Shown here piece by piece: positions 1-50,419 of a stretch of 50,419 nt of DNA (its first letter is position 1; every line of letters begins with the position of its first letter). The DNA lies in assembly GCF_002487355.1 (NCBI RefSeq), contig NZ_NTMG01000072.1, positions 1-50,419 of the forward strand, given 5' to 3'. The notes under the pieces were generated by a model. The model was not told the origin of the DNA. It was given only the letters and a program-made list of their open reading frames with translations, and ran no database searches. The position numbers and the translations under genes are program-made. The stretch comes from Candidatus Methanoperedens sp. BLZ2. GTDB lineage: Archaea > Halobacteriota > Methanosarcinia > Methanosarcinales > Methanoperedenaceae.

Positions 1-367
1 AAAATGTAGAACTAGTGATTTTTTTTAAAAATAGGAAGTTTTGGGACAGCCTGTGAAGGTGTATTTAAGTACTATAATTTTATCGATTCCTTACTAATAT
101 TCAGCGCATATCAAATCTACCGAATTTAAGAACTGTGCCAACTTATTAGCTAAAATCAGATTGTTAAAGGAGTATATCATGGTATGAACGAAAGGGAGTT
201 CAAAGTGCTTATTAAGTATTCTCATCAGCTTTTCTTGCTTTAGTGCCTTTCCACAGTATGCGTAATTAAACCCTCTTTATTTTCCTAAAAATGTATTTTA
301 CAAAAGCTAAGGTAGCTTAGAGCCTTCTTTATTGGTGTTGAACCATCTATCTTGGTGGTATTGTTAT
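1..367. other. gene-free left edge
   Basis: AT-rich DNA with stop codons in all frames. I see no convincing gene, RNA or repeat. The open frame reaching back from about position 473 only overlaps the 3' end of the neighbouring membrane-protein gene in another frame. An upstream gene may end just outside the window. Confidence 0.5.
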
Positions 368-919
368 TCACCATCTTTTCTTTACAATGTAATAGAGAAT
401 AAGGATTGGAATTGTGAATAATATAATAAAGCCTATAAATTGAATCGATATACCCACCAATATAATAAACCATGTTACGTCTGGAAAGTACTCTCTAAAG
501 CTACCTGCAATGGCATGATAGCCGTTTGAATCTTTTATAACTTCTATTTCAATCTTGTAAACAGGTATGTTGAAGTATGTATACCCAACAAGACCAACCT
601 TCCAAGCTTTTTCAGCAGGTTCAACCCCCAACGGTAACGGTTTATTTAACATATCTATCTCTTGTATGGCTTTTACTTTATACCACCAAGTTAAAGGTGC
701 TTCGCTATCTGCATCATCAATTGCAATCTCAGATACAAGCCTCTTTTCATCCTCTAATCCTGAGTAGTTATCAGGCAAAAATACAGGTAGATAAATCCAG
801 ATTAAAATTAAAATTAAGATAGTCCTTTTCAGTAGAATATTCCTTTTGGTGTGTTGTTTTTTTAGATATTCCATAAATTGATAATTCTCTGAATCTCTCT
901 GCAGTTTATGGTTCTTCAT
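368..919 (-). CDS. hypothetical membrane protein, two TM segments
   Basis: A 183-residue protein of unrecognised family. A basic N-terminus is followed by one hydrophobic segment at about residues 31-49 (ILILILIWIYLPVFL), a soluble stretch of about 90 residues, and a C-terminal membrane segment at about 150-178, so the middle part is probably extracytoplasmic. It lies in a run of three minus-strand genes coding for exported or membrane proteins, which suggests a common cell-surface role. I cannot name a function. Confidence 0.6.
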   Translation of the reverse strand: MKNHKLQRDSENYQFMEYLKKQHTKRNILLKRTILILILIWIYLPVFLPDNYSGLEDEKRLVSEIAIDDADSEAPLTWWYKVKAIQEIDMLNKPLPLGVEPAEKAWKVGLVGYTYFNIPVYKIEIEVIKDSNGYHAIAGSFREYFPDVTWFIILVGISIQFIGFIILFTIPILILYYIVKKRW

Positions 920-938
920 AAAAAAATAAAAATATTTG

Positions 939-1598
939 TCACCTCCCGAATTTGATATATACTGGATATATATAATCTATGGTAGTACGTATTTCTTTAT
1001 TTGAATTCTCTCTATATACATCTTCCGGGCCGGCATCAACAAGGAACACTCTTTTATCGCTTTGTATTCTCAGCAAGTCTTTAGCATGTATCCGAGTTTT
1101 CACTGAAACAATCTTATCAATTAGCTTGAAATCAGTGTAATTGCGTCCAATATTTTCCTCCGTTTGCTTGATCAACTTCGTTGGTGTCTCATTAGAGAGA
1201 ACTCCCATGCCTTCTGGATAGGAGTTATACATATAGCTAAGTTCTTCCAATCCATAACTATTCATAAAACTCCTGTATGCTTCTATAGGATACTTATCGT
1301 TGAATGTTATCACTGCATCTACTATAGTATCACCATGTGTATTAGAAAGATATTTGAGAGTTGCAGTTCTCTGATTTACGTACTTTGTTAAGGTGCTTCC
1401 GTCTGATATTTCCGGATGTACTCTTATGAATACTTTATCATCCTTGAAATGTGTAGTTTTGTAAGATTCAATTTCATTCTTCTTGAGTTCTTGGGATACT
1501 ATATTTCCCTTATTTAATATATCATTAATGCCTGAAACAGCTGTGATACCTATTATTAGCACTCCTATTAGAAGTACTGTCTTAAAAATCGTCTTCAT
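939..1598 (-). CDS. hypothetical exported/anchored protein
   Basis: A 219-residue protein with a classic N-terminal signal or anchor: Lys at 2 and 6, then a hydrophobic run to about residue 23. The rest is soluble, without Cys and without a motif I recognise. The gene starts with ATG after a GGAGGTAGG-like site. It is 12 bases downstream of the next exported-protein gene, so the two are probably co-transcribed. Function unknown. Confidence 0.6.
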   Translation of the reverse strand: MKTIFKTVLLIGVLIIGITAVSGINDILNKGNIVSQELKKNEIESYKTTHFKDDKVFIRVHPEISDGSTLTKYVNQRTATLKYLSNTHGDTIVDAVITFNDKYPIEAYRSFMNSYGLEELSYMYNSYPEGMGVLSNETPTKLIKQTEENIGRNYTDFKLIDKIVSVKTRIHAKDLLRIQSDKRVFLVDAGPEDVYRENSNKEIRTTIDYIYPVYIKFGR

Positions 1599-1610
1599 TT
1601 TCCTACCTCC

Positions 1611-2252
1611 TCATGGAACTTCAGTTGTCCTGGTTAAGTCTGAATAACTATCGGGACCAAAATCATATCGGTAGTCAGCATATTCAGCCTGTGTTAATAG
1701 TTCCAATGTCCCGCTCGTAGTTCTCTTCTTGAATATTACGTCCATATAGTACCATGTATTGGCTTGAATGTTCTGTGGGCTGTAAGTTACGAGTTCTGCC
1801 TCTTCATCATTTTGAAGAAATGGAAGGTCGCACCATGGATATGTCGCTTCTTCACTTGCTTCATGTACGTCGGGAAGATTAGTCCACCATCCGTAATCTA
1901 TACATAATGAGCTCTGGAAATCCCACTTATCCACATCTCTAGAAAACTCATGCTGATACTTTCCATTACTTCCTGTTTTACTATGAAGATCGTTCGCATG
2001 AGCTTGATCCCAAGCAAACCACTGGAAGTATTCCACATAAGTGCCATCGTCATATATCCTATCAGGATATGTAAATTGATTTGGTGCCCATGAAGCAACT
2101 GCTAATACCCCATCAGCCATCAGTAATATTACCATAGCTGATACTACAATTTTCAAATATTTTTCCCAATTATATTTTTTTTTCAAGTTTCCACCTCTTT
2201 TGTTCATAGCTTGCAATATTTTTAAGTCCAGTTTTTTAAGCGTTTTTCCCAC
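1611..2252 (-). CDS. hypothetical exported protein, Trp/Tyr/Asp-rich
   Basis: A 213-residue protein with a long basic N-terminus and a hydrophobic segment at about residues 34-53 ending in a signal-peptidase-like site (VLAVASWA). An in-frame ATG at residue 16 could be the true start, which would give a more normal signal peptide. The mature part is rich in Trp, Tyr and Asp with two Cys, as in extracellular beta-rich proteins. It is first in the minus-strand trio. A TATA-like run (about 2300-2313) lies upstream on the correct side. Confidence 0.55.
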   Translation of the reverse strand: MGKTLKKLDLKILQAMNKRGGNLKKKYNWEKYLKIVVSAMVILLMADGVLAVASWAPNQFTYPDRIYDDGTYVEYFQWFAWDQAHANDLHSKTGSNGKYQHEFSRDVDKWDFQSSLCIDYGWWTNLPDVHEASEEATYPWCDLPFLQNDEEAELVTYSPQNIQANTWYYMDVIFKKRTTSGTLELLTQAEYADYRYDFGPDSYSDLTRTTEVP

Positions 2253-2390
2253 TGTTACAAGCTAGCCTTTATCTTATGGATTCCAAGTATATATTAGTAC
2301 CTTTATATAATATCAAATCAATTCTATAACATTAGTTGAATCGTATAATTTGACATTACTTTACTAATATTAGAGGGTTTCTAAAATTTA

Positions 2391-2585
2391 TTGGGTGTGG
2401 GCTTCGGGGCAACAATCAATCTTGTAAATGCTTCTTTATTGGTGGGAATTTCTGGAGCATTCAGGCTTTACATAGCCTTTCTTTTCTTTGGAGCAAAACC
2501 CAGCGTTTTAGCTTCTATAGGCGGAGGCTTGGTGATATATACGGTATTACCCCCCACTGAACTCACATCTCTGCGAGCTCTCTGA
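2391..2585 (+). pseudogene. membrane-protein fragment (possible remnant)
   Basis: An open frame of 64 codons starting TTG encodes two hydrophobic, Gly-rich stretches and then runs into DNA that matches the opposite-strand transposase remnant, where it stops. It has no ribosome binding site I trust. I read it as the leftover of a membrane protein gene cut by the insertion sequence; it could also be a chance open frame. Confidence 0.25.
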
Positions 2586-2901
2586 CACCTATATTGAACA
2601 ATTTATAGGTTCCAATAAGCTCGGAAGTTAAATGGAAGGCTCGAATAACCTTTTTTCCTACACTTTCCCTGGTGAATTGATGAACTTTATTCAATCTTAT
2701 GCAATTTTTTGCCACATTGAAAAAAAGTTCAATATTTGATCTAAGTTCTCTGAAAACAGGCCAAATTTCCAGTATTTCAATAAACTCCTTTGTAATTTTC
2801 TTCCAAATATTCAATAAATACCTTTTTCTTTCATATACTGCACGGCTACCTCCAAACGCACCCGATTTATTAGCAATAATACTTAAGCGCTCCCAGGGCA
2901 T
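2563..2901 (-). pseudogene. transposase remnant, C-terminal part
   Basis: A 112-residue open frame whose first residues are the 3' end of the adjacent HgdC-like gene read in another frame. From about residue 11 it resembles the C-terminal third of an IS4/IS5/IS1182-type transposase: KRYLLNIWKK, then RSNIELFFNVAKNCIRL and KVHQFTRESV. The N-terminal and catalytic DDE part is absent. It is a decayed insertion sequence that also set the present 3' end of the HgdC-like gene. Family assignment is from general resemblance only. Confidence 0.5.
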
Positions 2902-3556
2902 TCACAATCTGGGGTTCATCCGGCACCAGGACTTCTTTTTGGAGGATATCCTCAAGTGCTGACAGCATTCCTTTATTCTTTACTGTCCCGCCAATAAGAA
3001 CAAGTTTTTGCGCCTCTGGTATCATAAACGAGATCCTGCGCGCAAATGCATAATGCATCCCTGCAATAACTTCTTCCTGTGTATATCCTGCAACAAGCTG
3101 TGAGATCATCTCGGAAAGAGCAAATACTCCGCATGTGTTATTTATCGCAGGAATTCGTTTTGCCCTGCTGTGAAATGAACCCATCTCTTTTAGTTCGATC
3201 TTGAAATAATTTGCAACGAATTCAAGGAAAGCGCCTGTTCCTGCGCTGCATTTGTCGTTTATTATGAAATTATTTTTTTTGACATCGATGACCTTTGTGT
3301 CCTGTCCCCCGATATCAACGATCACATCAGCATCTGGAAAATAATGCCGGACGCCATAAATGGCAGCTGTTATTTCAGTGACAGAGGCGCGATGAGGGAT
3401 TGACTTTCGAAAATACCCGGTTGAAATAATATCATTCCCGTCAATTCCAGTTATCAGGTCTTTCCAGTTGTGCGTCCCTGCTATCTGGTATTTTATCTCG
3501 CCATCTTCAATTGAAACTTTTTTTGCAGTCGTACTGCCCACGTCAAGCCCTATCAT
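2870..3556 (-). CDS. 2-hydroxyacyl-CoA dehydratase activator-like ATPase (HgdC/BadF family)
   Basis: A 228-residue ASKHA-fold ATPase. Members use ATP to push one electron from a [4Fe-4S] cluster at the dimer interface onto a partner dehydratase or reductase. Visible are the phosphate-1 loop GLDVGSTTAKK, DIGGQDTK, and the two cluster Cys in NDKCSAGTG and NNTCGVFALSEM, and a phosphate-2 loop LIGGTVKNKG. It overlaps its HgdB-like partner by 4 bases (ATGA), so the two are translationally coupled. The C-terminus (ALGALKYYC) ends exactly where transposase-like DNA begins, so the last few native residues were probably replaced. The substrate is unknown. Confidence 0.85.
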   Translation of the reverse strand: MIGLDVGSTTAKKVSIEDGEIKYQIAGTHNWKDLITGIDGNDIISTGYFRKSIPHRASVTEITAAIYGVRHYFPDADVIVDIGGQDTKVIDVKKNNFIINDKCSAGTGAFLEFVANYFKIELKEMGSFHSRAKRIPAINNTCGVFALSEMISQLVAGYTQEEVIAGMHYAFARRISFMIPEAQKLVLIGGTVKNKGMLSALEDILQKEVLVPDEPQIVNALGALKYYC

Positions 3557-4539
3557 GATCTTTCAAGTAACTCCCTGAAGGCTTCAAGCCTCAATTTTAT
3601 CTGCTCAGGAGTATTACCCGGAAGGTCTCCCTGGATTGTCAGCATCGGGTAATCAAGATTTGACCTCATGATCTCATCTTCAAGCATGTGATGACAGGCA
3701 AATTGCGTATAATGTATTATTCCGTCAACTTTTCTTTTTTCAAGTTCCTCCTGGAGGAATTTTATCCTGAAATCAAGCGGCCTGGCAAAGGTGTAGTTGC
3801 AGTAATCACGGGCGATCCCGGGAATATCATTCCCGGAGTGCCTGATAAATTCAAAAGGAAGCTCATCAAATACTACAGCAAGTCCCAGAGCCCGGGCAAC
3901 ATCATGGAAATCATGAAATATAGGAGGAACACCAATCAATGCAACCCTGTTCTTCAGGTCAATTTTTCGCTCTTTTGTTGAGGAAATAACTTCCTTGAAT
4001 TTATCAAGATTGCCCATCAGGTCTGAAAAAGAGATCATGATCCGAAAAGCATCACCTGCCGAAATCTTTCCATCCGCTCTTTTTTTATCAATTTTTTGCC
4101 CTAATTTTTTAAGCTCCCTGATCTGTCCGGGTTTTTCGGGTGATCCAACATTTCCCAGGAAATCACTGAGTTTATACAATTGTGATTCCAGATAATCGGG
4201 ATCCCCGTCAAAAGGATAAAAGAAAAAGTGGGTGGGAATGCCGCTCATAGCAACTTTCTGGCCGTCCACAAGCGCATTATGGCAATCCCCGCCTGCAACC
4301 ACGATAAGAGAGTCAATATCGATCTCTCTTTTCGAGAGCATCTCCTGCCAGATGGCAGTCCAGGCGCATAATTTATTGCGTGGGTATTTTTTTGATCCGG
4401 GGATGACATTATTGACATCGAAAGGCTCACTATTGCAAGCAAATATCAATTCCGGCGGAACAAGAGCAGTAATTGCGGTCTTTTTTTGCACAATGCACCA
4501 ATTATTTACCGTTAATTTATATTTTTGTATGAGTTTCAC
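3553..4539 (-). CDS. 2-hydroxyacyl-CoA dehydratase subunit-like protein (HgdB family)
   Basis: A 328-residue member of the HgdB/FldBC family, whose proteins bind [4Fe-4S] and receive an electron from the activator encoded just downstream. Candidate cluster ligands are Cys35, Cys58, Cys86 and the Cys in FACHHML; the C-terminal QGDLPGN matches the usual GDxxD-type region. The GTG start overlaps the elp3 stop (GTGA). Only one HgdB-like subunit is present, not the usual pair, which fits the archaeal single-subunit branch rather than a classical amino-acid fermenting dehydratase. It could equally be a double-cubane reductase-like protein. The reaction is not deducible. Confidence 0.75.
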   Translation of the reverse strand: MKLIQKYKLTVNNWCIVQKKTAITALVPPELIFACNSEPFDVNNVIPGSKKYPRNKLCAWTAIWQEMLSKREIDIDSLIVVAGGDCHNALVDGQKVAMSGIPTHFFFYPFDGDPDYLESQLYKLSDFLGNVGSPEKPGQIRELKKLGQKIDKKRADGKISAGDAFRIMISFSDLMGNLDKFKEVISSTKERKIDLKNRVALIGVPPIFHDFHDVARALGLAVVFDELPFEFIRHSGNDIPGIARDYCNYTFARPLDFRIKFLQEELEKRKVDGIIHYTQFACHHMLEDEIMRSNLDYPMLTIQGDLPGNTPEQIKLRLEAFRELLERS

Positions 4540-6143
4540 AATCTTTTTGTCATGTATGGTCCTTCTCGCTCATATCCGAATTTCCTGTAGTAATCCCTTA
4601 CACCTATACCGCTTGTTACCGCAATTTTCTTATATCCGGAGGCTCTTGCGGTTTCTTCGGCGTGTGCCAGGAGTTCTTCGCCATAGCCCTTGTGCTGCCA
4701 CTGCGATTTACCCGCATCCTCACCCGGCGCTACCATCGAGCCGTAGACATGCAGTTCACGTATAAGTGCTGCGCCTTTAAGTTCTGCCCTGTGGGGCGAC
4801 GCCGGGAAGCGCAGCCTCAGGAAGCCGATCAATACATCCATTGCTGCATCTTCAAATGAAATGAAATGTTCCAGACCGCCGCAAGCCCTGTATTTTTCGC
4901 TTGTCAGTTCAATATTCTCAGGTTTTACTCCTGAAAGCTCCTTATGCCCGACTTCACGGCACCTGATGCACCTGCATTTTCCTCCCATTTCCTTCAACCG
5001 CTCCTGGGCAAGCTGTCTGATATTGCTTTTCCTTATACCCGCAAGCACCTGGTATGCTGGAATATCGCGCTGGATCCTTTGCAGGCGTACCCATTTGGGC
5101 AGCAGGGCTTTTATCTTTGCAAGCAACTCGACAGCTTCAAGCACTTCAAGAGGCGCATAATTCCCGATTTCCCACATCCCGTGAAGCCTTGTGCCTTCTG
5201 TGACAAGTGTGGGATATATTTTGAGATAATCCGGCATAAAGCGCTCGTCTTCGAATAATCTTTTGAACATCCGAAGATCAGAATCCACTGTTGCACCCGG
5301 AAGTCCGGGCATCATATGGAATCCGACTTTCAGTCCGCTGTCCCTGAGTCTCATATTGGCATCGGCACTTGCTGCAACTGTATGCCCGCGCTGTATGCCT
5401 GCGAGGATGAAATCATACGTGTTCTGGACACCTATCTCCACCTTTGTCGCACCAAGTTCAAGAATAGTATCAATATGCTCTTTTTTTGTCCAGTCGGGTC
5501 TTGTCTCAATGGTTATCCCGACATTTCGTACCTCGGCGCTCTCGTTTGCGGATTGGACTTCTTCTACTGGAATATAGGTCATGTCTTTTCGCCATTCTGT
5601 TCCATAAAAATCATTCATGGCCTCGATACAGCGTTTTACGAACCATTCCTGGTAGCACAATGTACGCGAGGTATAAGTTCCACCCATTACGATAAGTTCC
5701 GCTTTCTCAACAGGATGGCCAATTTGTGAAAGCTGTTTTAAGCGCGACAAGACCTGCAAATAGGGATCAAAATTATTCTCAAAAGCCCGCTTGGCCGCGG
5801 GTTCAGCTCCCATGTAACTCTGCGGCGAGTGGAATTTGGAATCAGCGCCTCCCGGACAGGGAATGCACAGGCCGTGAGGACATGGCGCAGGAGATGTCAT
5901 GGCTGCTATCACAGCGACTCCTGATATCGTTCTTACGGGTTTTAACTGGAGATGTTCAAGGACGTATTGTTTCTCCTCATTGTTGCGGGCAGCGGCAAGG
6001 ATCTGGGAATTACCAGGAAGGGATGAAAGTTTATAGCGAATGCTGGCTGCTTTTTTCGCTGCATTGAGGGCTTTTTCATCAGGGATCTCATTTCGAAGGA
6101 GCTGTTCTATGATATCCCTGGCTGCTGATTCGGTAGAGGTCAT
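4536..6143 (-). CDS. elp3: Elp3: tRNA U34 carboxymethyltransferase
   Basis: A 535-residue Elp3 with an N-terminal radical SAM domain and C-terminal GNAT domain, as in archaeal stand-alone Elp3. It makes cm5U-type modifications at wobble uridine 34 from acetyl-CoA via a radical mechanism. The cluster motif is Cys88-x4-Cys93-x2-Cys96 in APCPHGLCIPCPGG. Later are ETRPDWT, GVQNTYD and GFHMMPGLPG typical of the family, a Cys-rich linker (KCRCIRCREVG), and the GNAT acetyl-CoA loop QHKGYGEELL. The length is normal. It lies 39 bases behind tpiA and overlaps the next gene by 4 bases. Confidence 0.95.
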   Translation of the reverse strand: MTSTESAARDIIEQLLRNEIPDEKALNAAKKAASIRYKLSSLPGNSQILAAARNNEEKQYVLEHLQLKPVRTISGVAVIAAMTSPAPCPHGLCIPCPGGADSKFHSPQSYMGAEPAAKRAFENNFDPYLQVLSRLKQLSQIGHPVEKAELIVMGGTYTSRTLCYQEWFVKRCIEAMNDFYGTEWRKDMTYIPVEEVQSANESAEVRNVGITIETRPDWTKKEHIDTILELGATKVEIGVQNTYDFILAGIQRGHTVAASADANMRLRDSGLKVGFHMMPGLPGATVDSDLRMFKRLFEDERFMPDYLKIYPTLVTEGTRLHGMWEIGNYAPLEVLEAVELLAKIKALLPKWVRLQRIQRDIPAYQVLAGIRKSNIRQLAQERLKEMGGKCRCIRCREVGHKELSGVKPENIELTSEKYRACGGLEHFISFEDAAMDVLIGFLRLRFPASPHRAELKGAALIRELHVYGSMVAPGEDAGKSQWQHKGYGEELLAHAEETARASGYKKIAVTSGIGVRDYYRKFGYEREGPYMTKRL

Positions 6144-6182
6144 TCAGAAATCAAAACAACTTGTATTGCTATAAACGTTACA

Positions 6183-6854
6183 TTAAATCTTCTTCACCAG
6201 GTCAAACAGCGCCGCCCTCGGATCTTTTGCCTTGATAACTCCTGATGCCAGAAGCACGCCTCCGGTCCCCAGTTCAATTGCCGCAGCCACATCATCTCCT
6301 GTAGAAATCCCGGCGCCGCAAAGCACTTTGACCATTGGGTTTATTTTTTTCACAGCGTTCACTGAGCCGCTAACGATTTCGGGATTTGCTTTAGAGACAG
6401 GAATCCCTGAACCAATGAGCTCAGGTGGTTCGACTGCCACAAAATCCGGAGAAAGCGCTGCTGCTGCTGATGTTACTGAAATATTATTCGTGCAGACAAT
6501 TGTCACCAATCCTGCTTTTTTTGCTGATTGAATTGCTGAATCGATCTCAGACAGCAGGATACGGCGCTCCGAATGGTTGATAAGTGTTCCCTTTGCTCCG
6601 GCTGACAGGACGCAATCCGCAGTTATGTGACCGGTATAACTTCCAGCGCTAACGCTATCGATATGCTGGGCGAACACAGGTATTTTTACAACGCCTGCAA
6701 CCCTGAAAACATCAGGTGTCTGCGGGCAGGCAATTATCTCTATGCCTGACTCAATACTGACTTCTTCGCAGTATTTCGCCATCAGTACTGCTTTCTCGCC
6801 CATGCTTTCTGCATAGGTTTTGAAATTCAATACTATAAGTGGTTTTTGACCCAT
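6183..6854 (-). CDS. tpiA: triosephosphate isomerase (archaeal type)
   Basis: A 223-residue TIM, the short archaeal form that is usually tetrameric. It interconverts glyceraldehyde 3-phosphate and dihydroxyacetone phosphate in glycolysis/gluconeogenesis. The catalytic set is visible: Asn10 and Lys12 in LNFKTYAES, His94 in INHSERR, Glu142 in AVEPPELIGSG, and the phosphate loop GTGGVLLASG near the C-terminus. It sits 20 bases downstream of the KaiC-like gene and is probably in the same transcript as elp3. Confidence 0.95.
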   Translation of the reverse strand: MGQKPLIVLNFKTYAESMGEKAVLMAKYCEEVSIESGIEIIACPQTPDVFRVAGVVKIPVFAQHIDSVSAGSYTGHITADCVLSAGAKGTLINHSERRILLSEIDSAIQSAKKAGLVTIVCTNNISVTSAAAALSPDFVAVEPPELIGSGIPVSKANPEIVSGSVNAVKKINPMVKVLCGAGISTGDDVAAAIELGTGGVLLASGVIKAKDPRAALFDLVKKI

Positions 6855-6874
6855 GGAAATAGGATATAAAAAAA

Positions 6875-7645
6875 TTAAGAAGTATAAACTCCTTCTCCAG
6901 GATGCACAACTATTCCTGTTGGTGTGATTTCATACGGATGGATGCCTTTGCTATGGTCCGATCCCCTCATCTTGAAAACCTCGACACTTCTAATCCTGAC
7001 ATCGTTAACCCGTTTGTTATACATTACTATTGTACCTTCGGTTACGAATGTTTCAACCCCGAACCTGCTGGTTGAATTTTCATCTATTATTTCACAGGTC
7101 ATAAACGAAGTTAATCCCAGTACTTCAAGAGTTGTGCTCAATTTTAAAAGCTCGACTCTTATTTTTGAAGGATCCTGCAAGTAAAAACCGATAGATGTTG
7201 TTCCATCAACAAGCGCCCTCTTGGCATCGATCGTATCCTGTATGGCAATTATCTGGTCCATCATGGAGCGAAGATCAAAAGGTCTTACATCAACGTATTT
7301 TTCATGGGATGGAATGCCTATCTTGGTTGAACATGCATCAATTATCGCAAGTTTTCCTTCATCCTCAAGGGCCTCAAAATCCCATCCGAACTTCAGGACA
7401 TTTTCCCTGACCTGATCAGGTCGTTCCTCTGTCGCTATATATATACCATTTTCTCCATATTTTGTTATGCCGTTATAGAGGTACTGGAGCCCAAATATGG
7501 TCTTTCCACAACCTGCTGCTCCCGATAACAGATATGATCTGTTTCTTAGTAATCCACCGCCACACAATTCGTCAAAACCTTCTATCCCTGTAGGAACACG
7601 CTTTGAGTCACCTTTTTCTGTCTTAATCTTTTTCTTATCAACCAT
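6875..7645 (-). CDS. KaiC-like RecA-superfamily ATPase
   Basis: A 256-residue single-domain KaiC-like protein. The start TGIEGFDELCGGG is diagnostic, followed by an intact Walker A GAAGCGKT (residues 42-49), TEERPDQVREN, and a Walker B-like RALVDGTTS. Such archaeal KaiC homologues are thought to be signalling ATPases that switch by ATP binding or autophosphorylation and partner with other domains. I chose ATG at 7645 rather than TTG at 7654, because AAGG lies nine bases before it. It leads the tpiA-elp3-HgdBC run. Unlike the KaiC-like proteins at 10609-12484, its P-loop is intact. Confidence 0.85.
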   Translation of the reverse strand: MVDKKKIKTEKGDSKRVPTGIEGFDELCGGGLLRNRSYLLSGAAGCGKTIFGLQYLYNGITKYGENGIYIATEERPDQVRENVLKFGWDFEALEDEGKLAIIDACSTKIGIPSHEKYVDVRPFDLRSMMDQIIAIQDTIDAKRALVDGTTSIGFYLQDPSKIRVELLKLSTTLEVLGLTSFMTCEIIDENSTSRFGVETFVTEGTIVMYNKRVNDVRIRSVEVFKMRGSDHSKGIHPYEITPTGIVVHPGEGVYTS

Positions 7646-7818
7646 GAAATTCAACCTTGATATAATATTCTTTTACTATATAAATACTTATTCGTCTTAT
7701 AGTTATAATTATGAGGCTTTTGTCTATTAAATAGTATAAGCGGTGAATAAAGTCTGGCCAAAAAAGCAAAGATTTATTTTTCCGGAGTCCTGTATAGTTA
7801 TTATTTCGGGGGTATATC

Positions 7819-10512
7819 TTGGTATCATCAAATCTGGATAGTATTTTCAATCCAAAAAGTATAGCACTGGTAGGAGCAAGTGATGAAGAAGGTTCGGTTG
7901 GATACATCTTGATGAAAAATTTAACCGAAATGGGATATAACGGAATCGTTTATCCTGTTAACATTCATAAACCCGAGATACTTGGGAAAAAAGCATACCC
8001 TGGGATTCCCCAGCTTCCTCAGACCGTTGACCTTGCTATAATTGCCACCCCGGCAGCAACCGTTCCCGATATAGTGGAGCAGTGCGGAATAGCCGGAATC
8101 AGGGGACTGATCATCATTTCAGCAGGATTTAAGGAAGTAGGAAAATTCGGAAAACTACTGGAAGAAAAGATCATTGAAATAAAAAAGAAGTACGGCATGA
8201 GAATAATAGGTCCAAATTGCCTTGGTATAATCCATCCTGATATCGGTCTTAACGCAACTTTTATTTCCAAGAAGCAAAAAACAGGCAGTATTGCCTTCAT
8301 ATCTCAAAGCGGGGCGCTGGGGTCAGCAATTCTTGACCTTGCCGCCCATGAGAACATTAATTTCAGCAATTTCGTTTCAGTAGGTTCAATGATCGATGTG
8401 AATTTCGGAGATCTGATCGACTATTTTGGCACTGATCCCAAAACAAGAAGCATTTTGATGTATATCGAAGGTATTACCGATGCCAGGAAATTCATGAGCG
8501 CAGCACGGCACTTTTCAAGAACAAAACCAATAATTGTCGTGAAATCAGGAAGATCTATTGAAAGTGCAAAGGCAGCCGCTTCGCACACAGGGGCTATAAC
8601 AGGCGAAGACATGGTATATGATGCTGCATTTAAGCGGGCAGGCATTGTGCGCGTAAAGGATATTGCAGACCTGTTCAACTGTGCCGAAGCTATAGGGAAG
8701 CAGCCGCTTCCCAAAGGACCGAACCTGGCCATAATTACAAATGCGGGCGGCCCTGGTGTAATGGCTTCAGATTCGATAGTATCTCTTGGCGGGAAACTTG
8801 CCCAATTAAGCAGCGAAACGATTGAGAAGCTAAATAGCGTTCTTCCTTCTCACTGGAGTAAAGGTAATCCCATTGACCTGCTTGGGGATGCAAATGCCCT
8901 CAGATATGTAGCTGCAGCAGAAGCATGTTTTAGTGATGAAAATGTTGATTGTGTTTTGATAATCTATACTCCGCAGGGAAGTTCTGATCCATCTGAAATA
9001 GCAGTAGAAATTTTGGATCTTTATAAAAATAAAAAGTTTTCTAAACCATATTTCACTTCTTTTATGGGTTACGAAGACGTGGAAAAAGCAAATCGTATTT
9101 TGACTGATAATGGCGTACCGACTTATTCCACTCCGGAACAGGCGGTTTCGACGTACATGTATATGTACCAGTATAAGCGCAACCTTGAGCTGCTGTACGA
9201 AACCCCGGTAGAGTTGCCTGTGGAAAGCACTCCGCCAAAACAGCCTCTGGCCTCTATTATTAGAAATGCTGCAAAGGAGAATCGAAAAATCCTGACGGAA
9301 ACCGAATCAAAACGTTTCCTTGAATATTATAATATTCCAATTGTTAAAACACGGGTGGCAAAAACTGTCGATGAAGCCATAACTTACGCGCTTCAAACAG
9401 GTTATCCTGTAGCCCTTAAGATCCTCTCACCTCAAATATCTCATAAAACAGATGTGGGGGGCGTTAGACTTGATATCAATTCCGAACCTGAACTTCGATC
9501 GGCTTATGAAGAAATCATGAAAAGTGTAAAAGAGCATAATCCGGATGCACAAATCCAGGGGATAACGGTACAGAAGATGGTCCGGAAAAAGGGTATTGAA
9601 ATAATTCTTGGCGCAAAAACTGATTCCCTTTTTGGCCCTGTAGTTATGTTCGGGAGGGGCGGGATTGATGTGGAAATATACAAAGATGTTGCTATCGGGC
9701 TTTTGCCGCTTAATCAGACTCTTGCAAGAAGAATGCTGGAAGAAACAAAAGTATATCGTCTTCTCAAAGGCTACAGAAATCTTCCACCTGCCAATATCAA
9801 TCTTTTAGAAGAAATAGTTGTTCGTTTTTCCCAGATGCTTGTGGATTTCCCGCAATTGAAAGAATTTGAGATAAATCCACTGTTGATTAATGAAAATGAT
9901 GCTTTTGCTCTTGATGCACGCGGAGTGATCGATAAAGAACTGCTCAGAGCAAAACCTCACGAGCATCTTGTCATTAGCCCTTATCCTGAAAAATACAGGT
10001 CCTTATGGAAGCTCCGGGATGGGCGAACAGTGATCCTGAGGCCAATAAAACCTGAAGATGAACCTTTATGGATTGAGATGTTCCGTAACTTTTCCCAGGA
10101 GTCCATACACTTCAGGTTATTTCAAACTGTAATTGGGCCAGTAGCACATGAGTACAGTGCAAGGTATTGTAATATCGACTATGACAGGGAACTTGCCATT
10201 GTGGCAGAAATAGAGGACGAAGGGAAAAGGAAAATGCTCGGAGTTGTCAGACTTAATATCGACCCTGCTGAGAATGCAGGCGAACTCTCTTTTATTGTTG
10301 CTGACCCATGGCAGGGCCAGGGTCTTGGTTCAAAAATGGTGGATTATATGATAGAAATTTGCAGGGATAAGCAGCTTGAGAAAATCAGTGCGGTGATGTT
10401 ATCAGATAATTACAGGGCAATAAAACTGTTTCAGGAAATGGGATTTACAATTGAATCACTGGATGATGGTACACAAAGAGCAGTTCTTGACCTGAAAGAG
10501 GAGATATCTTGA
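7819..10512 (+). CDS. Pat-like fusion: NDP-forming acyl-CoA synthetase + GNAT acetyltransferase
   Basis: An 897-residue protein with the domain order of bacterial protein acetyltransferase Pat/PatZ. Residues about 8-130 form a CoA-binding Rossmann domain (IALVGASDEEGSVG), 150-460 the ligase-CoA domains, 490-715 an ATP-grasp domain (GYPVALKILSPQISHKTDVG), and 731-897 a GNAT domain (GQGLGSKMVDYM). The catalytic His of ADP-forming acetyl-CoA synthetases seems present (His256 in AAASHTGAITG), whereas in Pat enzymes the synthetase part is regarded as regulatory and inactive. So it could be a true synthetase, a lysine acetyltransferase sensing acyl-CoA, or both. TTG start behind CGGGGGT. Confidence 0.85.
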   Translation: MVSSNLDSIFNPKSIALVGASDEEGSVGYILMKNLTEMGYNGIVYPVNIHKPEILGKKAYPGIPQLPQTVDLAIIATPAATVPDIVEQCGIAGIRGLIIISAGFKEVGKFGKLLEEKIIEIKKKYGMRIIGPNCLGIIHPDIGLNATFISKKQKTGSIAFISQSGALGSAILDLAAHENINFSNFVSVGSMIDVNFGDLIDYFGTDPKTRSILMYIEGITDARKFMSAARHFSRTKPIIVVKSGRSIESAKAAASHTGAITGEDMVYDAAFKRAGIVRVKDIADLFNCAEAIGKQPLPKGPNLAIITNAGGPGVMASDSIVSLGGKLAQLSSETIEKLNSVLPSHWSKGNPIDLLGDANALRYVAAAEACFSDENVDCVLIIYTPQGSSDPSEIAVEILDLYKNKKFSKPYFTSFMGYEDVEKANRILTDNGVPTYSTPEQAVSTYMYMYQYKRNLELLYETPVELPVESTPPKQPLASIIRNAAKENRKILTETESKRFLEYYNIPIVKTRVAKTVDEAITYALQTGYPVALKILSPQISHKTDVGGVRLDINSEPELRSAYEEIMKSVKEHNPDAQIQGITVQKMVRKKGIEIILGAKTDSLFGPVVMFGRGGIDVEIYKDVAIGLLPLNQTLARRMLEETKVYRLLKGYRNLPPANINLLEEIVVRFSQMLVDFPQLKEFEINPLLINENDAFALDARGVIDKELLRAKPHEHLVISPYPEKYRSLWKLRDGRTVILRPIKPEDEPLWIEMFRNFSQESIHFRLFQTVIGPVAHEYSARYCNIDYDRELAIVAEIEDEGKRKMLGVVRLNIDPAENAGELSFIVADPWQGQGLGSKMVDYMIEICRDKQLEKISAVMLSDNYRAIKLFQEMGFTIESLDDGTQRAVLDLKEEIS

Positions 10513-10558
10513 ATATGCCTATTAACTCCATGATGATTATGAATTTTCAAAAGCTTTG

Positions 10559-10586
10559 TTAGGATTTATATACACCAAAATCCTAA
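10559..10586. promoter_or_regulatory. perfect 9-bp inverted repeat spanning a TATA box
   Basis: TTAGGATTT (10559-10567) and its exact reverse complement AAATCCTAA (10578-10586) are separated by 10 bases. The TATA-like box TTTATATA (10565-10572) lies across the left arm, about 25 bases before the expected transcription start of the signalling operon. A dimeric regulator bound here would block or recruit TBP/TFB, so I read it as an operator-promoter. Confidence 0.5.
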
Positions 10587-10608
10587 TAGCATCATAAGCA
10601 CGATTACA

Positions 10609-11313
10609 ATGAGCGACTATACATTAGGTATTAAGGAACTGGATGATGCGATTGGAGGCATAAGAAAAGGATCGAATATAATGCTTATAGGACCACCTAT
10701 GAGTGGGAAGGAAGCCATTCTGAACCACATCATGTACAATGGCGCTGTAAAAAATGAAAATGCAATTATTACAGTCAGTACGCGTGAATCCGCCGTACAT
10801 ATTCTTGAATGGTTCAAGGAACACGATTTGAATCTTCCCATGTCAAGAATCGGGATAATCGACTGTGTTACAAAAACTCTTGGAGGCGCTTCGATTGAAA
10901 ATGAGAATATAAAAATCGCAAGTAGTCCTGTTGATCTTACGGGTATCGGTGTTAAGATCAGCCAGTTTTTTGAGGAATTCTTTATGAAAAAGAATACTCA
11001 GAAGATCCAGTTATATATAAATTCACTCTCAACAATATTGATGTATTCAAATATTCAGACTGTTTTCAGGTTCCTTCATGTTTTTACCGGTCGTATTAAA
11101 GCAGCGGGTGCTCTGGGGATTTATGTCATAGAGAGCGGTATGCACGACGACCAGGCGGTTGCAACTTTAAAACAATTATTTGACGGCATGATCGAGATAA
11201 AATCTGTGGAGGATAAAAATTTTATACGAGTGGTCGGAATATCTCAAAAACCAACACCATGGTTTGAATATGAGATCGATGGCCATAATATAAAGATCAT
11301 AAGGGGAAATTAA
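10609..11313 (+). CDS. KaiC/RadA-like protein with degenerate P-loop
   Basis: A 234-residue RecA-superfamily protein of KaiC type: LGIKELDDAIGGIRKGSNIMLIG matches the KaiC start. The Walker A region is GPPMSGKEA (residues 28-36), where the Ser/Thr after Lys is replaced by Glu, so ATP hydrolysis is doubtful. First gene of a tight operon: the next start lies one base after its stop. It probably acts as a structural or sensory partner of the GTPase/Roadblock pair downstream. The leader is very short, about 10-15 bases after the inferred transcription start. Confidence 0.75.
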   Translation: MSDYTLGIKELDDAIGGIRKGSNIMLIGPPMSGKEAILNHIMYNGAVKNENAIITVSTRESAVHILEWFKEHDLNLPMSRIGIIDCVTKTLGGASIENENIKIASSPVDLTGIGVKISQFFEEFFMKKNTQKIQLYINSLSTILMYSNIQTVFRFLHVFTGRIKAAGALGIYVIESGMHDDQAVATLKQLFDGMIEIKSVEDKNFIRVVGISQKPTPWFEYEIDGHNIKIIRGN

Positions 11314-11314
11314 T

Positions 11315-12484
11315 ATGATAGAGACAGGAATCCCCAAGCTTGATAAATTCCTTGGGGGGGGTATCCCAAGAGGGAAGAGTCTTGTTTATTACAGCCAGCC
11401 GGGCGTTGAAGGTGAGATATTTGGATTACAGACAGTTTATGGCACACTTAAGACGGGCGGAACATGCGTTTTTGTCGTATCAAGCACTATACCTGATATT
11501 GTAAAAGGCCAATTTGACGAGTTTGGCTGGGATATTAGCTCATTTAAAGATAAATTATTCTTTGTAGATTCCTATAATCCTTTAATCGGTGCCCCATCTA
11601 ATGAAAAGTATGTTGTTTCAAATCCGGATAGGATAGAAGATTTTCACAAGACAATAATGGATATTATAAAAGAATTACCACCAAGTACTATCGTTTTCGG
11701 TTCTCTTTCAACAATCATGGACCTATGTGGGGAGAAAGAAACAATTGAAGCGGTCAGGACATGGAATAAGATGGCGATGCTGTATGATCATACCATCGTT
11801 TATAATTTCACGGCATGGCCTTATTCTGATGAAACATTAAATCTGATCAAGGGAGACCTTTTCAATTCGGTTATTTCTATCGGCGGAATAGCTGAACGTG
11901 TTATCTTCGGGCAGTATTTCGGAATAATGAAATCAGACTGGGCAGAGGTATCCAGGAAATCAATGCTTTTCAGGGTTTTAAGGCCAGGCGGTATAAAGAT
12001 ATTCATACCTAAAATACTTGTCACAGGTCCTTTTGATGCAGGAAAGAGCACATTTGTCCATGCGCTGTCCACGCGGGCGATATCAGTTGACAGGCTTGGT
12101 ACAACTGTTGCCATGGACCACGGTCATGTGGAATATAAGGGTTTTAGTGCCGATATATTCGGAACACCAGGGCAGGAACGGTTTGACCCGATCATAAAAT
12201 TGCTCAGCGGTGAATCAATGGGTGTTTTTCTTATTGTGGATTCAACAAATCCTTCTGATTTTATTCGGGCAAAGCATATGCTTGATATTACAAAGTCCTA
12301 TGGACTTCCGTATGTTGTGGTCGCAAATAAACAGGATTTGCCGGGAGCATTAACTCCTGAAGAAATAAGGGAACAATTCCATCTACCAGAGGACATACCT
12401 ATCGTTCGTGCAGTAGCAAAAGATAAGATCGGGGTATATGAAGCATTTGAAGTATTACTGGATAGGGTCACGGGAGGGATCTGA
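11315..12484 (+). CDS. KaiC-like domain fused to a Ras-like small GTPase
   Basis: A 389-residue fusion. Residues 1 to about 220 are KaiC-like (IPKLDKFLGGGIPRGKSLVYYS), but the P-loop is lost (QPGVEGEIF in place of GxxxxGKT). Residues about 228-389 form an intact small GTPase: P-loop GPFDAGKST (238-246), TTVAMDHG switch I region, GTPGQERF (283-290), NKQD (338-341). The TTVAMD and FGTPGQERF signatures resemble the CvnD GTPases of actinobacterial conservons, which also pair with a Roadblock protein. The Roadblock gene follows directly, so the latter is the likely GTPase regulator. ATG behind AAGGGGAAAT. Confidence 0.85.
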   Translation: MIETGIPKLDKFLGGGIPRGKSLVYYSQPGVEGEIFGLQTVYGTLKTGGTCVFVVSSTIPDIVKGQFDEFGWDISSFKDKLFFVDSYNPLIGAPSNEKYVVSNPDRIEDFHKTIMDIIKELPPSTIVFGSLSTIMDLCGEKETIEAVRTWNKMAMLYDHTIVYNFTAWPYSDETLNLIKGDLFNSVISIGGIAERVIFGQYFGIMKSDWAEVSRKSMLFRVLRPGGIKIFIPKILVTGPFDAGKSTFVHALSTRAISVDRLGTTVAMDHGHVEYKGFSADIFGTPGQERFDPIIKLLSGESMGVFLIVDSTNPSDFIRAKHMLDITKSYGLPYVVVANKQDLPGALTPEEIREQFHLPEDIPIVRAVAKDKIGVYEAFEVLLDRVTGGI

Positions 12485-12853
12485 TTGTCCGATACAATAG
12501 AAATGGTAGATAAGTTATTGGCAGATCTGAAAAATGTAGGCGGTGTGATTGCGTGTGCTGCCGCAAGCCGTGACGGATTGCTCATCCGGGCTATTATGCA
12601 GAAAGAACAAATTGTAGAATCCCTGGCTGCGATGTCCGCCACGATACTCGGAGCAGCTGAGACTGCAACAACTCATGTTGAAATGGGCATACCTACAAGA
12701 GTAATTGTTGAATCGGATCATGGAAAATTAATAGTTGTCGGAGCAGGACCCAAGGCTTTGTTAATCCTTCTTACAAGCCCGGATGTCGGTTTAGGTTTGA
12801 TCCTTCTGGAACTTGATAAATCAGCGAAAAAGTTAAAAGAGATATTGACATGA
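12485..12853 (+). CDS. Roadblock/LC7 domain protein
   Basis: A 122-residue single Roadblock/LC7 domain: DLKNVGGVIACAAASRDGLL, then SATILGAAETA, then a beta-strand HGKLIVVGAGPKALLILL, the usual pattern. Family members (MglB, CvnB) bind Ras-like GTPases and act as GAPs or scaffolds. Its TTG start directly follows the TGA of the GTPase fusion gene and is preceded by GGGAGGGATC, so the two are made together. The normal family length is about 120. Confidence 0.85.
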   Translation: MSDTIEMVDKLLADLKNVGGVIACAAASRDGLLIRAIMQKEQIVESLAAMSATILGAAETATTHVEMGIPTRVIVESDHGKLIVVGAGPKALLILLTSPDVGLGLILLELDKSAKKLKEILT

Positions 12854-13104
12854 ACAAACAGGAAAAAAAAACAGAAGCCGCTTCGATTGAACCCACGTTA
12901 CATGTAGGAAAATCAGGTATTGAGAGCGTGGTTGAAGAGTTAAAAATCCAATTGAAGAACAGGAATATGGTAAAAATTAAAATTCTTAAATCTGCTTTTG
13001 CTGAAACCGGAAAAAAAGAACTGGCCCAAAAACTTGCCGACCTTTCAAACTCAGAACTTATTGAGGTCAGGGGTAATACGGCGGTTTTATGCCGAAAAAG
13101 GTAA
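12850..13104 (+). CDS. CRM-domain RNA-binding protein (YhbY-like)
   Basis: An 84-residue CRM/YhbY-type protein: EPTLHVGKSGIESVVEELK, then KNRNMVKIKIL and the C-terminal VRGNTAVLCRK. Bacterial YhbY binds pre-50S ribosomes; archaeal versions are usually near ribosome or translation genes, as here (S19e follows). Starts with ATG overlapping the Roadblock stop by 4 bases. The loop usually GxxG is GKSG here. Confidence 0.85.
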   Translation: MNKQEKKTEAASIEPTLHVGKSGIESVVEELKIQLKNRNMVKIKILKSAFAETGKKELAQKLADLSNSELIEVRGNTAVLCRKR

Positions 13105-13128
13105 ATACTATACGATAATTAAATAAGA

Positions 13129-13147
13129 CCCTTGAATCATTCAAGGG
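13129..13147. promoter_or_regulatory. 8-bp inverted repeat in the rps19e leader
   Basis: CCCTTGAA (13129-13136) and TTCAAGGG (13140-13147) form a perfect hairpin with a 3-base loop, about 43 bases before the rps19e start. It follows an A/T-rich TATA-like run. It may end the upstream transcript, or be a leader element through which a ribosomal protein controls its own mRNA; the sequence does not decide. Confidence 0.4.
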
Positions 13148-13190
13148 ACTATCTTGATTACATATAAAGATAATTTTATGGAGGACTAAC

Positions 13191-13640
13191 TTGACAACAA
13201 TATATGATGTGCCCGCAGAGATGCTCATAAACAATGTGGCGCAGAAACTGAAAACGAACGAGAAAGCCAAACCGCCCGAGTGGGCAGGTTTTGTTAAAAC
13301 AGGCGCTTACAAAGAGCTTTCGCCGGATAATGCTGACTGGTGGTATGTAAGATGCGCTTCAATTTTAAGACGTATCTATATCGACGGGCCGGTCGGGGTT
13401 TCAAGACTAAGGAGTTTCTATGGCGGACGCCACAGGAACGGAAATAAACCGATCCATCATGCCAAAGGAAGCGGCTCTATTGCAAGAGAAGCCTTGCAGC
13501 AGCTTGAAAAAGCAGGATTTGTAAAAAACCAGAAGACTGGAAGGATAATCTCACCATCAGGCCAGGCATTCATGGATAATTCAGCAAATGAAGTCAAATC
13601 CGAACTTGTAAAAACCAATCCGGCACTTGCCAAATATTAA
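13191..13640 (+). CDS. rps19e: ribosomal protein S19e
   Basis: A 149-residue S19e, an archaeal/eukaryotic small-subunit protein needed late in 30S/40S maturation. Recognised by TIYDVPAEMLI, PPEWAGFVKTGAYKEL, WWYVRCASILRRIYIDGPVG and YGGRHRNG near the middle, then a winged-helix end (LQQLEKAGFV). TTG start behind GGAGGACTAAC. Its pairing with the PDCD5 gene downstream is the normal archaeal order. Confidence 0.97.
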   Translation: MTTIYDVPAEMLINNVAQKLKTNEKAKPPEWAGFVKTGAYKELSPDNADWWYVRCASILRRIYIDGPVGVSRLRSFYGGRHRNGNKPIHHAKGSGSIAREALQQLEKAGFVKNQKTGRIISPSGQAFMDNSANEVKSELVKTNPALAKY

Positions 13641-13672
13641 GGATTCCGTACTGAATACGGAGATTGATCAAT

Positions 13673-14011
13673 ATGGATGAGGATCTAGACGAAATAAAAA
13701 GACGCAGGCTTGAGCAATTACAGCAGCAACAGTATTCGGCTCAGGCACAGGCTGCACAGCAGGAGCAGGCGCGTGCGGAGTATGAAGCTAAAAAGCAGTC
13801 TATCATGCGCCAGATCCTTACACCTGAAGCAAGAGAGAGATTGAATACTCTTAAGATGACAAAGCCTGAGCTTGTGGCAAATGTCGAGGCGCAGCTTGTG
13901 TCACTTGCCCAGAGCGGAAGGCTTGCAGGAAAAATCGATGATGCAAAACTTAAAGCTCTCCTGATGCAGCTTCAGCCCAAGAAGCATGAAATGCAGATTC
14001 GGCGGATGTAA
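13673..14011 (+). CDS. PDCD5-related DNA-binding protein
   Basis: A 112-residue archaeal homologue of PDCD5/TFAR19: an N-terminal charged helix (LDEIKRRRLEQLQ), a Gln/Ala-rich linker and a three-helix core (ILTPEARERLNTLKMTKPEL, then VEAQLVSLAQSGRL). I start at ATG 13673, ten bases after GGAG, not at the in-frame TTG 13664. Its end overlaps the convergent cysS end by 62 bases. The role in archaea is poorly known; in eukaryotes it is a chaperonin/apoptosis-linked factor. Confidence 0.92.
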   Translation: MDEDLDEIKRRRLEQLQQQQYSAQAQAAQQEQARAEYEAKKQSIMRQILTPEARERLNTLKMTKPELVANVEAQLVSLAQSGRLAGKIDDAKLKALLMQLQPKKHEMQIRRM

Positions 14012-15215
14012 ATAACTGTAATCCGAGCACAAGGTCGAAATCCCTGAATAGTCTAAGAATATTTTCAGAGGATTTCTTGTCAGGATTCATTTTGCCGACC
14101 TCCTCTGAGAACTCTTCCATGATTTTTAGCGCTTTTCCTGTATTGAGGTTATCTTCCATCGCATTTTCAAATTTTTTTCTTGCTTTGATTACGATTTTTT
14201 GAATATTATCATTACCATTTTTTATCTTCAGGCGTTTTATCACAGCACAAATCCTGTCAATTTTTTCGGCGGATTCCTCAAGTCCTTCAAGTGTAAAATT
14301 TAGCCTGCGCCTGTAGTTGCTGGAAAGCAGCAGATACTTTATCGCCATTGGTCCCCATCCTTTCCGGATCAGGTCATGGAGCGTATAGAAATTACCGCCG
14401 GATTTTGACATTTTTTTGCCGTCAACCATGAGGTGCCTGCAGTGAAGCCAGTATCTGGAAGGATTAATACCGAATGCCCCGAAATTTTGCGCTATTACAT
14501 TCTCATGATGCGGAAATATATTATCAATCCCTCCAACATGAATATCAAAACGTTTGCCAAGATGCTTTGTACACATGGCAGAGCATTCTATATGCCATCC
14601 AGGGCGGCCTTTTCCAAATTCAGTTTCCCAGAAAACATCTCCATCTTTTTTCTCATATGACTTCCAGAGAGCAAAATCCGAAATAATTGAGGTATCTTCA
14701 CCCCATTCGTCCCTTTTTATTTTTTTCTTTCCTGCCCTGAGCTTAAGGTGCGAGAGTTTACCATAATCTTTGAACTTTGAGACATCATAATAAACCGATC
14801 CGTCCTTGCCAATATAAGCGTAACCGTTCTTCATTATCTTTTTTAGAATATCGATTATCTCAGGCACATGTTCTGTGGCTCTTGGGAAAACATCGGCAGG
14901 TAATAGTTCCAGGGCTTCCATATCCTCAAAAAAAATCTTTGAGTAATATTTTGTCAATTCAGAAAGCTGCTTTCCCTCCTTTTTTGCAGTGGTTATTGCT
15001 TTATCCTCAATGTCAGTAAGATTCATTACTCTTTTTACTGCGTAATCTTTAAACTTGAGATACCTTACAAGCACATCTTCAAATACAAAAGTCCTGAAAT
15101 TCCCGATATGTGCGTACTGGTAAACAGAGGGGCCGCATGTATAGATCCCGACTATCTTTCCTGAAGGTTCAAATGTTTCTTTTTTTCTGGTAAGAGAATT
15201 AAAGAGTTTCAGCAT
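13950..15215 (-). CDS. cysS: cysteinyl-tRNA synthetase
   Basis: A 421-residue class I CysRS that charges tRNA-Cys. Zn ligands include Cys27 (YTCGPSVY) and the Cys/His of WHIECSAMC; HIGN is at 36-39; KMSKSGGN is near residue 268. At 421 residues it is shorter than most (about 460), with a reduced C-terminal anticodon-binding region. The 3' end runs 62 bases into the PDCD5 gene, so the final residues (SAESAFHASW) are encoded in shared DNA and may be a readthrough extension of the original end. Confidence 0.95.
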   Translation of the reverse strand: MLKLFNSLTRKKETFEPSGKIVGIYTCGPSVYQYAHIGNFRTFVFEDVLVRYLKFKDYAVKRVMNLTDIEDKAITTAKKEGKQLSELTKYYSKIFFEDMEALELLPADVFPRATEHVPEIIDILKKIMKNGYAYIGKDGSVYYDVSKFKDYGKLSHLKLRAGKKKIKRDEWGEDTSIISDFALWKSYEKKDGDVFWETEFGKGRPGWHIECSAMCTKHLGKRFDIHVGGIDNIFPHHENVIAQNFGAFGINPSRYWLHCRHLMVDGKKMSKSGGNFYTLHDLIRKGWGPMAIKYLLLSSNYRRRLNFTLEGLEESAEKIDRICAVIKRLKIKNGNDNIQKIVIKARKKFENAMEDNLNTGKALKIMEEFSEEVGKMNPDKKSSENILRLFRDFDLVLGLQLFTSAESAFHASWAEAASGEL

Positions 15216-15381
15216 TATGAGTTTCTATTTATTTTGTATGATAATAAAACATGTGTCATGACCTCATATTGTCCAAATCCGAAAACATCAGGACTCAACA
15301 TCCTGCCTTCATATAGAAAGCTTAATATTACATCGATTCTTAGGAGATTGAAAGCCGTCAGGCTATAATAGGAGGATAAAA

Positions 15382-16188
15382 ATGGCAACAGAAGGCCTTA
15401 CAATATTTGGTAAAACGGTATTCGATACGCTTTTCATCGATTACAGGATTATGGTTATCGCAGCGATAATATCTATCATCCTGTTCATTGTTGGAATATA
15501 CATACAATTAGATAAATGGGGGCGAGGAATCCCCGAAGGCGCTACAAAACCATATGGTGCATGGGGCGCTCTCAAGATGATAATCAGCAGGATATTTGAA
15601 AAAGGTTTAGGACATGCCCTTGAAGTATTGGTGCTTGATGTGGCATTCCAGCGCAGGACATACAGGCGCAGGAAACTTGAATGGCTCATGCATATCCTGA
15701 TCTTCTGGGGCTGGGTCGGATTACTGATATTGACTATTATTGCGGCGATTGCTGAATTCTACGGGCCTTTTGCCCTTGGAGCAGGGCCTGAATTCTTCAT
15801 CAACATGTGGAAATCCCTGGAACTTCCCAATGATATTTTCGGTTATATGCTCGTTGCAGGTATTATTATCGCTATGGCAAGAAGGCTTTTTTCAACAGGC
15901 AAGGATGTCCAGGCACGCAATGCAGATATTGACTGGATATTAATAATTGGTTTGCTAATTGTTGTAATCACCGGATTTTATGCACAGGGTATCCGCGAAG
16001 CAGCTGATATTGAAAGGGCTGTTATCCCTGTATATGAAGCTGAAGCTCCGGGATTCTTTAACAATATCACCGTATTATTCCATGAGGTCTTTACCCTGCT
16101 GTTCTGTGTTGCTTACATCCCATTTAGCAAGTCTTTCCATATGTTAACAGCGCCCCTGACCATACTGGTCAACCAGGGAGGCGAGTAA
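15382..16188 (+). CDS. hdrE: heterodisulfide reductase subunit E, cytochrome b
   Basis: A 268-residue membrane protein with about five TM segments (about 24-45, 100-125, 150-165, 185-205, 232-250), the size and layout of Methanosarcina HdrE. It is a b-type cytochrome that takes electrons from methanophenazine and passes them to HdrD; His in GHALEVL, LMHILIF and LFHEVF are candidate haem ligands. ATG after AGGAGG. Two bases separate it from hdrD. Methanoperedens-type archaea carry several such cassettes, so the exact electron carrier is inferred. Confidence 0.85.
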
Positions 16189-16189
16189 A

Positions 16190-17623
16190 TTGGCTAAAGA
16201 GAAACCTTCATTAAATACGGTAAATTTCACCGCAGCCCAGTTGATGGAATTTGACGCATGCACGCGGTGCGGCGAGTGTGTAAAGTACTGCCCGACCTAC
16301 GATGCAAGGGATAAGAACCAGGACATAGAACCAAGAGATAAGATCCTGCGATGGCGGAGTTTTATGAACAAATGTTATGGTCTGAAAGCAAGGCTTTTCG
16401 GGCCGGAAAAAATTCCCCCTGAGGAAATCAAGAAGTTCACAGATGACCTGTATAATTGTACCACATGCGGTATGTGCGGAACAGTATGTCCGGCCGGTAT
16501 CAATACGATCGAACTCTGGGAATCCACAAGAGCAAACCTTGTAAAATACGGAACCGGTCCTTTTGGCAAGCAGAGCCTTTTCCCGAAGCTCATCGAAGAA
16601 GGGCATAATCCATACATGAAGCAGCAAAAAGACCGCCTTGCATGGATGACACCTGATATCAAGATAGCAGATAAATCCGACATTGCATATTTCATAGGAT
16701 GCACAGCAGGATACAACCAGCAGGTTCTGGGCGTCAGCACTGCCAGGATATTGAATAAGCTCAATGTACCGTTCATGGTCCTTGGAGAAGATGAATGGTG
16801 CTGCAGTTCGGCCCTTATAAGGACAGGCCAGCAGCATATAAATGATACCCCGAAGAAAGCCGCTATCCACAATGTTGAAGCACTGAAAGCAAGAGGTGCA
16901 AAGAGAGTCATATTTGCCTGCGCCGGATGTTTCAGGGCGGCAAAGATCGACTGGCCGCGTGCTTATGGAAAAGCGCTGCCGTTTGAAGCGATCCATATGT
17001 CCCAGTTCCTAGCAGAGCAAGTTGAGGCCGGGAAGATAAAGTGGGAAAAGAGCCTTAACAAGACCGTCACTTACCATGACCCATGCCACCTTGGAAGACA
17101 TGTTGGTGTGTTCGAAGAGCCCAGGAAAGTCCTAAAAAGCATGCCTGGCATCAAACTTGTGGAAATGAAACGAAACCGCAAGGAACAGAGATGCTGCGGC
17201 GCAGGCGGAGGCGTAAAAGCAGGTATCCCCGACCTTGCACTCGGCGTGGCAAAAGCACGTGTCACTGACGCAAAAGAAACAGGCGCGCAAGCTTTGATAA
17301 GCACATGCCCTTTTTGCAGGCGAAACCTTCTTGACGGCAGGAATGAACTTAAACTTGACATGAGCGTGGACGACCTTGTAGTTCTCACAGCTAATCTGAT
17401 GGGTCTGAGCACCGATGTCAAACCACCCGCACCGGGCGCTCCAATGGAATCCATAAGCGACCTTTTCAGGACGCAGACGATCCCGCCCAAACCCCCGGCT
17501 GAACCGAAGAAGGAAGTTCCAAAACCTGCGGAAGCACCGGTGGCAGCACCGGCTCCGAAGGCGGAATCGCCCAAAGCTCCGGCAAAGGAAGAGCCAAAGG
17601 CTGCACCAGTCAGTAAGAAGTAG
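16190..17623 (+). CDS. hdrD: heterodisulfide reductase subunit D
   Basis: A 477-residue HdrD. It reduces CoM-S-S-CoB at a special [4Fe-4S] centre. Two ferredoxin motifs lie at Cys24/27/30/34 and Cys90/93/96/100. Two CCG domains follow: [12 protein letters not shown] with CAGCFRAA, and RCCGAGGGV with STCPFC. Methanosarcina HdrD is about 409 residues; here a Pro/Ala/Lys-rich tail of about 50 residues follows the last CCG domain (from about residue 425). TTG start behind GGGAGGCG. A T-rich terminator follows. Confidence 0.92.
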
Positions 17624-17634
17624 GTTTTACCTGC

Positions 17635-17660
17635 TTTTTTTCTTTTCTTCTTTTTTATTC
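17635..17660 (+). terminator. oligo-T archaeal terminator after hdrD
   Basis: A run of T tracts (seven T, then TTTTC, then six T) begins 12 bases after the hdrD stop. Archaeal RNA polymerase stops at such T-rich stretches without needing a hairpin. Confidence 0.6.
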
Positions 17661-17706
17661 ATCAAAATCCTTTAATCATTGGACATATATTTCTTAATGA
17701 ATTACC

Positions 17707-18204
17707 ATGAACCTGACAGACCTCTTAACAGCCCATAAAGAATCCTTCAAAGAGAAATTTATCGAAGCGCTGGCAAAAAAGAATTCAATGACAGCTGATG
17801 AGGTAAGGGTCGATTTCAAGTCTTTTATTGAACAATTTGCAGGTGAAAAGTACAATGAGGTTTCACAGGTTGTCAAAAGGATAAATGAAATAGAAATCCC
17901 TGTTTTCCTGAATATCAGGCGTGACAGGATGAGAGAGGATAAATGCAAGATATGTGAAGGCAATGAGCCAAATATACTTGAAATCAAAGAAAAATACGGA
18001 AACAGGATAGAGATATTTGAAGTGATCGAGGATAGGCCGGAAGGTTTACTCTACCAGATAATCTTTTACGAAGAAGCGGAAGAGAAGAAGCTTCCCTTAA
18101 CTGCAATAATCAATCGGGGAGAATTAATAAAATTCTGGGCAGGAAAAACAGTGGATGCAGCGGTTTATGAGCGCTATATCAACAAATATCTTGCAAAAAG
18201 TTAA
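17707..18204 (+). CDS. thioredoxin-fold-like protein with CxxC
   Basis: A 165-residue soluble protein. Residues about 60-120 look thioredoxin-like: a strand IPVFLNIRRD, then CKIC followed by a helix (NEPNILEIKEKYG) and a strand RIEIFEVIE, the order of a redox-active CxxC. A cis-Pro equivalent may lie in KKLPLTAII. The family is not one I can name. A TATA-like ACATATATTTC lies just upstream with a short leader. It is in a cluster of small redox/zinc proteins after hdrED. Confidence 0.6.
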   Translation: MNLTDLLTAHKESFKEKFIEALAKKNSMTADEVRVDFKSFIEQFAGEKYNEVSQVVKRINEIEIPVFLNIRRDRMREDKCKICEGNEPNILEIKEKYGNRIEIFEVIEDRPEGLLYQIIFYEEAEEKKLPLTAIINRGELIKFWAGKTVDAAVYERYINKYLAKS

Positions 18205-18250
18205 TATAAGAACAGGATTAAACATGTATAAAATTAGGAGGTGAAAAAGC

Positions 18251-18412
18251 ATGTGCAGTGTCGGTGATGCGTTCAATGTTGAGGTCCAGCAGTTAAATGC
18301 AAAATTCTATAAGTGCAATGATTGCAAAAACGAGTTCAGAGGTGTCGGGAAAAAAGTGATGTGCCCGTCATGCCAGTCAAGAAATACCAGTCTTATGTTC
18401 CCGGAAGAATGA
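18251..18412 (+). CDS. small zinc-ribbon protein, 53 aa
   Basis: A 53-residue protein starting MCSVGDAFNV behind a strong AGGAGGTG site. It has a clear zinc ribbon: KCNDC (Cys22, Cys25) and MCPSC (Cys38, Cys41), ending LMFPEE. Its stop overlaps the start of the next gene (ATGA). Probably a small nucleic-acid- or protein-binding ribbon; the exact partner is unknown, but coupling to the next protein suggests they act together. Confidence 0.75.
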   Translation: MCSVGDAFNVEVQQLNAKFYKCNDCKNEFRGVGKKVMCPSCQSRNTSLMFPEE

Positions 18413-18870
18413 TCCCTTTAAATACTCAGGAATTGCTCCTTGTCCGGGGAAAAGAAGGGACACTCGGAATAGTCAAAGTAGGAGAAAATAAACAATTCTT
18501 CCTGGAAACTGATAAAGAAGAAATAATACTTGCTCTTGAACCCGAGGATTTGCTCGTAGCATCGGGTTTTGGGACCGATGACACCATAATAAAAGGTTTG
18601 AAATGCATTCTTTTTATGATACGCGAGGTGGGGTCGCCTTTTATTGCCCTTTCTAAAAAGCATCCGGCATCAAAGCGCTTAAAGATCGTTGTTTCTGCTG
18701 GTGACAGGACGCGGGTAAGTTGCAGCATAACACCGGGAACACATCCTGAACAGGACGTCTTATGCGGCTCCGGTGAGTTTGATGGCGTGGAGATATCAGG
18801 AGTTAAAGGCGGGGTTGAGTTTAAGAATCTAAAAAATGGGAATTTTGAGAAAATCCAGTTTGATATCTAA
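18409..18870 (+). CDS. hypothetical protein coupled to zinc-ribbon protein
   Basis: A 153-residue soluble protein from ATG 18409 (overlapping the zinc-ribbon stop by 4 bases); an upstream GTG/TTG extension to 18322 is open but would read through the zinc-ribbon gene. Beta-rich, no TM, few Cys. I do not recognise the family. Its 3' end overlaps the convergent thioredoxin-like gene by 4 bases. Confidence 0.6.
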   Translation: MIPLNTQELLLVRGKEGTLGIVKVGENKQFFLETDKEEIILALEPEDLLVASGFGTDDTIIKGLKCILFMIREVGSPFIALSKKHPASKRLKIVVSAGDRTRVSCSITPGTHPEQDVLCGSGEFDGVEISGVKGGVEFKNLKNGNFEKIQFDI

Positions 18871-19208
18871 CTTTTCAATGCCTTTCGCAATGCTTCGACA
18901 GATGGCGGCGCTCCAACAAAAGCGCATTTGTGATCAATGAATACTGTTGGAACAGCCTTAACACCATAAAGCGCAGCTTTAGCAAAACCCTGCGGTGTAC
19001 CTGTTGAAATCTCAAATGCCTGTACACCCTGGGTCTGTGAAGCAACTTCCTTTGCCATCGCAACAGCGGTGGGGCAGTGGGGACATGTTGGGGATGTGAA
19101 TACTTCAATCACGATCTGACGTTTTGGGGTTACAGCGTCATGCTGGCGCTTCATCAATTCATCGAGTTTCTTCTTTTTTATCTGTGCAAGTTCATCATCT
19201 TCGGACAT
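18867..19208 (-). CDS. thioredoxin/glutaredoxin-like protein (CPHC)
   Basis: A 113-residue small redox protein. After a charged N-terminal helix (residues 5-27) comes a thioredoxin fold with active site SPTCPHCPTA, cis-Pro in VKAVPTVFID, and a C-terminal helix. The CPHC centre and short fold resemble archaeal glutaredoxin-like thioredoxins. The helix-like N-terminus (MSEDDELAQIKKKKLDELMKR style) is also seen in other archaeal small proteins. Probably a disulfide/thiol reductase in the cytoplasm. Confidence 0.8.
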   Translation of the reverse strand: MSEDDELAQIKKKKLDELMKRQHDAVTPKRQIVIEVFTSPTCPHCPTAVAMAKEVASQTQGVQAFEISTGTPQGFAKAALYGVKAVPTVFIDHKCAFVGAPPSVEALRKALKS

Positions 19209-19243
19209 ATTTTTCCTCGTTATATTTTACTTTACTTAAGCAT

Positions 19244-19663
19244 TTACCCTTTCCTTCTATTGACCAATGAGATCCCTGTTATAATACTTATTAAGCCGGC
19301 AGATAATCCAAATATTAAAGAAAATATTATAATTGTTCCTCCAATAATTATGCTAAATACTGATGAAAAATTAAAAATATAGATCAAAAGCATGAACGGA
19401 AATAAGATAAATTCCGCCCCAAGTCCCATAAAAGTCCAGCCGAGTATCTTTTTCTCATCATGAAGCCGGTTTAATTTTTTAAAAATAAGAGGCATTGCAA
19501 CAATTAGTGGAAAAATAAAAACCAGGATCAGAATAAGTTTTTGAACAGAAATTGAGAAATAGGACATCGGGAATGCGGTTAGAAGAACAAGAAGAATGAT
19601 CAGTCCTGATGTTAATACAACCGCGCATCCTGCTGTGAGTATTGATTTTCGTGTTAAATCCAT
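19244..19663 (-). CDS. hypothetical membrane protein, four TM
   Basis: A 139-residue protein with four hydrophobic helices (about 8-31, 38-62, 76-98, 102-130) separated by short basic loops (KKLNRLHDEKK). No motif I recognise. ATG at 19663, with a weak AAAG site. The gene stands alone between the thioredoxin-like gene and a gene-free stretch. Confidence 0.55.
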   Translation of the reverse strand: MDLTRKSILTAGCAVVLTSGLIILLVLLTAFPMSYFSISVQKLILILVFIFPLIVAMPLIFKKLNRLHDEKKILGWTFMGLGAEFILFPFMLLIYIFNFSSVFSIIIGGTIIIFSLIFGLSAGLISIITGISLVNRRKG

Positions 19664-20158
19664 TTCAATCTTTCTTAATGTTATGTTTTGTCCATATTTT
19701 TTGACATTTTTTTAATAGGTGTAATTAGTTCTAATTCAACACTTATAGAGGATTTTCATTTGTCATGTTAGGTATATTGATAATTAACATTATGAAACTA
19801 ATCCTACATTCTTGATAAAAGAAAAAATTTTGTAGGTCTTTTCAAATCATGTTGGTAGGTGTGCAAATTTTCAAAATTTGTTCTTTATTTTCAGGGGCAT
19901 ATTTGGCAGACCATCTTCCAAATAAGAATTTGCTTATCTTTTTATAAATATAATTATAAAGCTGGTGAGATATATTATTAAAGTATGGGTTTATATATTA
20001 ATATCAATAATATGTCTAACTACAGAGATGTGTGATAAGACATAAAAACCTTCAGGCAAGGTGAGATTTAGATAATAGATGTAAATATTATAATTGAGAA
20101 GTAGGGGAAAAAATCGAAATACTGATTGAATATTTTTGTTCTGTATACATGAGGAATT
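19664..20158. other. gene-free AT-rich junction before the polysaccharide set
   Basis: About 495 bases without a supportable gene. It holds a perfect small palindrome CAAATTTT-C-AAAATTTG (19864-19880) and several TATA-like runs near 19940-20000. It marks the boundary between archaeal-style genes and the bacterial-style cluster; I see no tRNA, integrase or clear att repeat. Confidence 0.5.
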
Positions 20159-21235
20159 ATGATCAATGTTACTAAAGCCTATTTGCCCAACAAAGCTAAA
20201 TATAAGGCTTACATCGACAGTATTTATGAATCTGGCTGGCTCACCAATAACGGCGACTTGCTTAAAGAGCTTGAAGTGCGTCTGCAAGCGCATCTGGGTG
20301 TAAAACACCTAATTCTCGTTGCTAATGGCAGTCTTGCGCTGCAACTCGCCTACAAAGCGCTTGATCTTAAAGGAGAAGTGATTACCACACCGTTCAGTTT
20401 TGTCGCTACCACCAGCACCCTGGTATGGGAAGGGCTAAAACCCGTATTTGCGGACATAAATCCCAGGAGCTTCAACCTTGATCCTGTACAAATAGAACAG
20501 CACATTACCCCGCACACCAGTGCTATCGTGCCCGTGCATGTATTTTGCAACCCCTGTGATATTGAGGCTATTCAGCACATCGCCCAAAAGCACAACCTCA
20601 AAGTTGTCTATGACGGCGCACATGCGTTTGGTGTCAACTACAAAGGCCAAAGCGTCTTTAATTACGGCGACATCTCTATACTCAGCTTCCACGCCACCAA
20701 ACTCTTTCATACCATTGAAGGTGGCGCAGTCATCACCAACGATGATGAACTGGCCAAAAAAATCCGCCTGTTCATCAACTTTGGTATTACCGGACCTATA
20801 ACAATCGAAGGCCTCGGCACCAATGCCAAAATGAACGAATTTGAAGCCGCCATGGGTTTGTGCGTGCTCGATGAAATCGAAACCATCAGCGCACAAAGAA
20901 AACACATCTGGCAAACTTACCAAACACAGCTTGAAGGTTTGGTAGAATTTCAAGCGTTACACTCCCACGCCAATAACAACTACGGCTACATGCCCGTGTT
21001 ATTAAAAAGCGAAGCCCAGTTGCTCAAAGTGCAAATAGCCCTTAATGATAATGGCATTTTTCCACGGCGTTACTATTACCCCAGCCTGGACATGCTCGAC
21101 TACCTGCAAACCGACCAGGTCTGCGCCAACTCCCGTGACATCGCTAGCCGCATTCTCTGTTTGCCGATTTATCCAGGTCTCACTAAGGAAAAGCAAACTG
21201 AAATTACAAATATAATTATTGAGTCAACTAAATGA
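20159..21235 (+). CDS. DegT/DnrJ/EryC1-type sugar aminotransferase
   Basis: A 358-residue PLP enzyme that aminates a keto-sugar nucleotide for surface polysaccharide. The start YESGWLTNNG and the PLP Lys181 in SFHATKLFHTIEGG are typical; GAHAFGV carries the Asp-like pyridine contact region. Codon use (many C-ending codons, GCC/ACC/CTC) differs from the archaeal neighbours and points to a bacterial origin. ATG after GAGGAATT. Overlaps the ATP-grasp gene by 4 bases. The product sugar is not deducible. Confidence 0.9.
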   Translation: MINVTKAYLPNKAKYKAYIDSIYESGWLTNNGDLLKELEVRLQAHLGVKHLILVANGSLALQLAYKALDLKGEVITTPFSFVATTSTLVWEGLKPVFADINPRSFNLDPVQIEQHITPHTSAIVPVHVFCNPCDIEAIQHIAQKHNLKVVYDGAHAFGVNYKGQSVFNYGDISILSFHATKLFHTIEGGAVITNDDELAKKIRLFINFGITGPITIEGLGTNAKMNEFEAAMGLCVLDEIETISAQRKHIWQTYQTQLEGLVEFQALHSHANNNYGYMPVLLKSEAQLLKVQIALNDNGIFPRRYYYPSLDMLDYLQTDQVCANSRDIASRILCLPIYPGLTKEKQTEITNIIIESTK

Positions 21236-22290
21236 GAACTGCACTCATATTTTCTGGTTACAATCAGCGTGCAGTTATAGCACTATGTAGATATTTTAAG
21301 AGCATTGATCAGCAGTTTGTTATTGTGTCTTCTGGGGTTGAAGATCTTATTTACTTAACTGATTATAAAAATAATGTAATTCTAGAGCGGACGGATAAAA
21401 CTTTAACTAGAGAATTATTTTTTAAAATTTCAAGTCTGTATGACGATGAGCTTGTTTATTGTCCAACGTCTGAATTCTTGAATATGTTTGTACTTGAAAA
21501 TGTTGATTCGTTTCAAAAAAGAGGCATAGCCTCTGGCATGCCGCCAAAAGAGCCATACGAAAAAATTACGAGCAAGTGGTCAAGCCAGGAATTATTCAAA
21601 GATTTGGATTATATCAAAATAATAGAAACAGTTGAATTAGACAAAGCACAGGTTCCCTGTGTTATCAAGCCATACAAAAATGTAATTCTAAATCGAGTCC
21701 TTTATCCGTTTATTTGCTATAGCCAGGATTTCCTCAAAGAAGTCAAAGAAAAAATTAACAGGAATGAATATTTTGGTCAAAGATTTATATGTGGTCAAAG
21801 TTATTATTTTTGTGCGTACTTATCTAGAAATGGTAGCTTTGAAGGATATTGGCAAGAAAATATTCTTCAGCAGCCTGATGGTAAATCGATTGTTTTGGCT
21901 AAAGCCTGTAATAATCCAGGCTTAAATGAGGACGCGTTGATGAATATAATATACAAAGCCGGCTACTTTGGTCCATTAATGATTGAGTTTATCTTAGAGC
22001 ATGATAATTTTTATTATATAGAAATTAATCCACGTTTTTGGGGCCCACTTCAATTAGCTAATGATGTAAATCCACAAATTTTAGATGCTTATTTAGAGGA
22101 ATGGTTTGGGAGAAGTGTTACAAGCATTAAAACAAACGCAAGTGGATATTATGCCTGGAATCATGGAGCACAATGTCAAAACCTTAAAAAGTATCCGGCA
22201 ATAAATAAATTAAGAAATGTCAAGCGTTTACTTTTTGAAAATGATGTCTATTCAAAGCGCGACACAATTAACCTTTCTCAAAAATATTGA
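21232..22290 (+). CDS. ATP-grasp carboligase-like protein
   Basis: A 352-residue ATP-grasp protein: the N-terminal Rossmann-like part (TALIFSGYNQRAVIALCRYF), VPCVIKPYKN (nucleotide-binding Lys), and the metal site GPLMIEFILEHDNFYYIEINPRFWG. Such proteins in polysaccharide loci ligate an amino acid or carboxylate to an amine, possibly the amino sugar made by the upstream enzyme. It is much more AT-rich than the genes on both sides, so the cluster looks mosaic. Confidence 0.8.
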   Translation: MRTALIFSGYNQRAVIALCRYFKSIDQQFVIVSSGVEDLIYLTDYKNNVILERTDKTLTRELFFKISSLYDDELVYCPTSEFLNMFVLENVDSFQKRGIASGMPPKEPYEKITSKWSSQELFKDLDYIKIIETVELDKAQVPCVIKPYKNVILNRVLYPFICYSQDFLKEVKEKINRNEYFGQRFICGQSYYFCAYLSRNGSFEGYWQENILQQPDGKSIVLAKACNNPGLNEDALMNIIYKAGYFGPLMIEFILEHDNFYYIEINPRFWGPLQLANDVNPQILDAYLEEWFGRSVTSIKTNASGYYAWNHGAQCQNLKKYPAINKLRNVKRLLFENDVYSKRDTINLSQKY

Positions 22291-22333
22291 GGAGAAAATT
22301 AAAAATTCACTAAGAACAAACCATGCCTGAACA

Positions 22334-23773
22334 ATGAGCCTTGCTAATAAAACCACCACTGGAATCCTTTGGAACTTCACTGAACAGATGAGTACGCGCG
22401 GTATCGGGATCGTTATTAGCCTGCTGTTGGCGCGTTTTTTAGTTCCTGCAGATTTTGGTTTAGTGGCGATGATGGAAATCTTTATCGCCGTGGCTGGCAC
22501 TTTGATGGATTCAGGCTTCAAGCAAGCACTTATTCGTAAGCAAGGCGCAAGTCAGGATGATTTCAATACCGTGTTTTACACCAACCTGGCATTGGGTTGT
22601 TTGGCTTATCTGTTGTTGTTCAGCGCTGCGCCGTTTATCGCAGATTTTTACGAAGAAAAAAGGCTGACCGGTCTGATTCGCGTTGCAGGGATTGCGATTC
22701 TTATCGGTTCGTTTCAGGTAGTGCAAAGTGCCATTCTCAATCGTACTTTAAACTTTAAGGTCCAGCTGAAAGCGACCGTACCAGCTAGCGTTGTTTCAGG
22801 CTTTATCGCCGTCTTGCTTGCATATATCGGCTGGGGCGTATGGGCACTGGTTGCGAAAATGCTGATCTCAGCATTTTTGGTCACGGTGTTTATATGGAGC
22901 ATGAAACTTTGGCAGCCCACGCTTACCTTTAGCCGCCAATCTCTGAATGACATGTTCGGTTTTGGCTCCAAGTTGTTCTTATCGGGTTTGCTCGATACCG
23001 TGTTTAAGAATATGTATGTGGTGGTGATTGCAAAAATATTTAGTGCCACTGTTGCAGGATATTACTTTTTTGCTAATAATATCAAGAACTTGATCATTGA
23101 TCAGCTCGTCAGTTCCATATCAACGGTCACCTATCCCGCGTTGGCGACCATGCAACACGACAATGTGATCTTAAAAGCAGGGTATCGCAAAGTCATCCAA
23201 ATGACCACTTTCTTGTTGTTTCCCGCGATGGTGTTTATGGCGGCCCTGGCCGAACCTCTTTTTCGTTTGATACTGCACGAACGATGGCTTCCGGCGGTGC
23301 CATATTTACAGTTGATGTGCATCGCAGGGTTGTTGTACCCCTTACATTCAATTAATTTGAATATTCTTAAAGTCAAAGGCCGTTCTGATCTGTTTTTGAA
23401 TCTGGAAATTCTCAAAAAGATCAGCAGTGTGTTGATTCTGTTTGTCAGCGTACAGTACGGCGTGATCGGAATTTTGATCGGACAGATTATCGGATCTGTG
23501 CTGGCCTACCTGCCCAACAGCTATTTCTCTAATGAGCTTATTGGCTATTCGGTGCGTGAACAAATCGGTGATTTTCTCCCGGGCCTGGTGTTGTCGGGTG
23601 CAATTGCAGTGATGGTGTATGTTGCCGTGTCGGTGTCCACCTTGCCCGCCTTGGCGGAATTAATCGTGTTTGGCATCGCGGCGACTATGCTGTATTTACT
23701 GGGTGCTCGTGCGTTGAAACTGCAAGCCTTTACCATGACTTTACAAATGGTCAAAGAACGTATAAATGTATAA
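22334..23773 (+). CDS. Wzx-type polysaccharide flippase (MOP superfamily)
   Basis: A 479-residue integral membrane protein with about 12-14 helices. The start ANKTTTGILWNFTEQMSTRG and then FLVPADFGLVAMMEIFIAV are the WzxC/RfbX pattern. It would move lipid-linked oligosaccharide across the membrane. Composition is bacterial-like (GCG, CTG, TTG-rich). 43 bases separate it from the ATP-grasp gene. The normal family length is 470-500. Confidence 0.9.
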   Translation: MSLANKTTTGILWNFTEQMSTRGIGIVISLLLARFLVPADFGLVAMMEIFIAVAGTLMDSGFKQALIRKQGASQDDFNTVFYTNLALGCLAYLLLFSAAPFIADFYEEKRLTGLIRVAGIAILIGSFQVVQSAILNRTLNFKVQLKATVPASVVSGFIAVLLAYIGWGVWALVAKMLISAFLVTVFIWSMKLWQPTLTFSRQSLNDMFGFGSKLFLSGLLDTVFKNMYVVVIAKIFSATVAGYYFFANNIKNLIIDQLVSSISTVTYPALATMQHDNVILKAGYRKVIQMTTFLLFPAMVFMAALAEPLFRLILHERWLPAVPYLQLMCIAGLLYPLHSINLNILKVKGRSDLFLNLEILKKISSVLILFVSVQYGVIGILIGQIIGSVLAYLPNSYFSNELIGYSVREQIGDFLPGLVLSGAIAVMVYVAVSVSTLPALAELIVFGIAATMLYLLGARALKLQAFTMTLQMVKERINV

Positions 23774-23794
23774 ATAAATAATGAAGGAATCAAT

Positions 23795-24829
23795 ATGCAA
23801 AACCTAAGATCTGAAAAAGAGATTATGCAGGCATGGAACCCGGCGGATAAACCGCTGGTTAGCGTAATATGTATTACGTTTAATCACGAACACTATATCG
23901 AGAAAACTATTCAGGGTTTTTTGATTCAGGAAACGGATTTCCCTTTTGAGATTATCATTCATGATGATGCTTCAACAGACAAAACATCCGAAATTGTGCG
24001 TGAATATGCTACTAATAAATACCCTAAAATAATTAGACCAATATTTCAAAATGAGAACCAATATTCTCAAGGCAAAAAACCAAGATCTATAGTAGAGCCA
24101 CAATGCAAAGGAAAATATATCGCTGTTTGTGAAGGTGACGATTTCTGGACTGATAAAAAAAAGCTACAAATACAGGTGGATTTTCTAGAAGCAAATCAAG
24201 ATTATGTAATATCGGGTCATGATGCATTTATTATCGACGAAGATGGAAATCATATTAAGGATTCTAAACTACCAAACAGATATAAGCGTGATTATTCAAG
24301 CGAAGAGTTGATTATGGATGAGGCATGGATTTTAACCCTATCTTGGGTATATCGTAATCTGATTAACAATTATGCCCCGGAACGCAACATGGTCAAAAAT
24401 GGCGATAACTTTTTTATATCAATTATTGGCCATTATGGCAAAAGCAAGTACCACCCTGAGATAAAACCCGCATGCTATCGTGTCCATTCCGGAGGAGTGT
24501 GGTCGAAACTTTCCGATAAAGACAAGAGAGACTCGAAAATCAACACCTGGTTTTGGATGTATCGCTATTATACTCGCATAGGAGAAGAAAAATATGCCAT
24601 GCACTTTTGGTTCAAGTATTTGGCGAATGTCGTTACCCGGGCGCCAAGCAGCGTACTGCTAAAAGAGTTGCTCATCAGGTGGTTGCCATTGAAAAAATTA
24701 TACTCTTTTACAAAGAGGATTTTGGCAAAGATTAACCTAAAGAAATTGGATTTATTGATTTTTTGGTGCATGCTTGTGATTAACTTGATTGCTGTTAGAT
24801 CAAGCGTGATAAGGCTTGTGGATTATTAA
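23795..24829 (+). CDS. family 2 glycosyltransferase
   Basis: A 344-residue GT-A fold enzyme: VSVICITFNHEHYIEKTIQG, DDAS in IIHDDASTDKTS, and the metal/donor site CEGDDFWTDKKKLQ. The C-terminus is basic with a weakly hydrophobic end (LIFWCMLVINLIAV), likely membrane-associated. It probably adds a sugar to the polysaccharide unit exported by the flippase. Last complete gene of the cluster; the second half is AT-rich. Confidence 0.9.
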   Translation: MQNLRSEKEIMQAWNPADKPLVSVICITFNHEHYIEKTIQGFLIQETDFPFEIIIHDDASTDKTSEIVREYATNKYPKIIRPIFQNENQYSQGKKPRSIVEPQCKGKYIAVCEGDDFWTDKKKLQIQVDFLEANQDYVISGHDAFIIDEDGNHIKDSKLPNRYKRDYSSEELIMDEAWILTLSWVYRNLINNYAPERNMVKNGDNFFISIIGHYGKSKYHPEIKPACYRVHSGGVWSKLSDKDKRDSKINTWFWMYRYYTRIGEEKYAMHFWFKYLANVVTRAPSSVLLKELLIRWLPLKKLYSFTKRILAKINLKKLDLLIFWCMLVINLIAVRSSVIRLVDY

Positions 24830-25074
24830 AGAAAATCTCAAAAACAAAGCCAGGGATTTTGTGATTTTATTCAGCCGTAAATCTTTATTACCCCACGAAA
24901 TAAAAATCCTCCCTTTTCACTTTCGGCTTTATTCCATATTAGCCAAGGTGCGCCGCACAAACGCGGACGCGCTTATGAATATCCTCAGAAATCCCTAATA
25001 ACTTAACGGCATTTGAACGCAATCGTTTAATATGATGGGTGATGAGCGCCGCACTAAGCACGCCTCCCAATGGG

Positions 25075-25107
25075 TTCGGGCACTGCCCGAATCCGCCTGC
25101 GGGCGGA
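25075..25107. repeat. tandem GC-rich palindromes
   Basis: TTCGGGC-ACT-GCCCGAA (25075-25091) is directly followed by TCCGCC-TGCG-GGCGGA (25092-25107). The second hairpin core, CCGCCTGCGGGCGG, occurs again at 25401-25414. Such short GC hairpins are dispersed in many bacterial genomes. Confidence 0.7.
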
Positions 25108-25192
25108 CGGCGTACTTAATGCGGGAGGTTGGGCGACAGTCCTGCGCCGGACAGTCGCGGTTTGAGACTTCCTATTATTTTCTGGTTTGAAA

Positions 25193-25261
25193 ACCACAGA
25201 GAGCACAGAGAACACAGAGAAAAATGGCAACGCTCTGTGCTCTCTGAGTGCTCTGTGGTTG
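25193..25261. repeat. CACAGAG-type inverted repeat (hairpin)
   Basis: The arm AACCACAGAGAGCACAGAGA (25193-25212) is matched by TCTCTGAGTGCTCTGTGGTT (25242-25261), imperfect by a small shift, with a 29-base loop. Repeats starting ACCACAGAGAGCACAGAG are known to be scattered between genes of many bacteria and some archaea. Open frames across it are artefacts. Confidence 0.75.
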
Positions 25262-25400
25262 ATTACCTATACAAATATTCCTTTTTCCTACAGGGGATGC
25301 GCAAAACAAATACCGCCCTTCCGTTCACGCAAAAAGAAATCCGTCGCCTGCCTTTTATCAAATGCGGTGCGCCCAAGGTTTGCCCTGCGGGAATGTTTGA

Positions 25401-25414
25401 CCGCCTGCGGGCGG
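25401..25414. repeat. second copy of the CCGCC-TGCG-GGCGG palindrome
   Basis: An identical 14-base core to the palindrome at 25093-25106, some 300 bases away, which supports a dispersed element rather than chance. Confidence 0.6.
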
Positions 25415-25446
25415 AATCGGGTAATACGAATGTTTCGAAAAAGATA

Positions 25447-25572
25447 TTACATATGGGCAAGTCGTTTAAGCAACTTGTCGTTATAGTTCATACTGGCATC
25501 TAAAAGATTATTATCTTCATCAGTAAGTGCTCTACCCTTATTCTCCTCCTTATGAATCTTTTTCTCAGTCAT
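25447..25572 (-). CDS. possible 41-aa charged protein behind mscS
   Basis: An open frame of 41 codons starting ATG four bases after the mscS stop and ending within the repeat zone. The product is charged (MTEKKIHKEENKG at the start, YNDKLLKRLAHM at the end) with no motif. Close spacing suggests translational coupling, but the ribosome site is weak. Coding status uncertain. Confidence 0.3.
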   Translation of the reverse strand: MTEKKIHKEENKGRALTDEDNNLLDASMNYNDKLLKRLAHM

Positions 25573-25576
25573 ATTA

Positions 25577-26605
25577 TCATTCTTTCTTAATATGCACATC
25601 CATCTGGTTAAAGGGTATCTCTATGCCTTTATCTTTAAATCGGATGAACATCTCCCTTAAAACATGGTCAATGATGGGATGCCTGTCATCATAATGCCTG
25701 ACCCAGACGATCAGTTCGAAGTTCTGGGACGACGAAGCATATTCAATAAAGCGGACAGAAGCCTCAGGTTCTTTCAGGATAAGCGGCGTTTTATCTGCAA
25801 TTTCAAGAAGGATTTTCTCCACTTGTTCTGGATCTGTACCATATGCAACACTAACAGGTATTTTTACTCTTACCGAAGCATCAGGCACTGCATAATTAAT
25901 TATCTGCTCATTGATCACTTTGGAGTTGGGAATTGTGATAATTGTATTATTAAGTGTTTTTATATTTGTATATCTGGGCTTTATTTCGTAGACATCACCA
26001 TAGACCCCACCCATTTCTACCCTGTCCCCCACTTTGTAAAGATGGTCAAGGGTAATGGTGACGCCTCCGAACACATTTGAAAGCAGGTTCTGGGCTGCAA
26101 GCGCGATAGCCAGGCCCAGAATCCCCATGCCTGTGATGAACGCTGTTATATTATATCCGATATTCAACAGGGCGGTCATAATACCAAACAGCCAGATAAT
26201 ATAAGTTGCTGACATATCTGCAAGAGCCACGAGCCTGTAATCTATGCTTCCTTCTGTCTTTGCTGAAATATTATAGCCATATTCCTTGATGATCTTCTTT
26301 GCCAGCGATGCTACGACCCATGTTACAAAAATAGTGATAATGAAGCGCCTGTATATGTAATCCTTGTCAAATGTATTTATCAGGCCTGCCAGATAGGGAG
26401 TCTGGTGGATGGCATAATAAATACCTGCAACAATAACAAGTATGTAAAGCGGTCTTCCAATAGAATGAAGAATAATATCATCAAGTTTTGTATTCGTCTT
26501 TTCAACTCTTTTTTGCAGGACCTTTATTATAACACTTATTGCAGCAGCTATTATTAGACTGGCACTCAATATTATTAAAGGCATAAATAATGACGGAATT
26601 TCCAT
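25577..26605 (-). CDS. MscS-family mechanosensitive channel
   Basis: A 342-residue channel: five or so N-terminal TM helices, then the pore helix and beta domain in ITAFITGMGILGLAIALAAQNLLSNVFGG and LYKVGDRVEMGGVYGDV, followed by the alpha/beta C-terminal domain (DPEQVEKILLEIA). It opens on membrane tension to release solutes. The Gly/Ala-packed pore helix is complete. ATG at 26605. It stands at the edge of the imported cluster, reading towards it. Confidence 0.92.
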   Translation of the reverse strand: MEIPSLFMPLIILSASLIIAAAISVIIKVLQKRVEKTNTKLDDIILHSIGRPLYILVIVAGIYYAIHQTPYLAGLINTFDKDYIYRRFIITIFVTWVVASLAKKIIKEYGYNISAKTEGSIDYRLVALADMSATYIIWLFGIMTALLNIGYNITAFITGMGILGLAIALAAQNLLSNVFGGVTITLDHLYKVGDRVEMGGVYGDVYEIKPRYTNIKTLNNTIITIPNSKVINEQIINYAVPDASVRVKIPVSVAYGTDPEQVEKILLEIADKTPLILKEPEASVRFIEYASSSQNFELIVWVRHYDDRHPIIDHVLREMFIRFKDKGIEIPFNQMDVHIKKE

Positions 26606-26694
26606 ATTGATTTCCTGGATGAACAGTTAAAATATGTTCCCCAGAATAATCACAAATTACTTATATGTTATCATCACTCTGGATGAGCGATATC

Positions 26695-27567
26695 ATGAAA
26701 AAATTATTAATTCTAATATTAGCAGCTGCAATATTATTCAGTGGCTGCGTGGATAACACAGTACAAACAGTAAAAAAGGGGGATAATATTTCCGTTGATT
26801 ATGTTGGCAGTTTCGAGGACGGGAAAGTTTTTGATACTTCTAATGAAAGTGTGGCTATGGCTAACGATTTATTTACTCCCGGTGCGACTTATGAGCCGCT
26901 GAATTTCACTGTAGGAAAGAGACAGGTCATAGAAGGATTTGATGATGGAGTTATCGGAATGAAAAAGGGAGAGACCAGAAAATTAACGATCCCGCCGGAA
27001 AAAGCTTATCCGATAGATCCAAGACAAATCCATGCAAGTCCAATAGTATTGGAGGTCCCGGTAAATAATACCGTTAATAAAGGAGAGGTACTTCCCTTAG
27101 CTCAATTTGAGCAATACTTCGGTGAAAATCACACTGCTGGCGAATCCGTACAAATTCCGAATACAAACATCAATATAACAATCAATAATGTCACGTCTGA
27201 AGAAGTGTCATTTACCTATGACTTTAAATTGGGATCCAATGTATGGGATGCAAGAGCGCCATGGAATGAAACCGTAATAAAAATTGACGAAAAAAATGTT
27301 ACATTAAGATCAAATGTTACGAAAAACCAGGTTATTCAGGAGCCTGGTTATCCTTTTACCACGACAGTTATTGATGTAGGTGATAAGAATATCACTTTAA
27401 AACGTAACCCGGTTCCTGATACGACAGTGCCACTTCCTGACAGGTTCGGCCAGATGATCCCCACAAAGATCAGTTTTAATGAGACATCTGTAATTTTTGA
27501 CCAGAACCCTGAAGTTGCAGGAAAAACCCTTATCTTTAATGTAACATTGATATCGATAGATAAATGA
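26695..27567 (+). CDS. FKBP-type peptidyl-prolyl isomerase, lipoprotein
   Basis: A 290-residue exported FKBP. The signal peptide LLILILAAAILFSGCVDN ends in a lipobox-like LFSGC, so it is probably lipid-anchored outside the cell. SlyD-like FKBP core: VKKGDNISVDYVGSFEDGKVFDTS, VIEGFDDGVIGMKKGE, IPPEKAYPI, with an insert-in-flap layout and a second beta-rich region after residue 150 with many N-x-T/S sites. I chose ATG 26695 (behind GGATGA) over 26665 and 26683. Helps extracytoplasmic protein folding. Confidence 0.88.
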   Translation: MKKLLILILAAAILFSGCVDNTVQTVKKGDNISVDYVGSFEDGKVFDTSNESVAMANDLFTPGATYEPLNFTVGKRQVIEGFDDGVIGMKKGETRKLTIPPEKAYPIDPRQIHASPIVLEVPVNNTVNKGEVLPLAQFEQYFGENHTAGESVQIPNTNINITINNVTSEEVSFTYDFKLGSNVWDARAPWNETVIKIDEKNVTLRSNVTKNQVIQEPGYPFTTTVIDVGDKNITLKRNPVPDTTVPLPDRFGQMIPTKISFNETSVIFDQNPEVAGKTLIFNVTLISIDK

Positions 27568-27568
27568 G

Positions 27569-27931
27569 ATGATGCAAAAAGAAGAAAAAATAGTGATTGT
27601 ACTGCTGATAATGGCAGTCCTTTCACTTATTATCGGTTATTTTGGTTTTATTCCGCAGGTTGCCGCATATTCAGAGGATTCCAAGATAGGGGAGAAAATA
27701 TATGTAGAAGGGACTATCCTTTCAAAACAGATGACAGCAAAAGGGGATAACCTGATCCTCTCAATTTCAAATCTCAACATCAAAGTATTCATTTCAAAAG
27801 ACAATGGGGCAAAAGAAGTGTATGATAATTTGAAAACCGGTGACAAAGTACGCATTAATGGTAAAGTCGCGCAATATAAGAATGTCCGGGAGATCGTAGT
27901 TGAAAACGCAAGTGACATAACAAACCTGTAA
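27569..27931 (+). CDS. membrane-anchored OB-fold protein
   Basis: A 120-residue protein: an N-terminal TM helix (residues 7-27), then an OB-fold (GEKIYVEGTILSKQM, LNIKVFISKD, LKTGDKVRINGKVAQYKNVREIVVE) of the type seen in tRNA-anti-like and cytochrome-maturation CcmE-like proteins. It begins right after the FKBP stop, so the two are one transcript. It probably binds ligand or protein outside the membrane; the specific role is unknown. Confidence 0.7.
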   Translation: MMQKEEKIVIVLLIMAVLSLIIGYFGFIPQVAAYSEDSKIGEKIYVEGTILSKQMTAKGDNLILSISNLNIKVFISKDNGAKEVYDNLKTGDKVRINGKVAQYKNVREIVVENASDITNL

Positions 27932-27975
27932 TCCGGGCAATCAATTTTTTAGTATGTAAAACCATATTAACTGGT

Positions 27976-28929
27976 ATGGTCATTAAAACCGAGGCTCTCA
28001 CCAAAACATTCGGTAAAATAACCGCTGTTAACGAACTGAACCTCGAAGTAAATGAGGGGGAGATATTCGGGCTTCTTGGCCCCAACGGCGCGGGGAAAAC
28101 AACTCTTATTTCAATGCTGTGCACTATTTTAAAACCCACATCAGGAAGAGCCTGGGTCAATGGTTTTGATATAGTCAAAGAACAGGGAAAGGTGAGAAAA
28201 TCAATAGGCATAGTATTTCAGCAGGCAAGCGTTGACGACCTCCTGACCGGCCGGGAAAATCTCGCCCTTCATAATCTCCTTTTTGAAGTCCCAAAAGCTG
28301 TAAGGTCGCAGCGTATTGATGAAGTCCTGTCTATCGTGAACCTTGAAAAAAGGGCTGATGACTTTGTAAATACTTATTCAGGCGGGATGCGCAGGCGCCT
28401 GGAACTTGCCCGCGGGATAATGCACCATCCCAAAATCCTTTTCCTTGATGAGCCTACACTTGGTCTTGATCCCCAGACAAGAGATCACATATGGGATTAT
28501 ATAAAAGACCTTGCGCAAAAGGAATGCATGACGATCTTACTTACAACTCATTATATGGACGAAGCAGAACAGCTTTGCGACAGGGTTGCGATCATCGATT
28601 ATGGAAAGATTGTCGCGTTAGATTCACCTGTTGCCCTGAAGAAAAAGATAATAGGGGATGTGGTCAGTCTCAAACAAAAAACATCTGATATCGAAAGAAT
28701 CAGGAAACTTGATTATGTCATTAAAGTTGAGGAGAAAGAAGGTGTGCTTCTTATTTCCATAAAGGACGCAGGCAAACATCTCCAGGATTTGCTTTTAAAC
28801 ACTGGTCCTATTGATTTTGTGGAGGTAAGAAGAGGTACTCTAAATGATGTGTTCTTGCATTATACAGGCAGGGATATCCGTGAAGCTGAGGCAGAAGGCG
28901 GTTTCTGGGAAAGGGTGATGAAAAGATGA
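27976..28929 (+). CDS. ABC transporter ATPase (DrrA/CcmA type)
   Basis: A 317-residue ABC-2-type exporter ATPase: Walker A GPNGAGKTT (35-43), Q-loop FQQASVDDLLTG, signature YSGGMRRRLELARG, Walker B ILFLDEPTLGLDP, and the switch His in LTTHYMDEAEQ. The C-terminal DrrA-like extension ends near TLNDVFLHYTGRDIREAEAEG. It overlaps the permease gene by 4 bases. The substrate (drug, lipid or polysaccharide) is not deducible. Confidence 0.93.
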   Translation: MVIKTEALTKTFGKITAVNELNLEVNEGEIFGLLGPNGAGKTTLISMLCTILKPTSGRAWVNGFDIVKEQGKVRKSIGIVFQQASVDDLLTGRENLALHNLLFEVPKAVRSQRIDEVLSIVNLEKRADDFVNTYSGGMRRRLELARGIMHHPKILFLDEPTLGLDPQTRDHIWDYIKDLAQKECMTILLTTHYMDEAEQLCDRVAIIDYGKIVALDSPVALKKKIIGDVVSLKQKTSDIERIRKLDYVIKVEEKEGVLLISIKDAGKHLQDLLLNTGPIDFVEVRRGTLNDVFLHYTGRDIREAEAEGGFWERVMKR

Positions 28930-29672
28930 GCGAGATAGAAGGTATATATGCAGTCTGGCTTCGGGAAGCAAAAATCTATATTCGTGAGAAAGAAAGGCTT
29001 ATTTCTTCGGTCATTTCGCCGCTTCTCTGGATATTCGGATTCGGGGCAGGCCTTGGCTCAACAGTCGAAAAGATCAGCGGATATCCGTATCAGATATTTA
29101 TCTATCCAGGGATAATGGTCATGACAGTATTGTTCACTTCGCTTTTTTATGGAGTGTACATTATCTGGGACAGGAAACTTGATTTCTTAAAGGAAGTGCT
29201 TGTTGCGCCAATATCAAGGGCAAGCGTATTTGCTGGAAAGATGCTGGGCGGGGCAACTGATGCAATGGTACAGGTGGTATATCTCATAATTATAGGATTT
29301 TTTATAAGTATTCCCTTCACCCCTCTTGTGATCCTCGAAGCGTTCCTGATGCTTCTCCTTATCTCAATAGCGATGGTAAGCATCGGTCTTGTGATAGGAG
29401 CGAACCTGAAAAGCCCCGAGGGTTTCAGCCTTGTTATAAACTTTGTAATGTGGCCAATGTTCTTCTTCAGCGGCGCACTTTTCCCTGTGAGCAATCTTGC
29501 GCCCTGGCTTTCTGCTGTCACTTATATCAATCCGCTGACCTACGGAGTGGATGCCATGCGCGGTATCATTCTGGGGATAAACCATTTTCCAATCCTGCTG
29601 GATGCCGGAGTGTTGGTGTTGTTTGCGGCTATCATGATGGAGATCGGTATCCTGAGTTTCAGGAGAATGTGA
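28926..29672 (+). CDS. ABC-2 family permease (DrrB type)
   Basis: A 248-residue membrane protein with six TM helices, starting GIYAVWLREAKIYIREKERL and carrying the ABC-2 signature region (NFVMWPMFFFSGALFPVSNLAPWLSAV, INPLTYGVDAMRGIILG). It forms an exporter with the ATPase encoded just upstream. Length and topology are normal. Confidence 0.92.
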   Translation: MSEIEGIYAVWLREAKIYIREKERLISSVISPLLWIFGFGAGLGSTVEKISGYPYQIFIYPGIMVMTVLFTSLFYGVYIIWDRKLDFLKEVLVAPISRASVFAGKMLGGATDAMVQVVYLIIIGFFISIPFTPLVILEAFLMLLLISIAMVSIGLVIGANLKSPEGFSLVINFVMWPMFFFSGALFPVSNLAPWLSAVTYINPLTYGVDAMRGIILGINHFPILLDAGVLVLFAAIMMEIGILSFRRM

Positions 29673-29768
29673 TATTTTTTGCATAAAATCGGAATTTAAT
29701 GCTCATTTTCTAACCGGATATTTAATATAATACAATATATTATTAGATAGGTCTGAGGTCGAATAGAT

Positions 29769-29882
29769 ATGAATAATGAGACACAAAATGATGAAGAGAG
29801 AAGATGCAGACGGCTATGTCCGGATTGCCCGATGAGAACTAAGAATGATCTGATGAACGAAATAAGTTCGGATCATTGTTAA
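29769..29882 (+). CDS. tiny Cys-rich protein, 37 aa
   Basis: A 37-residue open frame starting MNNETQNDEE with a well-placed GAGGT nine bases before the ATG. It has RRCRRLCPDCPMR (Cys13, Cys17, Cys20) and ends DHC (Cys37), four Cys that could hold a metal. Spacing and site quality favour a real gene; the family is unknown. The next small gene follows within 20 bases. Confidence 0.5.
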   Translation: MNNETQNDEERRCRRLCPDCPMRTKNDLMNEISSDHC

Positions 29883-29899
29883 CCTGGCAGGGTGAGAGT

Positions 29900-30064
29900 A
29901 TGAAACATACTATCGGGGATGCTGTAAAATTCAGACTTGAATCAGGCGAAGTACAGGAAGGAAATATACAATTTATTGAAAAGGGGAATTCTGAAGAAAT
30001 ATATTATATAAACAGCTCCAACAGATGGGCTTATAAAATATCCGGGAAAAAAATAATCTCATAA
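29900..30064 (+). CDS. small hypothetical protein, 54 aa
   Basis: A 54-residue soluble protein starting MKHTIGDAVKFRLESGE behind GGTGAGAG. The beta-strand-rich pattern (VKFRL, EGNIQFIEK, EEIYYINSS, WAYKISGKKI) suggests a small SH3-like barrel. It is co-directional with the Cys-rich 37-residue gene. No function can be assigned. Confidence 0.55.
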   Translation: MKHTIGDAVKFRLESGEVQEGNIQFIEKGNSEEIYYINSSNRWAYKISGKKIIS

Positions 30065-30130
30065 ATTATAAATCCAGACAGTTTCGATGTGGGGTAACGA
30101 ATTTATATTATAAATACATGAAATGCCAGC

Positions 30131-30607
30131 ATGGGAACTAAAAATGGATCTGGAAATGCACAAATTCTTGCTTTGGCTGGTGGAATTGTATCTATAATAA
30201 GTGTCTTTTTACCATGGTACAGCGCAAAAGCAAGCATGTTTGGCGTGGCGTCAAGCATATCTGTAAATGGTCTTGGCTCTATCAGTGGAAACGGGCTTCT
30301 GCTTGGGCTGTGGAGAGAAAATGCAACCTGGGAATTCCAGGGACTGGGTGTTCTTGCCCTGGGGATCGTCAGCATAGCGGTTGCTGTATTACTCCGGGAA
30401 AAAATCCGGAGTATGGCGATGTTCATATGCGGCATCCTGATAATCGGTGGCTGGGCAGTAAATATTAGAAGCATCTGGGAATTCTCCGGTGAGTTTATGG
30501 ACGCATCCATGCAATCAGGTGCGGGTTACGGCCTGTATATAGTTGCACTTGCAGGCGCCATGGTTGCAGCCGGAGGATTGCTTGCATGGAGAGACGTTAC
30601 AGAATGA
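30131..30607 (+). CDS. hypothetical membrane protein, four TM
   Basis: A 158-residue protein with four Gly/Ala-rich helices (about 11-30, 70-88, 93-110, 132-152). It resembles archaeal small membrane proteins with a FLPWYSAKAS motif after helix 1, as in many DUF-type prokaryotic membrane proteins with a W-Y lipid-interface pattern. A TATA-like TTATATTATAAATA lies just upstream (about 30104-30117), giving a short leader. Function unknown. Confidence 0.65.
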   Translation: MGTKNGSGNAQILALAGGIVSIISVFLPWYSAKASMFGVASSISVNGLGSISGNGLLLGLWRENATWEFQGLGVLALGIVSIAVAVLLREKIRSMAMFICGILIIGGWAVNIRSIWEFSGEFMDASMQSGAGYGLYIVALAGAMVAAGGLLAWRDVTE

Positions 30608-30679
30608 TATCTTTTCATCTGGCAAGCAAAATCATTTAAACCTTGACATCATAATGAATTATTTAGTGGTATTGGAGTG

Positions 30680-30748
30680 AGCTGACAGGTGGTGTTAGCT
30701 TGGTATTTCTGGAATACAGGAAACGGGAGTTGTCTAAATTTCCTGTAT
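30680..30748 (+). promoter_or_regulatory. structured leader: two hairpins before a small zinc gene
   Basis: Hairpin one: AGCTGACA (30680-30687) pairs with TGTTAGCT (30693-30700) across five bases, with one G-U pair. Hairpin two: ATACAGGAAA (30714-30723) is the exact reverse complement of TTTCCTGTAT (30739-30748). They occupy the likely 5' leader of the 44-residue zinc-finger gene. They could be a riboswitch-like element or a small RNA; no known class is recognised. Confidence 0.4.
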
Positions 30749-30789
30749 ACTAAAATGCATCCAAACATAAATTAAAAGGAGAATGCAGC

Positions 30790-30924
30790 ATGGAAATAAT
30801 CGAAGTCAAATGCAAGAATTGCAGCAAAGAAATATATATAAACCGTGAACAAGTCAGGGATAAAATGTTCTGTACGCTGGGGTGTATGGATTCCTATAAA
30901 GTTCCTCATCAACAAAAAGACTAA
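30790..30924 (+). CDS. small zinc-binding protein, 44 aa
   Basis: A 44-residue protein starting MEIIEVKCKNCSKEIYI behind AAGGAGA. Cys8-x2-Cys11 and Cys28-x3-Cys32 make a treble-clef-like knuckle. It ends HQQKD. It resembles small archaeal zinc proteins that bind RNA or proteins. A long structured leader precedes it. Coding is likely from the good ribosome site and the metal motif. Confidence 0.65.
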   Translation: MEIIEVKCKNCSKEIYINREQVRDKMFCTLGCMDSYKVPHQQKD

Positions 30925-30959
30925 AAAAACTTATTAATTACCTGTGCATACTTGGGGAC

Positions 30960-31472
30960 ATGATCGTTTCGATGACCCTGGAGCTTAAGGATATTCCCGG
31001 ACAACTGGTGCTGGCGCTCTCGCCAATATCGGAATTCCAGGGGAATATCATGAGCGTAGTCCACCAGCATGACGAGAAAACACCACGCGGGACAATACCG
31101 GTACAGATAACATTTGAGATAGAACACAGCGTATTGAACAAGCTTATTGACCGGCTTGAAAAAAGCGGTGTAAAAGTAGCAAGGGTCGGGGAAGAAAGAC
31201 TGAGGTCAACGGTTTCTGTTATTCTCATCGGGCATATCGTTCATTCTGATATGGGGGATACTATTGATAAAATTGATTCAACAGGATTTGCCGAAGTTGT
31301 GGATATGTCGCTTTCAATGCCAGCTATTGAAAAAACCTCATCAGCTTATCTTGTGATCAATGCAATTGGTGAAAAAGAATTGGGCAAGGCACTTGATATA
31401 ATGAGAGAAGTTGCAGGTAAGAAAGACCTTCTTTTGATAGAGCCTATCCGCTTGAATTCGGTGGGATCATGA
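30960..31472 (+). CDS. ACT-domain regulator linked to homoserine dehydrogenase
   Basis: A 170-residue protein with two ACT-like repeats: MTLELKDIPGQLVLALSPISEFQGNIMSV and VSVILIGHIVHSDMGDTIDKI. ACT domains bind amino acids such as threonine. It overlaps hom by 4 bases; many methanogens encode such a separate ACT protein beside a short homoserine dehydrogenase that lacks its own ACT domain, so it is probably the feedback-sensing subunit. Confidence 0.85.
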   Translation: MIVSMTLELKDIPGQLVLALSPISEFQGNIMSVVHQHDEKTPRGTIPVQITFEIEHSVLNKLIDRLEKSGVKVARVGEERLRSTVSVILIGHIVHSDMGDTIDKIDSTGFAEVVDMSLSMPAIEKTSSAYLVINAIGEKELGKALDIMREVAGKKDLLLIEPIRLNSVGS

Positions 31473-32461
31473 GAATAGTCAATATTTCTATCATCGGATT
31501 TGGCGCAGTAGGCCAGGGTGTCGCACGTTCCATTTTGTCAAAGCAGGAATACCTTAAAAAAGAAGGAATTGACCTTCGCGTTGTGGGGATATCCGATTCA
31601 AAAGGCAGTGAAATAAATACCACAGGAATTGATCTTAAGAGCGCACTTTTAAGAAAAAAACAAAAAGGCTCAGTTGGTTCGAATAATGCACTTGATATCA
31701 TTGGCGATGTGGAACATGACATTGTTGTTGAAGCTACTCCTACAAATATAAATAATGGGGAACCCGGACTCAGTAATATGCGCCTGGCATTCAAATCTGG
31801 AAAACATGTTGTAACATCTAATAAAGGGCCTTTAGCATTGCATTTTAACGAATTGAAAGAGGCAGCAGAGGATAACGGGCTTTTCTTCAGGTACGAAGCA
31901 ACTGTAGGTGGAGCAGTCCCGATCTTTAACCTTGTTCATGAAACCCTCGCAGGAAACACTGTCTTTGGAATGGAAGGAATCTTAAACGGCACATGTAATT
32001 ACATCCTGACGAGGATGTCCGAAGAAAGAATGCCGTATGATCTTGTTCTTAAGGAAGCGCAGGAACTGGGGATAGCTGAAACCGACCCTGCATATGATGT
32101 TGAAGGTATTGACTCTGCGATCAAGCTTGTAATAATTGCAAACTCCATTTTCGGGCTTGATTCTACTTACAAAGATGTTGATGTTACGGGCATCACAAAA
32201 ATAACGCCTGAAGCGCTTGAACTGGCTAACAGGAATAATTACGTCGTCAAACTCATCTGTGAGGCACGGGAAGGAAAACTCACAGTAGCACCGCGGCTTG
32301 TTCCGAAGCGCCATCCCCTTGCAGTAGGAGGGACGTTGAACGTAGCATCAATATTAACAGATCTTGCAGGAAGGATCACTATCAGCGGCAGGGGTGCTGG
32401 TTCGATTGAAACAGCAAGCTCGATCCTTAGCGATATCCTGTATATTGTCCGAAATTCATGA
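31469..32461 (+). CDS. hom: homoserine dehydrogenase
   Basis: A 330-residue enzyme that reduces aspartate semialdehyde to homoserine (Thr, Met and Ile pathway). The NAD(P) loop is GFGAVGQG (10-17). EATPTNINNGEPG, TSNKGPLALHF and YEATVGGAVPIFN, GILNGTCNYIL and AQELGIAETDPAYDVEGIDSA follow in the usual order, including the catalytic Asp/Lys region. It lacks a C-terminal ACT domain, which is supplied by the upstream gene. Overlaps the Taw2-like gene by 4 bases. Confidence 0.95.
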   Translation: MRIVNISIIGFGAVGQGVARSILSKQEYLKKEGIDLRVVGISDSKGSEINTTGIDLKSALLRKKQKGSVGSNNALDIIGDVEHDIVVEATPTNINNGEPGLSNMRLAFKSGKHVVTSNKGPLALHFNELKEAAEDNGLFFRYEATVGGAVPIFNLVHETLAGNTVFGMEGILNGTCNYILTRMSEERMPYDLVLKEAQELGIAETDPAYDVEGIDSAIKLVIIANSIFGLDSTYKDVDVTGITKITPEALELANRNNYVVKLICEAREGKLTVAPRLVPKRHPLAVGGTLNVASILTDLAGRITISGRGAGSIETASSILSDILYIVRNS

Positions 32462-33450
32462 GAGCTGTCCGCGTAAGTGCAGGGGAATCAGAATCAGTCC
32501 GCCAAAAACTACTTTCCGGGTCGGCTCTTGATAAGACCAGGAAGTTAGTGAAAAAGAATGGTTTTATTGAGATTCCGGTTACCGGATCTTTTAATTCAGA
32601 TGAATTTACTTTTGTTTTGCAGGAGAAAGCCCGGTATTATTCAAAGGAAAAAACAATCAGCAGTATCCTTAATATTCCTGAAAGTGAGAAAAAATTATTG
32701 CCACGGGGATGGCAGATCCTTGGGGAAATAATAATTGTAACGCTTAATGAAAATCTGGAGCATCGAAAAAAAGAGATAGGGGAAGCACTACTCTCACTTT
32801 ATCCCGGATGTAAAACAGTGCTTCTTGACAGGGGCATACGCGGCCGGATGAGAGAACCTGACCGCGAGATCATAGCCGGGAGTCGTACTGAAACGATCCA
32901 TAAAGAAAACGGTTGCTTTTTCAAGCTTGATGCCATGCGGGTTATGTTCTCGCAGGGAAATCTTGCTGAAAAAAAACGAATGAGCAAACTGGGAAAGGAT
33001 GAAACTGTCGTTGATATGTTCGCAGGGATCGGATATTTTTCAATACCAATGGCTGTTCACTCAAAACCCAGAAAAATAATTTCCATTGAAATAAATCCTG
33101 TTTCGTTTGTTTATTTGAAGGAAAATATAACCCTCAACAAGGCAGGAAATATCATTGAACCCATAGCAGGGGACTGCGCAAGAGTAACTCCCTGCGGAAT
33201 AGCAGACCGTGTTATTATGGGATATCTGGATGGCCATGAATATCTCCAGCAAGGGATCAGCGCCCTGTCACCTGGTGGTACCCTGCATTATCATGAGGCT
33301 GTGCCGGAGGCTATCGAGCAGCGTCCAGTGGAGAGGATACTGGAAGTTTCTAAAGAGCATGGAAGAAGTGCGCAGATAATCGGGTTGCACAGGATCAAGA
33401 AATATGCGCCAGGGGTCTGGCATGTGGTTGTGGATGCGAGGGTGGATTAG
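32458..33450 (+). CDS. tRNA wyosine aminocarboxypropyltransferase/methyltransferase-fold Taw2-like
   Basis: A 330-residue protein of the Trm5/TYW2 family. The SAM site DMFAGIGYFSIPMA is near residue 186 and IISIEINPVSF follows. At the place where Trm5 has an N-L-P motif it has DRVIMGYLDGHEYL, the archaeal Taw2 pattern, so I favour Taw2: transfer of the aminocarboxypropyl group from SAM to imG-14 on tRNA-Phe G37. Translationally coupled to hom, though not in the same pathway. Confidence 0.8.
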   Translation: MRAVRVSAGESESVRQKLLSGSALDKTRKLVKKNGFIEIPVTGSFNSDEFTFVLQEKARYYSKEKTISSILNIPESEKKLLPRGWQILGEIIIVTLNENLEHRKKEIGEALLSLYPGCKTVLLDRGIRGRMREPDREIIAGSRTETIHKENGCFFKLDAMRVMFSQGNLAEKKRMSKLGKDETVVDMFAGIGYFSIPMAVHSKPRKIISIEINPVSFVYLKENITLNKAGNIIEPIAGDCARVTPCGIADRVIMGYLDGHEYLQQGISALSPGGTLHYHEAVPEAIEQRPVERILEVSKEHGRSAQIIGLHRIKKYAPGVWHVVVDARVD

Positions 33451-33470
33451 TTATAGTATCCATAACTGAT

Positions 33471-33477
33471 TTATATA
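33471..33477 (+). promoter_or_regulatory. TATA box
   Basis: TTATATA, about 26 bases before the expected start of transcription near 33500, so the mRNA is nearly leaderless and only the ATG at 33507 lies safely inside it. This argues against the in-frame GTG at 33492. Confidence 0.5.
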
Positions 33478-33506
33478 TTCAAATCAATCAAGTGGCGGTG
33501 GAAATT

Positions 33507-33944
33507 ATGGATTTAAAAGACTATATTGAATTTGCAAATAAAAATCCGGCATGTTATCTTGCGACCGCAGACAGTGACCAGCCCAGAGTAAGGGGGTTCC
33601 TGATGTGGTATGCTGATGAAAGCGGATTTTATTTCCATACAGGAACTCCGAAGAATGTATGCAAACAATTACAGAAGAATCCAAAAATTGAAGTTTGCTT
33701 TATGGCCCCATCCCAGGACCCGGCGAAAATGAAAATGATGAGGTTAGCGGGAAAAGTAGAGTTTCTTGATGATCTCAAGCTCAAGGCGAGATTACTTGAG
33801 GAGAGACCTTTCTTGAAAGCTATTGGAACAGGAAAGCCTGATGACCCGATGCTTGCAGTATTTAAAATATATGCCGGGGAAGCACATTTCTGGACGATGG
33901 AAAGCAACATGAGGGAGTCAGAAATCGAGAAGATCAAGTTTTAG
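33507..33944 (+). CDS. PNPOx-fold flavin/F420-binding protein
   Basis: A 145-residue split-barrel protein: MDLKDYIEFANKNPACYLATADSDQPRVRGFLMW, FYFHTGTPKNVCKQLQKNPKIEVCF and MRLAGKVEFLDD are the pyridoxamine-5-phosphate-oxidase-like pattern. It probably binds FMN or F420 in a small redox or sensor protein. Start chosen from the TATA position. Its end overlaps the convergent DUF166 gene by 11 bases. Confidence 0.87.
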   Translation: MDLKDYIEFANKNPACYLATADSDQPRVRGFLMWYADESGFYFHTGTPKNVCKQLQKNPKIEVCFMAPSQDPAKMKMMRLAGKVEFLDDLKLKARLLEERPFLKAIGTGKPDDPMLAVFKIYAGEAHFWTMESNMRESEIEKIKF

Positions 33945-34719
33945 AAGTATTTTCCCTTAACTTATCTTTATTTTCAATGGATAGGGCATCATGAACTGCT
34001 TCCCTGATAATATATCCTGCTTTATGCAGGATCGTATCTTTGAGTTCAGCATCTCTTTCCATCCCCGCAGTGCAGGGATATGCATGATGCGCACCTGATA
34101 TGACCTCATCGAGTTTGCTATCCACCGGAGTGTTCTTAAGTTTCTGTGCTACGTAATAAGCGCACCCGCATGGCTGGCTGCTCAGGATTTGTACGGATAC
34201 AATATTGTTATTCTTGACCCCGATCTTAAATCCGGGAAAGCCAATTCTAAATTGCTCTATAAAATTGTCAATTAAGGGATCATCACCTTTCTTAAGGGAG
34301 CAGAATGGTTTTGGAGCAGCAAATACAATTCCGGCTTTTTCGCATTTCTCTTTTAACTGGTTCCTTAATCCTGGCGACAGCCAATTCGGTTCTTCAATGG
34401 GAGCTATTATCAAACGTGTTCCGGCATCCTTTGCCATGGCGGGAAGTTCGGTGATAATATCAGGATGAAGATTTATTGCTAACAATACATCGTTTTCCAG
34501 AAGAACAGGAGGCAGATACTTTTTTGGCTCTTCAATATAACCAGGCAGACCCGGAGGTTGTGTATACATCCCGATAATGTTTTTTGAAAAATCAAGACTT
34601 TTATCGTCCCTGCAAAAAATGCACAATTTATCACAGGAGATACAGAAATTCCTGTAATTTAACAGGTTCCCTATTATGCGTTCCCCAAATTTGCCATTAT
34701 ATGCTACAAATATTCGCAT
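33934..34719 (-). CDS. DUF166 family protein
   Basis: A 261-residue archaeal protein of the DUF166 family (sometimes mislabelled thymidylate synthase): MRIFVAYNGKFGERIIGNLLN at the start, then a Cys-rich stretch CISCDKLCIFCRDD, PPGLPGYIEEP, LAINLHPDI, APIEEPNWLS and the C-terminal SSQPCGCAYYVAQKL, AHHAYPCTAGM. The many conserved Cys suggest an Fe-S or zinc site. Function unknown; conserved in methanogens. Confidence 0.75.
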   Translation of the reverse strand: MRIFVAYNGKFGERIIGNLLNYRNFCISCDKLCIFCRDDKSLDFSKNIIGMYTQPPGLPGYIEEPKKYLPPVLLENDVLLAINLHPDIITELPAMAKDAGTRLIIAPIEEPNWLSPGLRNQLKEKCEKAGIVFAAPKPFCSLKKGDDPLIDNFIEQFRIGFPGFKIGVKNNNIVSVQILSSQPCGCAYYVAQKLKNTPVDSKLDEVISGAHHAYPCTAGMERDAELKDTILHKAGYIIREAVHDALSIENKDKLRENTSKT

Positions 34720-34731
34720 AATGTAACCGCA

Positions 34732-35244
34732 TTATTCAAGCATCTTCTCAAACATCCTCCTGACCATCATTCGTTTCAATATGAAATAATCCTGGGTAGC
34801 CGCCATCACAGCCTGTTTTTCCATCATCTTCCTGTCATGGGTCCATCCAGCCATTACTTTTTTCAGGGTTCCCATTAAAACATCTTTTTTTTGTTCAGGT
34901 AAACTTGTGATGATATCTGTTCTTGATTTTACGATCTTTATTCTGTCTTCCTCAGGAAGTTCTGCAATTGAATCGAGCATATCGCTTATTGCTGTCATTC
35001 TCTTATCTTCCGGCATGCTTGCGAATTGCTCCATGCGTGCGCTCAATATCCTGCGCCGTTCTTCGTCCGGTTTTAATGCAAGCATGTGTACGGCTTCCAT
35101 CATCTGATTGATTTTCTCAGCCTTCATCTTGTACTCCTGGCATACAGGACACTTTTCAAGATGTTCATCCAGTGATGCTATATCTTTGCCCGAACACTCT
35201 TCGCATGCTTTTGCCAACTTTTCTAATTCTTCCCTCTGACTCAT
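34732..35244 (-). CDS. hypothetical protein with N-terminal zinc-finger
   Basis: A 170-residue helical protein from ATG 35244. The N-terminal part carries ACEECSGKDIASLDEHLEKCPVC, a His-Cys2 zinc-finger layout as in anti-sigma ZAS domains; the rest is charged helix with repeats SMPEDKRMTAISDM / ELPEEDRIKIVKSR. No TM. Possibly a structural or regulatory protein. Sits 12 bases before DUF166 on the same strand. The TTG at 35259 is less likely. Confidence 0.65.
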   Translation of the reverse strand: MSQREELEKLAKACEECSGKDIASLDEHLEKCPVCQEYKMKAEKINQMMEAVHMLALKPDEERRRILSARMEQFASMPEDKRMTAISDMLDSIAELPEEDRIKIVKSRTDIITSLPEQKKDVLMGTLKKVMAGWTHDRKMMEKQAVMAATQDYFILKRMMVRRMFEKMLE

Positions 35245-35399
35245 AAAAAAATTCACCAATCAAAAATAGGCATTTTCTCAGATATATAGTTACTTGAGAG
35301 TTTTACACGATCAATTTATATGCTATAATTTAAGTCGCAAAAACCATCTTCAATGAATTTTGTGTATTAGCAGCATCAATGCTGATTCATATATTAATC

Positions 35400-35537
35400 T
35401 TATTCAGCCAGTTCGCATTTTAAATAATGGTAGATTGCCTTGGCAATAGCATCTTTTACTGAAGACTCCCCGGACTTCACTTTCAAAGCGATCACATCTT
35501 CCTGGGGTAGTACTGACTGAATATGGACATATCTCAT
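35400..35537 (-). CDS. DUF5371-like small protein, 45 aa
   Basis: A 45-residue protein starting MRYVHIQSVLPQEDVIALK behind GGAGATAA. The GESSVKDAIAKAIYHYLKC core matches a short helical family conserved in Methanosarcinales (DUF5371), probably a ribbon-helix-like regulator of unknown target. A good example of a real gene too short for usual ORF cut-offs. Confidence 0.7.
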   Translation of the reverse strand: MRYVHIQSVLPQEDVIALKVKSGESSVKDAIAKAIYHYLKCELAE

Positions 35538-35949
35538 ATTTATCTCCTGAAATTAAATATATGATTATTATTTATTTATATTTAGAGTTCACATGAATAT
35601 AAAGGAAGGTGTGAAGTTTGGAACATCGGGTCAAAAATTGATCGCAACTATCTTAATCCGGAATGAAAATTATTTACGATTGAATTAATGATTTTACTTT
35701 ACGAGGCAAGTATAATCAAAAGGTTCAAATGTTCTTGTCCATCGGGTTTTGTCTACTGGTTTATATTTCGGATTTCTTCCTTTACCTAATGTCTGGAAGA
35801 TCTTATCTTCTGTAATTTCAAGAATGTTCATCAATAATAAAAATGTATTTAATTGCTTATATAGGTGCCATAATATTTTAATGCTCAAAATAATTGTTAT
35901 TATTATGAAGTTACTTTTATGGTCTTGACCAGACCCTTTTCATGATTGG
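35538..35949. other. gene-poor stretch, one doubtful small frame
   Basis: No supportable gene on the plus strand. On the minus strand an open frame with ATG near 35831 (about 45 codons, to 35694) encodes NILEITEDKIFQTLGKGRNP and ends EPFDYTCLVK; it has no clear ribosome site and I do not call it. Confidence 0.4.
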
Positions 35950-36687
35950 TTACTCAATTATATATGTCACCTGGACAGTTAACGAAACTTTTGTCTCTCC
36001 GGGCTTGATTGGTGTAGCAACTTTTTCTTGCGCGATTGATACTTCCCTAAAAAATGGTTGAACGATCCCGCCATCACTTATGGAAGATGTCTTCACACCG
36101 ACTATCCTGACATCCAGCTTTTTAGCAAGATCATTGGCCTTTGATGATGCATTCGATACCGCTTCTGTCAGCAACTCATCCTGAAGTTCCTTTTGTTTTT
36201 CATCGGATACGGAAAATGATATTCCTCCAATTTGATTGGATCCCATAGCTGCAGATCTGTCAATGATATCGCTCAGTCTGTCTAACATCCTTGTTGTAAC
36301 CTGTATATTATTGGAGGCAGAGTAAGCTTCTATAGTTTGTGCACCATTATTCTTGTAAACAGGCTGGATGGAAAGAAAGGACGTTTGAATGTCTTTATCC
36401 TCCAGTCCGAGATTCTTGAGTTCATTAATTACCGCATTCATTGAGACTGCATTCTTATCCGATGCTTCTTTTGCAGTTTGTGCCTGAACAACAACACCAA
36501 TACTCAATGAAGTAGTATCAGGGGCTACATTTTTATCCGCTGAGCCTGAGATAACGAGGGTGTGCTCCTCTTTTTGCACGGATATGGCCGCAGGTCTTGC
36601 AAATAGTAAAACTGCCATTAATACTATAGCTATAGAAAGAACAAAAAGGACTGAATATAATTTATTGCTGGATATTTCCTGTGTCAT
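35950..36687 (-). CDS. SIMPL domain (DUF541) exported protein
   Basis: A 245-residue protein anchored by a TM helix at about residues 11-32 (LYSVLFVLSIAIVLMAVLLF). The exported part is a SIMPL/DUF541 domain: LVISGSADKNVAPDTTSLSIGV, then ALNELKNLGLEDKDI-like repeat region and TRMLDRLSDIIDRSAAMG. These domains are oxidative- or envelope-stress related. ATG 36687 follows GTGGGAAA; the longer start is not supported. Confidence 0.88.
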   Translation of the reverse strand: MTQEISSNKLYSVLFVLSIAIVLMAVLLFARPAAISVQKEEHTLVISGSADKNVAPDTTSLSIGVVVQAQTAKEASDKNAVSMNAVINELKNLGLEDKDIQTSFLSIQPVYKNNGAQTIEAYSASNNIQVTTRMLDRLSDIIDRSAAMGSNQIGGISFSVSDEKQKELQDELLTEAVSNASSKANDLAKKLDVRIVGVKTSSISDGGIVQPFFREVSIAQEKVATPIKPGETKVSLTVQVTYIIE

Positions 36688-36791
36688 TTTCCCACTACTC
36701 TTAAATATCAACTTGTTTCATCATAAATCTTAGCATGGAAAGCATAAATGATCTTTTGTGCGCTCTATTCAAAGTAGAAAAGTATTTTTAG

Positions 36792-36799
36792 TATAAAAA
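36792..36799 (+). promoter_or_regulatory. TATA box of the antitoxin gene
   Basis: TATAAAAA about 20 bases before the ATG at 36815, so the mRNA is leaderless or nearly so. It follows the archaeal spacing for TATA to start. Confidence 0.5.
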
Positions 36800-36814
36800 G
36801 AAACATATCTACCT

Positions 36815-37081
36815 ATGACTACCACAATCAAAGTTTCAGATGAGACAAAACAGCTTCTTGATATGCTACAGGCAAAGATGACCCTTACATTTCGCAGGAA
36901 GAAAACTCTTACTGAGCTTCTTGACACAATAGTAAGACTTGCCTTAAAGCATGAGAACGAACTCCTTGAGACTGAGAAATTACCACCCCTTGAGAAAGAC
37001 CCTGCAATGAAGAAGCCTATCGATTGGGGAGTAAATACAGATGCCAGCAAAATAGATGAATATATTTATACTGAGACTTGA
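36815..37081 (+). CDS. VapB-like/DUF7557-type antitoxin, orphan
   Basis: An 88-residue protein. TTTIKVSDETKQLLDML and KKTLTELLDTIV are the ribbon-helix-helix-like antitoxin pattern found in many archaea, with an acidic or flexible tail (PPLEKDPAMKKPIDWGVN) that would wrap a toxin. A toxin gene would be expected next, but the following DNA holds only a short coupled frame. Probably a solitary antitoxin or a broken pair. Confidence 0.7.
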   Translation: MTTTIKVSDETKQLLDMLQAKMTLTFRRKKTLTELLDTIVRLALKHENELLETEKLPPLEKDPAMKKPIDWGVNTDASKIDEYIYTET

Positions 37082-37170
37082 AAGAGTTTAATATAGAGAA
37101 ATACTTTGGTTTTGACTCGCATTTTAATGGAATAGTTGAATCTCTCCTTAAAAACCATAATAACTATTAA
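37078..37170 (+). pseudogene. short coupled frame after the antitoxin (remnant)
   Basis: A 30-codon frame starting TTG across the antitoxin stop (TTGA), encoding KEFNIEKYFGFDSHFNGIVES, then stopping. Translational coupling to an antitoxin suggests the beginning of a lost toxin gene. The frame that takes over from about 37170 stays open into the next gene (KSLNRYIQCLEVADAHAVKF) and might be its frameshifted remainder. Weak evidence. Confidence 0.25.
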
Positions 37171-37309
37171 GGTTTCATTAATAAGGGTAAAAGGACAAAC
37201 AGTAATTGGCAGAAACCCATCTGACAAGTCACTAAACCGATATATACAGTGCTTAGAAGTAGCTGATGCGCATGCCGTTAAGTTCTATCATTACAGGGAG
37301 AATCCGATA

Positions 37310-38437
37310 ATGGGCAACATTGAAAGGCATTACGATATTGATTGGTTAAGGGTACTGGCAATGCTTATGATTTTTCTTTTTCATTGTGCAAGATTTTTCA
37401 ATTACGAAGATTGGCATGTAAAGAACAACCAGCTGGATTTTGGCATGAGCGTATTTGTTGAAATAGTGAGCCAGTGGATCATGCCTCTTTTCTTCATACT
37501 TTCTGCAATAAGCGTATACTATGCCCTGGATTACAGGAACAACCGGTTATTTATTAATGAAAAGTTCAAGAGACTTGTGATACCACTGGTATTTGGCATA
37601 TTCGTAGTCGTGCCGCCACAGGTTTACATTGAGCGAGTGAGCCATTCACAGTTTGCAGGATCGTTTTTCCGGTTCTTTCCTCATTACTTTGATGGCCTAT
37701 ACGGCTTTGGTGGAAACTTTGCCTGGATGGGGCTGCACCTGTGGTATCTGGAAATTCTATTCATCTTCTCATTGCTTACATTACCAATTTTCCGCTACCT
37801 TAGAAAAGAGACAATGCAAAATTTAATCTCCAGTATGGCTATTTCTTTCAAAAAGCCTGGAATCATATTTTTGCTTGCTCTCCCCATCTTTTTCATGGAG
37901 CTTTTTGTCAATCTTCAGCCGGACGGCATTGGTATAAGAGATTTTGGCGGCTGGAGTCCATTGACGTATCTGATCTTCTTTTCCCTGGGCTACCTGATCG
38001 CATCAGATATGCAATTCAGGGCGAGCATTGAGAGGCACAGGAAGATCGCGCTGCTGCTCGGTGTACTTACAACAATATCCGGATTTTTCTTTCTTGAAGC
38101 AGGTTACTCCTCCCGCGCATACTTTTTTTCGTTCCTGCGTGCATTCAATTCATGGTTCTGGCTGGTCGCAATACTTGGCTTCGGGAGCAAATACCTTAAT
38201 TTCAACAACGCCTTACTGAAATATTCGAATGAAGCTGTTTTGCCATTCTATATATTGCATCAAACAATAATCGTCGTAATTGGTTTTTATATCGCCAGTT
38301 GGGATGTCGGTGTTATTATGAAATATCTCATATTAAGTACGGCATCATTTGCCTTGATCATTGCCCTGTATGATCTTGTGATCAAAAGAGTCAAAGTCCT
38401 GCGATTTCTGTTTGGAATGAAACCGCGTGTTCTTTAG
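37310..38437 (+). CDS. acyltransferase family 3 membrane protein
   Basis: A 375-residue integral membrane O-acyltransferase (OafA/OpgC-like) with about ten TM helices. The start IERHYDIDWLRVLAMLMIFLFHCARFF contains the family's R-x10-H pattern; LPFYILHQTIIVVIGFY is near the C-terminus. It would add acetyl or succinyl groups to a surface glycan or antibiotic-like molecule. I choose ATG 37310 (behind GGGAG); the open extension back to 37136 is probably leftover DNA. Confidence 0.87.
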   Translation: MGNIERHYDIDWLRVLAMLMIFLFHCARFFNYEDWHVKNNQLDFGMSVFVEIVSQWIMPLFFILSAISVYYALDYRNNRLFINEKFKRLVIPLVFGIFVVVPPQVYIERVSHSQFAGSFFRFFPHYFDGLYGFGGNFAWMGLHLWYLEILFIFSLLTLPIFRYLRKETMQNLISSMAISFKKPGIIFLLALPIFFMELFVNLQPDGIGIRDFGGWSPLTYLIFFSLGYLIASDMQFRASIERHRKIALLLGVLTTISGFFFLEAGYSSRAYFFSFLRAFNSWFWLVAILGFGSKYLNFNNALLKYSNEAVLPFYILHQTIIVVIGFYIASWDVGVIMKYLILSTASFALIIALYDLVIKRVKVLRFLFGMKPRVL

Positions 38438-38528
38438 TTTCACTTATTCGACAGGAAGCATATTTTGGAGGTAAAACATATTGAAATCTTGTTTAAAAAA
38501 AAAGAACAACCAACTCGTAAGAACTGAT

Positions 38529-38569
38529 ACGAACTCCAGAGTTCGTTCGTGTTCGTTTGTGTTCGTTGT
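38529..38569. repeat. palindrome plus TTCGT tandem repeats
   Basis: ACGAACTC-CA-GAGTTCGT (38529-38546, perfect) is followed by imperfect tandem copies of GTTCGT (starting 38541, 38551 and 38561, with GTTCGTTCGTGTTCGTTTGT in between). Similar GTTCGTG-type repeats are scattered between genes in several prokaryotes. Confidence 0.55.
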
Positions 38570-39010
38570 TGATTTGGATCTTTTAGAAATTCGATGAATT
38601 CAATGCCTCCGATGCTGTTCTTACCTGTGGGTACAATGGATTACTGGCAGGCGTGGATATACTACGGCGAACCCTTATTGTGATTAATAATCTTGAAAAA
38701 CCAATAATAGACTTTATAACCATAAAATAAATCGTTAAATACGTTTAAAACCAAAAAAAACCTATTAAACTATCGATAACCTTATCAAATTTGCAGTTAT
38801 ATTAACATTTGTGATGGTTATATTCATAACTTACGACACAACTGACCTCAACATTGAGACCTCCACATTCTCTCAATAAATTATGCCGAAGTAAACACCA
38901 CACGGCATCAAATCCTGAGCTTCAGGCAAAGTTGAGTCATTCAATTAAATCAAATATTATATCTATTAAAAAATACCGCGATGTATATTGAATCGACAAT
39001 AAATGAACCA

Positions 39011-39023
39011 AAAATATATATAT
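39011..39023 (+). promoter_or_regulatory. TATA box
   Basis: AAAATATATATAT, about 26 bases upstream of the expected start of transcription, directly before the ATG at 39046; the mRNA would be leaderless. Confidence 0.5.
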
Positions 39024-39045
39024 CATTTCATATAACATTCTTACT

Positions 39046-40215
39046 ATGACTTACAAAAAATCGATATTCAAAGACCTGTTTGAAAAACGCAGGAGTTTAG
39101 CTGTCAAAATAGGGCTGACCGGTATTATCTTCTTGCTTTTTTCTTTACTTGCAAAGGAATTGATCCCTGTTTCACAGCCAACTGGTATTTTACATATCCT
39201 GAATGTTATTATTGAGCTTTTTGGCAAAGTGGGTGAAGCCTTTATACTTTCTGGTTTTGTTGTTTTTGTCCTGGAAGAACATCCTCTTACAATGATGGTT
39301 AAAGATGTGTCAAAATCCATCATAGATGAAATAATAGACAGGCATTTTACGAGGAATGAATTGATAGGATTTATTTTAAAAGGAACACGGAATTTAAATA
39401 AATATGAACAAGTAGATGATGAAATATATTCTTTGTATGAAAAACATGGTTTGCTCGAATTGTCCGAAGAACCCAGAACGTCCAATCTTTCAATAATCTT
39501 CAAGAAAGAAGGTGAAGTGGAAGGTGAAAATGATAAGATCATCCTGAGCAGGATATATGATTATATGGTAAAAAATGAGGCAAAAGAAGGGAGTGCTTCA
39601 AAATTGATAAACAGGGATGGTCTTGTTGCATTTTTCGATTTTGCTGTCCAGGGATTAACAACCGGGGAAGAGGGGGAGGAAGAGATCCTGAAGAATATTC
39701 ACAAATACCAGGATATTTCCTTCAAATTTTCTACTTCATTTGAAATAAGCGGGTACATGTGCAATAAAAATCTTACGCCTCTTGAGCCAGTTTACATAAG
39801 GAGAGATGATTTTGATCTTGAAAATTGCAGACCGCATAATTCAAAAAATGAAATGGAGATCAAGCCCAGACTATTCGTTGTTTATGATATAATAAGCCAG
39901 AGCGATGGGAATAAGATCATGAAATTGAATGCATATTTTAATATCGAGATCCCTCCAAAAGAGTTCATCGAGCTTTTTTTTGAAGTAAAAGGAATTGTGC
40001 CTGTTTTTGATCTATGGACTTATGAATTCATTTCATATACAAAGGGAGCAACATTTGAATTGCAGCTGGGGGATGATTTTGAGACAAAGATCGAGGAAGT
40101 CCTTATCGGCGTTCCAAATCCTCCGATCAAATCGAATTCCAAATTGAAATATAATGGCTGGATCATGCCCCATTCATCAATATCAGGAACCTGGAGAAGG
40201 AAGCTTGATTGTTAA
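39046..40215 (+). CDS. hypothetical two-TM protein with large cytosolic domain
   Basis: A 389-residue protein. Two TM helices (about 20-40 and 55-82) are followed by a roughly 300-residue soluble domain with mixed alpha/beta pattern (KDVSKSIIDEIIDRHFTR, KFSTSFEISGYMC, FFEVKGIVPVFDLWTYEF). No family recognised. Placement beside toxin-antitoxin and methylase genes, and the 2-TM plus cytosolic layout, resemble membrane effectors of defence systems, but this is a guess. Confidence 0.6.
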   Translation: MTYKKSIFKDLFEKRRSLAVKIGLTGIIFLLFSLLAKELIPVSQPTGILHILNVIIELFGKVGEAFILSGFVVFVLEEHPLTMMVKDVSKSIIDEIIDRHFTRNELIGFILKGTRNLNKYEQVDDEIYSLYEKHGLLELSEEPRTSNLSIIFKKEGEVEGENDKIILSRIYDYMVKNEAKEGSASKLINRDGLVAFFDFAVQGLTTGEEGEEEILKNIHKYQDISFKFSTSFEISGYMCNKNLTPLEPVYIRRDDFDLENCRPHNSKNEMEIKPRLFVVYDIISQSDGNKIMKLNAYFNIEIPPKEFIELFFEVKGIVPVFDLWTYEFISYTKGATFELQLGDDFETKIEEVLIGVPNPPIKSNSKLKYNGWIMPHSSISGTWRRKLDC

Positions 40216-40433
40216 ATCGACTGGCAGAATACCGTTTAAGGCCACTCAAACACTCAAAATTTCATCCCTCCGGGAATCAGTCATAAGATTGGTGAGCAGG
40301 ATTTTAGGAATTTCATGTTCAGGTTAATGAAATATAATGTTTTGCAGGAGTGCTATTTTATTATTTATTAAACCGAATAGCTAAATACATTAAAATGCAA
40401 TAAAATCAATATATTGCGGTTTAGGAGTTTAAT

Positions 40434-40661
40434 ATGGAAAAAAAAGAAGCCATTAAGTTATGCCTATGCAGGATATGTCCCACATATATCGAATGCAAAG
40501 AAGAAATAGCATTTTGTCTTTCAACGACCGGAAAAAGTAAATGTATTAAAGAGGAAAAAGGATGTTTGTGTCCGGGCTGCCAGGTTCACGAAATAATGGG
40601 ATTTAAAAATGTTTACTATTGTATCCGCGGAAACGAAAAGGATCAACTTGCAAAAAAGTAA
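40434..40661 (+). CDS. DUF2769 Cys-rich protein
   Basis: A 75-residue protein with ten Cys, seven of them in LCLCRICPTYIECKEE, FCLSTTGKSKC and GCLCPGCQVHE, the pattern of DUF2769 proteins of methanogens; probably binds Fe-S or zinc. ATG behind TAGGAGTTTAAT. Its last 53 bases are shared, in another frame, with the next gene's start. Confidence 0.8.
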   Translation: MEKKEAIKLCLCRICPTYIECKEEIAFCLSTTGKSKCIKEEKGCLCPGCQVHEIMGFKNVYYCIRGNEKDQLAKK

Positions 40662-41442
40662 AGAATGGAAATGCAGTGTATGTGGTTATATTCATAGGGG
40701 AAATGAGCCTCCGGAAGAATGCCCACAATGCAGCAGTTCTTCCAAAGAATATTCGGAACTAAAGGATAAACAAAAACTTAAGTTCGATGGAGAAAAATTT
40801 GATGTATTATTGATCAATGGAAGTTCCCACAGATCTCACAATACCGGTGTTTTGGTGGAAACGGCAGAACAGACCCTTAATAGAAAAGGCATTAGTTCCA
40901 GGCGGTTTAATTTGAACGAGCTGGATATCCAGCACTGCTGGTGCTGCTACAGTATGAGGGATTCAGCATGCACATACCCATGCAGGAACCAGCTTGATGA
41001 TGTGCCAGCACTCCATGAAATGGTAGTTAATTCCAGGGCAGTGATTGTCGCTTCCCCCATAAATTGGAATAATATGTCTGCGCGATTAAAGGATTTCCTG
41101 GACAGGCTTACATGCCTTCAAAATCTTTACTTACTGAAAAAAGAAGGCTTAACTACCGGAAAAGTTGTTGGGATTTTGGTCAACGGTCATGAAGATGGAG
41201 GAATGAAAACTGCAATGGATATTTTTCTTTACTTCCAGCAAATGGGTTTTATTCTGGCGCCATTTGGTTTTGCATATAGGACCCATGGATCACAATATAA
41301 TGCAAAAACTGACAATGATTTTTTCAAAGATGACGAAATACTGAAAACGGAAATCGAAGGCATTGTTATCAATGTTATTGAAACGATGAACCAGGATTTA
41401 GAGACTAAACTGAAAGATAAGATAGTTCCTGTTAGCGAATAG
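40609..41442 (+). CDS. rubredoxin-like + flavodoxin-fold (iron-sulfur flavoprotein-like) reductase
   Basis: A 277-residue fusion. Residues about 19-45 are a rubredoxin-like knuckle (WKCSVCGYIHRGNEPPEECPQC, an iron site of CxxC...CxxC). From about 64 comes a NADPH-dependent FMN reductase/iron-sulfur flavoprotein domain: VLLINGSSHRSHNTGVL, a Cys cluster IQHCWCCYSMRDSACTYPC, then VIVASPINWNNMSARLKDFLDR. Such proteins move electrons from Fe-S or rubredoxin to flavin, often for oxygen or peroxide stress. It overlaps the DUF2769 gene by 53 bases; the true start could lie slightly downstream. Confidence 0.82.
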   Translation: MFTIVSAETKRINLQKSKEWKCSVCGYIHRGNEPPEECPQCSSSSKEYSELKDKQKLKFDGEKFDVLLINGSSHRSHNTGVLVETAEQTLNRKGISSRRFNLNELDIQHCWCCYSMRDSACTYPCRNQLDDVPALHEMVVNSRAVIVASPINWNNMSARLKDFLDRLTCLQNLYLLKKEGLTTGKVVGILVNGHEDGGMKTAMDIFLYFQQMGFILAPFGFAYRTHGSQYNAKTDNDFFKDDEILKTEIEGIVINVIETMNQDLETKLKDKIVPVSE

Positions 41443-41513
41443 CTATTCCATCCTTATAATGCCCGTATCAGGATCTGATTTTTTAAGGAACCCCAGGTTA
41501 ATCAAAATTAATA

Positions 41514-41963
41514 TCAATTCCCGCTGTCCTTCCTTTTTTTGCCCAGATCGCCCAATTTCCTCAAAGCCTCTTCCGGCGTAATACTTTCGATATACTCCAT
41601 TGCATCCTTTCTCAATACATTATCTTCAGTCACCAGGATAGCCGATTCTTCCACAGCCCCGGCAAGGATCGGAATATCACTCCTATCCCTGATATTGAAT
41701 CCTGAAAACTCTTTTTTTGGAACATTCCCCCTTACAGTGCAGCATTCCAGAATATATTCAACAGCATAATTTGTTTTTTCCTGTGAAATTTGCAGCACTT
41801 TCAATGTTCTTCGTGTCTCTTTTATGATGAATTCATTCACATACAGAGAGATAACTTTCTTCCTGCCGGATTCAAGCAGTACCCATGCCTTTTTATTTCG
41901 TCCAGTTACAGCAGAAACAACAACGGTTGTATCAATAAAAAATTTCAATTCAATATTCTTCAT
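41514..41963 (-). CDS. PIN-domain toxin
   Basis: A 149-residue PIN nuclease-like protein of the COG2405/VapC type: FFIDTTVVVSAVTG has the first acidic residue, then an acidic residue in VNEFIIKETRRTL, and the C-terminal RDRSDIPILAGAVEESAILVTEDNVLR. It overlaps its AbrB-like antitoxin gene by 14 bases. It would cleave RNA (often tRNA) when free. Confidence 0.8.
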   Translation of the reverse strand: MKNIELKFFIDTTVVVSAVTGRNKKAWVLLESGRKKVISLYVNEFIIKETRRTLKVLQISQEKTNYAVEYILECCTVRGNVPKKEFSGFNIRDRSDIPILAGAVEESAILVTEDNVLRKDAMEYIESITPEEALRKLGDLGKKRKDSGN

Positions 41964-42219
41964 CGTACACTTTTTTACGTTCTTTTTTCACAGTTTCCAC
42001 TATCTCTTTTATGCTGATTTTCTTATTATCAGCTTCTTCCCATATCGCTTTTATCTTAGGAGGAACTATTGAGGTCTCAGATGGCATGATTTTTATCCCA
42101 TCATTTGTATCAGAATATCTCACAACATCGCCGATTTTAATATGATATTTGATCCTCAGCTTCTTAGGTATGGTTATAGTTCCTGCTTTTGTTACTTTTC
42201 CAAATAGAACTTTTTCCAT
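41950..42219 (-). CDS. AbrB/SpoVT-like antitoxin
   Basis: An 89-residue protein from ATG 42219 (behind AAGGTGA). The swapped-hairpin AbrB domain is clear: VLFGKVTKAGTITIPKKLRIKYHIKIGDVVRY. The C-terminal helix-rich tail (KIKAIWEEADNKKISIKEI) should block the PIN toxin encoded downstream with 14 bases overlap. AbrB proteins repress their own promoter. Confidence 0.85.
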   Translation of the reverse strand: MEKVLFGKVTKAGTITIPKKLRIKYHIKIGDVVRYSDTNDGIKIMPSETSIVPPKIKAIWEEADNKKISIKEIVETVKKERKKVYDEEY

Positions 42220-42231
42220 CAATTGATTCAC

Positions 42232-42276
42232 CTTATTTTAAGATAATCGTATATTAGTATATTCTTATTTTAAGAT
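42232..42276. promoter_or_regulatory. 13-bp direct repeats upstream of AbrB antitoxin
   Basis: CTTATTTTAAGAT occurs exactly at 42232-42244 and 42264-42276, 32 bases apart, about three turns of DNA, so a protein would meet both on the same face. It lies in the control region between the two divergent toxin-antitoxin pairs. Likely operator for the AbrB-like protein. Confidence 0.5.
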
Positions 42277-42389
42277 TTTGCTTATTGAACCTCGATCCTG
42301 TTCATCTCCAGACTGTGATCCGGTTTTTCAAAACATGAACCATAAATCTTATGTTGATGTAGATGATATCATACATGCAGGTGTTAATG

Positions 42390-42590
42390 ATGACAGAATA
42401 TGTCCGAACTACAATTAAATTAAGAGAAGATGTTTATCAAACCCTTAAGGAAGCCGGAGCTAAAAATATATCAGAAAAAATAAATGAAATTTTGGTCAAA
42501 ACGCTTTTCAAAGAAAAGAAAAGCCTTTTCGGGACAATGCAAAAAACCGATCTATCAGACCTCAGGGACCATGAGGATCGATTGGAATGA
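42390..42590 (+). CDS. VapB-type antitoxin
   Basis: A 66-residue protein from ATG 42390 (six bases after AGGTG): YVRTTIKLREDVYQTLKEAG and NISEKINEILVKTLF are the ribbon-helix-helix pattern; the flexible tail SLFGTMQKTDLSDLRDHED would contact the toxin. It overlaps the toxin start by 4 bases. Confidence 0.85.
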   Translation: MTEYVRTTIKLREDVYQTLKEAGAKNISEKINEILVKTLFKEKKSLFGTMQKTDLSDLRDHEDRLE

Positions 42591-42961
42591 TGCTGGATTC
42601 TTTCGCATGGATGGAATATTTCATGGGGACCCCAAAGGGTGAAAAAGTCCAAAAATTAGTCGATGATGATTCGCAATTATACACTTCCCCGATAATAATA
42701 GCAGAAATATACTCCAAATCTCTCAGAACTGATGGAAAGGCCGAAGAGAGAAATGATTTCATAATAAAACGATGTGCTGTGGTAGCATTTGATGTGAAAA
42801 TCGCAGTTGAGGCTGCAAAAATACATGCGCAGAATAGAGTTAAGATCCACGATTTCGGTCTTGCTGATGCCATAATACTCGCATCAGCCCGGAGCAGGAA
42901 AACAAAAGTATTGACCGGAGACCCTCATTTTAAAAATTTCAAAGATGCTGTTATGTTGTGA
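42587..42961 (+). CDS. VapC-type PIN-domain toxin
   Basis: A 124-residue PIN toxin: MLDSFAWMEYFMGTPKG with the first catalytic Asp, IIIAEIYSKS with Glu, and the end DFGLADAIILASARSRKTKVLTGDPHFKNF with the last acidic residues, all in place. RNA-cleaving toxin normally held by the antitoxin just upstream. Confidence 0.9.
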   Translation: MMLDSFAWMEYFMGTPKGEKVQKLVDDDSQLYTSPIIIAEIYSKSLRTDGKAEERNDFIIKRCAVVAFDVKIAVEAAKIHAQNRVKIHDFGLADAIILASARSRKTKVLTGDPHFKNFKDAVML

Positions 42962-43303
42962 TCTTTAAAGAGCTGAACGCATCAAGCTTATGCGCTCCTG
43001 CACGGCCAACATTAAAAACATGCCCGAAGTAACTGTTGCATCTTGATCCTGTTTATTCCCAAATAGTGCCGGTTTCAGATTGACATTATCCACGGAGTCC
43101 AGAAACTTAAGATTAAGTCAAAAGCACCATCTATAGAAGTTGGGCAAAAGCATTAATACATAATTGATAACCTTATGTATTATTCAGGGATACAATTTAT
43201 GAAAATTCCCAAAGAGTACTAATAAATATTTAAAGGTAGATAATACTATAACTAATAATAAGGTTTAAAAATTTATGGAATTATTAATTGGTATGGATAA
43301 AAA
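42962..43303. other. gene-free region and promoter of the kinase-methylase cassette
   Basis: About 340 bases with no gene. The right end is very AT-rich; TTTAAAAATTTAT at 43264-43276 is a TATA candidate that would start transcription about 10 bases before the ATG at 43304, giving an almost leaderless mRNA. No operator repeat is obvious. Confidence 0.45.
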
Positions 43304-45838
43304 ATGACACAAGAAGATGATCTGTACTTCAATATAGACTCGCGGTTATTACTACAATTAGGCAAAAAACTAGTAACAAATAGGGCTGTGGCATTAGCCG
43401 AACTTGTTAAAAATTCATATGATGCTGATGCTACTCAAGTCCGAGTGAGTCTAAAGAATATCAAAAATACTGGCGGTACAATAATAGTTGAAGACAACGG
43501 TTCTGGAATGCTATTGCCAGCTTTTAGGAATACTTGGATGAGGATCGCCACAATCGATAAAGAAAAGAATCCAATCTCTCAAAAATATAAAAGACAAAAA
43601 GCCGGTGAAAAAGGTATTGGAAGATTTGCTTGCAGGAGAATATCCAAAAGACTAAGAATTAAATCTATTGCCATAACAGAAGATGGACATAAAGAAGAAT
43701 TAAGCGCTTTTTTTGATTGGACTGCATTTTCACCCGGTTCTGATGTGGATAAGATACCTGTAAAATATACTACAAAACTTGTTGATGACAAAATCCGGAC
43801 AGGTACTATCTTAATTTTAGAAGATACTAAGGATTCATGGGATGGTTGGGATATTAGACGCCTGAGAAATGAACTAACCGATTTAATCTCCCCGACAACA
43901 TTTAAAGATGGACAAGAATTTGAAGAAGCAACTGGTAAATATGATCCAGGATTTAATATAGATTTTGAATGTCCTGAGTTCCCGACAAAAGAAGAAAGGC
44001 TTGAAGAAACATTCTTAAGGAGTGCTTGGGCTAAGCTTTCTGGAAATGTCGATGAGAATGGGATTGCAACTTATGAGATAAAAGTATTAAATAAGGTAAT
44101 AAACTATATTACCAAGAATCATACACGGATTGAAGCATTTCAAAATTTGAGAAATGCACAATTAGAAATTTATTTCTTTGTTTATCTTTCTAATTTTTTT
44201 AAGGATTCAGATTGGGGATTACGTGACGCTGAAGAAATAGGTCAATCAAGAGGCGGCATTAAAGTATATTCTGATATGTTTAGAGTTTTTGGATACGGTG
44301 AAAAGGGCGACGATTGGCTAAAAGTTGATTATGATAGGGGTAGATCAATTGGTGGAGTTGATGAAGAGGTAAGTGATTATCTAGAAAAGAAAGATGATAG
44401 GCCAGGATTACGTCTTTTTAAGAATCATGCATTGTTTGGACATTTAAAGTTTGTAAAAAATAGTAATCCAATGCTGGAAATAACAGTGAATCGGGAAAGA
44501 TTGGTTGACAATGTAGCTTTTGAAGAATTAAGAAAATTTGTTCGATTGGGAGTTGATTTTGCTACAGTTTTGTATTCTAATGAAGTTACCAAAAAGATGA
44601 AATTAGAAGACCAAAAAAAGGAAGTGGAAGAAGAGGCACGGAAAAAAGCTGAGCAAGAATTAAGGAAGAAAGCTGAGGCTGCAAGAATAATAGCAGAAGA
44701 ACAGGCCAAAAAAGCTGAAGAAGAGAGAAAAAAAGCTGAAGAAAAGGCAAAAAAGGCAGATCTAGATCGAAAAAGGGCTGAAGAAGAACTAAAAAAAGCC
44801 GAAGAGGAACGAAGAAAATCAGAAATTGAACGACGAAAAGCTGAAGAAGAACAACGCAAAAAAGTGGATGAGCTTACCAAAAAACATCTCATAGAAGCTT
44901 TAAGAAAAGAAGAGGAATATATTAAAGTCGAAGGGGAAGCAAGAAAAAAAGAAAAGGAACGAAGAAGAGAAGAAGAAGAAATCAGGTCAAAGATTGATCG
45001 AGAGCGGAAAAAATCAGAAGAAATTCGATTGCAGGAAATTGAGAAATTAATAAAAACCGAAGATGAATTAAGGAATTTAAGAGATGAAGAATTCAAACGA
45101 AAAGAAGAAAAGTTAGAAAGAGAAACCGCGCAATTAAGGGTACTTGCCTCTACGGGAACTTTAGTTCTAATTCTAAATCATGAATTACGGGCTCTAGTAG
45201 ATGCTATGGAAGAAATGAATAACAATTTTTTATCAATAATAAAAAAGATGCCAGAAGAGGAGCAGTTGAAATATAACGAAATTCAAGAACCTTTTAGTAA
45301 TCGTATAGAAATGGTAAAGGAATTAGGTTCATTACTTGGGCTGACAGTTGGTGTAGAGGGCAGAGAAAAGAGAGAATGGATTATACTACCAATAGTAGAA
45401 AGTATTTTTCATCCTTTTAATTGGTATTTTAGTAAGTCTGGAGTGGATTATTACATAAATATGCCCAATAATCTGAGAACGCGCAAAATGTATCGGTCGG
45501 AATTAGTTTCTGTATTAATCAACCTTATGTCAAACTCTGCTAAAGCTGTTATAGGCATGAATGATAGACATATTGAAGTAAAAGGGTTTGAAGAAAACGA
45601 CTATGTTCATATTTGGTTTCTTGATTCTGGAAGAGGTCTTGATAAAAGTCTTTGGGAGGAAGTTTTTGAACCTTTTATAAGTTATAGTGAACCTGACTTA
45701 AAATTTGGTGTAGGTACTGGTTTAGGTTTAAAAATTGTCCGTGATATAATTAACGCATGCGGAGGAAGCGTGCAATTTATAAATCCGCCAGAAGGTTGGA
45801 AAACTTGTGTGGAAGTAATGTTACCCAAGAGGGAATAG
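43304..45838 (+). CDS. tandem-GHKL histidine kinase with MORC-like N-terminal ATPase and long coiled coil
   Basis: An 844-residue protein with two GHKL ATPase domains. Residues 1 to about 430 are MORC/MutL/Hsp90-like: N-box ALAELVKNSYDADA, DNGSGM (64-69), GEKGIGRF (101-108). Residues about 430-612 are a highly charged Lys/Glu/Ala coiled coil. Then a histidine-kinase core: ILNHELRALVD with phospho-acceptor His626, N-box INLMSNSAKA (near 740), G1 DSGRGL (near 774), and G2 GVGTGLGLKIV (802-812). It would phosphorylate the response regulator two bases downstream. MORC-type GHKL domains are known in restriction-modification systems. First gene of the cassette. Confidence 0.85.
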   Translation: MTQEDDLYFNIDSRLLLQLGKKLVTNRAVALAELVKNSYDADATQVRVSLKNIKNTGGTIIVEDNGSGMLLPAFRNTWMRIATIDKEKNPISQKYKRQKAGEKGIGRFACRRISKRLRIKSIAITEDGHKEELSAFFDWTAFSPGSDVDKIPVKYTTKLVDDKIRTGTILILEDTKDSWDGWDIRRLRNELTDLISPTTFKDGQEFEEATGKYDPGFNIDFECPEFPTKEERLEETFLRSAWAKLSGNVDENGIATYEIKVLNKVINYITKNHTRIEAFQNLRNAQLEIYFFVYLSNFFKDSDWGLRDAEEIGQSRGGIKVYSDMFRVFGYGEKGDDWLKVDYDRGRSIGGVDEEVSDYLEKKDDRPGLRLFKNHALFGHLKFVKNSNPMLEITVNRERLVDNVAFEELRKFVRLGVDFATVLYSNEVTKKMKLEDQKKEVEEEARKKAEQELRKKAEAARIIAEEQAKKAEEERKKAEEKAKKADLDRKRAEEELKKAEEERRKSEIERRKAEEEQRKKVDELTKKHLIEALRKEEEYIKVEGEARKKEKERRREEEEIRSKIDRERKKSEEIRLQEIEKLIKTEDELRNLRDEEFKRKEEKLERETAQLRVLASTGTLVLILNHELRALVDAMEEMNNNFLSIIKKMPEEEQLKYNEIQEPFSNRIEMVKELGSLLGLTVGVEGREKREWIILPIVESIFHPFNWYFSKSGVDYYINMPNNLRTRKMYRSELVSVLINLMSNSAKAVIGMNDRHIEVKGFEENDYVHIWFLDSGRGLDKSLWEEVFEPFISYSEPDLKFGVGTGLGLKIVRDIINACGGSVQFINPPEGWKTCVEVMLPKRE

Positions 45839-45839
45839 A

Positions 45840-46916
45840 ATGAAAATAAAGACCATTTATATTGACGATGAAGATGAAGAGTTAAGAAAATACCAAAGAA
45901 TATTTGAAAATGATGTAAGGGCTAAAAATCAATTTGAAATTATTGCGGCCAATTCCCAAAAGCAAATAGGAGATCTCATAAATGAAGTAAAAAACGAAAA
46001 ACCTGAACTAATTTTAGTAGACCTTGATCTGACCATACCTAAAGAAGGTTTATTATTGGGAGTATCTGGAGCAGCTCTATCAACTGCGTTAAGAGAGGAA
46101 TTTCCAGAGGTTCCCATAATACTTTTTACAAAAACTGACTTTCTTAAAATTCAAAAGGTAAATCCTAAAGTATTATCTAGTTTGGATGAAACTATTTACA
46201 AAAGTGATCTATTTAAAGGAGATGCAAATTTAGATTGCTTGGATAAATTAGCAAATGGTTACAAACAACTTCGTAATGAAAAATCAAAAACTTGGATAGA
46301 ATTATTAGAGATAATTGAAGCGCCCAAAAACGATTATGATTCTCTAAAAGTCTCAGACCCACCAACAATTTCTGAAAATGTATGGTCTGTATTTGACGCA
46401 GCATATTGGATACGCAATACTTTAATAAAATATCCGGGTATCCTTTATGATCCGATTCATTCTGCAGCTTTCTTAGGTCTTTCAAGAGACGCATTTCTAT
46501 CTGAATCTGTCCAAAAGTTATTCTCTGAAGCTAAATATTCGAAAATATTCGTGCCTATTGAAGGTCGGTGGTGGAAATCAAGGCTACAAGAAATTGCTGA
46601 ATCAATTATGGATGAAAAAGAAAAAGATTTAATAATTCGAGAAGGGTTTCCATTAGCATGGGACAGAATTAATAAAACGAATATAGATAGATCAAAGTGC
46701 GTATTTTGTGGTAAGGAGCCTGCTGAGTGGGTATGTCACATTCTTAAAAAACCTGTAATGATTAAATGTTCATTACGTTATAAACCCGACTCTCGACCCT
46801 CGGTTATGGATGAAGCTAGAGTGTCATATAACGCAATAAGAACGTCTAATGAAGTAAATGATGAAAAATTTGATCCAATAGAATACGATATGTTACCAAA
46901 TATTCGTAAAAAGTAA
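45840..46916 (+). CDS. response regulator with unknown Cys-rich output domain
   Basis: A 358-residue protein. Residues about 3-125 are a receiver: acidic pocket Asp9-Asp10, phospho-acceptor Asp61 in LILVDLDLT, Thr97, and Lys121 in IYKSDL. The C-terminal 230 residues are unlike any DNA-binding output domain I know; they hold a possible metal site C287-x2-C290-x8-C299-H300-x9-C310 and a Trp-rich FVPIEGRWWKSRLQ. It begins two bases after the kinase stop with GAGGG ahead, so it is the cognate partner. Output could be catalytic or protein-binding. Confidence 0.8.
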   Translation: MKIKTIYIDDEDEELRKYQRIFENDVRAKNQFEIIAANSQKQIGDLINEVKNEKPELILVDLDLTIPKEGLLLGVSGAALSTALREEFPEVPIILFTKTDFLKIQKVNPKVLSSLDETIYKSDLFKGDANLDCLDKLANGYKQLRNEKSKTWIELLEIIEAPKNDYDSLKVSDPPTISENVWSVFDAAYWIRNTLIKYPGILYDPIHSAAFLGLSRDAFLSESVQKLFSEAKYSKIFVPIEGRWWKSRLQEIAESIMDEKEKDLIIREGFPLAWDRINKTNIDRSKCVFCGKEPAEWVCHILKKPVMIKCSLRYKPDSRPSVMDEARVSYNAIRTSNEVNDEKFDPIEYDMLPNIRKK

Positions 46917-46931
46917 AGAGGGATTAAAAAA

Positions 46932-47525
46932 TTGGACGATAAATACGCTATCCAACTGCAAAGATTCACTTTGGCATATATGAAGGAATATTTAGAGCCT
47001 GGCTCATATTCAACTCTATTGGATAAAGTAAGATCATTAAAGAACCACATACTAAAAGAGGATTGGACATTTGTAATCCCAAGAGACCATCCCTTAACTT
47101 TTATAAAAAATGATTCAAATCTGCAGATTGATATAACTTGTATGATTGTAGTACATGAAAATAGCATAAAAAAACATAATATAGAGCTCCGTGTATTATC
47201 TATAGAAGATAATCCGAAAGTAAAATTCAAATTTCATATCGATCAAAAAGATCCAAAATTAAAAGATCATCCATGGTATCATCTGCAAATGGAGGATTCA
47301 CCACGTTTTCCTTTTCCACCAATGGACATAATTTTACTTTGCGAATTTGTACTTGTCAATTTTTTCCATAAAAAATCAGAAGATTTGAGACGAGATGGTG
47401 GATGGAGAAACATTGTAATCAATAGCCAACATCTATTTCAAAAAGAATATTATCATATGTGCAATAACTGCATTGACAACAATTCTGATGCTACATTGAT
47501 GGAACATTTATTTAATTATCCGTGA
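46932..47525 (+). CDS. hypothetical cassette protein
   Basis: A 197-residue soluble protein of unknown family starting TTG behind GAGGGAT. Features are a helical start, a central IDITCMIVVHENSIKKHNIELRV beta region, and a Cys/His-bearing end (YYHMCNNCIDNN). I could not match a nuclease motif with confidence. Its place between regulator and methylase suggests a specific part in the cassette, perhaps the effector. Confidence 0.6.
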   Translation: MDDKYAIQLQRFTLAYMKEYLEPGSYSTLLDKVRSLKNHILKEDWTFVIPRDHPLTFIKNDSNLQIDITCMIVVHENSIKKHNIELRVLSIEDNPKVKFKFHIDQKDPKLKDHPWYHLQMEDSPRFPFPPMDIILLCEFVLVNFFHKKSEDLRRDGGWRNIVINSQHLFQKEYYHMCNNCIDNNSDATLMEHLFNYP

Positions 47526-47535
47526 GGGTGAAATT

Positions 47536-49146
47536 TTGATTATACAAAATATGAAATTTCTACCTGAAAAAACTGCAAATCAAACACTTGTAGATTATAC
47601 TGAATGCCTTACGGATTGGTATGTCGACAAAATACCTATTGATTACAGAAAAAAGAGGGGACAATATTTCACCCCCAATAAAATAAGTGAATTAATGGTG
47701 AGTCTGTTTGAAAATATTGGAAAAATAAAAAAAATAAGAATTCTTGATCCGGGCGCTGGAATTGGAATTTTTGAAAGTACTTTTTGTGATTATTTAAAAT
47801 CAGTTAAGAAGAAAGTGAAGATATCATTCGACCTATACGAAAATGATACAAATATAATACCTCTTCTTGAACAAAATATGCAAACCTGTAAGGATTATAT
47901 GGCTGCAAAAGGATTTGAGATTGATTATAAAATATTTACAGATGATTTTATTTTATCAAATACGCAAATTTTTAATAATATAGAAAAATTCGATTGCAAT
48001 AAAAATGGATATGATTTAATTATATTAAATCCACCTTATTATAAACTTAATAAAGAATCTCCGCAAGTAATTGGAATGAAAAATATTGTGAGTGGACAAC
48101 CTAACATCTATACACTTTTTATGGCAATATCGGCAAAATTATTGAAAAATGGTGGACAAATGACAGCATTAACTCCAAGGAGTTACTGTTCCGGATCATA
48201 TTTTAAAGCTTTTAGAGAATGGTTTTTCAAAACAGTCAAACCACAAAAGATACATCTGTTTGATTCTCGAAAAGAAATTTTTAAAAAATACAGTGTGCTT
48301 CAAGAAAATGTAATTTTAAATGCAATAAAAACATCAAAAACACCAGAAAATATCCAAATTAGCGTAAGTAAAGGAATACCCACTGATGAAGAAACGTTAA
48401 TGATAAGAAATATAAGTTATGATAAAATTATTATTGAAAATAATAATGATATTGTAATGCGAATACCAACTTCTGAAATAGATGAATTAATAGCAGTTTA
48501 TATTGATAAATTTGAGGATAATTTAGAGAGTTTAGGATTCAAGGTATCAACTGGTCCTGTTGTTCCTTTTAGAGCAAAGAACTTTCTTTTAAAAAAGATA
48601 AATGAACGCAATGATTTTATTCCTTTAGTTTGGATGCATAATCTTGTCGATGGAATGATAAAATGGCCTCTTGAAAACAAAGGGATCCCTATTGGATTAA
48701 AAATGACAAAAGAATCATTCAAGATATTAATACCCAATAAAAATTACGTATTAATTAAACGGTTTAGCGCCAAAGAAGGAAAACAACGAATTAACGTAGG
48801 GATTTATTTGAAAAAATGTTCAAATTCAGATTATATTGGTATTGAAAACCATGTAAATTATATATATAAAAAAGGTGGCGAATTGACTATAGACGAAGCT
48901 TATGGCATTGCAACCTTATTAAATTCAAAGTTATATAACCAGTATTTCCAAATTACAAATGGAAGCACTCAGGTTAATGTTTCTGAAATAAGAAATTTTC
49001 CTTTTCCCTCCTTAGAAATAGTAAAAGAGATTGGGACTTTAATACGAAATTTAAAATTGAGTGATGTTAAAAAAGAAAGCATTATAATTAACACCCTAAA
49101 AATTGAAGAAAAAATATCAAGCGAATTACTAAAAAATGATAATTAG
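47536..49146 (+). CDS. Eco57I/TaqI-type adenine-N6 DNA methyltransferase
   Basis: A 536-residue gamma-class methylase. RKKRGQYFTPNKISELMV and motif I DPGAGIGIFE (71-80) bind SAM, and NPPY (165-168) in LIILNPPYYKLN is the catalytic motif IV. A C-terminal TaqI-like target-recognition region follows (PLVWMHNLVDGMIKWP, FQITNGSTQVNVSEIRNFPFPS). No nuclease domain is fused, unlike true type IIG enzymes. TTG start after GAGGGTG, 10 bases from the previous gene. It probably marks self DNA for the cassette, or is a regulatory methylase. Confidence 0.9.
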   Translation: MIIQNMKFLPEKTANQTLVDYTECLTDWYVDKIPIDYRKKRGQYFTPNKISELMVSLFENIGKIKKIRILDPGAGIGIFESTFCDYLKSVKKKVKISFDLYENDTNIIPLLEQNMQTCKDYMAAKGFEIDYKIFTDDFILSNTQIFNNIEKFDCNKNGYDLIILNPPYYKLNKESPQVIGMKNIVSGQPNIYTLFMAISAKLLKNGGQMTALTPRSYCSGSYFKAFREWFFKTVKPQKIHLFDSRKEIFKKYSVLQENVILNAIKTSKTPENIQISVSKGIPTDEETLMIRNISYDKIIIENNNDIVMRIPTSEIDELIAVYIDKFEDNLESLGFKVSTGPVVPFRAKNFLLKKINERNDFIPLVWMHNLVDGMIKWPLENKGIPIGLKMTKESFKILIPNKNYVLIKRFSAKEGKQRINVGIYLKKCSNSDYIGIENHVNYIYKKGGELTIDEAYGIATLLNSKLYNQYFQITNGSTQVNVSEIRNFPFPSLEIVKEIGTLIRNLKLSDVKKESIIINTLKIEEKISSELLKNDN

Positions 49147-49482
49147 AATTTAAGACTGCTTATTCGTAACAATTATTCTTTATAGGCGCCGATTTCTTGC
49201 ATTACAGGAATATTATTTAGGCTTCATCTCGCCTTTCGAGAGCATGATAACAAGCGTGGATGCAATCACTAAATCCTGGACTTAATGTACGAAACCTACA
49301 GCAATCGGTTTTGTATGATTCTTATCTTGTGTATGGATTTATTTCTCAACAACATCTATTCCCGACCAATCCATGGAAACAGCTTAGCGCCCAAATTTGT
49401 TCGCCCCAGGATTTTTCTTGAGCCATCCCCCATCCAAACCTATATCCCTCCCGACCACCCAATATCAACCAAGGTGAGTGTA
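49147..49482. other. gene-free stretch after the methylase
   Basis: About 335 bases with no good gene. The frame open from 49285 is an extension of the VOC gene without a ribosome site. No restriction endonuclease is encoded here. Confidence 0.5.
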
Positions 49483-49854
49483 ATGCCAGCAATAGTCCAT
49501 TTTGACCTGCCGGCGGATGATCCTGAACGCGCCAAAAAATTCTACGAAAAGTTGTTTGATTGGAAATTTGAAAAAGTACCGATGCCGACGCCGTATTATC
49601 TCATAGAGACCTCAGACCTGGAAGGAAATCCCGGAGTCAGGGGCGGGATGGGAAAAAGAGGGCTGCCCGGACAGCAGGTGTCGAATTATATCGGTGTCCC
49701 TTCGGTAGATGATTACCTGGCAAAAGTAAAGAATCTGGGCGGCAATATCATCATGCAAAAAACAGCAGTGTCGGGCTGGGGGTATCTTGCGATATGCGTT
49801 GATACCGAGAACAATACATTCGGGCTGTGGGAAGAAGACAGGAATGCGAAGTAA
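49483..49854 (+). CDS. VOC superfamily (glyoxalase/bleomycin-resistance-like) protein
   Basis: A 123-residue protein from ATG 49483, behind AAGGTGAG: AIVHFDLPADDPERAKKFYEKLFDWKFEKV is the first VOC module, YIGVPSVDDYLAKVKNLGGNIIMQ the second, ending AICVDTENNTFGLWEE. His5 or so, and Glu near the end, could bind metal. Such proteins are small enzymes or antibiotic-binding proteins. GC content is higher than the cassette. Confidence 0.9.
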   Translation: MPAIVHFDLPADDPERAKKFYEKLFDWKFEKVPMPTPYYLIETSDLEGNPGVRGGMGKRGLPGQQVSNYIGVPSVDDYLAKVKNLGGNIIMQKTAVSGWGYLAICVDTENNTFGLWEEDRNAK

Positions 49855-49958
49855 CATTCCATGAAAGCATCAGGATCAAGAAAGCCCTATCGGGCAATTT
49901 AGAGTATAATCCGCTACTGTTTTTTTCTGTTCCTCTTTCCGAGCCCATCCAATAAATG

Positions 49959-50025
49959 GACAGGATAACAGGATTGACGGGATGAATTGCCAGAAATCTA
50001 TCATGTCAATCCTGTTAATCCTGTC
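49959..50025. repeat. AGGATTGAC-type inverted repeat
   Basis: GACAGGATAACAGGATTGAC (49959-49978) pairs with GTCAATCCTGTTAATCCTGTC (50005-50025), one base offset, across 26 bases. The GGATTAACAGGATTGACAGG motif recurs between genes in many prokaryotes. It would form a strong hairpin at the end of the VOC transcript. Confidence 0.7.
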
Positions 50026-50074
50026 TATTAGCTGGTCATAGCCTTTAAAAATAGCGTGCAACTCAGAAAGTTGG

Positions 50075-50117
50075 AATTAATGGATGGGCTCGGTAGACAA
50101 GAGCCCATCCATTAATT
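50075..50117. repeat. 17-bp perfect inverted repeat near an insertion sequence
   Basis: AATTAATGGATGGGCTC (50075-50091) is the exact reverse complement of GAGCCCATCCATTAATT (50101-50117), with a nine-base loop. A partial copy, GAGCCCATCC, is at 49941-49950. It adjoins the transposase gene end, so it may be part of the insertion sequence terminus or a transcription stop. Confidence 0.65.
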
Positions 50118-50419
50118 AATTCCTCCCATTCCATCATTGTTTTGCACCTTTACGAACAGATAGCACCAGGCTTTGTTATTGAAATAAGCCGTGATGTTAT
50201 GGTCACAAGCGATAAGGATAGACCCTTTTAATTTATTTTCTTCCTTCTTATAATAGCATTTACTTCTTCTGACTTCAATATTTCCAAACGGTCTTTCTCC
50301 AAGTTTTCTCTTTCTATATTTCTTCTTGTCAAAACGTATACGTGCTATTTTTCTTATGGACTTCCTGGCTTCTCCTTCCCTCTGCTTGACCTGTAAATCC
50401 ATATGTACAGCCTTTGCAT
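50112..50419 (-). CDS. IS1182-like transposase, C-terminal part (cut by window edge)
   Basis: A partial open frame continuing past the right edge. KKKYRKRKLGERPFGNIEV resembles the C-terminal PFG-I-K region of IS1182/IS4-type transposases (Y-x-x-RK...E-x-PFG), followed by a basic region and SILIACDHNITAYFNN, like the ending of those enzymes. Only the last roughly 100 residues are visible, so completeness and activity cannot be judged. Confidence 0.55.
   Translation of the reverse strand, partial: AKAVHMDLQVKQREGEARKSIRKIARIRFDKKKYRKRKLGERPFGNIEVRRSKCYYKKEENKLKGSILIACDHNITAYFNNKAWCYLFVKVQNNDGMGGIN

Follow-up and report, generated by a model that had tools for sequence, protein, structure and literature searches.

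A conserved archaeal three-gene module of a small KaiC-like protein, a pseudo-KaiC/GTPase fusion and a Roadblock protein

Results

Anatomy of the locus in Candidatus Methanoperedens

The window, i.e. the whole stretch of DNA that was analysed, comprises 50,419 nucleotides of contig NZ_NTMG01000072.1 of Candidatus Methanoperedens sp. BLZ2 (GCF_002487355.1), a methane-oxidising archaeon of the ANME-2d group. Three abutting open reading frames are found on its forward strand at 10609-12853, coding for a small KaiC-like protein (ORF1), a fusion of a KaiC-like domain and a Ras-like GTPase (ORF2) and a Roadblock/LC7 protein (ORF3). The gaps between them measure 1 base (ORF1/ORF2) and 0 bases (ORF2/ORF3). 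For the KaiC-like/Ras-like GTPase fusion we coined the name KaiG, which is used throughout. Pfam searches returned KaiC and DUF7504 for ORF1 and KaiC plus Arf/Ras for ORF2, all above the curated cut-offs, and Robl_LC7 for ORF3, with 45.5 bits compared to a cut-off of 23. The features of the locus are:

10565..10572, + strand: candidate TATA-box-like element TTTATATA, about 37 bases 5' of the first start codon, from reading of the sequence only
10609..11313, + strand: small KaiC-like protein, 234 aa, DUF7504/DUF7090/KaiC (Pfam, AlphaFold, KaiC/PH0284 fold), adjoining KaiG in most loci
10690..10713, + strand: altered Walker A motif GPPMSGKE of the small KaiC (sequence and census of 72 homologues)
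11315..12484, + strand: KaiG, 389 aa, with a pseudo-KaiC at about residues 1-224 and an MglA-type GTPase at about residues 232-385 (Pfam, AlphaFold, Foldseek)
11396..11419, + strand: lost Walker A motif QPGVEGEI in the KaiC half of KaiG (Lys in 0/80 non-redundant homologues)
12008..12469, + strand: GTPase domain of KaiG (alignment, motif census, tree)
12026-12049, + strand: G1 motif GPFDAGKS of the KaiG GTPase
12158-12184, + strand: G3 motif FGTPGQERF of the KaiG GTPase
12326-12337, + strand: G4 motif NKQD of the KaiG GTPase
12485..12853, + strand: Roadblock/LC7 protein with a TTG start and a GGAGG-like site just upstream (Pfam, 45.5 bits; RDG (Asp-Gly) pair)
12850..13104, + strand: CRS1/YhbY RNA-binding protein (Pfam), overlapping the Roadblock stop

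In the named Methanoperedens relatives, KaiG is mostly 80-99% identical to the KaiG of the window. The downstream neighbours of the module in the window are translation genes, and no sensor, active KaiC, output or pilus gene adjoins it there. About 3 kb from the module, at 6875-7654 on the minus strand, the window carries an active KaiC-family protein with an intact GAAGCGKT motif, and positions 7819-10512 code for a fusion of an acyl-CoA synthetase, with its alpha and beta parts, and a GNAT acetyltransferase, resembling bacterial Pat enzymes. A defence system was considered and set aside, as PADLOC yielded only a weak match, between the small KaiC and mad8 (24 bits, E 4e-6), and nothing for KaiG or the Roadblock protein.

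Distribution and gene order

Full-length KaiG was detected in 65 of the 186 genomes of the order Methanosarcinales and in about 69 of the 392 sampled genomes of the phylum, both counted from the listing and the latter defined as matches covering the GTPase within a frame of approximately 390-570 aa. Most members of the largest family of the order lack it. Full-length KaiG was also obtained, with E values up to 1e-30, for 29 of the 245 genomes sampled from Thermoplasmatota, the phylum of the Thermoplasmata MAG G498, and further loci of this phylum carry the three-gene set. The survey of the operon across Methanosarcinales that the initial annotation had proposed thus shows a set that is not general in the order and that occurs elsewhere in the phylum and in Thermoplasmatota.

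Among 95 KaiG loci scanned, a count that includes some genomes fetched twice, 62 have the order small KaiC-KaiG-Roadblock and 11 the order Roadblock-KaiG-small KaiC; 17 have no Roadblock gene, three show Roadblock-KaiG with no recognised small KaiC, and two are of other forms. The three-gene set is conserved, in two gene orders, across Halobacteriota and Thermoplasmatota. From this conservation over two archaeal phyla, the module looks like an old signalling switch. One additional protein (L149:4345-5997) combines the pseudo-KaiC half of KaiG with another C-terminal domain in place of the GTPase, for which only a sub-threshold match to carbon-nitrogen hydrolases was found.

The Roadblock partner

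The Roadblock protein of the window contains the conserved Asp-Gly pair (SRDGLL). Its best solved relatives are Roadblock proteins including Asgard ones, among them 7f8m and 7yh1, which we take to belong to the Asgard series; CvnB5 ranks lower. In four genomes (G243, G274, G498 and G499), the module Roadblock is the only Roadblock match and is therefore a dedicated partner there. A natural fusion was found in L132, on a contig of 2.96 million bases, where KaiC, GTPase and Roadblock are joined in one ORF of 546 aa whose domain order equals the gene order, each domain being matched by Pfam over the cut-off. As the initial annotation had presumed, the GTPase and Roadblock genes are conserved as neighbours, lying next to each other in most loci.

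In 17 of the 95 scanned loci, no Roadblock gene adjoins KaiG (families f16, f19 and f25, the Methanoperedens paralogue, and G208, which was fetched twice and lies near a contig end), and the GTPase motifs are damaged in some of these (L145, L122). The coupling of GTPase and Roadblock is thus not universal. The small KaiC-KaiG pairs of families f16, f19 and f25 (L119-L130, L145), some of them with damaged GTPase motifs, have their own surroundings: in L120, the pair follows FeoA/FeoB-type genes and precedes tetrapyrrole-methylase-family and DUF357 genes, and similar gene sizes are seen in other loci of these families.

The genome of the window holds a second Roadblock gene, located directly 5' of a double active KaiC, an arrangement found at L086:5016-6898. 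Beyond the double KaiC lie substrate-binding-like, sensor and response-regulator genes, so that this genome has a second link between KaiC and Roadblock.

Neighbouring genes and possible output

The genes next to the module differ between lineages. A gene with a V4R/TRAPPC3 fold adjoins it in family f9 and in L187, whereas there is none beside the module in the window. In family f9, the V4R gene lies 3' of the Roadblock gene in nearly all loci (L105-L110, L112, L114, L115, L117, L134, L135), and in L187, a thermoplasmatal locus, between the Roadblock gene and KaiG. In L155, a protoglobin gene (L155:3591-4154) takes the latter place and is followed by a weak V4R-like neighbour. At the second KaiG copy of family f3 (L133, L146, L147), a PAS-array protein comes first, followed by Roadblock, KaiG and a small KaiC whose GPPKxGKS is intact, and in five thermoplasmatal loci the gene just 5' of KaiG codes for an active KaiC that has kept its P-loop intact (GxPGTGKT). 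The tblastn relatives in bacteria show a DUF4388-GTPase-Roadblock-protoglobin arrangement in Thermus and the conservon in Streptomyces. What these loci share is a pair of Roadblock and GTPase whose sensors are interchangeable. Protoglobin stands beside Roadblock both in the archaeal KaiG operon of L155 and in a GTPase-Roadblock operon on a Thermus plasmid (L159).

With regard to output, a run of T2SSE, T2SSF and T2SSF genes (pilus-type ATPase/TadC) leads directly into Roadblock-KaiG-small KaiC in L189 (3402-7492) and L190 (5522-9975). It is conceivable, and compatible with a GTPase switch, that the output is a type IV pilus or an archaellum-like machine whose place or timing is set by the module. 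KaiC and Roadblock genes have been reported near archaeal pilus loci (PMC4858521), and in Myxococcus both motility and pili are targets of MglA and SofG (PMC4316618); on the other hand, the linkage is confined to two related genomes, and the module in the window has no adjoining pilus gene. We regard this idea as tentative, and the pilus-like machine as the best single hint of the output.

The KaiC-like domains

The motif QPGVEGEI in KaiG of the window retains neither the first Gly nor the Lys nor the S/T of the Walker A consensus GxxxxGK[ST], and this half of the protein likewise has no catalytic EE and no KxRGS motif. Of the hallmarks of an active KaiC, which are the Walker A motif, a pair of catalytic glutamates and the Asp of Walker B, none is present. 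The Walker Lys is absent from the KaiC half of all KaiG proteins in a non-redundant set clustered at 85% identity (0/80). The AlphaFold model of KaiG, for which, as for the small KaiC, the alignments were built from the window and the fetched sequences, reached a pLDDT of 88.8 and a pTM of 0.82, and Foldseek searches with it led to PH0284 and KaiC. For the small KaiC the values were 91.4 and 0.90, and Foldseek pointed to the same KaiC/PH0284 fold. The models thus indicate that the full KaiC fold is retained in both proteins despite the lost or altered site. The definition of an inactivated KaiC (iKaiC), a KaiC fold kept with its ATPase motifs lost, would fit KaiG fully and the small KaiC partly, as judged from motifs and models.

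In the small KaiC, the first Gly and the GK of GPPMSGKE are retained and only the S/T is replaced, by Glu. The initial annotation had held that both KaiC-like domains lost their Walker A motif; this proved right for ORF2, and for ORF1 only in part, as GxxxxGK is kept and S/T changed to E. Among 72 non-redundant homologues obtained by clustering, the S/T site is occupied by E in 41 and by D in 13 (E/D 54/72), and by S in nine. The Ser persists in two clades, namely family f9 and the second copy of family f3, which have an intact GPxxxGKS. The Walker Lys is present in 53/72 and the Walker B Asp in 39/72; the Methanoperedens proteins have an Asn in Walker B in addition to lacking the S/T. Catalytic residues are mostly lost from the small KaiC. 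In some small KaiCs the lysine is gone and the acid retained, e.g. APPMSGAE and APPMSYAD. From the sequences, the small KaiC looks like a protein with a conserved acidic P-loop rather than one in simple decay, and selection for an acid, not drift, may have acted at the S/T site. In L177:4622-6256 and L180:44-2644, a long, charged protein of coiled-coil-like character ends in a small KaiC domain.

Alternatively, the small KaiC might not be a pseudo-ATPase but still bind ATP, with weak or no hydrolysis, the acid merely altering metal use, and the module would couple an ATP sensor with a GTPase. The frequent conservation of the lysine and the Walker B Asp is consistent with this, as is the fully intact motif of families f9 and f3. 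However, the persistence of the acid where the lysine has been lost is not predicted for a nucleotide site, and the shortage of catalytic residues, together with the Walker B Asn of Methanoperedens, also argues against it. We therefore consider an ATP sensor rather unlikely.

The GTPase domain

In agreement with the initial annotation, the fused Ras-like GTPase is intact, with GPFDAGKS, TT (GTTVAMD in G2), FGTPGQERF and NKQD. Across the 80 non-redundant KaiG proteins, the P-loop is invariably present (G1 GK[ST], 80/80), followed by the G4 Asp (78/80), the G2 Thr (77/80) and the G3 Gln (69/80), meaning that about 11 of them have no catalytic Gln.

A role of this GTPase as a translation- or ribosome-linked factor would accord with the finding just downstream of a YhbY homologue in almost every ANME-2 locus fetched and of rpS19e in almost every Methanoperedens locus fetched. 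In other lineages, however, the neighbours differ (V4R, PAS, Feo genes, aconitase-family, T2SS), so that the YhbY/rpS19e link is probably one of shared transcription only, and such a role appears very unlikely.

MglA groups 2-5 are characterised by GTPGQ in G3 and by a G2 in which Thr replaces the arginine finger; the mark of group 2 (CvnD) is NxFD in G4 (PMC4316618). KaiG has the features by which groups 2-5 are recognised, i.e. a GxxxxGK[ST] G1, an [NT]KxD G4, GTPGQ and the G2 Thr, and the adjacent Roadblock gene lies within the four genes considered for MglB/Roadblock neighbours in the MglA survey. That survey classified only proteins of up to 240 aa and reported no conserved neighbours for the archaeal group 4 (PMC4316618). 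With its 389 aa and its KaiC half, KaiG falls outside this single-domain limit, and the fusion would thus have escaped the survey.

We computed a tree of KaiG, CvnD, Thermus and Deinococcus GTPases, stand-alone archaeal GTPases and eukaryotic Arf/Rab, leaving aside group 1 MglA. KaiG forms one side of this tree with weak support (79/73), apart from a grouping of CvnD, the other bacterial and the stand-alone archaeal GTPases (98/92), in which six stand-alone archaeal GTPases, unconfirmed as group 4, have a branch of their own. A specific kinship with CvnD, to which the resemblance initially read from the GTPase signatures might point, gained no support: GTPGQ is common to MglA groups 2-5, G4 is NKQD and not NxFD, the stretch between G1 and G2 is not extended in KaiG as it is in the compared bacterial GTPases, and in the phylogeny that had been called for it falls outside the CvnD branch. 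Membership in an archaeal conservon (CvnA-D), towards which the shared GTPGQ and the tblastn hits to CvnD with Roadblock neighbours might point, is highly improbable on these motif and tree data and in view of the neighbourhood, which contains neither a histidine kinase nor a DUF742 gene, and was rejected.

Selection on the module

Comparison with near relatives gave dN/dS values of 0.04-0.13 for all three genes; dS approaches or exceeds 1 in some comparisons, and the pair with dS of 0.35-0.39 gives 0.08-0.13. Strong purifying selection acts on each of the three genes. The concern that homologues keep intact P-loops and that the changes are sequencing errors was raised in the initial annotation; the homologues likewise have no intact P-loop, and since dozens of independent genomes share these states and dN/dS is this low, error, chance or decay, suggested at most by damaged GTPases in a few family f16 loci, can be dismissed.

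Discussion

We propose, with a probability of roughly 60%, that the module is a Roadblock-regulated MglA-type GTPase switch on KaiC-fold scaffolds. The suggestion that pseudo-KaiC domains serve as a scaffold in a GTPase switch gains support from the non-catalytic KaiC domains and the conserved GTPase-Roadblock neighbourhood, which make a scaffold likely. KaiG would bind and hydrolyse GTP via its C-terminal domain, and a Roadblock dimer, by analogy to MglB acting on MglA, may control the GTP step as a GAP or exchange regulator. The KaiC half of KaiG, having probably lost ATP binding, would offer a surface for docking and assembly; it would most likely pair with the small acidic-P-loop KaiC and might also meet active KaiC-family hub proteins, either directly or via the small KaiC. 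The GTP state would then alter which partners the assembly holds, and sensors, whatever their signal, would act through the Roadblock protein on whatever output the switch may have.

In a more far-reaching version of this switch, the conserved acidic P-loop would hold the small KaiC permanently in a locked state free of nucleotide, and as such a subunit it would join KaiG and an active KaiC hub to make a mixed assembly complete; V4R, PAS or globin sensors would act via Roadblock, and the whole would represent an old switch of two phyla and a TRAPP-like set of GTPase regulators outside Asgard. Taken together, this combination of claims is improbable.

The module joins KaiC hubs and Roadblock-regulated Ras-like GTPases, which are usually treated apart, in one conserved archaeal operon. 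It provides a concrete system in which the role of inactivated KaiC domains, and the reason for the retention of an acidic P-loop, can be addressed. Moreover, GTPase and Roadblock, in some lineages with a V4R/TRAPPC3-fold protein, occur in one operon outside Asgard, which bears on the origin of eukaryotic GTPase regulators.

Several elements of the module have been described before, namely iKaiC domains (PMC5847659), MglA/MglB pairs (PMC4316618) and Asgard Roadblock-GTPase fusions (PMC10933270, PMC4917890), and KaiC and Roadblock genes have been treated as separate neighbours of pilus loci (PMC4858521). In the open literature searched, which did not extend to the 2017 KaiC hub paper of Makarova (mBio), we found no description of a KaiC-GTPase-Roadblock combination. 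Inactivated KaiC and MglA/MglB are thus known separately, and their combination is apparently new, with the reservation that it may have been described in Makarova 2017.

Comparison with known systems

The module resembles MglA/MglB in its G3 motif GTPGQ, which like that of groups 2-5 lacks the usual Asp, its G2 Thr and a Roadblock partner in the same operon (PMC4316618), but differs in that the GTPase is fused behind a pseudo-KaiC in a protein of 389 aa and is accompanied by a second KaiC-like gene. With the actinobacterial conservons CvnA-D it shares an operon of GTPase plus Roadblock, whereas it has no histidine kinase and no DUF742, carries NKQD instead of NxFD and belongs to a different branch. 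Like the archaeal iKaiC proteins, it contains a KaiC fold with lost ATPase motifs, which in those cases is found in signalling proteins (PMC5847659); here, however, the KaiC forms a fusion with a GTPase and has a Roadblock protein as its counterpart, and the small KaiC has an acidic P-loop. The GTPase-Roadblock fusions and TRAPPC3/V4R proteins of Asgard archaea are similar with respect to GTPase and Roadblock, together with the V4R fold in some lineages (PMC10933270), but the GTPase of the module is of the MglA type and not of the Rab/Rag type, a KaiC half is present, and all is held in one operon, which is not general in Asgard (PMC10933270). Finally, KaiG recalls the tandem KaiC (CI-CII) clock protein in that an N-terminal KaiC domain is followed by a second P-loop domain, except that in KaiG this second domain is a GTPase and the first one has no ATP motifs.
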